Below, one piece after another: positions 1-64,000 of a stretch of DNA of 64,000 bases. The DNA is from Nymphaea colorata (lineage: Eukaryota; Streptophyta; Magnoliopsida; Nymphaeales; Nymphaeaceae), in the NCBI RefSeq assembly GCF_008831285.2, contig NC_045138.2, forward strand, positions 21,051,934 to 21,115,933, read 5' to 3'. Positions within the stretch are counted from its first letter, which is position 1. The number at the start of each line of letters is the position of its first letter. Under the pieces are notes generated by a model. The model had not been told where the DNA came from. It saw nothing but the letters and a program-made list of their open reading frames with translations, and ran no database searches. Both the position numbers and the translations under genes were made by a program.

Positions 1-146
1 GAAGATCAAATGATTATGGGGAAGAAGAGATGAGGAAGAGGCTATATGTCCTGGCCGAGACGACACGTCTCCTACTGCGCGCAACTTAAACAAAGAAATA
101 ACAGAAAAAAGCCCTACTCTATCAGCAGCAATTGATTGTGGAAATA
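1..146 (-). promoter_or_regulatory. SAMDC 5' leader between uORF and main ORF (gene continues off left edge)
   Basis: On the minus strand this stretch follows the stop of the SAMDC uORF and would lead to the main decarboxylase ORF. Its last 52 bases match, with two mismatches, bases 661-712 of the plus-strand SAMDC copy, which lie 57 nt upstream of that copy's ATG. I therefore infer that the minus-strand main ORF starts about 55-60 nt beyond the left edge of the window. The decarboxylase itself is not visible here, so whether this copy is intact is unknown. Confidence 0.8.
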
Positions 147-414
147 TCACGATGGCTTCCTCACGCACTGCAAAAAGAAAGGAAGAACATAATTAGAAAA
201 CAGGAAAGGGAAAACAAACCATTAACCTTTCAGAAAAACCAAATTAATGTTTTCTATTCACTATCATAGATAGAAAACGTACGTTGGAGTAGGCAGCAGA
301 TTTGAACTTCTTGATACCACCGTTTGGACGAACGTCTTCAATGCTGTAGCCAAGGGGAACTTCGTACATTAAGGAACTACTACTGGACTTCTTCTTACCA
401 CCTTTTGCCTCCAT
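147..414 (-). CDS. Conserved SAMDC upstream ORF (polyamine-responsive uORF), spliced
   Basis: This is a 50-residue peptide encoded by two exons, 414-283 and 167-147, on the minus strand. Exon 1 encodes MEAKGGKKK, a Ser run, then PLGYSIEDVRPNGGIKKF and ends SAAYSN. Exon 2 adds CVRKPS and a stop. This is the conserved uORF peptide found upstream of plant SAMDC, where it represses translation of the enzyme when polyamines are high. Its length matches the family (about 50-53 residues). The start is fixed by the one-base overlap with the tiny uORF. An AG at 423-440 (acaacag/ggagcg) may be the acceptor of a further leader intron. The homology is certain by eye. Which main ORF it controls is inferred: one lying left of the window. 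Confidence 0.93.
168..282 (-). other. Intron inside the SAMDC uORF
   Basis: A 115-nt intron on the minus strand splits the uORF between the Asn and Cys codons (phase 0). The donor is AAC/GTACGT and the acceptor is TTTCTTTTTGCAG/TGC. Splicing restores the family-conserved C-terminus CVRKPS. If the intron is kept, the peptide runs on as VRFLSMIVNRKH and stops, losing that end. The boundaries are read directly from consensus sites and agree with the known protein ending. Confidence 0.9.
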
Positions 415-422
415 TACAACAT
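414..422 (-). promoter_or_regulatory. Tiny uORF of SAMDC (Met-Leu-stop)
   Basis: The minus strand reads ATG TTG TAA, and the last A of the stop is the first base of the next ATG (TAATGG). This one-base overlap of a tiny uORF with a longer, conserved uORF is the signature of plant SAMDC leaders. There, ribosomes reading the tiny uORF at low polyamine bypass the inhibitory uORF. The overlap is seen directly; the regulatory role is known for the family and inferred here. Confidence 0.9.
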
Positions 423-660
423 CCACGCTCCCTGTTGTCAGAATTCCACAAGACTAAAGTTTAGTGCAGGAAATATTTTTCATACTGCGGAAATAAAATT
501 CATTTTGACTTGCTAAAAACATCGAGAGGCCGTTGTCAATTAGAAATATATAGACACAAACCGCTGCCACTTCTAAAACTTTTTCCAATTGCGGCACACT
601 TTTGGAAGAGGAAGAAAGGAAACGAATGCTATTCTGTTTTGTCTCGGTCACTCCCGGGCC

Positions 661-712
661 TGGACATGTAGCCTCTTCCTCATCTCTTCTTCCCCATAAT
701 CATTTGATCTTC
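661..712 (+). repeat. SAMDC leader segment duplicated in inverted orientation
   Basis: These 52 bases are about 96% identical to the reverse complement of bases 1-52. Both are SAMDC leader sequence just upstream of the main start codon. Further upstream the two leaders diverge: a short indel follows near the shared TCTCGG, and the uORF block has no counterpart on the plus strand. This shows that the two SAMDC copies face away from each other and that the plus copy lost, or never received, the uORF exons. Confidence 0.85.
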
Positions 713-768
713 TGCAACACCAATTCGACACAGTTAGGTGGTATTGAGAATTGGATCTCAGCTTCAAA

Positions 769-1769
769 ATGGCCGGTTTTGAAGGGTATGAAAAGCGGCT
801 GGAGATCATTTTCCGTCAGCCACCTGTGTTTGCTGATCCTGATAGCAAGGGTCTCAGGGCCCTCTCTCGTGCCCAGATTGATGAATTCCTTTCTGCTGCC
901 GAATGCACCATAGTGGACAGTTTGTCCAACAGCGCTTTGGATTCATATGTGCTTTCTGAATCCAGCCTTTTTGTTTATCCTTACAAGGTCATCATCAAGA
1001 CTTGTGGGACTACCAAGCTTCTGCGCTCCAGTCCCATCGTATTGAAGCATGCTGGTACCTTGTCCCGTGCTCCTATCTCAGTCAAATATTCCCGTGGGAC
1101 GTTCATTTTCCCTGGGAATCAGCCTTCTCCTCACACAAGTTTTACGGAGGAAGTTGTTGTGCTGAACAACCATTTCCGAAGTTGTTTGGTAAGCCTGGGA
1201 ATGCTTATGTCATCAATGGTGGCAATCCTGCCCATGATTGGCACATCTACAGGTCGTCCGTGGAGTCCATACCTCCTTTGCCACTCACTGTGGAAATGTG
1301 CATGACCAACCTGGACAGGGAGCGGGCATCTGTATTCTACAAGAACTTTGAAGGCCCAGCGAAGTCCATGACTAACGCTTCTGGAATCCGCAGCATCCTT
1401 CCCGGCTTTGATATCAATGACTTTGAGTTTGAGCCTTGTGGATATTCCATGAATTCAATCAAGGACAAGGCCTTGTCGATTATTCATGTCACTCCAGAAG
1501 ATGGTCTCAGCTATGCAAGCTTTGAGTTTGTGGATGCAATAGGCTCTAAGGAAATAAAGAATGCAGCAGAGCTAGAGGCGCTAATCGACCGTGTGTTGGA
1601 ATGTTTCGGGCCAGAAGAGTTTTCATTGGCCATTCATTGTGACTACAGCAGCTTGATGGCAATGTTGTCAGAGAAACATGGGATGTTGGGCTATGCATGC
1701 GAGAAATTTGTGGTGCAGGAACTCTCTGGTGGAGGTTGCCTGATATACAGAGTTTCTCTGGAAAGTTGA
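769..1769 (+). pseudogene. S-adenosylmethionine decarboxylase proenzyme copy with one frameshift
   Basis: SAMDC is a pyruvoyl enzyme that supplies the aminopropyl donor for spermidine and spermine. The reading frame from ATG 769 ([14 protein letters not shown]) has the Glu pair of the GFEGxEKRLE motif. It also has the self-cleavage motif LSESS, the KTCGTT catalytic cysteine, and later EPCGYSMNS and IHVTPEDGLSYASFE with the processing Ser and His. After Phe at 1174-1176 the frame breaks: two bases stand where a Gly codon is expected in the family, and the protein continues one frame over as [10 protein letters not shown] to TGA at 1767-1769. Joined, it would be about 333 residues, slightly short for plants (about 355-365). 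The coding part is naturally intronless in plants, and there is no poly-A tract, so a processed origin is not shown. No uORF precedes it. It is either a recent pseudogene or carries an assembly error at 1177-1178. Confidence 0.88.
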
Positions 1770-2120
1770 GAAGATGATCAGAGGATTGTGTGGAAGGGGA
1801 AGGTGTATGCTCTGGCCGAGCAAAGACTGTCTTTGTTGCAGCATCACTGCTTATCCTTACCATGTGTTTGCGTCCTTTACTAGTATAGTAGTAATGCGGT
1901 CTCCTCTTCTATTTCTGTTCGAGTTTTCATGTTTGAATAATTGGGCAGCTCGTTCCTTCTGAAGCCCGCCCATAACGGAAAACAAGATCAGGCTAGCGCC
2001 ATCCTCGGGCGGCGTAAAACTTATCGGTTGGAATTTGGGAGGAAACCGGAGAGTCCCAATCCATGACACGGAAGGAAGCTACCGAATCCCAACAGCAAGA
2101 AAGAGGAAGGATGACGTCAC
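1770..2120. other. SAMDC 3' flank
   Basis: The first 200 bases look like the 3' UTR of the plus-strand SAMDC copy (TTTGTTGCAGCATCACTGC), with a possible AATAAT poly-A signal near 1935. No further coding similarity was seen up to the kelch fragment. Confidence 0.45.
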
Positions 2121-2354
2121 CGGTATCATAGACGCATAGATCATTTAGGAACCGCTTCTCCACGAGGCCTCCGAAGACTGCGACCATCGATTTCCCAACG
2201 TTGACGGCCGTATGACCACTGATAAGTCGGTGGAAAGTCAGACATCTGAGAGAGAGAGAGAGAGAATAAGATTATGATGATCAAGGTGACACACCTTCGT
2301 GGACGAGGAAGCGAACCCCCCGAAATCGGAGGAATTCGCCTGAACCCAGTGCAT
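2121..2354 (-). pseudogene. 5' fragment of a plant kelch-repeat protein gene
   Basis: On the minus strand, ATG at 2354 starts MHWVQANSSDFGG, which matches my memory of the N-terminus of a plant kelch (galactose-oxidase-like beta-propeller) family that begins MRWVQASSSDFGG. A possible intron (donor at 2292, acceptor CTCTCTCTCTCAG ending 2246) leads in frame into [19 protein letters not shown] and then [15 protein letters not shown], one kelch blade with the GG pair. The bridge between the two parts is poor, and no later blade is found between 2120 and 1. It is therefore a truncated gene, or the 5' end of one that continues beyond the left edge with the SAMDC copy inside an intron. A function cannot be assigned. 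Confidence 0.65.
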
Positions 2355-2439
2355 CGTCACCGGAGTCTTGCTCCTTCCTCTTAACGGTTTCCTCTCGACA
2401 CAGACGCCATATGATTTCTCATTTTTTCTTTCCGCCATT

Positions 2440-4568
2440 TGTGAATCACTTTTTTCTTATTTTTCTTAATAATATATGAATCATAAAAAATGAAATAATA
2501 ACATATGTATTTGCTTCAGTACCAATGCTTACGAAGTACATAATAACCTATGTATTTGCTTCCATCGATTCGCCACATTCATGTGCATTAACTAACCAAT
2601 TTGATAAAAAAGAGTCCCTATGACCAGTTCCAAAGGTTGGTACCAAAACCTAGTCTATACCGGTGATGTATATCACTGCTATTATCTATAGGATCCGTTT
2701 TCATTAACAGTTGTTTGTGGACAATATGTACGTTATCAATCCCTTTAAGATTTACATATTACTCATTTTCAGTTGATAAAAAAGTCAAATATTATGCCTT
2801 GACATACTTATTTTCTCCATCTGTTTATTAAAAAATGCACTATAAAAATTCAGGTCAACTCTTTGACCCGGTGACCTAGTTTTCGGCCAATCCAAGCCTC
2901 AGCCATGAATTTGCCAACCATCATCACCGTGGACACCATATCCTGTGAAGCAATGTTATCGACACATCGAAGATTCAAACATCAATTTTCTCTTCCCCTC
3001 TTAATGTTAAGATAGTGCTCAAACTTGAAGTATTGGGTTTATAAATCTTTGAATAGAATTTCGATTTATTGGCTTGCACCTACGTCCATGCATGGCTTTC
3101 CTTGTTGTCCGCTGTATATCGTCAAGTTTGAGGAAGACGGTTAATGCATGAGGTACCGTTTATTGACTGGATCCTCGATATAATGAGGGATGTCAACGGA
3201 TCGAATTTAGATCGGATATATCTTTAATCATATTCACATGCATATTCAAATTCAGATTCAAATGCAAATAAAAAAAAAGTCACACCAAACCCGAATTTTG
3301 AATCGGATTTGGCCAATTTTCAAAATATAATAGCATTAGATACAAGACATTAATTAATGAATTGACTAAGAAGTTTAATTTAATATCCTAAAATTTGAAG
3401 ATCACTTGGAGGAGGTGGCAACGAAGGATGTAACTCTATTCGATGCTTGCCGTCATATTGAAACATACCAAACGAGAAAAAGAACAATTCAGTATTAAAT
3501 TAAAAGAGGTCTAACGGCAAGCTTCACTAATATATATATATATATATATATAACTATTTTTAAATTATAATTTCATATTAGGACCATATAATTTAGAGTT
3601 TTTATGCCAACCTCGACTTTCCTTGACAAGAACTGTCAGTCAGGTCATGTTTTATTGAAACATGAAATGAGTTGCTTGGGTGATACTTTAAAACCAGCTT
3701 TGAAATTTATTGGAGTATGTGGGTGTCATAAATATTTGGGTTTGAGATCTAGTTTTGACCAAACCTGATATTAGAAAAGGAAGTGAAAAACCTAATCCTT
3801 TTTAGGCTATTCAAAAACCAGGTTTTTAATGTATTATCCAAAAAAAGAAAAAAACAAAGTGTTTTGAAACTCATTAAAAATCTTGGTTTTCATAAAACAT
3901 ATTAAACCAAGGTATCATTCAAATGCCCCAAAAGATTGATGCTTTTTCTACATGGTTCTTTCAAGTCCAAAAATACCTTTCTTTCCTTTTTTTAATATAT
4001 AATAACAAGGCATTATTATCAGTTTCCATCGCCTTACTTAATATGTTTATCTACAATACCAATTGATGTTAAAAAGAAACAGCAATTTTCAGAAATTGGT
4101 AGTAAAAACAAAACTTGAATTACAAAAAATTAGGAACATTAAGCTCAAACCTTGAAATATATGCCAAAGTTTGTCATCTAAATGAAAGATTTTCTGAAAA
4201 AGGTCAACGAATTTAAAACAATTTTGTATCACCTGACTCGAATAATCCATTTTTTACGGATTCACTCATATTAAAATTCATGAGTTTAAAGTCTGATAAT
4301 AAAATAACATGACAAGAGGGTGCAAATTAAAAGGGCTTTCACGCGCGCCATACCCATCACCACGGCTCTCTCTACGAAACAAAGTCATATGTTCGTTTTT
4401 TTTTTTTTCCTTTTTTGATAATTTCTTCGATTATCAAGTGATTTTTAAATCGTCCTGATCAAGTAAATTTCTCTCTTTGCTATTTTCTGTTCTACTTGAT
4501 CAATATTCTAGCTAATCACCATTAGGTTCGAATCCATACAACTAAGTTGCAGTCTTGTTAACATATGT
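2440..4568. other. Intergenic, AT-rich, degenerate repeats
   Basis: No coding similarity is visible. The stretch holds a short (TA)n tract at 3531-3552, a repeat-like piece at 3186-3310 with 'ggatcgaatttagatcggat' (related to pieces near 10,200 and 25,860), and several A- or T-rich runs. Confidence 0.6.
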
Positions 4569-4857
4569 CCATAGCTAAGCTTAGGCAGTGGGCTGGCCTG
4601 ATAAGGAGTCGGGGCTCGAACCAGCCCGACACCCAAAACTTAGGCCTGGGCTCGACCCAATAATTAAAACCCTAGCCCGCGCCCGGTTTGTGCTCGGCCT
4701 GTTTAAATTAAAAATGTATTTTTAATATAAAATAATATATATATAATTAAATGTAATAAACTATTATAATTATATATATAAATAATAAAATAAATATTAA
4801 AAAATTATCAAACCCACTCGACAGCAGCAGCCCGACCCAATGCCCAAGCTTATCCAT
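4569..4857. mobile_element. MITE-like element with GGGC-rich imperfect terminal inverted repeats
   Basis: The left end (TAAGCTTAGGCAGTGGGC) and the reverse complement of the right end (ATAAGCTTGGGCATTGGGTC) match over about 25 bases. The ends are GC-rich and the interior is (AT)-rich with no ORF. A related sequence lies at 51,655-51,895. No clean target duplication was found, so the class (probably hAT) is tentative. Confidence 0.6.
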
Positions 4858-5319
4858 GTATGTCCACCCATATGCATCATATAGCCCTCTTACAGTAAGA
4901 TACAAGGCTGGTTAGGGGTTTATATAGTCCTTACTTTTTCTTTTTTTCAAATCAATCTTGAATGTCTTAAATGATTTTTTACATAAAATTTACAACTAAT
5001 ACGAATATTTATAATATTGGTAATTTGCTGTAAACTTCCTCGAAAAATAGTTGTTGGGGTTTCGTCCCCGCTTCCCTTATATATGTACAGTGAGAAAATA
5101 CCTATCCATGAAAGCAAGACGCACCCAATGCTAAACATTCTCAAAAAAACTGTTGAAACATGAAGCGATTGAAATCTTATATCAAAATACTATGTGTAAT
5201 GGTAACAACACCTAAGCAATAAGGGGCCGTTTGATGGCCTGGAAATGTGGAATTGGAATTAGGAGCTCTTTTTCAAAGTTTGATTATGGTGAGCAGGAGG
5301 CTTAATCTCACTGCCCGAG

Positions 5320-5582
5320 CGGAGCCAAAGAACATGTTTTCTTGAAAAAACATTAAAATTGAAAAAAAAATGCTTTTTTAGCCCCTTTTTTCAGTTTTTT
5401 TTAATGCCAAACAATTTTTTTCTATTTTTTATTTGTTGCAAATGTACTTATCTTTTGATGTTTATGTTATTAGTTTTTCACTTATTTTACTTTCCCCCTA
5501 TCTTTTTTCAAGTTCGCCGTATTGTATTATACCTAAGAAAAACGTTGCCGCTTAAAACTTCGAGTCATTATTTGTGACTATA
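5320..5582 (-). repeat. AT-rich TATAGTCACA repeat family, copy 1 (inverted)
   Basis: Read on the minus strand this copy begins TATAGTCACAAATAATG at 5582 and shares its order of poly-A and short motifs with the copy at 6087-6474. Its far end lacks the second terminal repeat and seems truncated. No protein is encoded. Confidence 0.65.
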
Positions 5583-6086
5583 GTTTCACCCTGCATGAAA
5601 GATCCCTTTTACAGTACCCGAGTGAGTCAACCACAGGTCGAATTAGAGATGTGCAGCATAATGTTCCCAAGCTGCCCTTTTTAAGCTATGCCCCTCGAGG
5701 CTCCAAAGTCTGATTGCAAAATGATAGGAATAAATGGAATCCAAAAAGAGATCCAGTTTCACCAGAAAAAAGATTCCAATCCCCAACAATGTTAACCCAT
5801 TCCTAGAACTGCACTTACTCAAAAACATTCTTTAGCAAGTGAATGGCCTCTGAGGCAAGAGGCCCGTGATCAACCTTGAGCAAAGATTGAATTTAGAAAT
5901 GCTAGTGAAATGAGGGCAAAGAAGTATCAAATCTATCATCTTCTATTATTTCCTTGTATCACAATGGAATTTTGTTTGCAAAGAGATTATTCAATTAATT
6001 GAAGGCATCGATTTAGCAGCCAGTTTTTCCCTTTTTCTAGTTTACCAAACCATAGAGAAGAGCACAATTAAATGTTATGTTGAGAT

Positions 6087-6474
6087 TATAGTCACAAATA
6101 ATGTCTCAGAGTTTGAACAGTGGTTTTTCTCTTGTACAATACAGCGAACTTGAAAAAAGAAAAAAAATGCGGTAAATTTTTAAAAGTTTTAAAAAACTAA
6201 AAATAGAAAAAAAATAAAATAAGTGAAAAACTAATAACACAAACATCAAAATATAAGTACATTTGAAACAAATAAAATAGAAAATGAAAAAAAAAAGTTT
6301 GACATAAAAAACTAAAAAAAATGAATAAAGTGAAAAAACTGAAAAAAATGCAAAAAAGGGATTAAAAAGGCATTAAATGTGTTTTTTTAATATTTTTTTC
6401 AAAATAACGTGTTTTTTTAGTTTTAAACAACCAATTAATTTATCACGAAGAAAAGCGTGTTTTCTGTGACTATA
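6087..6474 (+). mobile_element. AT-rich MITE-like element with TATAGTCACA terminal inverted repeats, copy 2
   Basis: The element starts TATAGTCACA and ends TGTGACTATA, giving exact 10-base terminal inverted repeats around an A-rich interior of 388 bp total. The first half lies in opposite orientation to copy 1, with a 500-bp spacer. Two further copies lie at 21,290-21,560 and 47,931-48,284. The class is unknown and no target duplication is certain. Confidence 0.7.
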
Positions 6475-7874
6475 TATATTACACCTTCTTGTCAATCTAT
6501 CTCAGACAATTGTAGGCATTCTCATAAATGATGGCAGTCATAGAGCCAAGTTTATTACAAGTCTAATGTTGTGAGACTAACCACAAATTCTCTAACAGTA
6601 ATTTTGAACTGAGTCTAAACCAAAGTCTATGTTTGAGCATCGATTATTATGGCAATTGGAGTATCAACCAACTCATGTCTAGTTATATGATTCAGAGTAT
6701 CATTTCTTATTGGATCATTGAATTCGACATTCAAATTCAAACGTGTGATCGGATATATTCATTAAAGAGAATCTATTTGATAGATTTCTTATATACCCAT
6801 AGGTGTTACATTGGATTCGAATCATTCGATCACTTTATTTTGTTGTTGCTAGCAAATACTACTCAAACTTTACTAATAGTTTTCTATATAGCCTAAGTCA
6901 CCGGACTCTTTTATTTTACTGTCGCACCTGAGTCCGCATCAAGTCGGGTGCGCACCGAACATGGGTGCGGCTCCGACTCACATCCGAGTTCAATTAGAAT
7001 GTCATATTACTACATTACTTATATAATATATGTTGTTTTGATATTTTTCTATGCAATACAATTATTCAAGTATGTTATATACATTAATAACTAAATTACA
7101 ATAATATACTTATTATGTTATATATATAATAAATTAAAAATAATAATAATAATAAAATACCATTACCGCACCACCACACCTAAATTTTTTGAGATGTACC
7201 GTTTCAATACCCGCACCCACACCCCACACTATGGTGACATAGAGCTTCGGGAAAGCTTCAAGCCATTGAGCTACCGGATGTTTCTTGCTTACCCATTTAA
7301 AATGGCTGTTAAGGGCTTTGCAGGCAAGGTAGGCCAAACATGTTTGCACAAATTCATTCAATCTTACAAATGGAACTTAAGGAAATTTTAACAATCATAT
7401 GCCAACATTGAAGGATTCCATTGACAACATGCTTTAGTACATATATTCTTTTTGCATAAGATAATAACTTTTGCTTCCCGACCCCAACTTTTTTTTTTCT
7501 TCTTGACTTTGAAGATGTGAGAGATACATTGTTCTTCTATTGTGTTACCATTTTAGCCTGACTATTTTGTGGACCCAGAAGATGGTATCTATGTTGAGAA
7601 GCAATGGATAGTTCAATAATGTAGAGAGTGAAAGTCCAAGAAATCTCCTTTCGCCCAGTGATTTTTTGGAGGCAATCTGTTCTCGATTTTTTGGCCCAAG
7701 AAATCCGCTTTCAAGAAGGATAATCTAATCTACTTCATCCTATATACCTTTTCCATACCAAGTCTTTATAAGTCTCACGCTTCAACTAAGTTTTTGAGAT
7801 TAGCAATGCAGCCCCTCAGCTCTTGAATGTAGTGTTTTCATGTGTTAGAGCATCCCCGCAACTAGCCGTGGAAG
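6475..7874. other. Intergenic
   Basis: No gene was recognised. The stretch includes an AT-rich segment with a (TAA)n tract at 7137-7155 and GC-richer repeat ends with 'gggtgcg' motifs near 6,945-6,975. The plus-strand frame at 6633-6896 has no family resemblance that I can see. Confidence 0.55.
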
Positions 7875-8285
7875 TAGGGGTCAACAATGAGTCGAACTAC
7901 TCAAGCTCAACTTGTTAAAGCTCGGCTCGTGAACTAGTTCAAGCTGAGTCATTTGCTTAACGAGTCGAGCTCGAGTTCATGAGTCTGACTCGTTCAAATA
8001 ATTGAGTTGAGTTCGAGCTCAACACATAACTGTCGAGTCGAGTTCGAGCCTTAATTGAGTTTGTCGAGATTTAAACAAGTCGATGTATTCAAACGAGTTT
8101 ACAAGTTTGTCGAGCCTTCATCGAGCTCAAGGTCGAGCTCAACATGTAATGATGAATATCAATTCTATTCAAATGAGTTTGTCGAGCCTTAATCGGGCCG
8201 AGCTCGAGCTCAACATGTAATTGCTGAGTTGAGCTGAGTTCGAGTTGACTGCACTCGGGCTCGACTCAACTCATTTTCACCCCTA
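7875..8285. mobile_element. hAT-type MITE (TAGGGGT ends, exact 8-bp target duplication)
   Basis: A 411-bp non-coding element built of GAGTCGAGCTCGAG-type motifs. The ends are TAGGGGTCAACAATGAGT and, on the other strand, TAGGGGTGAAAATGAGTT. It is flanked by an exact 8-bp direct repeat CGTGGAAG (7867-7874 and 8286-8293), the hallmark of hAT transposition. No transposase is present, so an autonomous relative elsewhere must have moved it. Confidence 0.88.
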
Positions 8286-8293
8286 CGTGGAAG

Positions 8294-9144
8294 ACCTATT
8301 GTTGCTCCCTTGTTTGTTGTTACCATGTGCAACTGCAGCGTGAGTCAACTACTTCAGCAATTTCATTACCTTCAATGAAAGCAAGGAAAACAAAGAGAGA
8401 AGGGGCTCTGCTAGATTTTTGAATTGGTTCCCAATTGAGTTAAAGTTATCCATCATAACAAATGGAATTGGTGTATTTGCAATTACTTCGAATAGTTATG
8501 GAAAGAGCCAATGCTTTACTCTAAGGTCGGGATCAACTTAGCATCCTATAAGAAGTGCAAATCCAACTTGTATGAGTCTCAATCATCTGGAGATAAAGTT
8601 CTTCCTTGTTGTAGAGTATCATAAGTTTGACCTATAATGTCATAGAGATTATATAGTAGTGAGGGAACTGAAGCTTGATACTTTGAAGGCAATGTCAGTC
8701 TTGTCTTAATAATAATGATGGCTGCCACTGAATTGATATGAGTCATTAGAATTTTTAGGTAAAACTGAAGGAGTATTTCATTCTACCTTTCAATTCAAAG
8801 CAGAAGCTCCTACCCTGACTCTTACCTTCCTCTCATCCCCCTGAGGTATCAAGCCTACTTTCTATGTCATTGAATGACATCTCTATTTTGTTTTGACTTG
8901 CATATTAGTGTCTCCCTTTTTGCAGTACAAAGAGTTGATGCCCTAAAGTTTAAAACCAGATTAGCTTCCTGTCATCCTCTTTGTTTTTTTCTTTTAGAAT
9001 TTTGTCCTTTTGACATGTGGAGGAGGAGGGAGGGGTCGGATGGGAGAGAGTGCAAGGATGACAGTCATTGTAGTTTGGGAGATGCTTTCCTCTAATCCTC
9101 AGGTCCAAGGTTGCTTCGGGACTTGGGTGGTCCTAGTAAAAAAG
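8294..9144. other. Intergenic
   Basis: No gene was recognised. Short open frames here have no family features. Confidence 0.5.
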
Positions 9145-9312
9145 CAATGCTGGAGCCAAAAAAATTAGTTGGAGAGACACCTATTTAGAAACATTTATAT
9201 CTATAGGCACACCTATATATGTATAAAAGTAATATTAAATTTATCAATGTAAAAATAAAGGAATTTTAAAATAGCTAGTGTGGGCAACTGCCCACATGTG
9301 GCTACGCCATTG
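9145..9312. mobile_element. Small hAT-type MITE (CAATG ends)
   Basis: A 168-bp element beginning CAATGCTGGAGCC and ending GGCTACGCCATTG, which are imperfect inverted repeats. It is flanked by near-identical 8-bp repeats TAAAAAAG (9137-9144) and TAAGAAAG (9313-9320). It belongs to the same family as 48,585-48,772 and probably 12,243-12,430. Confidence 0.78.
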
Positions 9313-10797
9313 TAAGAAAGCGACATCCATGGGATTTAGAGGCTGTGAGCCTGTGCCTGTACAAATGCTGCAGCAGTCAAAGACAGCACTGTAATTCAGT
9401 GGGGGAGATTTGCACAAATGGAGAGTTGAAGGTGCATAGAAGGAGGAGGGCCGGGAGAAAGCAACGGCAACGGCAACAGCAACGGCATTCTGAGGCGGTG
9501 CCTAAAGGGTGATTTAAGGAGAGTTACATCTATGATTAAAATGGTATCGAACATAAAGAAACGACAGTCGAGTCCTTCATGGCGACAAGAACACGAACGA
9601 AAAATAGAGATTGAATGTAACTAAACCAACCTAAAAACCAATTCAATCATGAAAGTTAATATCCTGATACATCTCTCAAAGAAGCTTTGCATGTGAAAAA
9701 TGATCCACTGAAGGCCAATTATATACAGAGATATAACAGTTAGAAATGTACCACAGCTAGGGAACTGTGGGTTATTCATTTTTCAAAATATCAATGCATC
9801 CATTCTTATATTTGTATCAGATAAAAGTTATTTTTCACCAAAAAGGTATATGTACATCATGTTTACAAGGTTTAAAAAATCATCCGCATGTAAACAAAAA
9901 AAAATGATCACCCTTATGGAATGAATAAAACTTATTGTGCTTAATAAAATTCAGTGCACTAATAGTAATATCCTTAATAGAATGTTCATTTCCCATCATA
10001 TTTTGCAACCCATTTTCTCTTCTCCAATGCTTTTGCTGAAACAAGGTTTTTTTAAAAAAAATCAGGTAGATCTTCAGAGCTTCCAGTTAACAGAAGGAAC
10101 TCAGCATGTTATTGAAAAAAGGGACCAAAAGGGTACCTTTCCTATTTATTTATTTGTTTATTTACCAAACAAGATAAATTGCCCCATATAGGGATGGAAA
10201 TGGGTTGGATGTAGCCTCTAACAGATCCAGTCTATCTGCAGTTTTGGATCTGAAATCCAAGTCAGATTCCGGCGATAATGAATTCAAGTGTCTGAATTTG
10301 AAAATTGAATCGGATGAGGACGTGGAAAAACGAAAAATCCATTACCCAATCGGATGTTTATGTAAAACCAAATCTGAATTCGAATCCACTCAGATCTTAT
10401 TTAGCAAAACCAAATCTCGTCTAGTTGTGTATTATGGTTTCTGAACGTTTTAATATTAGACTGATTTAAAATGGTTTTGCCGGATATCCAATCAGAATCC
10501 ATTCATTGGCATACTTGTGGATGGATTCGTTTGAATGTCAAGAATCAGACGTCCACAGGAACATCCATGGATAATCAAACTAGTAATAAAATCAGATCTA
10601 ACATCAAATTTTTTAGATGCACATTTTACTTTCATGTATTGTCAAATGCCTGATCTAAATAAAGAGGTTGGATTTGATCTTATCTTGGTGGATCTAAAAA
10701 ATGAAGAGAATGAGATCAGATCAGATCTGAGGCAAGCAGATGCTTCCCATTCAAACCAAGCCCAACCTCTTCAGTCTCTTTATTCATTTTGCCTTGT
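9313..10797. other. Intergenic with degenerate repeats
   Basis: Contains an imperfect hexamer run (GGCAAC)n at 9463-9488 and a repeat at 10,190-10,740 built of 'ggatctgaaatccaa'-type motifs shared with other places in the window. No supported gene. Confidence 0.5.
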
Positions 10798-10875
10798 GTG
10801 GCATAACACAACTGGTTGGGCTGGTGGGGCAGTGAAAACCAAGTCATCAGTTCAATTCTTGTGAGTGCTACTCTT
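10798..10875 (+). mobile_element. tRNA-derived SINE 5' end relic
   Basis: Shows a box-A-like ACTGGTTGGGCTGGTGGGGC and, about 35 bases on, a box-B-like AGTTCAATTCTTGTGAGTG. This spacing and wording resemble the 5' region of Au-type plant SINEs. Related pieces occur near 46,125 and 47,625. The 3' end is not defined, so this is a partial call. Confidence 0.55.
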
Positions 10876-11340
10876 TTGAACTAAAAATAGTGATAGACAC
10901 TACTTTTGAGTTGACGGAGTAATCGTAAGTTCATGAAGTTTTCCAGAATTGCCCTAAACTCTTGGGGCACTTGGAAGAGAGGAGAGGCTTCCAGTTGTCT
11001 CCCTACATTTCTTATTCATGTCCATCTAACGTTCTCAACTGCCACATCCTAAACATGATATCAAATGTTTAATAAGAAAAAAAAAGGGCAGAAACTTTTT
11101 CTTAAAGAAAGAAAAAGGACAAAGAAACATTATCAAGCTGCATGACCACAAAAGGCAAATGTGATGTGTACAAGTCATTCATTTTGGACAAACATGACGA
11201 AGTGCCTCGCCATGAACCCTAAGTTGCCAAGCTGCTATTTTGGTGAAATATTTTGGATCTAGAAGATTTTCACCAGCAATATCAATATGGTTCCTATGTT
11301 GAAAAACAAAACACTTTTTTTTTTACATAGACATTTAACT

Positions 11341-11768
11341 TGTAACACCTCAAAAGTTTAGCCTTTTATTAAAAATTGTGAGAGATCTTCAAGAACATAT
11401 ATAGATGGCTGTTAAGTTGTTGGTTCTCCTGGTTCTTAGTCTTTTTGGGGTTGAAATTGAAACTGTTAGAGGGCAGGTTGGGATCCGCTGTACTAGGGAC
11501 TTGAGACCATGAGTAGATCAGGTTGTTATAGTGGTATTAAAACACAGTTTAACACTCTAACCTAGGGTTCCACGCACAAATGAATGTGTCTTAAAGGCTA
11601 AAAGTTTAGTCTCGTATTGAATTTTGTGAGAGATATTTTAGAACTTATAAATGGAGATGTTAGTTGTCTCATTTCTAACATTTTTAAGGCTGAAACCAAA
11701 AGTGCTAGGGGGGTTGAGATCTCTACCAGAATAAGGGCCCAAGCTCAAGAGTGGGTCAGGTTGTTACA
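11341..11768 (+). mobile_element. TRIM (miniature LTR retrotransposon)
   Basis: Two direct repeats of about 190 bp (11,341-11,530 and 11,585-11,768) start TGTAACA/TGTGTCT and end GTTATA/GTTACA. They share text such as AAAAGTTTAG and TTGTGAGAGAT. Directly after the first repeat lies TGGTATTAAAAC, which resembles the primer-binding site complementary to initiator Met-tRNA (TGGTATCAGAGC). The interior is only about 54 bp and codes for nothing, as expected for a TRIM. It is flanked by TAACT and AAACT. The paralogous site in duplicate copy B (near 13,960, ATTGAACTGGTTG) has no insertion. Confidence 0.85.
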
Positions 11769-12188
11769 AAACTGGTTGTGAAAAATTGATTTAGACAACA
11801 ATAAGTATGATTTTATTTTTTATTCTTAAAATTTTGAACATGAACATTCATATGGTCAGTTTTTTTTTCTTGTAAAGAAAATGCTTCATCTAAGATTCCA
11901 CCGCCTCGCTTTTCTTTTTGTTAGAAAAAAACAGTAATTTTGTTTTTCATAGTTATCTCCATTAACATAGACTCTTTATCAAGAGTTACCAATGGATGTA
12001 AAATAGCATATAACAAAAGGGTATGAAGCAATGATAAACAAAGACCCAATCCAAGGAGCAATCTGTTTCACTTCACCAAATGGTCCACCAACAACCGCCT
12101 TTCATACAATATACTCTTAGCTTCTAGCAATACATAGTATAGTAATACCCTCAACACGTGTTCGGGTGCCCCAGGGACGAACACGTGT

Positions 12189-12241
12189 TAGGGATGTGCA
12201 ATGAGTCAAGCTAACTCAGGCTCATCTTGAAGTCACCCCTA
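12189..12241. mobile_element. Internally deleted MITE remnant
   Basis: A 53-bp piece that begins AGGGATGTGCAATGAGTC and ends GTCACCCCT, matching the left end of the MITE at 12,684. It looks like a deletion derivative and abuts the next element. Confidence 0.55.
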
Positions 12242-12242
12242 G

Positions 12243-12430
12243 GGAAGTGGCGTAGCCACATGGTGGCTGGTGCTGGCAGTTGCCCACACCAGCCTCACAA
12301 AATTAATTAATATATATGTTAATATTTTGGTATATTTGATTGTTATACATGTAAGTGCCCCAAACAAATTATAAGAATCGAATGAGTGCTTCCATCAAAA
12401 AAAAAAAAAAATTCTGGTTCCACTAGTGCC
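12243..12430. mobile_element. hAT-type MITE relic (AGTGGCGTAGCC end)
   Basis: It begins AAGTGGCGTAGCC and ends TCTGGTTCCACTAG, inverted-repeat ends like those of the elements at 9145 and 48,585. It has a poly-A run inside and no ORF. Target repeats are not clear. It is absent from the matching part of duplicate copy B. Confidence 0.6.
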
Positions 12431-12683
12431 CGGGGGCAAACACGTGTTCGGCCCCGAACACACAACCAAGCTCCCCGAGAACCATACGTGTGCCCAAGCT
12501 GCTAGCCTACATGAAATAGCTGGTGACCCAATCTCAATTTAGCAAGAACCATATTCCAAAACAAAAGAAAAATGAGAGTGATCGGCTGGAAAGGTAAGCA
12601 AAACAAAAAGCCTATTAGTTTTGCATATAAAGGGCATATATTGGGTCTTTGGCAGTTCATTGCTTCACTAAACATCTTAGAAT

Positions 12684-13081
12684 TAGGGATGTGCAATGGG
12701 TCAAGCTAACTCGGGCTCATCTTGAAGTCACCCGTGTAAGCTCGCCTTGAGCTTTACTTGTTTAACGAGTCAAGCTCGAGCTTGGGTTAAAACTCAAGTT
12801 ATAAACAAGTCAAGTTTGAATTATATCAGATTGACTTGTTTAAAGTGGATTGGGCTTGTGTTTTCTCCATTTTGTTAGGGGTAAGTCAGTAATTTTTGAT
12901 TAATTTTAATACCATTTTGTATTTTTTATTTTCATTTAAAGAAATATGAATCAAGTGGCATGAGCTTAAATGAGTCAAACTCGAGCTCAAACTGGGTTAA
13001 CTGAGTCAAACTCGAGCTCGACTCATAAGCTCAACTTGAACACATTGAGATCGAGCCGAGCTCAATTATCATACATCCCTA
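12684..13081. mobile_element. hAT-type MITE (TAGGGATGT ends)
   Basis: A 398-bp element with ends TAGGGATGT and ACATCCCTA and a GAGCTCGAG-rich body like the element at 7875. It is flanked by CTTAGAAT (12,676-12,683) and CATAGAAT (13,082-13,089), an 8-bp repeat with one mismatch. The same insertion is present at the equivalent place in duplicate copy B (14,536), so it predates the duplication. Confidence 0.82.
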
Positions 13082-13593
13082 CATAGAATGTTGTTGTGGT
13101 GGATGGCTAGTTAGGAAGTGCATGTGCAGCAGCCCCATTCCACTAAGTCATCAATTTGTAGAACAAAAGGGCAGCATTTGATACCTCAACTTTTATCAAT
13201 AGCGCCGCAAATGGACCAGATATGGTACGAGGGTCATTCTTAGGCCACGTCATAACGGAATCTGACTCGGGCTCTAATGCTGTTCAGTTGTCTAATTCAC
13301 TATAAGGACATAGATAGGTGGGGGCTCCGTGGGGGCATTAGAGCCATAAGCCCCTTATGTAAAAGCTTAAATTAGTGATTGACAGCTTAAAATAGTAGGT
13401 CCAGTCATATAGAACAGCCCCACGAGACCCCGATCACTATCCCATGGCCAATTGAAATATCAGTCACTTAAAATTTCTTTAATTTTAAATAGACATTTTT
13501 AAACATTTATCCTCATATATATAAGTGTCCTAATAGATATAAGTATTTCTAAACAAGTGCTCCTCCAGCCAATTTTTCTGACTCCGTCATTGA

Positions 13594-15080
13594 TCTCAAA
13601 CATGATATCCAATGTCTAATGAAGAAAAAGGAGAAAAAAAAAACAAAAAAAAAATCTTAAAAGAATGAAAAGGACAAGGAAAATTTATCAAGCTGGGTAA
13701 CCACAAAAACAAATGTGATGTGCACAATTCAATCAATTGGAACAAAGATGAAGAAACCAATGCTCCTACCATCCATGTAGAGACAACACTACCGACACCA
13801 TTGATGCGTTGACAAGAGAAAAAGAAGAGCCTGAGCATGAACCCAAAGTTGCCAAGCTGCCATTTTGGTGAAATATTTTGGATCTAGAAGGTTTCTGCCA
13901 ACTATATCAATATGGTCCCTATAAAGAACATTTTTTTCCCACGTAAAAATTGAACTGGTTGTGAAAAATCTGATCTAGACAACAATAGATATGATTTCAT
14001 TTTGATTCTTAAAATTTCGGACATGAACATCACATTCATATGGTTAGCTTTTTATAAAGAAAATGCTTCAGCTATATAAGGTCCCACCGTATGGTTTTTT
14101 TTGTCAGGACAAAAATTGTAAACCAACAAGAGCCTTTCATCTAGTTGTTTGCGTACAATCATCAATATACTCTAGCTTCTATCAAGACATAGTACAGTAA
14201 TACCCTAGGGCCGAACACGTGTTCGGGTGCCCCAGGACCGAACACGTGTTTGGACTTGGCTTCTTAGACATAGCACAGCAACACCCTCGGCTCGAACATA
14301 TGTTCGAGCTTTCGCAGGGCCAACACGTGTTTGGCCACGAACACACAACCAGGCACCTCTAGAACCACATGTGTGCCCAATCTGCTAGTAGACAAGAAAC
14401 AGGTGGTGACCCAATCTCAATTCAGCAAGGACCATATTCCAAATCAAAAGAACAATAAGAGTTCACTGGGTGGAAAGGTAAAGACAAAAGATAGGGACAA
14501 TTAAGTAAACCCAATTAGAGGGCATCTCTTAGAATTGTGGATGTACAATAAGTCGAGCCAACTTGGGCTTGATTCGAACTCACCCGTATAAGTTCGACTG
14601 GAACTCGACTCGTTTAATAAATGACACGAGTTAGAAACCAATTGAGTTACAGAAGCTCTACTTGTTTAAACTCAACTCAAATTTTAATACCTTTTTTGTA
14701 CTTTTTCATTTTTATTTAAAGAAAAAAAATGTATGAATCAAGTGACATGAGCTTAAACAAGTCGAACTCGAACTCAGACTCGGCTTTACCAATTTCATTG
14801 TACATTCCTACTCGAATGTTGTTGCGGTAGCTCAATATTGTACATCGCTACTTTGAATGTTGTTGTGGTAGATGGCTGGTTAGGAAGTGCATGTGCAGCA
14901 ACCGGTCGATGGAGGTACCAAATGATTTATACACCAAAAAGACAGCATTTGATACGACAATGTTTAGCAGTAGGGCCCTGCAAATGGGCCACATCTGGTA
15001 TGAAGGTTCTATCATTCTTCATCTGCATCATAACTGAATCTGACAGGGCATCTAATGCTGTTTCGCTGTCTAATTCATTA
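13594..15080. repeat. Segmental tandem duplication, copy B
   Basis: Colinear with 11,051-13,302 but without the TRIM and without the elements at 12,189-12,430. It keeps the older MITE at 14,536-14,810. About 290 bp separate the two copies. No coding sequence is apparent. Confidence 0.85.
14536..14810. mobile_element. hAT-type MITE, paralogue of the 12,684 insertion
   Basis: Starts directly after CTTAGAAT, the same flank as in copy A, and ends TACATTCCTA. It is about 275 bp, shortened internally compared with 398 bp in copy A. Confidence 0.75.
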
Positions 15081-16952
15081 GTAGTGCTGCAAAACAGCCA
15101 CCAGCTTAGTCACTCTCCAGACATGCCTGCCATGCTTTTTTTGCTTGTCAGTTGAAGTTCTCAGTTGCAAGTTCATCAACCAAGACAGTAATGTTACACC
15201 TGCTCTTAAGCTGCAAACAGAGAACTGCCATCTGCTTGATGAAGGAAGGAATTTAAATAGCATGCATATTATTAGCTTGACTTCCGGGAAATATGACTTC
15301 TAAGAAGAAGCCATTTGTTCATTCATTTATTATATGAAGAAACTGCACCCTGGTCGAAAGACTTGGTGGCTTACTTAAAATACTCCATGGATAGCCTATA
15401 TTTCTCATTTGTGCAGAGAACAGACAGCCATAAAGGCTGAACTGTGACTGTTTATGCGAAACAGACGCTTGCTTGCAAGAGGGAAAGCAAATAACCCTTT
15501 CAAGTTAGGTGAGTGTGCTTTGTCAGTTTCCTGATGTGAAATGGGTGGTGTTAAAAATCATGAATCAAGGTCCAACCTTGTCATCTGCAACTCAGGTTTC
15601 TCAGTTTCATGATGTTCTTCTTGTAAAGCTAGGTTTCTCTTGGTGCTTCTTGCAACTCATAGTTCATGTAAATACAATTTTCAAGTCCAATACCAGTTCT
15701 AGTGTTGAGACCAAGATTTCCTACCAGAAGTTGGAGATCAATAACCAGAGATCCATCATCTCTCACCAAATCTAGTAAATTGTCTAACTGATCCATGCCC
15801 AGGATGCATTTCTTGACACAATCGTGTGGCCAGTGTCTAAGCTGTAGATCCAAGCAGCGAAAAAGAGATTCAGTATCTGGAGTAACTACAAGGATTCAGA
15901 GGATCAAAAGAACAGAAAGGGAAAGAAGAGGAAGGTAAATGGGATTCATTTAACTGAACACCACAACAGCAAGCTTCATGAACGTAAAATAACAAGAAGC
16001 AATTCATGTACTAATAATGGGGAACCGAACACCGAGCGGGTGAAGAAAGCAAAAGGAAGAAAGGAAGAGGAACACACTTGAATGTCATGCTTTAAATCAT
16101 GAGCCTTTCAGGACACTTCGTACTTTTCTTATAATTTTTCTTTTCCAGTTTCAACTTCAATGATCTTCGCTATTGCAATGATCATTAATATCATGATTTC
16201 ATGGCGATCAGATTCTCACTTTCATTTGAGGAATGAAAACCTAAAACAGAATTGATGACAATACAGGTGTAAAGTGTGTTCACTGCAAAGCTCATCGCCA
16301 GAAACTGAACCTTTTTTCCCTCTCCCTTCCCTCCTTCACAGTCAAGCAAAACTTTGATGATTCCACCAAACACTTTTTCCTGTAATGCTGTGGTGGGCAG
16401 CCGCCGCAGCAACAGAAGCAGCTCGTCCCCCACCCTCTTGCTATTCCTAAGCCATGCGAAAATTCATTTTCATAATCAAAGCTCCAAAAGGAACCTCCTC
16501 TCCTCTCGGTGCCTCCAGAAGCTAAGAGAGCAGCCGATCTGGAAAAGGTAGATAAGATTTCCACTTCTGTATCGAAGGGCCAGATTGCCTATGCCCACCT
16601 CTCTCTTTCTCTCCCTGAAACTTCGAATCGCATGAGAGAATCAGAGAAACCAACAATCAATCGAATCTCCTCTTTTTCAACATCATATGATACAATATAA
16701 GCAAATACTGGTTTTCTTCATAAGGGTGATTACAGCAAAACATAAACAAAATCTTTTTCTTTTTGGACAACAGCCGACTCGGAGACCAAAGACTACCACT
16801 GTTCACTACATTACAACAGACCACAGATAAGACCACGAACAGAGAGGGTATCTATGTATCATCGTAATTACCATCACCATGATTCGGTTCATCTATTTAT
16901 GTACTCGGAAAACATAGCCATTAGATGACGGAGGAGATACAAAGGCCGGTAT
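15081..16952. other. Intergenic / 3' flank of the MCTP gene
   Basis: No recognised gene. A minus-strand frame at 15,629-15,853 (rich in Leu and Asp) has no family I can name. The last few hundred bases probably include the 3' UTR of the minus-strand MCTP gene. Confidence 0.45.
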
Positions 16953-19900
16953 CTACAGGAGCCGATCGGTCTGGGCGGGAAGCCGACGGAAGAAGTTGAC
17001 AGGGACAGAGGGGAGCTTGCTCCGGAAGCGCGGGTGGCGCAAGAAATAGAGCCCCGCCAGCACGGCCACCACCTGGAACGGCGTCACGTAGAGGAAGACT
17101 GCCATGCAGAGGCAGAGCACCACGAATATGGTGGTGGCGCGCGGGTCTCGCCAGCTGAGTATCCCCTGCAGGCGCTCCCCCTGAGTGGCCAGGTCCCCCA
17201 CCACCGTCTGCACCCTCCCCGCGACGTTCCTCAGCCGGTCGTACCTCATCCTCACGATGTCCGGCGGCCGGCTCGTCGGGAACGTGTCAAACTCCTCGTC
17301 GAGCTCGTCCGGGTGGGCCCGCTCCGCCTGCGACAGCTTCGTGTCCATGTGTGGGGGTTTCCGCGGCCGGAACCGGTAGTTCCAGAGCCCGATCAGGAAG
17401 AGGTAGAGGAAGACCGTCGGCAGGATCAGCTCCGGGTAGCACACCAGTATGAGGAAGAGGACGTGGACCAGAACGGTGGTCACCGGGTTCGTCCAGTTGC
17501 GGATGTCGTTGAACCACTTGCCGACGGCGAAGACCCCATGAAACAGCGACATTATCCGGTAGAAGTTCGCCTTGCTCCGCCGGAGGCTGAACATGTGCTG
17601 GTCGATGTCCAGCATGAAATCGACCGCCTCCTTGCGCAGCGGTGGCTCCGCCCGGCCAAGGCGCGCCGCAACGATCTGGATGGCATGGTGGCGGAGGAGA
17701 TCCAGATGCATGACCGAGATGGGGTTGACGTAGTGCATCTTGGGCAGCAGCGGCTGGCTGTACATGTGCATCATGTTGATGAAGGACGAGCAGGTAAAGC
17801 GGACGGCAAGGTGGAGTTCGCCGGTCTTCTTGAGGCCGGAGGGGTGCAGAACAAGAAGAGGGTAGTAATGGGTGTAGACGCGGTCAGTCTCCAGCGTCGA
17901 CAGCCGGATGCGGACCTTGCCGATGCGCTGGTCCTTGGCGTCCTTGGCGTCGCCGAGCTGGGAGTTGTCGAAGACGCAGATGGTGATGACGGTGCAGGGG
18001 TCGTAGACCTCCCAGGTGTACTGCTCGTTCCAACTGGGGCAGAGGGAGTCGATGAGCGTCCGCGTCCGAACCCACTTCTGGCCGTACTTGGCGACGCAGT
18101 AGGCGTCGATGCTGCCGCGGCCGTTCTTCGTCTTCAACGGCAGGAGGTTCCGGGCGCCGAGGATCCCCACCTCCAGCACGCCGATGCTCTGCTTCCACAG
18201 CTGCCTAGCCGTCGGCCGGAGGTCACTGCTGTAGTATGTCGACTCATCCAGCACGTGATACCCGCCGTCGAGGCACACTCGGAGGTGGATCCGGCTCGCG
18301 AACTTCACCTCCTTCTTCTTCTCGCCGTTGGTTCCCTCCGGCGTCGCCACGGACGGTTTCTCGAGGTTGTACCACTTGGCGTCTACCATCTTGTTGTCGT
18401 TCCGGCGAGGCACCATGGACAGCGGCAGGATCAGGCGGCCGATGGTCTCCTCCTTGTTACCCCCAATCCTGTCGTCCACGGAGATGACGAGGTGCTCCTC
18501 AAAGGGGTCCGCCGCCACGAAGAGGAGCTCCTCGTTCCAGAGCGGATTCACGGTGCGCATCTGGGACGGGGAGGGCCTAGTCCGCCGCAGCTGTTGGCCC
18601 AGTTGGACCTTCACCCAGGCGTCGGGCATCCGCCCCTTCTCGCCGCCGGGCACCAGGTCCTGCGCCTCGATCACGCATACCCGGACGTAGCAGAGCTTGG
18701 GGGAGAAGTAGACCTTCGATTTGGTGTGGTGGATGGCGCCCGGAGGAACTGAGACCGCGTCGGAATGCCAGGCCTCCGGGTAGGCCTCGTCGGCCTGCGT
18801 CCCCCTCCAGACGGCCAACATGATCTCCCCTTTCACCTTGGACTCCCCCTTCTTGTCTTCCAACCGGTACCATTGCGGTGCCAGGGGGCTGTCCGGCGGC
18901 ACCCTCACCGGGATCTCGCACAGGTCGAAGACCACCTTGCCGACGAAGTCGTCCTTCACCAAGTCCTTGTCCTTCACCGTGATTTCGAGCACGCTCGCCT
19001 GCAGCCGCTCCTTGGAGAAGGCGAACACCTGGTTCCACACCGGGTTCAGGGTCTTCTCGTGGTGCTTCGTGGTACCCTTGTAGTTGCCGAGCTTCACCTC
19101 CACGTAGGGGTCGCAGCTCCCACTGACGTCCATGGCGGGCAGGTCCTTCGCCTTCACCACGCTCACGTACAGGAACTCCAGCTGCTCCACCAGGTCGTAG
19201 GTGCTCGCCGTCTTGTCCCGCCGGTTGTAGTACCCGACCACCCCACCCAGCGGCGGCGACGTCTCCACCAGACCGAACTCCGCCTCCTTGCGCTGCAACT
19301 GGTGGAGGGAAGCCGGGTGGGGAGCCACCACGATGGGCGGGGGTTGTGCCGGAGGGTGGGCGTGCATCGAAAAGATCTGCTCGACGCGGGCCTGCTCCGG
19401 CTTCTTGTGCTCCACATGGGGCTTCCCCTTGCTCGATGTCTGCTTGTGGACTTCAGCGGCGGCCTTGGCTTCGGCCGCCGGCGGCGGGAGGTCGGAAAAC
19501 TCCATGGCCTTCTCCTTATCCTTCTTCTTCTTCTTCTCCGCCTTCTGCTCCAGTTCCTCCGGCGCAGCGGCCGGAGGAACGGGAGCAGCAGGAGGAGGCT
19601 TGGGCACCGCGGCAGAACCTTCGTCGATGTACAAGTTGAGGGCGATTTCGCCCCGAATGTGGGAGAAAAGGCCGCGCTTGTCGAGGGGGAACCGCTGCGG
19701 GGCGGCGTCGGCGGCGCGAGGAACGGAGGAACCCGAGATCTTGACGCGGCCTAGGAAGTTCTTGTGGTGGCCGGGGGCACCGGACCTGCGATCATTGTAG
19801 ACATCGACGACGATTGTCTGGCTTTGGAGGGCGTCGGGGTCGGTGACGTTAAACTCCAGTCTTTCGTTCCACACGGGGTTGAGGTCCCTCTCCCTGGTCG

Positions 19901-20012
19901 CCGTCCTCATCCGCTGCCCGTCGAAATCCACCTCCACGAAGGGGCTGGCCGACCCTTGCCCATCCTTCGGCATCAGGTCACTGGCATCCAGTATCTCCGC
20001 CACCAGCTTCAT
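16953..20012 (-). CDS. Multiple C2 and transmembrane region protein (MCTP/FTIP family)
   Basis: An intronless ORF of 1,019 residues. ATG at 20,012 (MKLVAEILDASDLMPKDGQG) is chosen because the 13 codons in frame upstream start from TTG and lack homology, whereas family members begin at this C2 strand. Order: C2A (about 1-110), a Pro- and Lys-rich linker (about 125-245, with KKKKKDKEK), C2B from the family hallmark STYDLVEQLEFLYVSVVKAK (about 270-385), C2C (about 438-545), C2D (about 610-720), and a C-terminal PRT_C region with hydrophobic membrane stretches near 848-872 and 960-990. Conserved Asp residues of the calcium loops (DPYVEVKLG) are present in C2B. MCTPs tether endoplasmic reticulum to plasma membrane at plasmodesmata, and relatives move florigen or act in signalling. 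The closest match from memory is Arabidopsis MCTP6-type. Lack of introns and high GC are normal for this family. Confidence 0.96.
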   Translation of the reverse strand: MKLVAEILDASDLMPKDGQGSASPFVEVDFDGQRMRTATRERDLNPVWNERLEFNVTDPDALQSQTIVVDVYNDRRSGAPGHHKNFLGRVKISGSSVPRAADAAPQRFPLDKRGLFSHIRGEIALNLYIDEGSAAVPKPPPAAPVPPAAAPEELEQKAEKKKKKDKEKAMEFSDLPPPAAEAKAAAEVHKQTSSKGKPHVEHKKPEQARVEQIFSMHAHPPAQPPPIVVAPHPASLHQLQRKEAEFGLVETSPPLGGVVGYYNRRDKTASTYDLVEQLEFLYVSVVKAKDLPAMDVSGSCDPYVEVKLGNYKGTTKHHEKTLNPVWNQVFAFSKERLQASVLEITVKDKDLVKDDFVGKVVFDLCEIPVRVPPDSPLAPQWYRLEDKKGESKVKGEIMLAVWRGTQADEAYPEAWHSDAVSVPPGAIHHTKSKVYFSPKLCYVRVCVIEAQDLVPGGEKGRMPDAWVKVQLGQQLRRTRPSPSQMRTVNPLWNEELLFVAADPFEEHLVISVDDRIGGNKEETIGRLILPLSMVPRRNDNKMVDAKWYNLEKPSVATPEGTNGEKKKEVKFASRIHLRVCLDGGYHVLDESTYYSSDLRPTARQLWKQSIGVLEVGILGARNLLPLKTKNGRGSIDAYCVAKYGQKWVRTRTLIDSLCPSWNEQYTWEVYDPCTVITICVFDNSQLGDAKDAKDQRIGKVRIRLSTLETDRVYTHYYPLLVLHPSGLKKTGELHLAVRFTCSSFINMMHMYSQPLLPKMHYVNPISVMHLDLLRHHAIQIVAARLGRAEPPLRKEAVDFMLDIDQHMFSLRRSKANFYRIMSLFHGVFAVGKWFNDIRNWTNPVTTVLVHVLFLILVCYPELILPTVFLYLFLIGLWNYRFRPRKPPHMDTKLSQAERAHPDELDEEFDTFPTSRPPDIVRMRYDRLRNVAGRVQTVVGDLATQGERLQGILSWRDPRATTIFVVLCLCMAVFLYVTPFQVVAVLAGLYFLRHPRFRSKLPSVPVNFFRRLPAQTDRLL

Positions 20013-20335
20013 TTTTGCTTCCTCCCCAACTCCCCCCACTGATCTTCGCAACTCCCAACCTCAAAAGTAGTCGAAACAACAGAACCCCAAAATAACTCTT
20101 CTTCTTCTTCCACTGGTCTTTCCAACTCCCAACCTCGAGTATAAGAAACAAAAGAACCCCAAAATGACACTTCTTTCTTCTTCTTCTTCTTCTTCTGGTT
20201 TCTAGCAGAGAAAGGGAGGAGAGAGGGTGAGGAAGGGAAGGAGAGAGAGAGATCAGTCTGGTTTTATGTACTCTGCGCTTCTTTTTCCCCTTTTCTTCTT
20301 TTCACTTTTGGGATATTTGGGGTATCAGTATCATG
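20013..20335 (-). promoter_or_regulatory. MCTP leader and probable core promoter
   Basis: Read on the minus strand, the 200 bases before the ATG are (GAA)n-rich, typical of a plant 5' UTR. Further upstream lies GAGTACATAAAACC (near 20,265), a TATA-like box followed by CT-rich sequence. The transcription start is not known; this is an inference from composition. Confidence 0.4.
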
Positions 20336-22999
20336 GCTATAATTCACACAGAAGGGAGGGCGAGCGAAGAAGGCGGTAAAGGCTTTTTGAGGAGGTGGGT
20401 GGCTGAAGTGACGGAAACGGCCAAACGGGGATGAGTCAGGGTCGACAATGCAGCACCAAAATTACAGAAACAGCCTTCCTTTTTCCCTGCACTTTGTTTG
20501 ATCTGATCCTTCCCTCTCCGTTCCCCGCAGGGGTCTAATCGGCACCGGCGGTGGTCCGTTCAGAACCCGCCGCGACCTCCGACTTCTCCCCAACCTCCTC
20601 CAAACGTACGTCCGTTGAGAGCAGCTCGCAAAGAAACCGGAAACTGAACGGAGCCATTGAATTCCGGTCACGGGATTCAACGAGACTGGACTCCCCGTCA
20701 AGCTCTGCTTTAAATGGAGTGCGGCATTCAAGAATCGAGAATCCCCACGTATCTTGTTTAACGTAGACAAAGACGAAAGTTTCGGTAGCTAGATCTCGTT
20801 CTTTTCCTTTCATCAACAGAAAAAATCCGGATTTCGGAATGAGACGTGACCGCACCGATTTGACCTGTCGTTAACCAATTAAACACAGTTAAATTTTTTG
20901 AACAGTCTGAAAAATTTATGAATCCCTTGGGATAAAAATCTTCACCAATCCTAATCAAAATTCATCGGAATCGACGTTGGTATTGAGTGAAAGGACCAGA
21001 CAAGCCTCCAAAGAAGAAATTTTAGAGAGAGATGACAGTGAATTGTGGCGGGAGAAGGAGAAAGAAAAACCCCTAAAAAGCAAATGCCCCTCTGGTTTTG
21101 TTTTTGTTCCCATATGGAGAAAGAGGGAGAGAGATCTCCTTTTTCTTCGCCTTTTCCTTTCCCGACGACATTGATCATGCCCTCATTGAATTCTGCTTTT
21201 ACTTATTTTGAAAACATTTTTTTTAAAATGTTCATTTCAAACACTGCTTTTTTCAACCCTTCACACATAATCACATAAAACCATCTTTTTGAAAAAAAGC
21301 GAAAAAACAAGATAAATTGAATAATCGTTTAAAACTGAAAAAAAAAGTTTTAAAGTTTTAAAAAAAAGCGTGTTTTTAAGGTGGTTCTTTGTGTTTTCCA
21401 CTTTTTTCAAATTTTTTAATGCCAAAGTTATTTTTTCTTATTTTTTTAGTTGTCTCAAATTTACTTAATTTTTTACTTATTTTATTTTTAGTTTTTTAAA
21501 TTTTTTAAAAATTTACCATATTTTTTTGTTTTTTTAAGCTGGCTATATTATATAAAAAAATTGAAACTCCAAAAAATCATTTGAATATGCTTTTACAAAA
21601 AAAAAAGAAATAAAGAGCTTGCAAATTTGATTCGTGCCTCATAAAAAAAGCTGCCTTTCCACGGGAAAATACCCAAAATCTCACATTTTTACGAGAAAGG
21701 GGACGCGGTGCTTGTCAGCAAAAAGAACTCGTCCGTATAAAAAAATTCGGAAGCACGAGGCACCTTTTGGCAATTAAAGTCTAAAATTTGGCTCTCCGCA
21801 AAAGCTTTCTCTATTTTAATGGTATGGTATCAACGCCTGTACGGCCACGAGCCCACCTCTCTCGCTCCCCTTTTCGAACTTGTAATTTGGGCTCCATCGG
21901 GCGAGCCCACTTTCCCAAGCGGTTCGAACCAGGGCTTATTGGTCAACGCTCAGTCACGAGTCAACGCGGTTCAAACTTTGAAAAAGCTAGATCTGCTATC
22001 CTAGGTCCGCTTAAAGCCTTCAAATTCAAACACATCTTTAATTTTTTTTTTATGATTTAATCTTGTAAGTATGATCTTAAGAGCAATTTAGCGAGAAATT
22101 AGTCATTTTTTTACGTTAACAACGTTTTTCAATAATTCAAAAATCGTCGGCTCTTAGAATGCTCGAAAGATCAATATTTTTACAAAAAATAGCTTAAACT
22201 AAGCTTATATTAAACTAATATTTATAAACACATTAGGAGGTTCACATTTTATTTAAACTATTTTTAACACAAATTTAAACGGTCTGGTTTTAGTCCCTTA
22301 CACAAGTAGACAGGCATTTACCAATCACTCAATGAGCCTTCCTGTTGTGGAACATTTAAAAATTCAAACTATTTACATAACGTTTTAACCGGTTAAATAT
22401 TACTTATCTTTTTTATTATAACCGTCCAACCATGATTACACAATTAGAATTAGTATGCACGATTGTTCATATTCGAATATTAAAATTAATAAATCACCCA
22501 ATTAGAATTTAATGAAAATTTAAAACATAGTGTTCCTTAACAAAAAATATGGCCCCAACATGCCTTTGATTAAAAAGAACATTATTTTCTTAAACCATAT
22601 GTTTTTAAAATAATTGTTTAAAAGCACCATGCTCATGTTTATACAGATATGGTGTAATCATGAATATTGTTTATAAATTTAACAGCTAAACAAAATAATC
22701 ATGCAATATTTTTTAGAAGAAGAACATGGTATTATTAAGAAGTATATTATTCTTCTTATCAAACGCCTCTCGCATGCCACAGATCCATGGACATTTATAA
22801 CGTAATGCCGACCTTGAATCCGAAGATGTAAGATCCACTGTTTGCTTTAGCTAACAGTGAATTTTACCTAATGTGGATTTGCGATCAGCCGCAGATATGA
22901 GATATGAGGTTATCAAACATAGTCTTACTATTTGGATGGAGTGGAGGAACTGGATCGGAAAAAAGTGAGATTTTAGTTGTAAGATATCTAATGAAACAT
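20336..22999. other. Intergenic
   Basis: A GC-richer stretch at 20,340-20,760 holds overlapping short frames without family features. From 21,200 the sequence is strongly AT-rich. No gene is supported. Confidence 0.5.
21290..21560 (-). repeat. AT-rich TATAGTCACA family, degenerate copy 3
   Basis: Shares the characteristic order of motifs (AATGCCAAAGTTATTTTTTC, TTACTTATTTTATTTTTAG) with the copies at 5320-5582 and 6087-6474. Terminal repeats are lost. Confidence 0.55.
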
Positions 23000-23007
23000 T
23001 TGGATGG

Positions 23008-23262
23008 AAGAAACAAAAGGAAATGAATAGGCGGAAAGGAAAAAGAATGAAGAGATAAAAGAAAACACACACATATATATATATATATATACACACCAAA
23101 AGAAATGAACAGGGGAAAAGGAAATGAAAGGAAAAAGAATAAAGAGATAAAAGAAAACACAACGCATATATATATATATATATAAGAAGAAATGAATAGG
23201 TGAAAAGGAAATGAAAGGAAGAACGAAGAGATAAAAGAAAACACACACACATATATACATAA
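23008..23262. repeat. Three tandem units of 84-92 bp, each ending in a (CA)/(TA) microsatellite
   Basis: Each unit reads GGAAATGAATAGG-like, then GGAAAAAGAATGAAGAG, then ATAAAAGAAAACACAC and a (TA)n tract. Unit landmarks AGAGATAAAAG fall at 23,051, 23,143 and 23,227. Minus-strand frames over it give repetitive Phe/Ser/Tyr-Ile proteins that are an effect of the repeats. Confidence 0.8.
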
Positions 23263-23356
23263 CTGTACATATTCAATGTGTGTCTGTATAAAAAGTGGGT
23301 TGTGGGGTAAGACAGATGAATTAAATGGGGAAATTGCAGTACTATTTGAAAGAAAC

Positions 23357-23383
23357 ATCTCTCTCTCTCTCTCTCTCTCTCTA
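23357..23383. repeat. (CT)n microsatellite
   Basis: A run of about 13 CT units. Confidence 0.9.
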
Positions 23384-25110
23384 GCTATGAAATTGGGAAG
23401 GTAAAAAAATAGTTGTTGAAAGAAAAAATTACCAAGAGAGAAAGGTAGGTGAGAGAGTGATGAAGGATGAATAGAACTTATATATGTACATATTATTGAT
23501 AAAATTAGCATTTGATTGAGAACAGAATCTAAGCTAAAAGCCATCTTGCTATGATTCCTTAGATGATATCAATATCTAGTTTCCCTGCAAAAGGCAGAAT
23601 CAGACTTCAACTCCCTTTTGGCTCATTCTATTCAACGCCTATCCCCATTGTTGCTTCTCCTGTGGAAGAAGCTCTTCTTGCTTTCTTCAATTTGGCGCCA
23701 TCGTTTTCCAATTGTGCTTGCTTTTCAATCATCTCCCTTTTTCTTCTTCCTGTCTGTCTTTACTGCTTGTCTCTCTTTACAGCTTCCACATTTATTTCTT
23801 CATCAACTTCTTACTGTTAGTCCCATATTAAATTGGCCATTTCTTAATTCCTCCCACTGTTACAGTAATTTGTCCCTTTCCTGCCCCTATGGAACTTATC
23901 AATTACTACGCAAATAAAAAATCATAGAACTTTTTTGTGGTCCATTACAATGAACCTCTTATTTGATATTCGAGGTGATTTGAGATTCATTTATAAAAAT
24001 TAGTGCTATAACAGAAAGTGGTGTTGTATTAATATTTCTCTTATTTTTAATTGTTTTCATATATTTTATTTTTTTTGCTAAACATAAATATAGTATTATC
24101 TTTTTTAGGTAAATATGTCTTCTTTTCTTCGGTGGCATATCGGAAATACATGAAAAAAGGGAGGATATAAATGTCAACCGGACTTTATAATTGAGGCAGA
24201 TTTGTATACTAGGAGCAGTATCAACTTTTTTGCCCAATCATTCAACCACACCTGGCTTCGGGGCGGATCGAATTCAGTAGCAATGTTTGTTCATCTCTGA
24301 TTTGGATCCAAGGTGATATGAGATCATTGGGGATCTTAAATTCCAGGATATGAGGTTCCATGGATCTCATGCTTTTTTGCCATTTAATATGGATTTGAAA
24401 TTCACAATGTTGGAACCGCAGATCTCATAATAGATATATTACGAATCAGTTTCAGATTTAAGATCCAAGACTATCAAATCTACGTGAAAATATTATTTAT
24501 CAAATCTAACAAGTCAGTTTCAGGAAACATGATGTGATTATAAATATTATCTCTAAATCAAGCAATCAAACATTGAACATCGTTCACGTCATGATTTTCA
24601 ATCGAGAACAAAACGTTCTTAAAAACGTGTGATCTAAAAAACACGATCCTTTTCACCAACTTCCCTCTTAAAGCCATACATTTATTCTCATGTTTGACCA
24701 TTATAAGCCCAAGCATTCAACAACAGCGTTGATATCGATGGCAAGTATCCAAATCAAGCACTGAGTCTCACTGATGTCAACTCATTATATAAATTTGTTT
24801 CAATGCAACATTTAAAAAGTCGAACTTAGTCAACAAATCTAGCTTTACGTAATCAATGTTAAGTTCAAACATTTTTTTCAATATTATGCGACAACCCACC
24901 TTATACCGGTAAGAGGAGTATTTCATATTACGACATCCTATATGGTTTTTATGTTTATTTTTGGTTTGTCGATGTGTGACGCACTATACTTCAATTTATA
25001 TATCGGCACCTTCCTTATAAAGCACAGAAAGTTGATACTACTACGGGAGCTTGAAATGGAGACTGACCATCATACCGACTCTTACTGCATCCATTGCACC
25101 AAACCCCTTA
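23384..25110. other. Intergenic
   Basis: Contains dispersed repeat text around 24,300-24,480 (GGATCTCATG / GATCTCATAA motifs) also seen near 49,160-49,350 and 56,960-57,150. No gene is supported. Confidence 0.5.
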
Positions 25111-25202
25111 GAGGTTGTTTGGCAAATGAAATACTTTGTGAGCATTTTATAAATTTATCTTAAAGGTTGGGGCAGATTCATAAAATAAGTGCCAAACAAC
25201 TC
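25111..25202. mobile_element. Short MITE-like element (GAGGTTGTTTGGCAA ends)
   Basis: GAGGTTGTTTGGCAAATG at the left and, inverted at the right, GGAGTTGTTTGGCAC. About 92 bp, non-coding. Its ends resemble those at 44,955-45,099. No certain target duplication. Confidence 0.55.
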
Positions 25203-25500
25203 CATAAGAATAATCTACCTGGTTTAGTAAACATTTGAACATTTGATATCTTAAACATTTCATGTTGCACGTAAAAAAATATTTCAATAAAAGAAAGAAT
25301 TGAAACTCGCAGCACTCATTAAAATTTTGAACAATTGGCCCCATAAAATCCATTAAAAAAAATTGACCAATTTTTTTTATCCTAAATCTGGTTTCAAAAC
25401 ACACCTTTATATATATAAAAATATAAAATAAGTAGACCATGTGTCGTTGCACCACATTCTCGTTGTGCAGGTCATGAAGTTGAAAAGATACAGATTGTAA

Positions 25501-25590
25501 AGATGCAAATGGTCCGGAAGGAGACAGCTAATATGTCCGAAGTAAAAGATGCAAATGGTCCGGAATTTGAAGCTAATACGTCCGAAGTGG
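25501..25590. repeat. 46-bp tandem duplication
   Basis: Two units starting AGATGCAAATGGTCCGGAA (25,501 and 25,547) and ending GTCCGAAGT. They differ at several positions. Confidence 0.8.
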
Positions 25591-28500
25591 GGCCGAAGCT
25601 TCATTTTACAATAAAAATATTGAAAAAAGAAATTGGAAATCCGACGCATATATATATATATATAACATCCAATCGAGTGCAGTGGGGCAGGCAGAATGAA
25701 GCGTTTGTTTAGCAAGGTCACATGTTGATGGCCGGCAGTACCGGACCGTTCTGCCCACTAAAATATGCTTTCCGGAATAATTATTTAATATTGGTGCATC
25801 AAAAGAAGCATGTTCATCATGTTCCACAATTAATCCACCTCTTCACCACTTGCGATGGGAAGTCCGAACCAGCAGGATGCGGATCCGGTTTCCTTAGCTT
25901 CCATTTTGGATTTGAATTCTTGGCTTTAGACTCTAATTTTGAGTTGCTCACAGTAGATGTAGTCGGATTTTGTTAGCTTCTTATCCAGATTTCTGAATTA
26001 AGATACTGATTATGCGCATTTAAACCAAGTCCAAATGAAATTTGGATTAGCAGATCTGAATGCCAACCTGGGCACATGCCAAGATCCACTTGAATGAATA
26101 AAAATCCAAAAATGGCATATGAACTTGAATCCATTCGCTACTGCCCAACGTTGTATAATTAAAAAAAGTTTTGGAAATCAAATTGTTATATAATTTTAAT
26201 AAAATTATTATTTTTGATCATGTGGCAATATACAACTATTTGTATCAAATTATGACCAAGGGCGATCAAACACACCTTTATATGGCTAAAAATGGATAGT
26301 TCCATTAACAGTGGATTTCTGAAGGGAAAGATGGGTCGATTACAGATCTATGATATGAGATCCAAACTGATCTCAACAACCTTCAGTTGGTTGGAGGAGG
26401 AGGGGATATCTTGAAGCAGCTAAGGCCAAGGCGGAGGACCCAATTAAAGTTTCTAAATTTTGATTAGGTATGAAATATCATTTTTGAACATTTTTATATA
26501 AAACAAGTAAAAAATTTTAAAATTTATAAGTAATTTAAAAAAAAAATTAAGGTGGGCCAAGGCCCATGCGGGTCCTACCTTGGCTCTACCCCTCTCTCTT
26601 TCTCCCTGTCTTTGGGTTCAAGGTTGCTTCAGAATTTGAGTGGAGAACGGAAAATCTATCAATTAGAGTGTCGTGCATTTACCGTTTGCAAATTGCAATA
26701 TGAATAAACAATGCGTAAGAGAAACGAACTGACAATTAAACTTTCATTGGTCCACCAGTTTGACCAGCTATGTTAGGTCCCATGAAGAAAATAACATTAG
26801 ATTGGACATGTGAGGCTATGGATGAAACATGAGAGAGCCTTGTACACGACTTAAAAATATTTGCTAATTAATATGTTTGTCCTATGATATGTCAAATCAC
26901 ATTATTAAACTGATCTAATAGCTTTCCACCATTAATTTATGTGCTTCTGTGGACATATTTGTGTGTATAGAAATTGAAATCAATCACCTGATGCTTCCAA
27001 CTATTTAAAACAAATAGAATGATTCAAATATTTGCTGATTTATATAAATTACTGGACCTTAAATCCAAAAGCTTTTAGATTAGTGTCTCTAATTTTTTTT
27101 TGGGGTCGAAACGATAGGTTTTTAACTTTTAGCCAGAGCATATCAAGCTTTTAGTGGACCCATTTGGGTAGAAATGTCTAAAAATCCACCTCTACCAACG
27201 GATAACTATTGGATGTCATTCATCCATAATGGGAACCACATTTTTTCTCCCCTTTACAGCCATTCATTTCATATAATCATTGCAAGATTTTTTTCAGTCT
27301 TACTCTCTCTCTAAATAAATTATATATATATATATGTGTTCTGGGGTAGAGGGAAGGGGGCGCCTAGGCTATGGCCCCACCAGCTAATGAAAAAATATAT
27401 ATATATTGAAAAAAATAAAATTTTTTAATTGCACCATGTATTTTTTAGATTTGAATTTAATTTGGCTCTACCCAGATCCGAGGTTGAACTGTCGGCTCGT
27501 CCCTGAAAAAAATCCTGACTCCGCCCCTCTGTGTGATGTGTGTTGAAATCTACCAAATACCTAGATAGATTTTTTTTATATATTTTTCATCTCTAAAAAC
27601 ACTGAAAATAGTTGCTAAATGCCTTCAAAAACCGTGACAAAAAAGTCAACGCTAACGCACCTTTTGCAACAGTTTTTGGTGTCACAAAATAGATAAAATT
27701 TATCCCGAAACTAAAGGTAGCCGACAGATTTCAGTGTCCCATATATATATATATATATTCATTTGTAAAAAAAGACAAAAGGCATATCTCCCAACAACCG
27801 TTCACTGAAATGAAGAAAAGACAACTTTCAATCGTATGGACGTTAAAAGTAACTGTACGAAGAGAAGTAAAATCTTCAACATGAAGTGCGAACAAATCTT
27901 CAAGGTGGCCATTGCTGAGAGAATGGCGGTTGGATGTTGATTCCGCCAGCCAGGGAGAAGGGTAGGAGCGATTAAAAATGTAAACTGTTCGAACTCCGAC
28001 GATTGATGTTCATGTAATCAACATACTTTCTGTAACAAACAACAAATTCTAATTTAGATCAATCCAATGTGAAAGGACATAAAAAGTCCATTGCTCCCAT
28101 TTCATGGAGGATGACGACTGTGATTGTGTTCTCAAAGATGCCATTGCAGACATGAATTCCAATTACAAAGAGAAAGCTTTAGGATTCAATAATTTCCTTT
28201 AAAAGTCCTGTTTGGCAAAACTAGTTGGGTGTTTGTTGCCCAGCACAAATAATTCCCCTCAGGGCATATGGATGGACAAAAGGTCAAATTCAGAGACCAT
28301 ACAGGATAAAGAGAATTGCGTTCTACTATAAGTAGGCGGCTATAGTTAACATAGTGTCATTTTCATTACGCTCAAAGGAAATGATGAAGAGCACTTGAAT
28401 GTAGACGAACATCTCGTTTTACGTTCCGCTTTCGACGCCAGAATTTGACACCTTATTGAAAATTCAAGACTGCATGAAGAACTCGAAAAAGTTGACCTGA

Positions 28501-28872
28501 ACCAAAATATCCTTGCAATCCTTTACCAAATTTCAGCGTGTTCAGATCTTCACCATCGGCAGCATCAAACATATTCGCCATCAATTCTTACTCTTTTTCT
28601 TTTACTGTATCTCACAATTATTCTAAATAAAAGATTGATAACTACATGCAGTTGACCTCTTTCTCTCTCCCTTTCTGCCCAACAAACTTGGGAATAAGTG
28701 AACTGCACAAGAGGTTTATTGGCATTATGATAAACAAAATATGTTACAATCTACTTAAAATTCTAAAGTGAGGGGCCATTCAATGCATGATGACACTGCC
28801 AAGCTTCCGGTACAACTTTCATCAGCCTGTACGATGGTTGCACCCACAATGATGCAGCCATTGTCAATGCAC
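25591..28872. other. Intergenic / 3' flank of NFU gene
   Basis: Contains (TA)n tracts (25,649, 27,322, 27,740) and a GC-rich-ended repeat at 27,345-27,535 (GGGGTAGAGG ... GACTCCGCCCC) that looks like a MITE. A segment at 26,615-26,700 resembles 50,600-50,690. The last few hundred bases probably include the NFU 3' UTR. Confidence 0.5.
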
Positions 28873-30360
28873 TCACAGGAGTTGGACGGCTGCAATTGCT
28901 GGTATCTTCTCCCGCAATCTCTGAGTTACAGCCACACGGACGGTCATCACTCCTGCAGCTGGTCCGGTTATTCTGATTTTCACAATTGGCTCTTCTATTT
29001 TGACAAGCTCCAGCTCACCACCACCAGTTCCCCCAAGATATGGCCTGATTTCTTCGAGTACCTGCATCGCAAAACATCCTTTTGAATAATGAAAAGTAGC
29101 AAACAATTCATCGCAAGCTGCTTCTTCCGATTCTAGTTCATCACCGTTAATTATAATACTTGTTTCAACACAAGATCTGTTTTACATGAAGAATGAAATC
29201 CCACCCCTCTTTTTCTTCATTCAAACTATGTCATGAATATTTTGGTACATGATTATTATTCCAGAGCCAAAGCAACAAATTCATCAGTAGCTGACCTGGG
29301 TCCACTTGGTTCTCAAACTGTAGCCTTCACGTTTCCCCACGTTATAAAATAAAAAACAGGCAACCCACATAGAGCTTACAATGGCGTTCAGGCCTAGAAG
29401 GCTCCTTCAGCTTTGTTCTCAAACCATGGCATTGATGCTTCTCCACATTATAAACGAAAACAGGCAAATGCACATGTAACTTATAAATAGCACTTAGGTG
29501 CCTAGATGACCGTGTAAACTGGAAAAGTGGAAAGAACCAAGTTGTCAGTGACATGCATAATGGTATTCAATGTTTTACTGAGCTTTTATCATTTATTTTT
29601 TAATTCTTAAGTGTTAAATTTATATATTTAAAGTTGATTTTTCAGAACTAATTGTGGTCTTGACTAGGCATTGGACAATCATTCCCAGGACTGGGACTAT
29701 GCCTTCTAATGGTCTGGCGACTAAGCATTAACTAGCACCTTTGACTAAAACTTCTGCTTCCCAAGATCAGGCAAGTCACATAAAGGTGCTGTGATGAAGG
29801 TGATACCGATTCCTATTTCTTTCCTTTTCTAATTTCCCAGTTTTTGTCAAGATGGGGTTAGAAGTATAGCGACCAGATTTAACTAGTTATTGGAGTCCAC
29901 TTCCAACCCTAAATTGTGATGCCCTTGTCAGCAACTTAGCACTAATAGAAAGGATATCATGATATCAAATGATTGGACGCAAGAAGAGCTGGATGCCCTG
30001 AATCATGATGCAGATGGAGCTCACAGTGAAAGCTGATGCGTAAGCTGAAGTGACCAAGAAAAAAGGGACTGCACCAGAGGATGACAGAAGAAATCACCAG
30101 AATAACATTCTTCATTCTATTATTGCATTCACATGATTGATGTCTAGATAGAACTAAAGGAATAATAAAAGATTCATGATTTCATTCTTTTGTTTTTGAA
30201 GGATACAGAATTTTGTTTAGTGTTGTCTTCACATTACATGAGTTATTAACGACTTGATTTACTGACAACAGAATTATCTTTATATTGTTTCCCAGGCTTG
30301 ACATGTTCTATCAGTCTGCATCTGGTTCACTTGAGCTCCAGCAGTTTCATTGTGTGTATA

Positions 30361-30418
<58 letters not shown>

Positions 30419-31290
30419 GTTTTCCATGTCTCACTTTTCCATATATTAAAATCTTTGGATGAACACCTTATAAAGCTAACTAATACACATATTCTATATG
30501 ACCTTTTTTTCGACCGTCTATCATCCATGGTCTAAATATGGGTAATATTTGGAAAATATCATAATTTTATCTCCAACAAAGACAAAGAAAGATATATTAT
30601 CAGGAAACATTGCGATATACCCAGAACAGATTAACAAAGAATATCAGTGACAATATTTTTCCCCTTGTTAGAAAATTTCTTTTGTTTTATTATACTTTAT
30701 ATGTATTTTAAGTGTATATTTTCTATCTAGTTTCCTTCAAATATTTTAGTTTTACTGTTCGTCAATATATCTGGTTAGAAGAAATTTTATAATTTCTTAA
30801 ATTTAAATTCTCTTGGTATATTTTTAGTTGATTGAGTTGTCAAGAATTTTATGAGAAAAACAAAATTCTAAAAGAAGTACCATACAAAACCATCACAACA
30901 AAATCCCAAGAACAGCATTTGGGACTATGGTTCCATCTCATAAGTTCTTAAATTCTTAATGGTAATCAGGATCATAAGTATCATCCATATTGTATGATAC
31001 ATTATCATATGTAACATAACCATACAGAAATGTGAAATATTATACCCTTGTAACTAGTTACAGCATATTACAGCCCATATCAGATGATACAATGTCTGTG
31101 CAAATTTACGTGGATCCAAACCCTTTTCTCGGTTTTTGGATTAAAAATTGCCCGCATAACTCTTAGACACTATTAGGAGTAGTGTATGCTATGTCACATG
31201 GGTGCGTGATGCGGGTGTTGGTGCGGGATGTGTCAAGTTCCAAAAAAAATTGGGTGTGGGCGCGGCAAAAGCATATAAATAAATAAATAA

Positions 31291-31335
<45 letters not shown>

Positions 31336-32373
31336 ATTTGTTATATAAGTAATTTTATTTGTCTATATTTTTAAACTTTTTTTTTATCTAGGTTACCTTG
31401 AATCTATATACCAATGAAAACTCGGTCAAAACATTTTTCAGAACAGCCAAAACTCACTTGATGCCGTGTCGGGTCGCACCAGCACAGTGCGCCACCATAA
31501 TTGGTGCACCCGTGTGATTTAGAGTGTATGGGGGAGTTTTTAATGTTTTGAGGATGAAAAAATATCTTTTGAGATCAAATATGGACTGAGAGGTTGATAT
31601 TGCATTGAATAAACAACGCATTTACTCATTTGAATGAGCAATAGGCCCCACACATTAAGAGGAACCTAGTGGAGCAACAAATAGTGAAATAAGAGAACCT
31701 AAAAGAGCAGAAAGACCTAACAAAGCCATCAATTCTTTGGTGCAGGATATATATACATTTACTCTTACCTTGATTATTCTAACAAAATCATCTACTTGAA
31801 GTTTCAACTTATTTATGGACTTCAAGTTTACATTCATCTGACGAATGTACACTGTCTCAGTAAAATGAAAATTTCATATCTTATATTTCCATTTAATTGG
31901 TGTTTTATATGCATCATTTATTACCTTTTTATATAACTCGTGCTCATGCAATTCACGAGTTTTCATGGGAAGCATTTTTCCTTTTTTTCCTGATTTTTTT
32001 TTTGTAATTCTTCATGAGCTTTTCATGATCTTTTTATTATTTATTAAGAAATTTGTGACTTTTTTTGTGTTACGTACGTTACCTGTCTAATTATTGGCCC
32101 GACAGATACCCATTACATATGCACCCTACAACAATGGTAAAAATGTGTTTCCACTGATCATGCATATATGCAAGTCAGAGCTAAGGAAATTAAGAAGAGA
32201 GAGGCATACTCGAAAATTCAATAAACACATCAACAACACATGTAGAATGCGGGCTAGTGCCCTTCCTCTAAGAGAAGTCATAAAAGAAGGCAAAAAAGAT
32301 ACATCTTCACGTAAGTGTCAGCCAAGCAGAAAGGAAGCTTTCATTTTTAGGTGCAGCAAATTCAATATAAATT

Positions 32374-32420
<47 letters not shown>

Positions 32421-35400
32421 TGTTACTTCTATTTTAAACAAGGTCAAGTCCTGAAATTACATTCTGCAGCTGAAAATTAGTCAAAAGAACTAGGCTTACC
32501 TCCGCCCTAGTCTCTGAAACATGGTAATAATTGCTTAGTCTACCAAATAAGCATATTTGCTTGTCCAAGAAAAATACTTGGTCCATATAGTATGAAAGTA
32601 CTTGAATTGAAAAAAAAAAAAAAAAAACTCAAACAATGAAGATATTTTTGTGGTATTATAAGCTAAACATGCACACAAACAAGTCCTAGAGCACCTCTGA
32701 AAGACCCAAAAGCAGAAACCTAAATATCATCTAGGTGGCATGCTAATGCACAAAGTTTAGTATTCTCCATGCATAATTTTGAATTATCCATTTAGATCTC
32801 ATGATAAACAGAACTCAGATACCTTGACATTGGATTGGAATTAGGTATGAATTTGGCCGTGAATATTCCCAGATGATTAGACAATCATTTTGCTGACTGT
32901 ATTTTTCCATTTTCTAAAATAGTCAAGAAAAGACCCAGAAAGGTTCCTCCATTTCATTGGCCTTGCATGAAGAGATGACACTCTAAACTTCAAGTTCTTA
33001 ATGTGATTCAACTTGAATCCATTAAACAATAAATCCAACCCCAGGGCTGCACCATATCATGGACTTCTCAAAACATTATATTTATATTGAAGGATTTTAC
33101 CTTCATTAAATTGTAGCTTAAATTTCAGCCATTAGTTCATTGAAAAGGGTTATGTTCTTCCACAACAATTCTAGAAACAAAAATGATACATCATGCTTCT
33201 GTGTGTGCAGATGCACGTGTCCTTGTGTGTGTGAGCGAGCGAGAAAGAGAGAGAGAGAAAGAGAGAGAGAGAAAGAGAGAGAGAAACTACTGAGTGATAT
33301 CATGCATGTAATCTAACACCAGCCTCCAAGAAATTATTTATGGCAGTTCATTGCATCACAAAGTGCCAGAACACATAATTACCACAAGAACAAAGGCCTT
33401 CAAAGGGGTTCCTATAAGTTACCTTCTCTATGTTCTCTTCGTTTAGCTCAAGACCTCCTGTCTCTTCATCTGCAACTTGCTCAACAGCAAAAATTTCTGG
33501 GATCCTTTCCATTAGACGCCGTTCAATTCCCATTTTCATAGTCATGACTGAACTTGGACAAGAGCCACAAGCTCCTTGCAATTTCAACCTGACAACATTG
33601 CCATCTATCTCATGCAAAGCCACATTGCCTCCATCTGACATAAGATAAGGTCGCACTTCATCCAACACTGATTCAACATTTTCAGCTGTAAGTGGCAACC
33701 CCAATGCAGATTCAGGTGTCGCAACAGCCTTAATTCCTGCATAAACAAAAGAGTCAAACAAATTCAACACTCATTTGATATAGAGGAAACCAATTGCATA
33801 ACTTCCTTTGCAGTAACTTTATAAAATCCATTTGAAGTTTTAAACTCAATCACAAACTAAATCAACCATTTTACAAAATGCAATGAAAGAGGATGTTGGC
33901 TTCCCAAACATAATCACATGGTAATTCCCCAATAAAAGAAAGACACTCACAGTGAACATAGCATATCATAAGTTAAGAATATAATACTCAGGACATCAGA
34001 CATGTAAATTATACATACATATAAACCCAGAGTCACAAAATTTGGTCCTTCATATCCCAGCAACAGAAATCTCGTAATAGATATAGGTATCATAAATCTG
34101 AAGAAATTAAAAAACACACAAAAGAAAAGAAACAAACTCAAAATATAGGGGGGGAAATTTTAAATCCATTATTGACATAAACATAAAGTAGCCTGAAAAA
34201 TTGATGCCAACTTGACTTTTTAAGTTTTAAATCTTCTCCAAGAAAATTCTCTACTAGTCTGATATTCTCAATGTAATAATCGACACACTCAATACCTTTA
34301 TATTTATTGGACCAACAATAAAGCATTTTGAGGAATTGACCAACTGAACAAGAAAGTTCAGAATTTTGAAACTAGTTTGACAAGACCATTAGCTTGAGAT
34401 TGGTACCACAAGATTGGCTGTCGTAATGAAGCTTAAAATAGATTACAGCAGATGGACATGAATCATTAAGCAAATAAGCTAGACAGTAATAAATCCTTTT
34501 GAAAGAATACTTATAGAAATATGTGATCAACCATTTCGTTGAAAAAAGGACATAATAAAAGTTCCAAAAAAGATTATTATTGAAAACCAGATATGAGAAA
34601 ATGCATGAACAAGAGGAACACATCCTTAATACAATAAAAAACATATTTCTTCTTTGACATTGTTTCTGTGTCACTTAGCTTTAATTAATAAAACTAGAGC
34701 CCAAAGCAAAACCAGGGAACCAATCAAAAGGTAAACAACTTAAAAGGAACATTCATGACAATGGACCCACTTTAAACAGATAATTCCAGAAAGGGGATGG
34801 GATTGTCCTTTATAAACCCTAAAAAAGAAGCATCATTCTCAGATTTAAAACTTATGACTGCATACATGCATCTGCAGAGTACTTACCCTGCATTCACAAT
34901 TGGGAAAGAAGAAACCATTCAACCAATGAAAATTTGCAATGAAGCCATCTTCTATAAGAATAGCAGTTTGAAAAATATATCTGCGTGTGAAATTCAAAAG
35001 AACCTATAGATATTGGAGACTTGATTAAAAAGGAAATGTCCACAGATGTTAAGACTTCAGGCAGACTGCTTTTAGCCAAGAAGTTTCACAGTGTTAAGAC
35101 CTTGTCTGATATTAACAAGTGTAATCCAAGAAGTATATCATATTAGCCAGACTTCGACAATCTATGAAAACAATACAAGATAGAAATCATCCTCTCATAA
35201 ATAAAAGTGAATACCCCGGTTCGAAATCAAAGAGAAAGACAATCGTCCTTACTAGGGAACTAATCCTCAAACAATTAGCAACTCACTTTATGCTGCAATC
35301 AGTTTCCCAAGTGAAAGTAAAATTCCAAAGGGCATCTACACTTTCTTCTTTGAAGATGGCCCGGAAAAATCGTCAAAAAAGAACAAGAGAAGAGAAGCCG

Positions 35401-36561
35401 AGGGAGCCTCGCCCTATAGGTTTCGCAACACAAACAAGAAGAGCCTTGACCTAACAGTCTCGGGGAACCTCGCCGGGATCAGGGCGCCCAAGCGTAGTTC
35501 AGCGCTCAGGCTAAAAAACGCGCCCACAAAGGTCTCGACAAGCTGAGCTCCGAAAAGGGCCCCTCTCTGATAAGGAAGGAAACGACATAATCTAAATTTC
35601 CTCTCAACGCCCCATTTTAGAGTCATTTCCACGATTTGAGCAACTCTCGTGGAGCAACAGGTATTTGATCCAGCGGACTGAGTTTGAAATTATTTGAATA
35701 CATTGGGGAGAAAGAAACACTTTTAAAGAATGACAATAAGAGCAAGAGACAACGATAAAAAGAAAAATACTTCTAGAGCCTACGAACTAGCCGGAAATAT
35801 ACCAGTTGAAAAATTAAGTTTACTAATGTATGCCGGTCCGATGCGTCACAACTCACAAGGAGCAGGCTGAGGGTTATAAGCAAATTATTTCCAATAAGTC
35901 CAAACTCGTAAATGTGATTCTTTTGAGATTCCCAGTTTCCATTGTAGCAGAATGGAGTTTCCTTGTTTGAGGCTGAGGGTTAGTCACTTCTTCCATTTCA
36001 TAATAATTTCCAAGTTAAAAAACACAAGCCCCTTGGCAGCTGTAACAAATTTTTACCCTTTCCTCATACTCCAGGAACAGTTCCCAAATCAACAACTCCA
36101 TGGACAGATTACCCAAAGAAAAACGTTGACAAGCAAAATCAATTAGCTCGGAAAAGATCGGCGAAAAGGAGAATACCCAGTCAACAATATGAGAGTAAAC
36201 TCGAAGATACGCATAAAATGAAACACACGGACATGAGAGAAACACACAGGAAATGATGAAAAGTAAGAGGGAAAATGAATTTTTACCACACTGCCTTCGA
36301 ATCGTCACGGCACGGAGACGACAGTAGGAGTGATTTGGAACCACGAATCCCTTTGTCCTACGGAAGAACCTGAAACTCGAATTCTGCAGCTCCAACGAAG
36401 TAAGAATGAATCCAATATACATAAGGAGAAAAACTTTTTCCCAATCCATGAAAAGGTGGGGATCAAACCTTGGCGAGAGGGAGACAGGCAGAAGCAGCAG
36501 CAGAGGAAGACGAAGAGGCCTCGAGGGCTTGCCGGCCCATGCAGCAAGACGGTGCCGCCAT
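28873..36561 (-). CDS. NFU-type iron-sulfur scaffold protein, chloroplast (NFU2-like)
   Basis: Four exons on the minus strand (36,561-36,469; 36,383-36,287; 33,736-33,423; 29,061-28,873) join to a 230-residue protein. Junctions AAG/GTTTGA, GCTGCAG/AAT, TGTG/GTAAAA, TTATGCAG/GA, AAG/GTAACT and GATGCAG/GTA are all consensus and keep the frame. Residues 1-66 are Ser-, Arg- and Ala-rich like a plastid transit peptide. Residues 80-150 are the active NFU domain with CGSC (Cys120, Cys123), which holds the cluster. Residues 169-230 ([19 protein letters not shown] to AVQLL) are the second, Cys-less NFU domain typical of plastid NFU1-3. These scaffolds pass 4Fe-4S and 2Fe-2S clusters to photosystem I and other plastid proteins. 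Length and architecture match Arabidopsis NFU2 (235 residues, from memory). Confidence 0.95.
30353..30418. repeat. (TG)(TA)n..(TA)n(CA)n symmetric microsatellite
   Basis: Tracts of TG, TA, a central CATATA, TA and CA run in mirror-complementary order, so the whole tract can fold on itself. Confidence 0.85.
31195..31518. mobile_element. TIR element in NFU intron (CACATGGGTGC ends)
   Basis: Left end CACATGGGTGCGTGATG; right end, inverted, CACACGGGTGCACCA. The core is (AT)n. Non-coding. No target duplication was identified, so the class is open. Confidence 0.5.
33737..36286 (-). other. NFU intron 2 with a compositionally distinct block
   Basis: Most of this 2.5-kb intron is AT-rich. A block at about 35,350-35,650 (AAGCCGAGGGAGCCTCGCCC, CTCGCCGGGATCAGGGCGCC) is distinctly GC-richer and has no relation to nearby repeats. 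Its origin is unknown; transferred organelle DNA is one possibility. Confidence 0.6.
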
Positions 36562-41999
<5,438 letters not shown>

Positions 42000-44954
42000 A
42001 TTTTCTGTTTCAACTGCACTGCAGCTGCCAAAACTTTGTTAGCATTGTTCGGTTGGCCGACCATGAACTTTTTTGTGCTGAGTTTTTGCAATATATGTGC
42101 CAATAATTGTCTTTGATTTTACGGGCATCACATGAAAGAGAATGTACTTTGCTTGAGACAGTTGAGGTAAATATTTAACTGGCTGATCAAATATATAACT
42201 AAGTTATATTATGAATATTTAAGTTGGCCTTGACAATGTGAAAATGAAATACTGTCCTCCTAACATGTCGAGATGTCGAAGTGACTGGTCTAGCTGTTTC
42301 CTCTTTGTCATGAAAATAAGAAGCACAAAGGACGGCCTTTTTGTACTTCCTTCCGTTGGATATATTCCTAGGCAGTTGCAGAATCAGAAATCTCAGGGTG
42401 GCGCAGGTGCATAGTGAACCAAAGAACAAATCACTTGTAAACTAGACTATCATATGTGAAGAAAAAGCAAATCAAATATATTTTATCTCCAACGGTGGAT
42501 CAAGACGATGCTAACGAAGCGCCACAGTTCATGCTGAGCTGTCTTTAAGCTCAAGGATCTAGAAACCAACAGTTGTGGAAGTTGAAACAGGATGGTACTA
42601 CGCATGGAACAAAAGCTAAGGGCACCAGTCAAAATTAAACGTGTCCAAAGCTGAGAGATCTTGCATCTCTTTTCCCTTCAACCTAGATTGTTACCGGCTT
42701 TGGCAACTTCATTACAAGTTATGAAGAAAATTTCATTTTAAATAGTCTCCATTGGCTAGAGCTGTTTTCATTAGGCACAAGAACTCAATAGATATGGCTA
42801 CCTGTATATAATGGATAGATGACCATCTTTTGACTAAATGCTTGAAAATTTCTCTGTATAGAACATATAGGCGCTTCAGGCATGAATTTGACTCAAACTA
42901 ACAAGAAATCCTACAAACAGTTGTAAGGTATGTAAAGGCATGTGAAGTGCGGGTACCCTGTCTCAGATGAAAGCTTACACATGCAGAAGTACAAATAGAA
43001 CTCTAGCCAGTCCAAGTATGTAAAGCAATGCTATTATAAATTCAGTATAAAAACAACAGCTAAAAGATTGACAGGACGAAGAGGAATTACTTCTTCTGCA
43101 GATTGTTAACTTGGGTAGATGCCTTGATAAAATCAATCAATGTATGGCCACAAGGTACAGACGTACGGTAGCCAAACATCTCATGGTACAGATAAAATAG
43201 TAATAATTAGACAGGAAAATACTATCATTTTACATGATTTTGGTATTCTCATTCCAAGCTTTGCTGAAATGCAAACAAAAAACACTATCATTTTACATGA
43301 TTTTCGTCTTCTAATTCCAAGCTTTGCTGAAATGCAAACATCATTATTGTCCTTTTATAGATTTTTTTTTTTTGCTTTATTGGTTGAGCTCTTTTGAGAT
43401 TTTAAAAGAGAAAGAAAACACAGAGATCGGCAGGGTGGACACAGCACTTCGTTCAAATAAAATAGAAAACGTAGTCGACACAGAAAATTAGAACAAGCGA
43501 ACCTCAAACATTTTCCCCCACCATTGAAGGAGAAAGGGGCACGAATTGTTGCTGAATGGTAATGACTTTCCATCAAGCATGCTTTTGCAAATTAGATTCT
43601 TTCAGACTCTTTTGTAATCATCGTCCTGAACGCACAAGAGAGAGAAAGAGTATAAATAGGAGGAATTAGTATATCCAAGGCCACTTAGGTGAGGGGACAA
43701 AACATGCCAAAGGATATTTTAAACAAAATATAAATATTCTATTATGCTTATAAAGACTAATTTAACTTAAAATGTGTTAATTAGTTTGATATGTCATAGG
43801 AGCCTTTCAGTTTTTATTACTATAAAAATATTATTAAAGCATGTTAGATTGCATAAAATAGTATTTAGTAAGAATTTTGAAGAGTCCAGTTTTTGTCCTC
43901 GACCTAGTGGTATGGGATCTATCAATTACTCTATATACAAAACAGGTAGGTGTCAGTATTTTTGGTGTTAGATTCATCAAGAATGATCTTAGTCATTGAC
44001 TTGGTTTAGATAGATTATTGAAGAAAAAAGAAGAGAGGAAAATAAAAATATCTAGATAGATTGTTGTAGAAAAAAGAAGAGAGAAAAAGAAAGACATTTT
44101 AGTTGTTACGATGTCTGGCCCAAAAAAGAAAAGATATCGGGCCCGGAAAATGGTGCAGATTTCATTTTTTAGGGCAAGTTCTTAGGACAATAGCAGTGTG
44201 CTACTGTTGTCAAACCGCCTTTAAGGGGCCGTTTGGAAATAGTTACTGTCTCATGATTCCAGCCCAAAAAATAGAGTAGATTCATGGAACACTTGGGACA
44301 ATGACTCATGAATTTGCTTCATTTTTTTTTTGGCAAGTTCTTGGAACAAGAACAGTGTGTTAAGGTTTTCTAACAGGCTTTTATTCCTTTTAAATTCAGA
44401 GTTCCAAAGCACAAGGATTGTAGGATATCTATATATATATATATATATATACATACATGATATACTTATTTGTTGTTAATACAATCACATGAACTGATTC
44501 ATGAAAACATTAAATTTAGTTTTTTGTATGAGTCCAATACAACAAACTTTAGTTTTTATTTTCTTGTAAAAGTACTGTAAGATTACGCCTCACTTTTAAA
44601 GGGGTATTGAGGACATGCTCAGGCGTGAATACGTTCCATTTGAAGATCCGAATTGCATAAAAATGCAGTTAAATGAAAGAACTGCAACTTACAAAATTTT
44701 CTTGTTATACCACCAAAGGTTAATCATATTTTTGTCAATTTTTTCTTTGCTTATTTACATATCGTGCCTGTTTTTTACCGCTTCATAATGGAGCTAGCGT
44801 TCTTGGTGCACAAGATAGAAATTTCACACCCTGGAAAAAAGGTCATAAGAACTTGTCCGCGCTGATAGTGTATTTTACTGTAATTTGAGACTGTAATTGT
44901 TACTTTTCTTTGAGATACTGAATCTTCATTAAAACCCATTTTTTGAATCCTTTA
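42000..44954. other. Intergenic, 3' flank of GNAT gene
   Basis: No gene is supported. A 63-bp tandem duplication lies at 43,221-43,340. At 44,160-44,400 are ends of GGGGCCGTTTGG-type elements placed back to back. (AT)n lies at 44,430-44,452. Confidence 0.5.
43221..43340. repeat. 63-bp tandem duplication
   Basis: ACTATCATTTTACATGATTT starts both units (43,221 and 43,284), and both end GCTGAAATGCAAACA. They differ at about four positions. Confidence 0.85.
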
Positions 44955-45099
44955 GGGGCTGTTTGGCAATAGCAACAATTTTCTATTGCTTGAATTTGTC
45001 TTAGCAGTTGAGACAGATTAGTAAAACACTGTCTTACAGTATTGCATGAATTTGTCCAATCTTTGGCGCAAGTTCAGAAAACAGTTGCCAAACCGCCCC
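44955..45099. mobile_element. MITE-like element (GGGGCTGTTTGGCAA ends)
   Basis: GGGGCTGTTTGGCAATAGC at the left and, inverted, GGGGCGGTTTGGCAACTG at the right. 145 bp, non-coding. Related ends lie at 44,221 and 25,111. No clear target duplication, so hAT or PIF/Harbinger affiliation is open. Confidence 0.65.
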
Positions 45100-45338
45100 T
45101 TCGGGAGGAAGCTGTCAAAAATCATTAGATCATAGTCTCTATGACTAGAGCAGTTTATATGTTAACCCCGATGTTTAACCAGGTGAGCTTGGTTAAGTGT
45201 CCATGCTGGTGCAGGTTTTCACACCCTCCCTTCTCACAACCATAACACCCAAATCGCCTTCTTCAAGACTCAGGAGTTACAAATTAAATATTATGTTTGG
45301 TTTGCCAATATGGTTATAATTAATGACCTCTTCACTCT

Positions 45339-45766
45339 CATAAAGATCGTTAACCGAACATGCTACACTCTGTTATAGCCTTGGAGGTGATACCCTTGTC
45401 ATGTTTTAACTTGTATGTGGCCTCATAAAGATTGTTAACCGAACATGCTACACTCTGTTATAGCCTTGGAGGTGATGCCCTTGTCATGTTTTAACTTGTA
45501 TATCAGTGGCCTCATAAAGATCGTTAATCGAACATGCTACACTCTGTTATAGCCTTGGAGGTGATACCCTTGTCATGTTTTAACTTGTATATCAGTGGCC
45601 TCATAAAGATCGTTAATCGAACATGCTACACTCTGTTATAGCCTTGGAGGTGATACCCTTGTCATGTTTTAACTTGTATATCAGTGGCCTCATAAAGATC
45701 GTTAACCGAACATGCTACACTCTGTTATAGCCTTGGAGGTGATACCCTTGTCATGTTTTAACTTGT
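45339..45766. repeat. Five tandem copies of an 85/89-bp unit
   Basis: Units start CATAAAGATCGTTAACCGAA at 45,339, 45,424, 45,513, 45,602 and 45,691. The first unit is 85 bp because it lacks the ATCA of TATATCAGTGG; the others are 89 bp. The copies are over 95% alike, so the array is young. No open frame and no dyad characteristic of CRISPR. Confidence 0.93.
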
Positions 45767-47610
45767 TCCTCCCCCTTTGCAATAGAAGCTAAGTTATAAT
45801 TTGTTAAAATTTCCAAATGTTATATCGATTGTAGAGATCAACCTTTAAATTACTTCATGTGAGTTGGGGTATGGAGGTATTGGTCCGAACCTTATAAGTT
45901 CAGAAAATTTGGGTACAGAGGGCAGTGGTAGTTCATACATATAACTCCAGTAAATAATGTTAAAAATAATGACAAAATAAAGCGAACGATTGATCCTTTT
46001 TTACTTTAATCAAAGTGGATTTAACACAGACCCGATCTATGCCCATGACTCAAAAAATTGCACTACCAATCCACGAGTATGCCAAACATCCCCATATACA
46101 CCAGCTTGGTGCATTTGATTGGGCTAGCAGCTGGTAGGCAGACAGTCACTGGTTCAAGTTCTATAAGCGCCAGCTTCTTGCCCTTGCCATGCATGTTATA
46201 TTTTATCGTATCAAGTCATTGATTCCAATCTTTCTCACCTTTTGACATATTTTGTTCATATTGATTTAAAATTCATTGTATTACATCTCTACGTTTGTAA
46301 GAAGTTGACCACATTCATTGACATTTGGAACCATTAAATGCACGCTTATAAAGCAAACGTATTTTTTTAATCTTGTTCATTTGTCCTTTTCCATTTAGTT
46401 AAGTATTGTTGTTATTGTTGTTATAGCTGCCGTTGTATGCAAGCCGTCGTTACTAACATGCATCACTATAAAACCATTTTGGTTTGTACATATTTAAAAC
46501 GGTCTCAATCAATATCATATATAACTTTACAACATGTGAGGATCCATTAAATTAAGCAATAAGCGCATGCAAATCAAAATTCCCAAAAAAGTATCTGAAT
46601 TTTATTTAATTTATTAACCGTGTCTGGAAATATATGGGATAGCTTTGATGTAGATAATATTAGGCGCTTTTCTACACGGAATGGTAGTTTTCAATCTGGT
46701 TTGAGTACTCACATGAGTCGAGCCCGCACTTGGGGGAAATAACACATTGTATATCCCAGATTTAAAAATTAAAGAAAGTTTGAACCATTTACATACATAT
46801 TAAAATACAATAAGGCACCAATCTGTAATAAACTAATTTATATACATGCATATGATAAACTGCCCACACTAGCTCACATATGCTTCCAACGGAAGAAGTT
46901 GGATGCATAAGAGACCAAAATTTCAGGGGCTTGCAAGTTCCAAAATTTGCTTGACCGTTGGTCATGGTAGGGCGAAATTTTTTAATAAAATATTAGTGAT
47001 AAAAAAAATAATTTTTTACGGGTAATTGTTAATATTTTCTGAAAGTAACTTTTAAATGCTCAAAATAATAATAATAATAATAATAATAAATTAGATTTGT
47101 GTCACTGGGACAAATTTTAAAATGGTTAAATAACTATTGTTTGCTCAAAGTCAATGTATCATGGAAATGCTTCAAACCTCAAAGGTTTTATCTTTTAATA
47201 TATGGCTAGTGATAAGGATTTCCCCTCTCTTGCCCTAAAAAGAAAGTAAGAAAAAGTGTCAACATCATACCAAGTTGGCTTTTAGATATATTAAAGTAGA
47301 AATTTTCAACTAATGATGCTAAAGTTTAAGCTATTTAGTCGACTCAAATTGTAGAAATCAAGAAGTTTGAGGAACTCAAAAGCAGAAGACAATGGTTTGG
47401 TCTCAAATATTGATCCCTAGCAAGCATAATCTACAAGGATAATACATTTCTCCAAATATTTATGAAAGATAATTCCAGTTACGAATGAAGGCATGCATGG
47501 AACTACTTTGTTGAAAATTATGGGTACAAATTGCACCAAATCAAACCTTCATTCATGTTTTTTGTCCCTTCTTGTGAGAATTTAAATATTATCATGAATG
47601 AAGTGGACTT
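45767..47610. other. Intergenic
   Basis: No gene is supported. A (TAA)n tract sits at 47,066-47,090. Confidence 0.5.
46110..46190 (+). mobile_element. tRNA-derived SINE 5' relic
   Basis: TTGATTGGGCTAGCAGCTGG followed by CACTGGTTCAAGTTCTATAAG resembles RNA polymerase III A and B boxes as in 10,798-10,875. Limits not defined. Confidence 0.5.
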
Positions 47611-47720
47611 TTCTATGCTTTGTTCCTTGTTGGGGGTGTGCAAAGAGGCATGTCTCTAGTTCAATTCCTCTGGGTGCTATGTCTTTTTGTCATAGGTGGT
47701 AAAAGTATATACCATTACTA
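47611..47720 (+). mobile_element. tRNA-derived SINE-like relic
   Basis: TTGGGGGTGTGCAAAGAGGC followed by CTAGTTCAATTCCTCTGGGT and GTGCTATGTC has the same order as the other SINE pieces in this window. Short and degenerate. Confidence 0.5.
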
Positions 47721-47930
47721 TTGCTGCTACAGACATAACCCAAGACCAGAGGCCAGGAGAATGCAGGCATTTGGGCCTCTTTTTCGGAAGGTTGGTTATT
47801 AACCTTTCGCTCACTCAAAAATTAAACTATATACATCATGCATGTAAAGCCTAAACTATAAAAAAATTGAGCAAGTGTCACTTGATTCAGCAATAATCTA
47901 ACATGAATACCAACATTCTTTATCATGTAT

Positions 47931-48284
47931 ATCGTAGTCGAAGTTTTAAACAGTGGGGTTTTTCTCGGGTATAATATGGTGAACTTGAAAAAAAAAAAGA
48001 AAAAATGTAAAAAATACAATAAATTTTTAAAATTTTTAAAAAACTAAAAATGAGAGAAAGATAAAATAAGTGAGAAACTAGTAACACAATTGTCAAAAGA
48101 TAAGCAACTTTGCAACAAATAAAAAATTGAAAATGAAAAAGAAACTATTTGGCATTAAAAAATGAAAAACGTGAAAAAATGAGAAAAAACACGTTTTTTA
48201 CTTTTAACATTTAAAAAAACACTTTTTTTAAGTTTTAATAGATAATTTAATTTATCACGTTTTTTCATGTTTTTTGTGACTATA
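47931..48284 (+). mobile_element. AT-rich TATAGTCACA family, copy 4
   Basis: Begins near TATCGTAGTCGAAG, follows the same motif order as 6087-6474, and ends TTTTTTGTGACTATA. Confidence 0.65.
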
Positions 48285-48498
48285 CTGTATATTAAATATA
48301 GACATGATCCTGCACACTTACTCACCACATCAAGCGAACTGAATCTGTGATTCTCCACACATGCCACTTGCAGTATGTGGCTTGCAAGGCATCTCTATGA
48401 TTGCAGATATTTTCTTGACAGCACTTAAAACAAAAAACAACTTGCAGGATGACAGTTGACTGCCTGCCATAAATTTATCTGGGGAGATCTGGGAGAGA

Positions 48499-48533
48499 AG
48501 AAGAAGAAGAAGAAGAAGAAGAAGAAGAAGATT
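48499..48533. repeat. (GAA)n microsatellite
   Basis: About eleven GAA units. Confidence 0.9.
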
Positions 48534-48584
48534 AAGTTCCTGTTTGGGAAGGTTGGAGAAGAGACCAGCTAACCAAGCACTAAT

Positions 48585-48772
48585 CAGTGGCGGAGATACA
48601 TGCGAGTTGGCGTAGGCCACCAGCTACACCAGCCCATCAAAAATTTCATTTTAAAAATTCAGAATTATATTGTAATGGTTTAAAAATTACGCGAAGCGCT
48701 CACACCGCATGTCCACAGCTGGGTTGGTGACTCGAGTGCCCCTCAACCAAAAAAATCTTGGCTTTGCCACTG
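48585..48772. mobile_element. hAT-type MITE (CAGTGGC ends)
   Basis: A 188-bp element with CAGTGGCGGAGATAC at the left and, inverted, CAGTGGCAAAGCCAAG at the right, the CAGNGNC consensus of hAT termini. It is flanked by GCACTAAT (48,577-48,584) and GTACTAAT (48,773-48,780), an 8-bp repeat with one mismatch. Non-coding. Confidence 0.85.
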
Positions 48773-48780
48773 GTACTAAT

Positions 48781-51700
48781 TAACTCGAGTTGTTAAACTT
48801 GTCACCAAACACTACCAGTATAAGGGAGAAGGTTTTGATGCAATCACATCTTTTTGTCTTTCCATGGGAGTGGATATCTGTTATTTTATAATTTTATAAG
48901 GAATAAAAAAAAGGAAGAGAGTTATTGTAAAAGAGCCATGGCTCTTGGTGGAAACAATATATATATATATATATATATCTTATATTAATGTTGTGTTCTT
49001 AGACCACATGTTCCTGTACCACGCATTAAGGACATAATGTACCACTTGTAATAAATATTGGGTGATTATGTCAAGCGTTTAGTTTCTGAATCTAAGAACA
49101 ATATCTATAATCACACCACATTTTCCAAAACAAAAATATGGGGTTTTAAGAACTTAATGTCGCATTTGATTCCGATGGATCTAAAGTCCTCGGTGATCTA
49201 TGGTCTTGAGGTCCAAAATTGGATATCAAATCCACTTTTTTTTCATGTAGAGTGGATTTGAGATCCACGTTGGTGGTGGATGCTGAAATCCGGAGTTTGC
49301 ATGGATTTCAGATCTCTTTGGATCTGAGATCTAGTGGGTAATCGGACGCAGCCTATGTGTTTTAGGGGTATGTATTCCAAGAACACAATGTTCTTCTTCT
49401 TATCAAACACTCTCGTGGACGGTCAAGCAAAATGCAACTTTCATCCTGAAATTTTTGAAGCTAGAATAACACTAGAAGGTCGGTCAAGCAATTAATTTGT
49501 TGGAAGCCCCATGGAAGTTGTGATAAACATGGTAATTGACAAAGTTGTTTTTTCTTGAATTAGAAAATAAAAAATTAATAAAAAATTGGTGAAAATAAAA
49601 TAAATCAGAAAATAATAAGAAAACAGGAAAAAAAGCGATAAAAAGAATGTTTTAATAGTGGCAAAATGATGAAAAATAATTTATAAGTTTAAGTTCAAAC
49701 TTGAATAAATGACAATATTAACATTTTAAAAAAATAAAAAAAAACTAGAAAATAAGAAGAAAAAGCACAATAAAGATATTTGGGCTTTTTTCAAAATATC
49801 ACACTTTTTTATTTTTCTTGTTTTCTTATTAGTATCACAATATCTGTGATAGTAATGCCAACAAGTGCCATTCCAATTATAAATTGAAACTCCTGCAGAA
49901 ACTGAGGCAAAAAAGCATGATCCCATCAATTTTGGCTTAAGATTGAAGAACTTCTTAGTCCGGCATAGAGCGGTCCAACTATTTTTTTCTTCTAAATTTT
50001 GTACACTACAGTCAAACAACATCCAAATATTTTTTTTTTCAACTCTCTAAACCCCCCTTTTAATAACTTCATATTCAAAGAAATAAATAATAATAATTCT
50101 TTTTCCAAATCTTACTGGGGAGTCTACAAAAAGTTTTTTACAAACTTTAAAAAGGAGGAAAAGGAACTCCTAACTTCTTTTTTAACCCACTTGGCATGAT
50201 ATTTTAGCATTATCTATAAACAGAAACCCGCTTAACCCATATATCTTAGCCCTTAATCTCATAATTCCACTAATCACTATTTCATATCCTCCTTGAATTT
50301 TGTCAAAAATAAGGCGAAAAATGTTATTTTTTTGAATTTTTTTATTTTATTTTTTAAGTACCCTCCTTCACATTTCCAAAAGAAAACTTAAAATTAAAGA
50401 AATAAGATGGTGGATTCAAAAGCTCCAATCCATGTATATAATTAGGGAACTGAGAACAGGGCGCGTGACTTCTCAAATTATATGCAAAAGGTTTATAGCC
50501 CACAAAGGTAGGGCATCTACTTCTCAATTCCTCATAACTTGATAAGAGCTAGATATCCTAAAGCTGCTAAAATCCCTCTTCCTTTCCTTTTATTAGGTTC
50601 AGGGCTCCTTTAAGACTTAAGTGGATAGTAATGCACCTGTCAACTAAAATGTCGTGCACCAATTGTTTGCATTTCAGAAAAATAATACCCACAAAAATCG
50701 AATTAATGGCTCAACTTTAACTGCTGTGACAATCCAACCAGCCCGCAGCTCGAAGTTACCAATGTGATAAGGGTTGGCCAAGCATTTTCACAAACACACT
50801 AATTTTTGTCTTCGAGAAGAAGCAAAGCGAAGAAGGGATCAGTTCTTTCAGATAATCAAGCATGACCTTGACTAGGAACACCAATTTATATACACATACA
50901 TACACACACACACACACACTGGCATTCTCGCTCTCAAACACGCTTGTCACAAACAGATGAAGATATATATATATATATATATAAAAGTTCCCACTTTTCT
51001 TCCATCTGATCACAATAGTGAATCAAGTATGGAGCTTGGACGCAGAAGTAGGTCCGGTTTTCCAAGACTTGGGTTCAGTTGGGGTGGTAATTAACAAACT
51101 GATCAGCGAATTCATTGTGCTTGTATTGGGCTCGGCTCCAATAGATCCAGCCGATCCAGCTTGATTTGAGCCAGCTAGTGGGAGATTGTAATTTATAATG
51201 AGCTCCAGGATTCCTTGTGTTACATATTTTGTTCCCTCTCTTTTTTTTAAAGGAAGGGTCAAGCATCTTTAAAATACAATATGAACCACTTCTCATAGGG
51301 ACTATTTTTAGCTATTTTTCAAATATGTTTTATTTCGGGTGAAAAGGAGATTAATCCCACCGCTCGACCTTTCACAACACCGCGGGTTAATGTCATGAGA
51401 GATCGAAACAGAACCGGGTTGATGTCATGAGAGATCGAAACGAAGACTGGCCACCTACCAACCCCTGCCGTGGCCGTTGCACAATTCTCCTTTTCTCAAA
51501 AATTACATCAATGTGTTTTTTCCAATAAAAATAGTTGCAAAAATATGGTACCCATATTAAAAAAAAATGCTTTTACCGTCTCCTTCTTGTTTTGGCTGAT
51601 ATTGTAGCCTCTTTGTCGAATGATAAGTTTTGATGAAACGAGCAAAGGCCTAATTAGACCTGGGCATCGGGCTGGCCTGATGTCCGAAACCCGAGTTCCT

Positions 51701-53478
51701 GTCCAATGCTCGAAACTCGAGCTCGGGCTTGGGCTTGATGCCTAAACCTGAGCTTGGGCCCGACCTGGTTACAATAAAAAATATTTTTAAAATATCAAAT
51801 AAAATTTTTAAATATAAAATACATAATATATATTATTAATAAAATAAAAATAATCTTTAAATTTATGGGGCCCAGTCGGCCCTAACTCTAGGATTAATGC
51901 TACTTTGATCAATTCAATTGCTATATAGTTGTAGTGTATTAGATCAGCTGCTTGCTGTGTTGTGATGTAAATGGTTCATATTGGTGTGTTATCACCACAA
52001 ATTGTTTAAGCTTAAATGTGATTGCAGTAATTTCAATTATTTTTACAGTAATTCAATTATGATTTCAGTCCGACCTTATTTAGCACCGCGCGTGCGCATG
52101 CAAACCTCAATTTTGCTTTTAGTCCAAACTTTGTGTCGAAATTTTTTTAAAAATATTTTTTTAAATCCATAACACTCATCTAACCCTTGATCTGAGCCTT
52201 AGGCATCAATTGGAACACGTTCTCGACCAAGTGAACCCAATCCAGGTCTACAACGTGTCCAAAACCTTTCAAATTAAAACTGAAGCCATTTAACAAAAGG
52301 AAAACATTTTACCCTTTAAAAAATATGCATTTAAAAAAATAAAAATTAAATTCTTTTAAGTGGACCCAAGGGGGCCAAGGCGCCCGAAACCCCCTTCATG
52401 GCCCAAAAATGAGCCAATAGAGGGGAGATGTGCCCTCGCCATGCATCTGGCTGAGCAGTGCATGGCTCTCTGGCCTAGGGGCGCGGACGCCCTAGTGCTA
52501 TCGTAATATGTGTTGCTTCACATGATCGAGAAAACACTTGGAATTCACATGAAAATCTTATTACATTAAAAAAAATAATAATTTTTGAGTTTTGACTCCA
52601 AAATTTCATATACATACCCTTAAAATATTCTCTCATGGGTATAAGCTAACCCTTGGAAAACTTCTAGAGTTCTTTTATTTGAGATTTTGTAAGTTCTTCT
52701 CTTACTTCTCCCGAATTCTCTTCTTCTTCGAGAGCAAGTTTTTTTTTTCAACTTATTCGAAGCAGATTGAAACCTTTTGGAGAGATATCCTCATCACTTT
52801 GGGCGCTCACTTGGAGCACATTGGAATCATTTTCTAACTGGTTTATTTAGAAGTATGTAGTCAAATACCTCAATCATCTTTTATTTTCTTTCTCCCTTCT
52901 TCATCTCTCCATGGCAATATAAGGTAGTTCTAGAATCTCCTCTATGGAATCAAGAGCTGTTCTTAAGTGCACCAGAAGCATGATCAAAGTGAAATAAAAC
53001 TTCTTTTTTCTTTCTAAGATTGATATGCATTCATTTCTTTGCTTATTAAATGTGTGCATTATTTATCCTTGAAATAATGTCTATGCATAGTTGATTGATT
53101 TAACAATTAATATGTGCATAATCAGTAACAACAAATGTTTAAGTTGGGATTTCTTTGTTATTATGTTGATTTTAAAGGTTTTATCCAACCCGGAAAAACC
53201 CTTAGGAATGCATACATGTTAAAATGCATCTTCATGATATTCTTACATTTAACATTTCTCTTAATCACCTGATTAAAGATCCCAGTATAGTTTTGTTACA
53301 TTATTAACTTTTTATTTTATGTATGTTTGTTTTTCTCCCATAGTGGGAGAAATAAGTTCTTTTGATAGATGAAATAATTATTTTTTTTCTAAAGTCCAAA
53401 TGCTTCAAATTATCTATTGATTTTAACTTTTTACACACACATATGTGCATGAACCCTCTCTCTCACTCACTCTTTTGA
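48781..53478. other. Intergenic
   Basis: No gene is supported. The stretch holds a (AT)n at 48,957-48,979, dispersed repeat text at 49,160-49,350, (CA)/(TA) tracts at 50,890-50,990, a 36-bp tandem duplication at 51,384-51,441 (GTCATGAGAGATCGAAAC), and a GC-ended repeat at 51,655-51,895 like that at 4569. Confidence 0.5.
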
Positions 53479-54333
53479 TAAGGCTGGGCGTCGGGCCGGG
53501 CCGGGCCGGGTTTGGGCCGGGAAAATCTCGGCCCGGGCCCAACAGGCCGGCCCAGCAGCAGGCCCGATCGGCCTGACTACCTCCCCGCTTCCCCCCTTCC
53601 CGTCTCCCTCCCCCTTCCCCTTCCCCTTCCCGTCTCCCTCCCCCGTCCCCTTCCCCCCTTCTGGTCTCCCTCCCCCTTCCCGTTCCCTCCTTCCCGTCTA
53701 CCTCCTTCCCGTCTCCCTCCCGCCAGTACGTACTCCATGAGCGCCGCCGCCTCTATCTGACCAGGGTGGTGCTTCAGCCGGTGCGTCAGCGGGTCGGCGA
53801 ACTCCGGCTTCCCCTGATCACCTCGCAGAACATGGCGGACAGCAGCTCCGCCAGCACCGCTACCACGTTCGCGTCGTAGCACACCAGGCACGCCATCGCC
53901 GCCCCTATGGACGTGCCACTGACGATGGCCAACCCTTCCTTGGGCTGCAGCTCGAACCTCTCCTCCACTGGGTCACCGGATGCCGTGACAATCGCGACGA
54001 AGCCGGGCTGGGAGATGGGAGGGGGAGGCCGGAGGGAAGGGGAAGTCCGGCGGTGGCTCCTGCGCCCCATCTCCCTCTTTCTCCTCCTCTCCGCTCCCTG
54101 CTGAAGTCCGGCGGTGGCTCCTATGCTCCGAGAGGGGGAGTCAGGCCATCGGGCATTGGCACGCCAAACGAGCCGAGCTGGGCCTCATTTTGGGTGGACC
54201 GGCTCGGCTCGACCCGGCTCGGCCCGGCAATATTACGGGCCGGGCTCGGGCCCGGGCTTCAGGCCTGACGGGCCGACCCGAGCCGAGGAAAACCTGGCCG
54301 GGCCGGGCCGGCCCGGCCTGATACCCACCCCTA
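53479..54333. mobile_element. hAT-like element carrying a captured PAL fragment
   Basis: An 855-bp, very GC-rich element in AT-rich DNA. Ends: TAAGGCTGGGCGTCGGGCC and, inverted, TAGGGGTGGGTATCAGGCC, followed by CGGGCC-rich subterminal repeats. It is flanked by an exact 8-bp duplication TCTTTTGA (53,471-53,478 and 54,334-54,341), as hAT elements make. Inside are a piece of a phenylalanine ammonia-lyase gene (53,715-53,956), CCCTTCC-type low-complexity DNA (53,580-53,715), and a short duplicated GAAGTCCGGCGGTGGCTCCT (54,040 and 54,104). No transposase. It is a non-autonomous 'Pack-type' element. Confidence 0.85.
53715..53956 (-). pseudogene. Phenylalanine ammonia-lyase (PAL) gene fragment
   Basis: On the minus strand the frame reads [20 protein letters not shown], then [21 protein letters not shown], then shifts by one missing base near 53,817 and continues [20 protein letters not shown] and [10 protein letters not shown]. 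This is the interior of PAL, which turns phenylalanine into cinnamate. About 80 of some 700 residues are present and no start, so it cannot encode an enzyme. The wording ([17 protein letters not shown]) is closer to the PAL type with a CYDAN motif than to the common VLFEAN type. The donor gene is not in this window. Confidence 0.88.
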
Positions 54334-54373
54334 TCTTTTGATTTACATATCTTCTGTTATAAGTTTTCGCATA

Positions 54374-54374
54374 T

Positions 54375-54446
<72 letters not shown>
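54374..54446. repeat. (AC)n(AT)n microsatellite
   Basis: About 17 AC units followed by about 18 AT units. Confidence 0.92.
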
Positions 54447-54448
<2 letters not shown>

Positions 54449-54896
54449 TTTTGTTAAAATATTGTTTTCTTTTTAACATCACTTTTTTTCTCTTGGTTTA
54501 AAATCATTTTTACTCTTCGTTTTTCTTTTATTTATCCAAATATTTCCTTTCTAAGACCTCAAATTTTAATTTTAATTTTTCAACTTTATTAAGACAAAAA
54601 ATAAAATAGTGACCCAATGTTAGAATCATGTTGTTGGTTTACAATTTCATTCTAATTTCAAAACTTTTTTTTTAATTACACGAATATTTAAATAAAATGA
54701 TAAAAAATATGTAAATAAGTGTAAAAAATTTAAGTGTATATGTAATATGATAATAGGAATACTCTTAGAGGTATGTTACGATAGAAATGAACGATTTCTT
54801 TCAATCATATATAATCAATGCATACACATTCACTTCACAAATCATCAAAAGCACTTCTTTAAGTGAATTTAAGATAGAGCTCTAGATATAAAAAAC

Positions 54897-55083
54897 AATC
54901 TTTATAAATATCATTTGAAATTTTTTGAAAATTAGTGTGAGTATTTTTGAAGATTTTTTTTACAATTAATTTAGTGTTTCCTTAGTTCAAGATCCTAAGG
55001 AAACACTAAATTGATTCTAAAAAAAATCTTTAAAAATATTCAGACTAATTTTTAAAAATTTTTAAATGATATTCATAAAGATT
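54897..55083. repeat. Long hairpin: two 89-bp inverted arms with a 9-bp loop
   Basis: Left arm 54,897-54,985 and right arm 54,995-55,083 are inverted copies that differ at about 9 of 88 aligned positions, with loop TTCAAGATC. The arm tips are TTTAGTGTTTCCTTAG. The arms are AT-rich and non-coding. It could be a foldback MITE or the template of a hairpin RNA. Confidence 0.88.
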
Positions 55084-56578
55084 TCTTGATTTGACAGCCT
55101 CTCAAAATGGCTTGACTACTCATCTTGAAAATATTAAGGATAGAGGTTGTTCCGTATCCGTCTAAAACTAAGTATCTAATCTCTAATAAAGATAGTGGCA
55201 CTACCCCTAGCTTTACTTCAAGTATATCATATCTACTAGTTTTATTGCCTTTCATTAACCATGATTGTTAGGTCCATTTAAGTATTAATAATTATCAAAT
55301 AAGTACATATTCATTTTTTTAAACGGCAATTTAAATTTAGTGCTCTCTAACTTTAACTAAAATACCAAGTAAATTGTCTTTTTGTCTATGTAAAAGTGTT
55401 GAACACTTTGAATTTCTTAAGAAAATACCTTATGAGGAATAAAACAACCACATGACAAGACTCTCACCTAGGGATTTGGCCCCAATTAGATTTTATATAA
55501 TTCAAAAAGTTACATGTAAAATTTATAAATTTAGTTTAATTTATATAAAAATTTTTAAAAATTATATTTCGGCCCCTAGGAAGAAAAGTTCGTGGCTCCG
55601 CTCGCCTGGAGTTCATGTTGAAGTAGTTGTGTATAATTTTGAGCTGGAAGAACTGCTATCATGTTATTTTTATCGCAATCCAATGAGCTGTTACTCTCAT
55701 ATCAAAGATTGTGAGAGATTTTTAAGAGCTTACTAGAAAGATTTGGGCAACAGCCAGAAAGTGGATTGAGATTGAACAAAGCGTAATGCACAATTTTATT
55801 TTATTTTACTAATATTTAATTTCTTCAAGCATAAAGGGGACTTTATAATTTAAGACGCTCTTAAGCATTGACTTTTGAGCCTAAAAATACCAACTAAAAA
55901 AGATTTTTAGATTTACTATTTGGTTCTTAATTGTAGAACTCAGGTTGGATGCAGCTATTTAGCCAAATGACGCTATTACGCATGAGGTAAGAGCATGTAC
56001 TGCGAGTATATACCATTTTTTAACGGAGATTTTTATTGAGGGCTTAACTTTTTGTCTACACTTCAGAAAAAGTCCTCAAGTTTCTGATTTTCTTGACAGT
56101 CCTTTATGTTTCACTGATAATTATTAAATAAGTGCTCGCTTTTAGGGCCGCATAAGAGCTGTTTTTCACAGAAAACTCGAGATAAACTTTGACTTGAACT
56201 CGAGTTGAGCTCCATACAATAAGCTCGTGCTCGACTCAATGGTATAATGTCGAGGTTGAACTCGATTCGTTTAACTCATTTAACTCGTTTTTTCTTAAGC
56301 ATGTCGTGTTTCTTTAACTCGTTTCCAGTTTGACTATTTTCTCTTTATAATTCAACATCTATTGTGTAGTGTAGAGAAATCGAGTTTAAGTGAGTCGAGT
56401 TCTTATAACTCGAACTTGACCCGTTTAACATTTCAAGCATACATTGGAACTCGATCTTGAACGAGTAGAGCTCAAGTAGAATTTAGAAGGGTGAATTCGA
56501 GCTCGAGCTGACTCGACTTGCTGTGCAACCTTACTCACTTTGATCATTTTGGTTAAAAAATGTGCAGTGAGAGAGCTA

Positions 56579-56579
<1 letters not shown>
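55084..56579. other. Intergenic with a MITE-like segment
   Basis: At about 56,150-56,530 lies GAGTTGAGCTC / CTCGAGCTGACTCG text like the 7875 element, but its ends are not clean. No gene is supported. Confidence 0.5.

Positions 56580-56670
<91 letters not shown>
56580..56670. repeat. (AT)n(TG)n microsatellite
   Basis: An AT run of about 82 bp followed by a few TG units. Confidence 0.95.
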
Positions 56671-57990
56671 ATGTTAATTTCTCAAAAAATTTAAGAGCAA
56701 TTCTGTTATTTTAGATATTAAAAAGAATTCAAAAGTCAATATAAATTTAAAGATTCAAAAATCGATGAGGGGGTGCACCTAGACACCAAGTCCTCAAATA
56801 ATGCTATCTTTTTCCTTGACCAGAGGTTGAGTAAGCAAGTGCTTTTCTTCCCCATCCCCATGAAAACATATCAACAAGTGGGTTCCATCAGCACATTATT
56901 TTGTTGTTATTGGATAGGAGGATGCTGGGATACTCTGTCCTCAGGGCGTGTTCCTTAGACTAAGGATCTCAAATCCTTCGGGATCTTAAATCCATAGATT
57001 TTATGTCCCACCTCTCCCATTCGATCCCAAATCAGAGGTTTTTAAAGGGAAATATAAATTTAAGATCCATGTTTTTCAATCATATGGAGATTCGCTGTTC
57101 GTTTAAACAGTGGATGAATCACAGGGGATCTCGGATCCATGGGCAAGCAAACACCAACAAGAGTAGTGTTAGTGTTTGCATCTTCTGCTACTGTTGCAGC
57201 TAGGATTGTTCATGCAGGTGGTGAGAGAAGACAAGTGGTTAAGACATGGTTCCTGTGATTTTGGCTGTCATTTCCATTTAGGAGAAGAAAAATAGAAGTT
57301 TTTTCTAATCTATTCCTGAATTATAGGCAATTGATGAATTAAGGCCTGCCTTACTGCTATTGACAAATCGAGTCTTCCCTTTCTTATATTTTTAGAATTA
57401 ACTAATATCAACTAAAGCTAGTTTTTTTTAAAAAAATAAAAGTATGGCAACATATAACTATATATATAAAAGCCTGAGCTCAATTTTTACATACGGCTCG
57501 TTTTCTAAACAGAAAAACTTACTGAATATTTCTAGGTAAAATTTAGTACCATAGTTTTATCATAATATCGAAGTCCATGGGTGGCATATGTGTCTTGGTG
57601 AATATACATAAAACATAGCTGTGTATACATATATTTAAAATACCAAATTTGGAAAACAAAAAAAAATATTGAGATCTTATTCATGAAAGAAATAAAAAAT
57701 CAGAAGTTTTAAGTTTTCTTGAGTTATAAATTCTGTTTTATAGACTAAATAGTTGGACAATATTTATATAATAAAGCTTTTGAAAATATCGTCAAAACAC
57801 CGGGCATCCCAAACTTAAATTAAAAATTATCTTAAAACTGTAAAAACGAACATGGAAAAAGAAGTTCAAAGTGTCAATTGCTTATAAATCGGGGACGGAT
57901 AAAAAAATAACGCTGTTTTCTTGGGGCCTCCCTGGTTTTTTATCGCCGGGAAAAACTGACGTATCTGTGAACGTTATTTTTATGTTAAAG
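56671..57990. other. Intergenic
   Basis: No gene is supported. Dispersed repeat text at 56,960-57,150 (GGATCTCAAATCC, GGATCTCGGATCC) matches other places in the window. Confidence 0.5.
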
Positions 57991-58490
57991 AATTGGGGGA
58001 TGACGTTGGCGCGTGCGTAAGCGAAGCTCCCCCTTGCAGGAATCGTTGACCTTCCGATCCCTTCATTTGGCCGCTGCGAGTTAGAAAGGGACGGAGGAAA
58101 CCGGTCCGAGTCGCGCGCGACCGAACCCACTGTGCGGGGTTGGCTCAGGCACGAGGCCGAGCCCCAGTCCGAGACAGCACTGGGAGGTCTCGCCCCCACC
58201 CGACTCATTCCTAGGGCACGATCGCAGCGGTACGTTTCCCGATCGGACGGCCGATTCGGCGGGCTCATCAAGGAGTATATGAGGGCCGGGCTCAGGCAAC
58301 CGTTTGGTTGGCATTCTACAGCCATCTCCGCCGCGCGTCGCCATTCGCCGGCGTCGGATTCCTCCACCCAGAAGCCCTTTCACCCTCCAGTCTCCGGGAC
58401 CGAAGAGGGCCTCGACACTCGACGCCACCTACTCTTCTTTTATCCTCTTTGCCATTCTCGCTCTCCCTTTCTTTAGGGTTCTGAAGTTTC
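57991..58490 (+). promoter_or_regulatory. GC-rich promoter/leader region of the SHM gene
   Basis: Base composition rises sharply compared with the AT-rich flank and continues into the SHM exon. Short open frames on both strands here have no family features. Core promoter elements could not be fixed. Confidence 0.45.
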
Positions 58491-58586
58491 ATGGAGACGG
58501 CCAACGCCTCCTTCCGTGAATTTCGCTGCCGGTGTTGCCGTTTCCTCCGCTGCTATTGTTGCTGCTACTGCTGTCCGTCTGATTGA
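58491..58586 (+). CDS. Possible upstream ORF, Cys-rich, 31 residues
   Basis: ATG 58,491 opens METANASFREFRCRCCRF and continues with a run of Cys and Tyr to TGA at 58,584. Ten of 31 residues are Cys because the DNA has an imperfect (TGC/TGT)n stretch. It ends 105 nt before the SHM start. Whether it is in the mature leader is unknown, and its composition could be a by-product of the triplet repeat. Confidence 0.35.
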   Translation: METANASFREFRCRCCRFLRCYCCCYCCPSD

Positions 58587-58691
58587 AGCCTCGGAGGCGC
58601 GGGAAAGAAAGGAAGGAGGAGAGGGGTCGAGGGGAGTAGTAAGAACTTCATCTTTGGTGTTTGTTTAGGGTTTGAAATTTAGGAGTTTGCG

Positions 58692-61600
58692 ATGGATCTG
58701 TCGGAATCGCAGTCGAGTCTGTCGCTGGGGTTCCGGCAGCTGAGCCCGCCGCCTCGGACGCCGATCACAGACGACTCGATATCGCTGCAGCTCGATTCTG
58801 GATTCAGCGACTGCGGAAATGCCCGGCGGATTCCCCTTCAGCTGCTCGACCAGCCCGAGCACACGGAGAGTAGGGCCGACTCCAACCAGGACCGGGACAA
58901 GGAGGAGTTTAGCATCCTCGGGTACACCATGCGCCTGAAGCGCCGGAAGGAGGCGGAGCCGTCTCCCCCTCGTCCGCCGGTTCCAGCGTTCTTGCGGCCG
59001 GATTCGGGGTGCTCGAGCTCCGCGTCGACGAGCAAGCAGGGGATGGTGCAGATGGAGGCGAGGCGGGCAGCTGTGAGGGCGTGGGCTAACCAGCCGCTCT
59101 CGGCTGCCGACGCCGACGTCTGGGAGATCATGGAGAAGGAGAAGGAGCGACAGTTCAGGGGTATTGAGCTAATCGCGTCGGAGAATTTCGTGTGCAGGGG
59201 CGTGCTCGAGGCTCTTGGGAGCCACCTGACCAACAAGTACTCGGAAGGATTGCCTGGGGCGAGATACTACATAGGCAACCAATACATCGATCAGATCGAA
59301 TTGCTTTGCCAGAAGCGGGCGCTGGCAGCTTTTCATCTCGATCCTGAGAAGTGGGGAGTGAACGTGCAACCGTACTCCTGCACCTCGGCTAATTTCGCCG
59401 TTTACACGGGCCTTCTTCTTCCCAAGGATCGGATTATGGGCCTGGATTCACCGTCTGGTGGGCATCTGAGTCATGGCTATTATACGCCGAGTGGGAAGAA
59501 AGTTTCTGGTGCGTCAATCTTCTTCGAGAGCCTGCCGTATAAGGTGAACCTCCAGACGGGATATATCGACTACGAGAAATTGGAAGAGAAGGCGCTTGAC
59601 TTTCGGCCCAAGATATTAATATGTGGTGGAAGCTCATACCCACGAGAATGGGATTATTCACGTTTCCGGCAGATTGCTGATAAATGTGGAGCTGTATTAA
59701 TGTGCGACATGGCACAGATCGGTGGTCTTATAGCTGCCAAGGTATGAAATTATGTTGAAATTCTGGTACAAGCTGTTGATTTCGTTGGTTTTATTGTGTT
59801 TCTGAGCTCAATCCACTATTTCAACCCCAATTTTTGCTGTGCGGAATCAATTTCTAGGTATGAGCCTTGCCTGGTATTTTCTTCTGTACTTCGATAATCC
59901 ATTTCTTTGATTGGTGAAATCTTCATTATAAATTGGGAAGCATGTGGCAACTCCATCTTGTGCGGATGTTTTAGCTATTGACGATGCTTCGTGTATACAG
60001 TCGGTTATCATAATTATACATAAGAAAGTCTGGCGTTTGAACTTTTACATAGATAAACTGCTAGGATTTAGTTTGTGAATTGTGATAGTATTAGGCACTG
60101 ACGTTGGGGTAAACTTGTCCCATTAGCATTCCGAGTCCATCCCACGAAAGAGATGAATTGGAAAAAGGAAAATTGTATTTATCTCTAGTGAAAAACAAAC
60201 AATTATCTATAGATTAATTGCCAAAGGAATGTAGTGCGATCTAGCCATTTAAAATACTGAATCTGAAGCTGTGACTACTATAGCAGTACACGTAGATCTT
60301 GCACTGCTTTCTCATCGGTGTAATCCATAGTATGGAGTTGCACAGTTACAAAATGCCAAACCCTTAGAGCACTTCTGATTTTTCTTATCCTTACTGTACT
60401 AATGGCAATTGAACACATAGCGAGGAAGTTCTTCACCACCGTACATCTTTGTATACCTGAAACTGGATGCAAAAAGTCTGTGGGAAGAGGTCCAACTTTC
60501 TTCACCCATTTTTTGGGTGCAATTACTAAATGCACTGGGGGAAGCAATTTGTGGAGAATCTTAATATCTTATATGCCCCTAAGATCGGATTACCTTGTTT
60601 CTCTGGTGTTGGTCTGCTGGTACTTCTTTCATAGGGGTGAGTTTCCTTCTTCTCTTTCCATTTCTTTTCCAGATCTGCAATTTTTAGGTGTCTATACATC
60701 ATGAAAATTAAAAGAAGGGGATTACATCTCAAACCAACCACTGATAGCATAGCAGGTGAATGTTGAGCATGGTAGGTGAGTGTTGATGTGTCCGGCAAAG
60801 CTATTTGTGATTGATGCTGCTTAGAATAATTTGCCTGATCATGTTTAGATCAACTCTAGTAGCTTTCTGCATAGAAACAGACAAAAGAATCTGTTTTGTA
60901 GGATAAGAATTGAGCACTCCATGCTTTGATTTTGTGGTCTGGTTACAAGTGAAATGGGAACACTTGCTAATGCGACATGTCCTACATCTCTGAGATAATC
61001 AGAATCGGTAGAATTTGTAGGGCACAGGTTACTCAGCAATCTTTCTACGATCCATTTTAATGAGAATCTGTAGGGAGCTTTATTCGCATCTTGCACTTAT
61101 TGTGTTCCATGTGAAAATCCTCACCAGCTCTATTTGCAGACACTCAATATTATTCTCGAATCTCCTCTTGTCATCATATGGTCCCATGGCAAGTTCTTTT
61201 GTCTTCTTGGTGTTCTTGGAACTAGACAAACTTTTGTAAACATCAAATGGTTTAGCTTGTATCAGACATCATTGTTATGATCCATATGATCCTTGCTGTT
61301 AGATCTTTTTTCTTTGTTCAATGTGCATGTGGCTCACAGATGTGCATGCACAAGAAACTGATTTGGTCTAGTTTTTTCTTTTTCAATTGTTTATGATATG
61401 GTTTACTGAAACCTTGGTTGATGTCTGAAGTTCATTGAACTGAATCCTTTATTGGTAGTGTTCTTTTTTCCTTTTTTTTCTTCTTCTTTTTGGCTTGAGT
61501 ATCTTGAGTAAGTCTGATTTTTAGTTCCTCTTTGGTTCTTTTTCCTAAAGTTGCAGCTTATAGTTTCTTGCACTAATTAGCTCACTGGCACACTGCCTAC

Positions 61601-62048
61601 TTTTTCGTTAGTTGCTTAATTGTTCAATGACGCTATTTGCAGGAATGCTTAAGCCCGTTTGATTATTGTGACATTGTTACATCAACAACCCACAAAAGCC
61701 TCCGGGGCCCAAGAGGTGGTATAATCTTCTACAGGAAGGGGGTAAGACCAAAGAGACGAGGATTATGCAGTTATCCATCGGCTGAAAATGAGCAGTACGA
61801 TTTTGAAGAGAGGATAAATTTTGCTGTTTTCCCATCATTACAAGGTGGGCCTCACAATAATCATATTGCTGCTCTAGCAGTAGCCTTAAAACAGATTGCC
61901 AGCCCTGAGTACAAAGCTTACATGCAACAAGTGAAGAGAAATGCTCAAGCTTTTGCAGCTGCTTTGCTGAGAAGAAAATGTCGGCTTGTCACTGGAGGCA
62001 CCGACAACCATTTGCTGTTATGGGATTTAAGGCCTTTGGGTTTAACAG
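58692..62048 (+). CDS. Serine hydroxymethyltransferase, SHM6/SHM7 type (5' part; gene runs off right edge)
   Basis: Exons 58,692-59,741 and 61,643-62,048 join at AAG/GTATGA and TTTGCAG/GAA (phase 0). The second exon ends ACAG/GTAAAC in phase 1, and no further exon is visible to 64,000. SHMT interconverts serine and glycine with tetrahydrofolate and feeds one-carbon units. The visible 485 residues include an N-terminal extension of about 130 residues with RLKRRKE at 81-87 (a possible nuclear signal). The catalytic core follows: [23 protein letters not shown], and [13 protein letters not shown] with the pyridoxal-phosphate lysine at residue 368. The family-typical DMAQI replaces the DMAHI of other SHMs, which with the extension marks the SHM6/SHM7 branch. 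Arabidopsis SHM7 (MSA1) is nuclear and affects S-adenosylmethionine and DNA methylation (from memory). Confidence 0.95.
59742..61642 (+). other. SHM intron 1
   Basis: A 1.9-kb intron with consensus ends. No repeat family or embedded gene was recognised. Confidence 0.85.
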
Positions 62049-64000
62049 GTAAACATTGACTTTCGTCTTTTGACTTCATAATCCCTTCATTGGATAGTTT
62101 TGGAGTAATTACTAAATGAAATAAACCAAATGCTCAGGCAGTAAACGTTTCCCAATTTTATATATTTTATTTCTGCTTTTTTCTGCGGATCGGTTAAAGT
62201 TTTGGGTAGCTCACCAGTATAGACACTGCTTTAGAAATATTTCTTTTCAAAAAGCAAAGGCAAAATTATCACAGTATGTTCATATAAAGTATGACATAAA
62301 TATCTGAGAATTTCCTGAAATTCTTGTAGAATAACAATTAGGTCTTTTAAGAATTACAACATGGCTGCCTATTTTGGTTTAGTTAATTTTTTCCTTATTG
62401 TAAGGGTATATTTACATCTCTTCTTAAGAATCACTGGGTAGTCATCATGCAAACTTTTCCTTTTCTCTACGTGCTTTTTTTTCTTGTGAAATAATATAAA
62501 AGTTTAGCATCCTGGGCAATTTCCATAACTGAGATACTTGCTACTCTAATGATAGATGTCCACGTCACTAATTTTTCTGAGGGTGTGCATTCTCTCACAC
62601 ACACCCAAAATTTGATCTGCCATGGTTGATCTTAATAATGTGGCCCACTATGCAGAAGAGGTTTTTCTTAATAGGTGTATGAACTACTAGGACCCATGAT
62701 CTATGTTTTTTCTTGAATGCAAACCGTAATAATGTCAGGGATGTATTTTGAGAATCTCATGGCTCATGCTGCTAATATCAAAGCAATATGAAACATTTTT
62801 TACAGGAAAATCTTGTGATATTTACAAAATGTCGCCAAAAGTATTTCTTGAGATAGTAGTATGATGATTTTCATTTTTTACAAATTTTTTTGATGCATTA
62901 TCAGTGTGTGTTTACATTTTTTGTTTATTTTTAAAATTTTAAAATGATTTCAAATTTATCAATATGTTTTTAAGATCATCAGTAGAGACCTCTTAATTCC
63001 ATAATTTTTTAAGTTTATTTGTTTTCCTGAATTCCTGGGATTTTCCCAAGAAAAACAAGTTTGTCAAGCGATAGACTAGGAAAATGTTGCCGATAAAGCT
63101 GGAGAACAATATTTGTGGCTATAGGACTGTGAACACATTGGTCCAATTAGAAGTGCATTTTACAGAACAAGATGTGTACTTCCTAACACTGGACAGCATT
63201 CTTTGGTGTGGTAATTCTTTTCTTGTTTACCTAGCTTTAGCATGTTTAATATCAGGTGAAATGCCTAAGCATTTGAAAAGTTTTTGTATAAATCTACACA
63301 AGACCTCAAAAGTTGGAGACTATCTGCCCCACTTGTTATAATCATTTTTCCCCTTGAATTCAGGAAAGTTGTTTGCCTAATCTTTTTTTAATGTTTAGGA
63401 AGAAGTTTTTCCTATTTCCTCTGTATTTCCAGTTGCATACCATATTACAGTAAATAGACATGTAAAGAGGGAAGCTAATAATATGATTTTGATGAACACT
63501 GGTTCCTTGTGGACCTCTAAAAATGCCAATAGTTTTTGCATGCAATAGGGTGACAACAAAAAGTAATATCCACCTAGAAAGGTTTCTTCGAGTAATGTGC
63601 TCATAGATTTTCAACTTTGATAATCTGGTGATTTATATGCTTGTTGGATAAATTATGATGTAAAACTAACACTGTTTTGAACTGCCTTTTAAATGTCTGT
63701 GAGGACATCATAAAACTGCGCTATGGCTCTAATGTTTGTTTTACAAGTTAAAGCTTCATAGCAATGCTTATAATTTAGTTTATAGATGCTTCAGTTTGTT
63801 GAGTTGGGAATACATGGCAAGAACTCTGAAACTTCAGAAAAATGTTCCACTTCACGATTGTCTTGGTTAAGGCTTTTTCTTGGTTAAGGCTTCTGCTTTG
63901 GCCTTTGGTTCAGGTTCTCTTTTGCTTTGACTTGCATCCCTTAGCTGTGATGTTTCTCAATATGCTTGGTGTGGACTTCAGTTTTATTTTTCACCCATTA
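62049..64000 (+). other. SHM intron 2 (incomplete)
   Basis: Begins GTAAACATTG. Nothing matching the next expected SHM segment (about CHITLNK to GVRIGTPAMTS) was found, so the intron probably extends beyond the window. Confidence 0.7.

Follow-up and report, generated by a model that had tools for sequence, protein, structure and literature searches.

Investigation of a 64,000-nucleotide stretch of Nymphaea colorata DNA (hereafter the window) revealed a non-autonomous hAT element of 855 bp at positions 53479-54333 on the plus strand, with a piece of a gene for phenylalanine ammonia-lyase (PAL), a lignin-pathway enzyme, inside it. The observation is confirmed as real, and in the best explanation, which we hold with high confidence, this is a Pack-TYPE hAT element with captured PAL DNA. 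The element and its borders comprise the following features:

53471-53478, no strand: left target-site duplication TCTTTTGA
53479-53509, plus strand: left terminal inverted repeat, GGGCC-rich subterminal sequence included, from BLAST self-pairing
53580-53721, no strand: pyrimidine-rich CCCTTCCCGTCTCCCTCC-type tract with self-matches inside, with counterparts in sister elements
53719-53966, minus strand: captured piece of PAL exon 1, in antisense orientation relative to the element, aligning to L009:5320-5571 (the PAL gene on C9)
between 53816 and 53817, minus strand: 1-bp deletion breaking the PAL reading frame, from the alignment
53967-53990 (end approximate), minus strand: short PAL remnant, junctions read by eye
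54303-54333, minus strand: right terminal inverted repeat, from BLAST, with 569 genomic occurrences of its 20-mer class when up to two mismatches are allowed
54334-54341, no strand: right target-site duplication TCTTTTGA, an 8-mer identical to the left one

The exact 8-bp target duplication claimed for this element was recovered, TCTTTTGA being identical on both sides of 53479-54333. The element ends in TAAGGCTGGGCGTCGGGCCGGG on the left and, reverse-complemented, in TAGGGGTGGGTATCAGGCCGGG on the right, and these inverted ends are imperfect, the outer 31 bp pairing at only 80.6% (BLAST). The GC content is 0.69 inside the element vs 0.24 in its flanks, and no transposase frame is encoded. The PAL piece, 248 bp on the minus strand, had originally been placed at 53715-53956; PAL sequence is indeed present there, with limits that were 4-10 bp off (53719-53966). 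A PAL piece running past the element ends had been named as an observation that would speak against capture; instead it stops well inside the element, and the reading of it as part of a wider pseudogene was rejected because the piece ends there. The short remnant at 53967-53990 is donor-exon sequence from about 110 bp further upstream, joined via an internal deletion.

The element looks intergenic, since no frame of at least 170 aa (ATG/GTG/TTG start rule) overlaps it; the neighbouring long frames belong to a C2-domain/PRT_C gene (16953-20051) and a gene for serine hydroxymethyltransferase whose start is near 58692. The window had also been reported to hold other hAT-like MITEs, which stands for 7875-8285, a 411-bp hAT-like MITE with TAGGGGT ends and an exact 8-bp duplication (CGTGGAAG), and only in part for the candidates at 12684-13081 and 56143-56533, whose flanking 8-mers differ at one base; the 14 shifted controls of this pairing gave 0 or 1 pair each. 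A hairpin-like 89-bp inverted repeat, its arms 90% complementary with 9 bases between them, is present at 54897-55083.

Regarding distribution in the genome, a search with the window element gave at least 96 matches from the 40 candidates that were scored out of 314. The terminal repeats recur as the original prediction had supposed, the right-end 20-mer (CGGCCCGATACCCACCCCTA) being found at 285 forward and 284 reverse places (569 at up to two mismatches) and the reversed-pattern control at none. Of 39 places fetched, three (L009, L014 and L015) are PAL genes and 36 are family loci, giving 37 loci with the window. The ends mostly start TA[A/G]GG; the inverted repeats start [T/C]A[A/G]GG and are short, imperfect in the window copy and worn in L044. 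When left and right ends were paired by script and the adjacent 8-mers compared, exact 8-bp duplications were found at matched ends in 19 of the 37 loci and duplications with at most one mismatch in 25 of 37, these including L030, whose ends are poor and whose pairing is doubtful. Shifted controls, with the right 8-mer moved by 2-59 bases, gave 0/37 in each of 20, so that the duplications exceed chance. By eye, a further exact duplication was recognized in L042, whose right end has an indel, L043 and L044 have near-duplications only, with an indel or end loss, and no matching target duplication was seen in L045 and L046.

With the window copy included, 29 elements could be delimited, while eight of the 37 loci (L012, L018, L022, L024, L029, L030, L033 and L040) are without set limits; in the PAL-bearing L012 the left end was found and the right end was not. 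Larger elements considered in L018, L022 and L033 were rejected because the surroundings are duplicated, and none of the printed frames above 150 aa in these three loci is transposase-like by eye. The 400-bp flanks of the delimited copies are unrelated to one another, with the exception of L036-L038 and of L021 and L032, which match in part (75%). The elements at L036-L038 (715, 1050 and 875 bp, no PAL) have the same flanking 8-mer and flanks 86-98% alike, and for these reasons represent one insertion duplicated with its surroundings.

Insertion is shown directly for the sister element L042 by uninterrupted paralogous sites. This copy sits in repeated sequence, and a query made of its joined flanks and a single copy of the 8-mer has matches at 36 places. 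At 34 places elsewhere the match is a single unbroken stretch, 71-90% identical, and at the site of L042 itself it falls into two halves that have 8 query bases in common and are separated by 892 bp, which is the element's length.

Regarding the origin of the PAL piece, a search with PF00221 gave 20 rows in the genome, six of which represent five open PAL genes (C9, C10, C12, C4 and C14) and nine of which are fragments at family loci, including the window; the others are two on C136 (a stop-bearing copy), two on C559 and a weak one on C3. The PAL-family rows at C136:8817-10231 and C559:23201-23988 have stop codons and lie away from the fetched family loci. In BLAST, L013 and L019 were also found to keep smaller PAL remnants, bringing the loci with PAL-derived DNA to 11, window included. 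In the window copy itself, PF00221 was detected on the main PAL frame (58 aa, E=2e-11), and the remaining 31-aa frame scored 18.8 (E=7e-4), below the family cut-off of 27.3. The donor gene was sought, as originally proposed, and a source-like, best-matching PAL gene is present on C9 (92%). The window piece is 92.5% identical to it over 252 BLAST columns, or 94.0% over 248 gap-free columns, and the C10 and C12 genes each match at 78% (BLAST); this DNA ranking covers C9, C10 and C12, the C4 and C14 genes lying outside the scored matches. The C9 gene consists of two stop-free exon-like pieces, while each of the other four open PAL genes is a single frame, 726-816 aa long. Ten sites separate the C9 gene from at least 80% of the copies, and eight of these fall on the third base of a codon, as constraint on the gene side would lead one to expect. 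Since the gene differs from most copies at these ten sites, the true donor may have been a close, lost paralogue of the C9 gene.

The copies may alternatively have a function of their own, as a chimeric protein or as a source of small RNAs damping the C9 PAL gene, which we consider unlikely. Minus-strand frames of 254-305 aa span the element in L042, L043 and L044 and have PAL in frame, as a chimeric protein would need; however, the window copy is frameshifted and L042 is open over 296 codons on both strands, which indicates that the openness of these frames follows from GC-rich, stop-poor sequence. The private changes among copies are not mainly at third positions, their distribution over codon positions 1/2/3 being 22/8/18 with second positions changing least, so that the PAL copies drift without a third-position bias. 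A coding role as the main reading of the PAL piece was rejected on these two grounds, the L042 frames on both strands and the distribution of private changes.

Regarding small RNAs, the window element shares 40 exact 21-mers with the C9 PAL gene, one with the C10 and none with the C12 gene, and 28, 0 and 0 exact 24-mers, respectively, among these three genes compared; given the 40 shared 21-mers, small-RNA action on C9 PAL would be possible. Against this stands the pattern of decay, in which, on recounting under a looser column filter, 29 of 48 private changes are C-to-T or G-to-A and 28 of these 29 lie in CG (17) or CHG (11) context, with one in CHH, so that there is no sign of strong CHH methylation or of CHH-type small-RNA targeting. 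With 371 CG, 299 CHG and 455 CHH context cells available, the skew has a binomial p of 6e-6, or 1e-5 when each column is counted once (27/28), both values being rough because context was read from the donor and the copies are related. Decay of this kind fits CG and CHG methylation of the copies, and we infer that the copies would be silenced by methylation.

The structure of the sister elements suggests that the PAL-bearing copies probably go back to one capture and were then amplified, with internal deletions along the way. The longest PAL piece is that of L047 on C8, which covers L009:5193-5687 (about 500 bp), and L047 is also the longest delimited copy, in which PAL is joined with pectinesterase-like DNA and a third stretch. 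At its upstream edge, the PAL piece has one and the same junction in nine of the ten elements examined (L046 being the exception), and the junction between PAL and the pectinesterase-like DNA is common to L047 and L019. At this latter junction L019 has seven donor bases, GTCAGTC, from beyond the exon end, which was inferred from a CAG/GT site and Pfam limits, and L047 has six of the seven; the stretch is short and is absent from the window copy. Together, the common upstream junction and the L047/L019 junction with donor intron bases argue for a single capture, probably of genomic DNA. A further inner deletion is common to the window copy, L013, L042, L043, L044 and L045 by eye. Sequence comparison thus supports a capture that would have taken place in an ancestor of the window copy and the ten other PAL-bearing loci, and not at the window site. 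A tree of the PAL parts was set aside, these being too short for branch order.

The same data bear on whether a processed or segmental PAL pseudogene could have come to lie between repeat ends by chance. The PAL piece is short and frameshifted, as a pseudogene might be, but nine PAL fragments lie at family loci, eight of them within delimited elements with two ends (only the left end in L012), inner junctions recur among them, and intron bases are preserved at the edge of PAL in L047 and L019. The 400-bp flanks, moreover, are unrelated between delimited copies apart from the sets named above (L036-L038, which have no PAL, and the partial L021/L032 match), and PAL fragments were seen to move only with the ends, which makes this explanation highly improbable.

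Regarding other cargo, the stretch beside PAL has a pectinesterase motif in both L047 (E=9e-4) and L019 (E=2e-5), in both cases below the Pfam cut-off. The best DNA match of this stretch of L047 is at C5:26094873 (84%), and its many matches are clustered on C5, in what are taken to be pectinesterase genes; the rest of the inner DNA of L047 matches best at C1:2609569 (77%). A Pfam scan of 57 frame translations from ten sister elements (three frames only for L013) detected three families, DUF641, pectinesterase and TrAA12, in one frame each. Pectinesterase was detected in L028 (E=2.7e-12), and L010 has DUF641 (E=2.4e-27) and a TrAA12 match below the cut-off (E=4.2e-6). At 2259-3390 of L010 (G000:C4:1453000-1458700) the DUF641 and TrAA12-like pieces run in opposite directions. 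An apparent pectinesterase piece was also seen by eye in L024 (G000:C8:6625000-6630500), where a long frame crosses from the flanking DNA into the element.

The hAT dimerisation domain PF05699 is common in the genome (at least 150 matches, with 150 of 1113 candidates scored). At least six of these domain matches lie within 2 kb of a same-strand right end, by eye, when the 150 are compared with 100 listed ends of the 569; about 0.037 would be expected by chance if 50 of the 100 right ends were placed at random per strand. One of them, the match at C1:22741214 (L049; C1, about 22.74 Mb), lies between ends that are 5716 bp apart, TAGGCCTGGGCGTCGGGCC on the left, where two of the first 12 bases differ, and GATACCCACCCCTA on the right, where the right-end 20-mer is exact. 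The flanking 8-mers (GCAGAGAG vs TCAGAGAG) form a duplication of seven in eight. The frame of L049 (614 aa, stop-to-stop) contains PF05699 (E=6.6e-28) and PF14372 (E=1.5e-19) and its C-terminal part matches Hermes transposase structures in sequence, while a BED finger was not found in this frame. L049 is alike to the window copy in end sequence (91% to the last 35 bp) and not in the interior, and its ends align to sister L023 at 75% and 72% over 165 and 198 columns. L048 on C2 is 5372 bp long and has a 657-aa frame and an exact duplication, its ends being more distant than those of L049. Among the two transposase loci fetched, L048 and L049, an autonomous parent with identical ends and interior was not found; an element of the L049 type is the likely, putative source of transposase for the family.

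The assignment of the element to hAT is thus supported, at the level of sequence, by the length of the duplication, the motif of the ends and a relative that bears a transposase between closely similar ends. Target duplications of Mutator-like elements are about 9 bp, and Helitrons are not known to make any. These two groups and CACTA are the usual carriers of genes in the accessible part of one report (PMC3260210). That the element belongs to one of the three is very improbable, since here the duplications are 8 bp (5 nt in CACTA according to the accessible part of PMC8903248), the ends mostly start TA[A/G]GG and Pfam assigns to hAT those relatives that bear a transposase between closely similar ends.

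Under the preferred explanation, a Pack-TYPE hAT element with captured PAL DNA, the ancestor would have acquired about 500 bp of genomic PAL DNA, comprising the end of exon 1 and the first intron bases, which adjoined pectinesterase-like DNA and a third stretch. This composite could then have been copied to new places by the trans-acting transposase of longer hAT relatives such as the one near 22.74 Mb on C1, and the window copy was presumably moved by such an L049-type transposase. The descendants would have lost differing inner parts, with the middle of the PAL piece retained in the window copy. Template switching during patchwork repair that follows excision may have brought about the capture itself; for Pack-TYPE elements, the accessible part of PMC8903248 also proposes that neighbouring insertions are mobilised jointly. 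Should the sequences matched best on C9, C5 and C1 be the real origins of the three stretches of L047, patchwork repair fits better than joint mobilisation, since they lie on three chromosomes, and a serial fusion of elements is a possible alternative origin of the composite. A broader reading, in which the hAT family, with its several hundred ends, would repeatedly patch unlinked host genes (PAL, pectinesterase, DUF641 and a TrAA12-like gene) and spread them, with small RNAs from the PAL copies having their main effect on the C9 PAL gene with its intron, is improbable. The system also offers a specific candidate, one that can be checked, for a conflict of transposon silencing with a single PAL gene.

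Regarding classification, the element shows the traits of Pack-TYPE (Pack-hAT) elements, being non-autonomous with inverted ends and a target duplication, and having cargo from a host coding gene still present elsewhere (C9 PAL); the hAT trait is represented by the transposase domains of L049 between closely similar, not identical, ends. Assignment as a hAT-type MITE was rejected: the ends are of high copy (569), but the interiors vary widely among the 29 delimited copies. Similarly, a Pack-MULE is contradicted by the 8-bp duplications and hAT-like ends. The original prediction that capture of a lignin-pathway gene piece by hAT elements is less often described is fair, yet the kind is already in print, in the accessible parts of three reports (PMC2528002, PMC3260210, PMC8903248); PAL cargo in a hAT element was not found described in a literature search, most subscription papers being outside its scope.

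According to the accessible text of PMC8903248, Pack-hAT elements are reported in maize and rice, and the present family resembles them as non-autonomous hAT elements with 8-nt duplications, coding DNA and clusters of related copies. Composites from two elements also appear there, with hAT examples mentioned, whereas the composite described here, which joins PAL to pectinesterase-like DNA and one more stretch in a 408-Mb genome, differs from the Pack-hAT elements that this text covers in Arabidopsis, rice and maize. Two Ds2 and nine Ds-l4 elements of maize with gene pieces, called rare in hAT, are described in the accessible text of PMC3260210, where repair-based capture was suggested earlier; like the elements of the present family, they (Ds-l4 about 1 kb) are hAT elements with filler DNA that is partly genic, introns included. 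Unlike what that text describes for Ds2 and Ds-l4, amplification of one PAL capture has here left PAL-derived DNA at 11 loci, and the same genome contains both a source-like PAL gene and a transposase relative whose ends are closely similar. Grapevine Hatvine-6 is likewise a hAT family with a variable interior that often matches host exons and introns, but its members, in the accessible part of PMC2528002, share transposase coding sequence, while the 855-bp window element is without a transposase frame. Thus, the kind is known, and the family is a clear, well-resolved example of a known phenomenon and no new kind of element. It is an unusually complete case in one genome, with a source-like gene, a composite intermediate, capture junctions, descendants, empty sites and a transposase relative, and for this reason it lends itself to tests of how gene pieces are taken up by excisive hAT elements.
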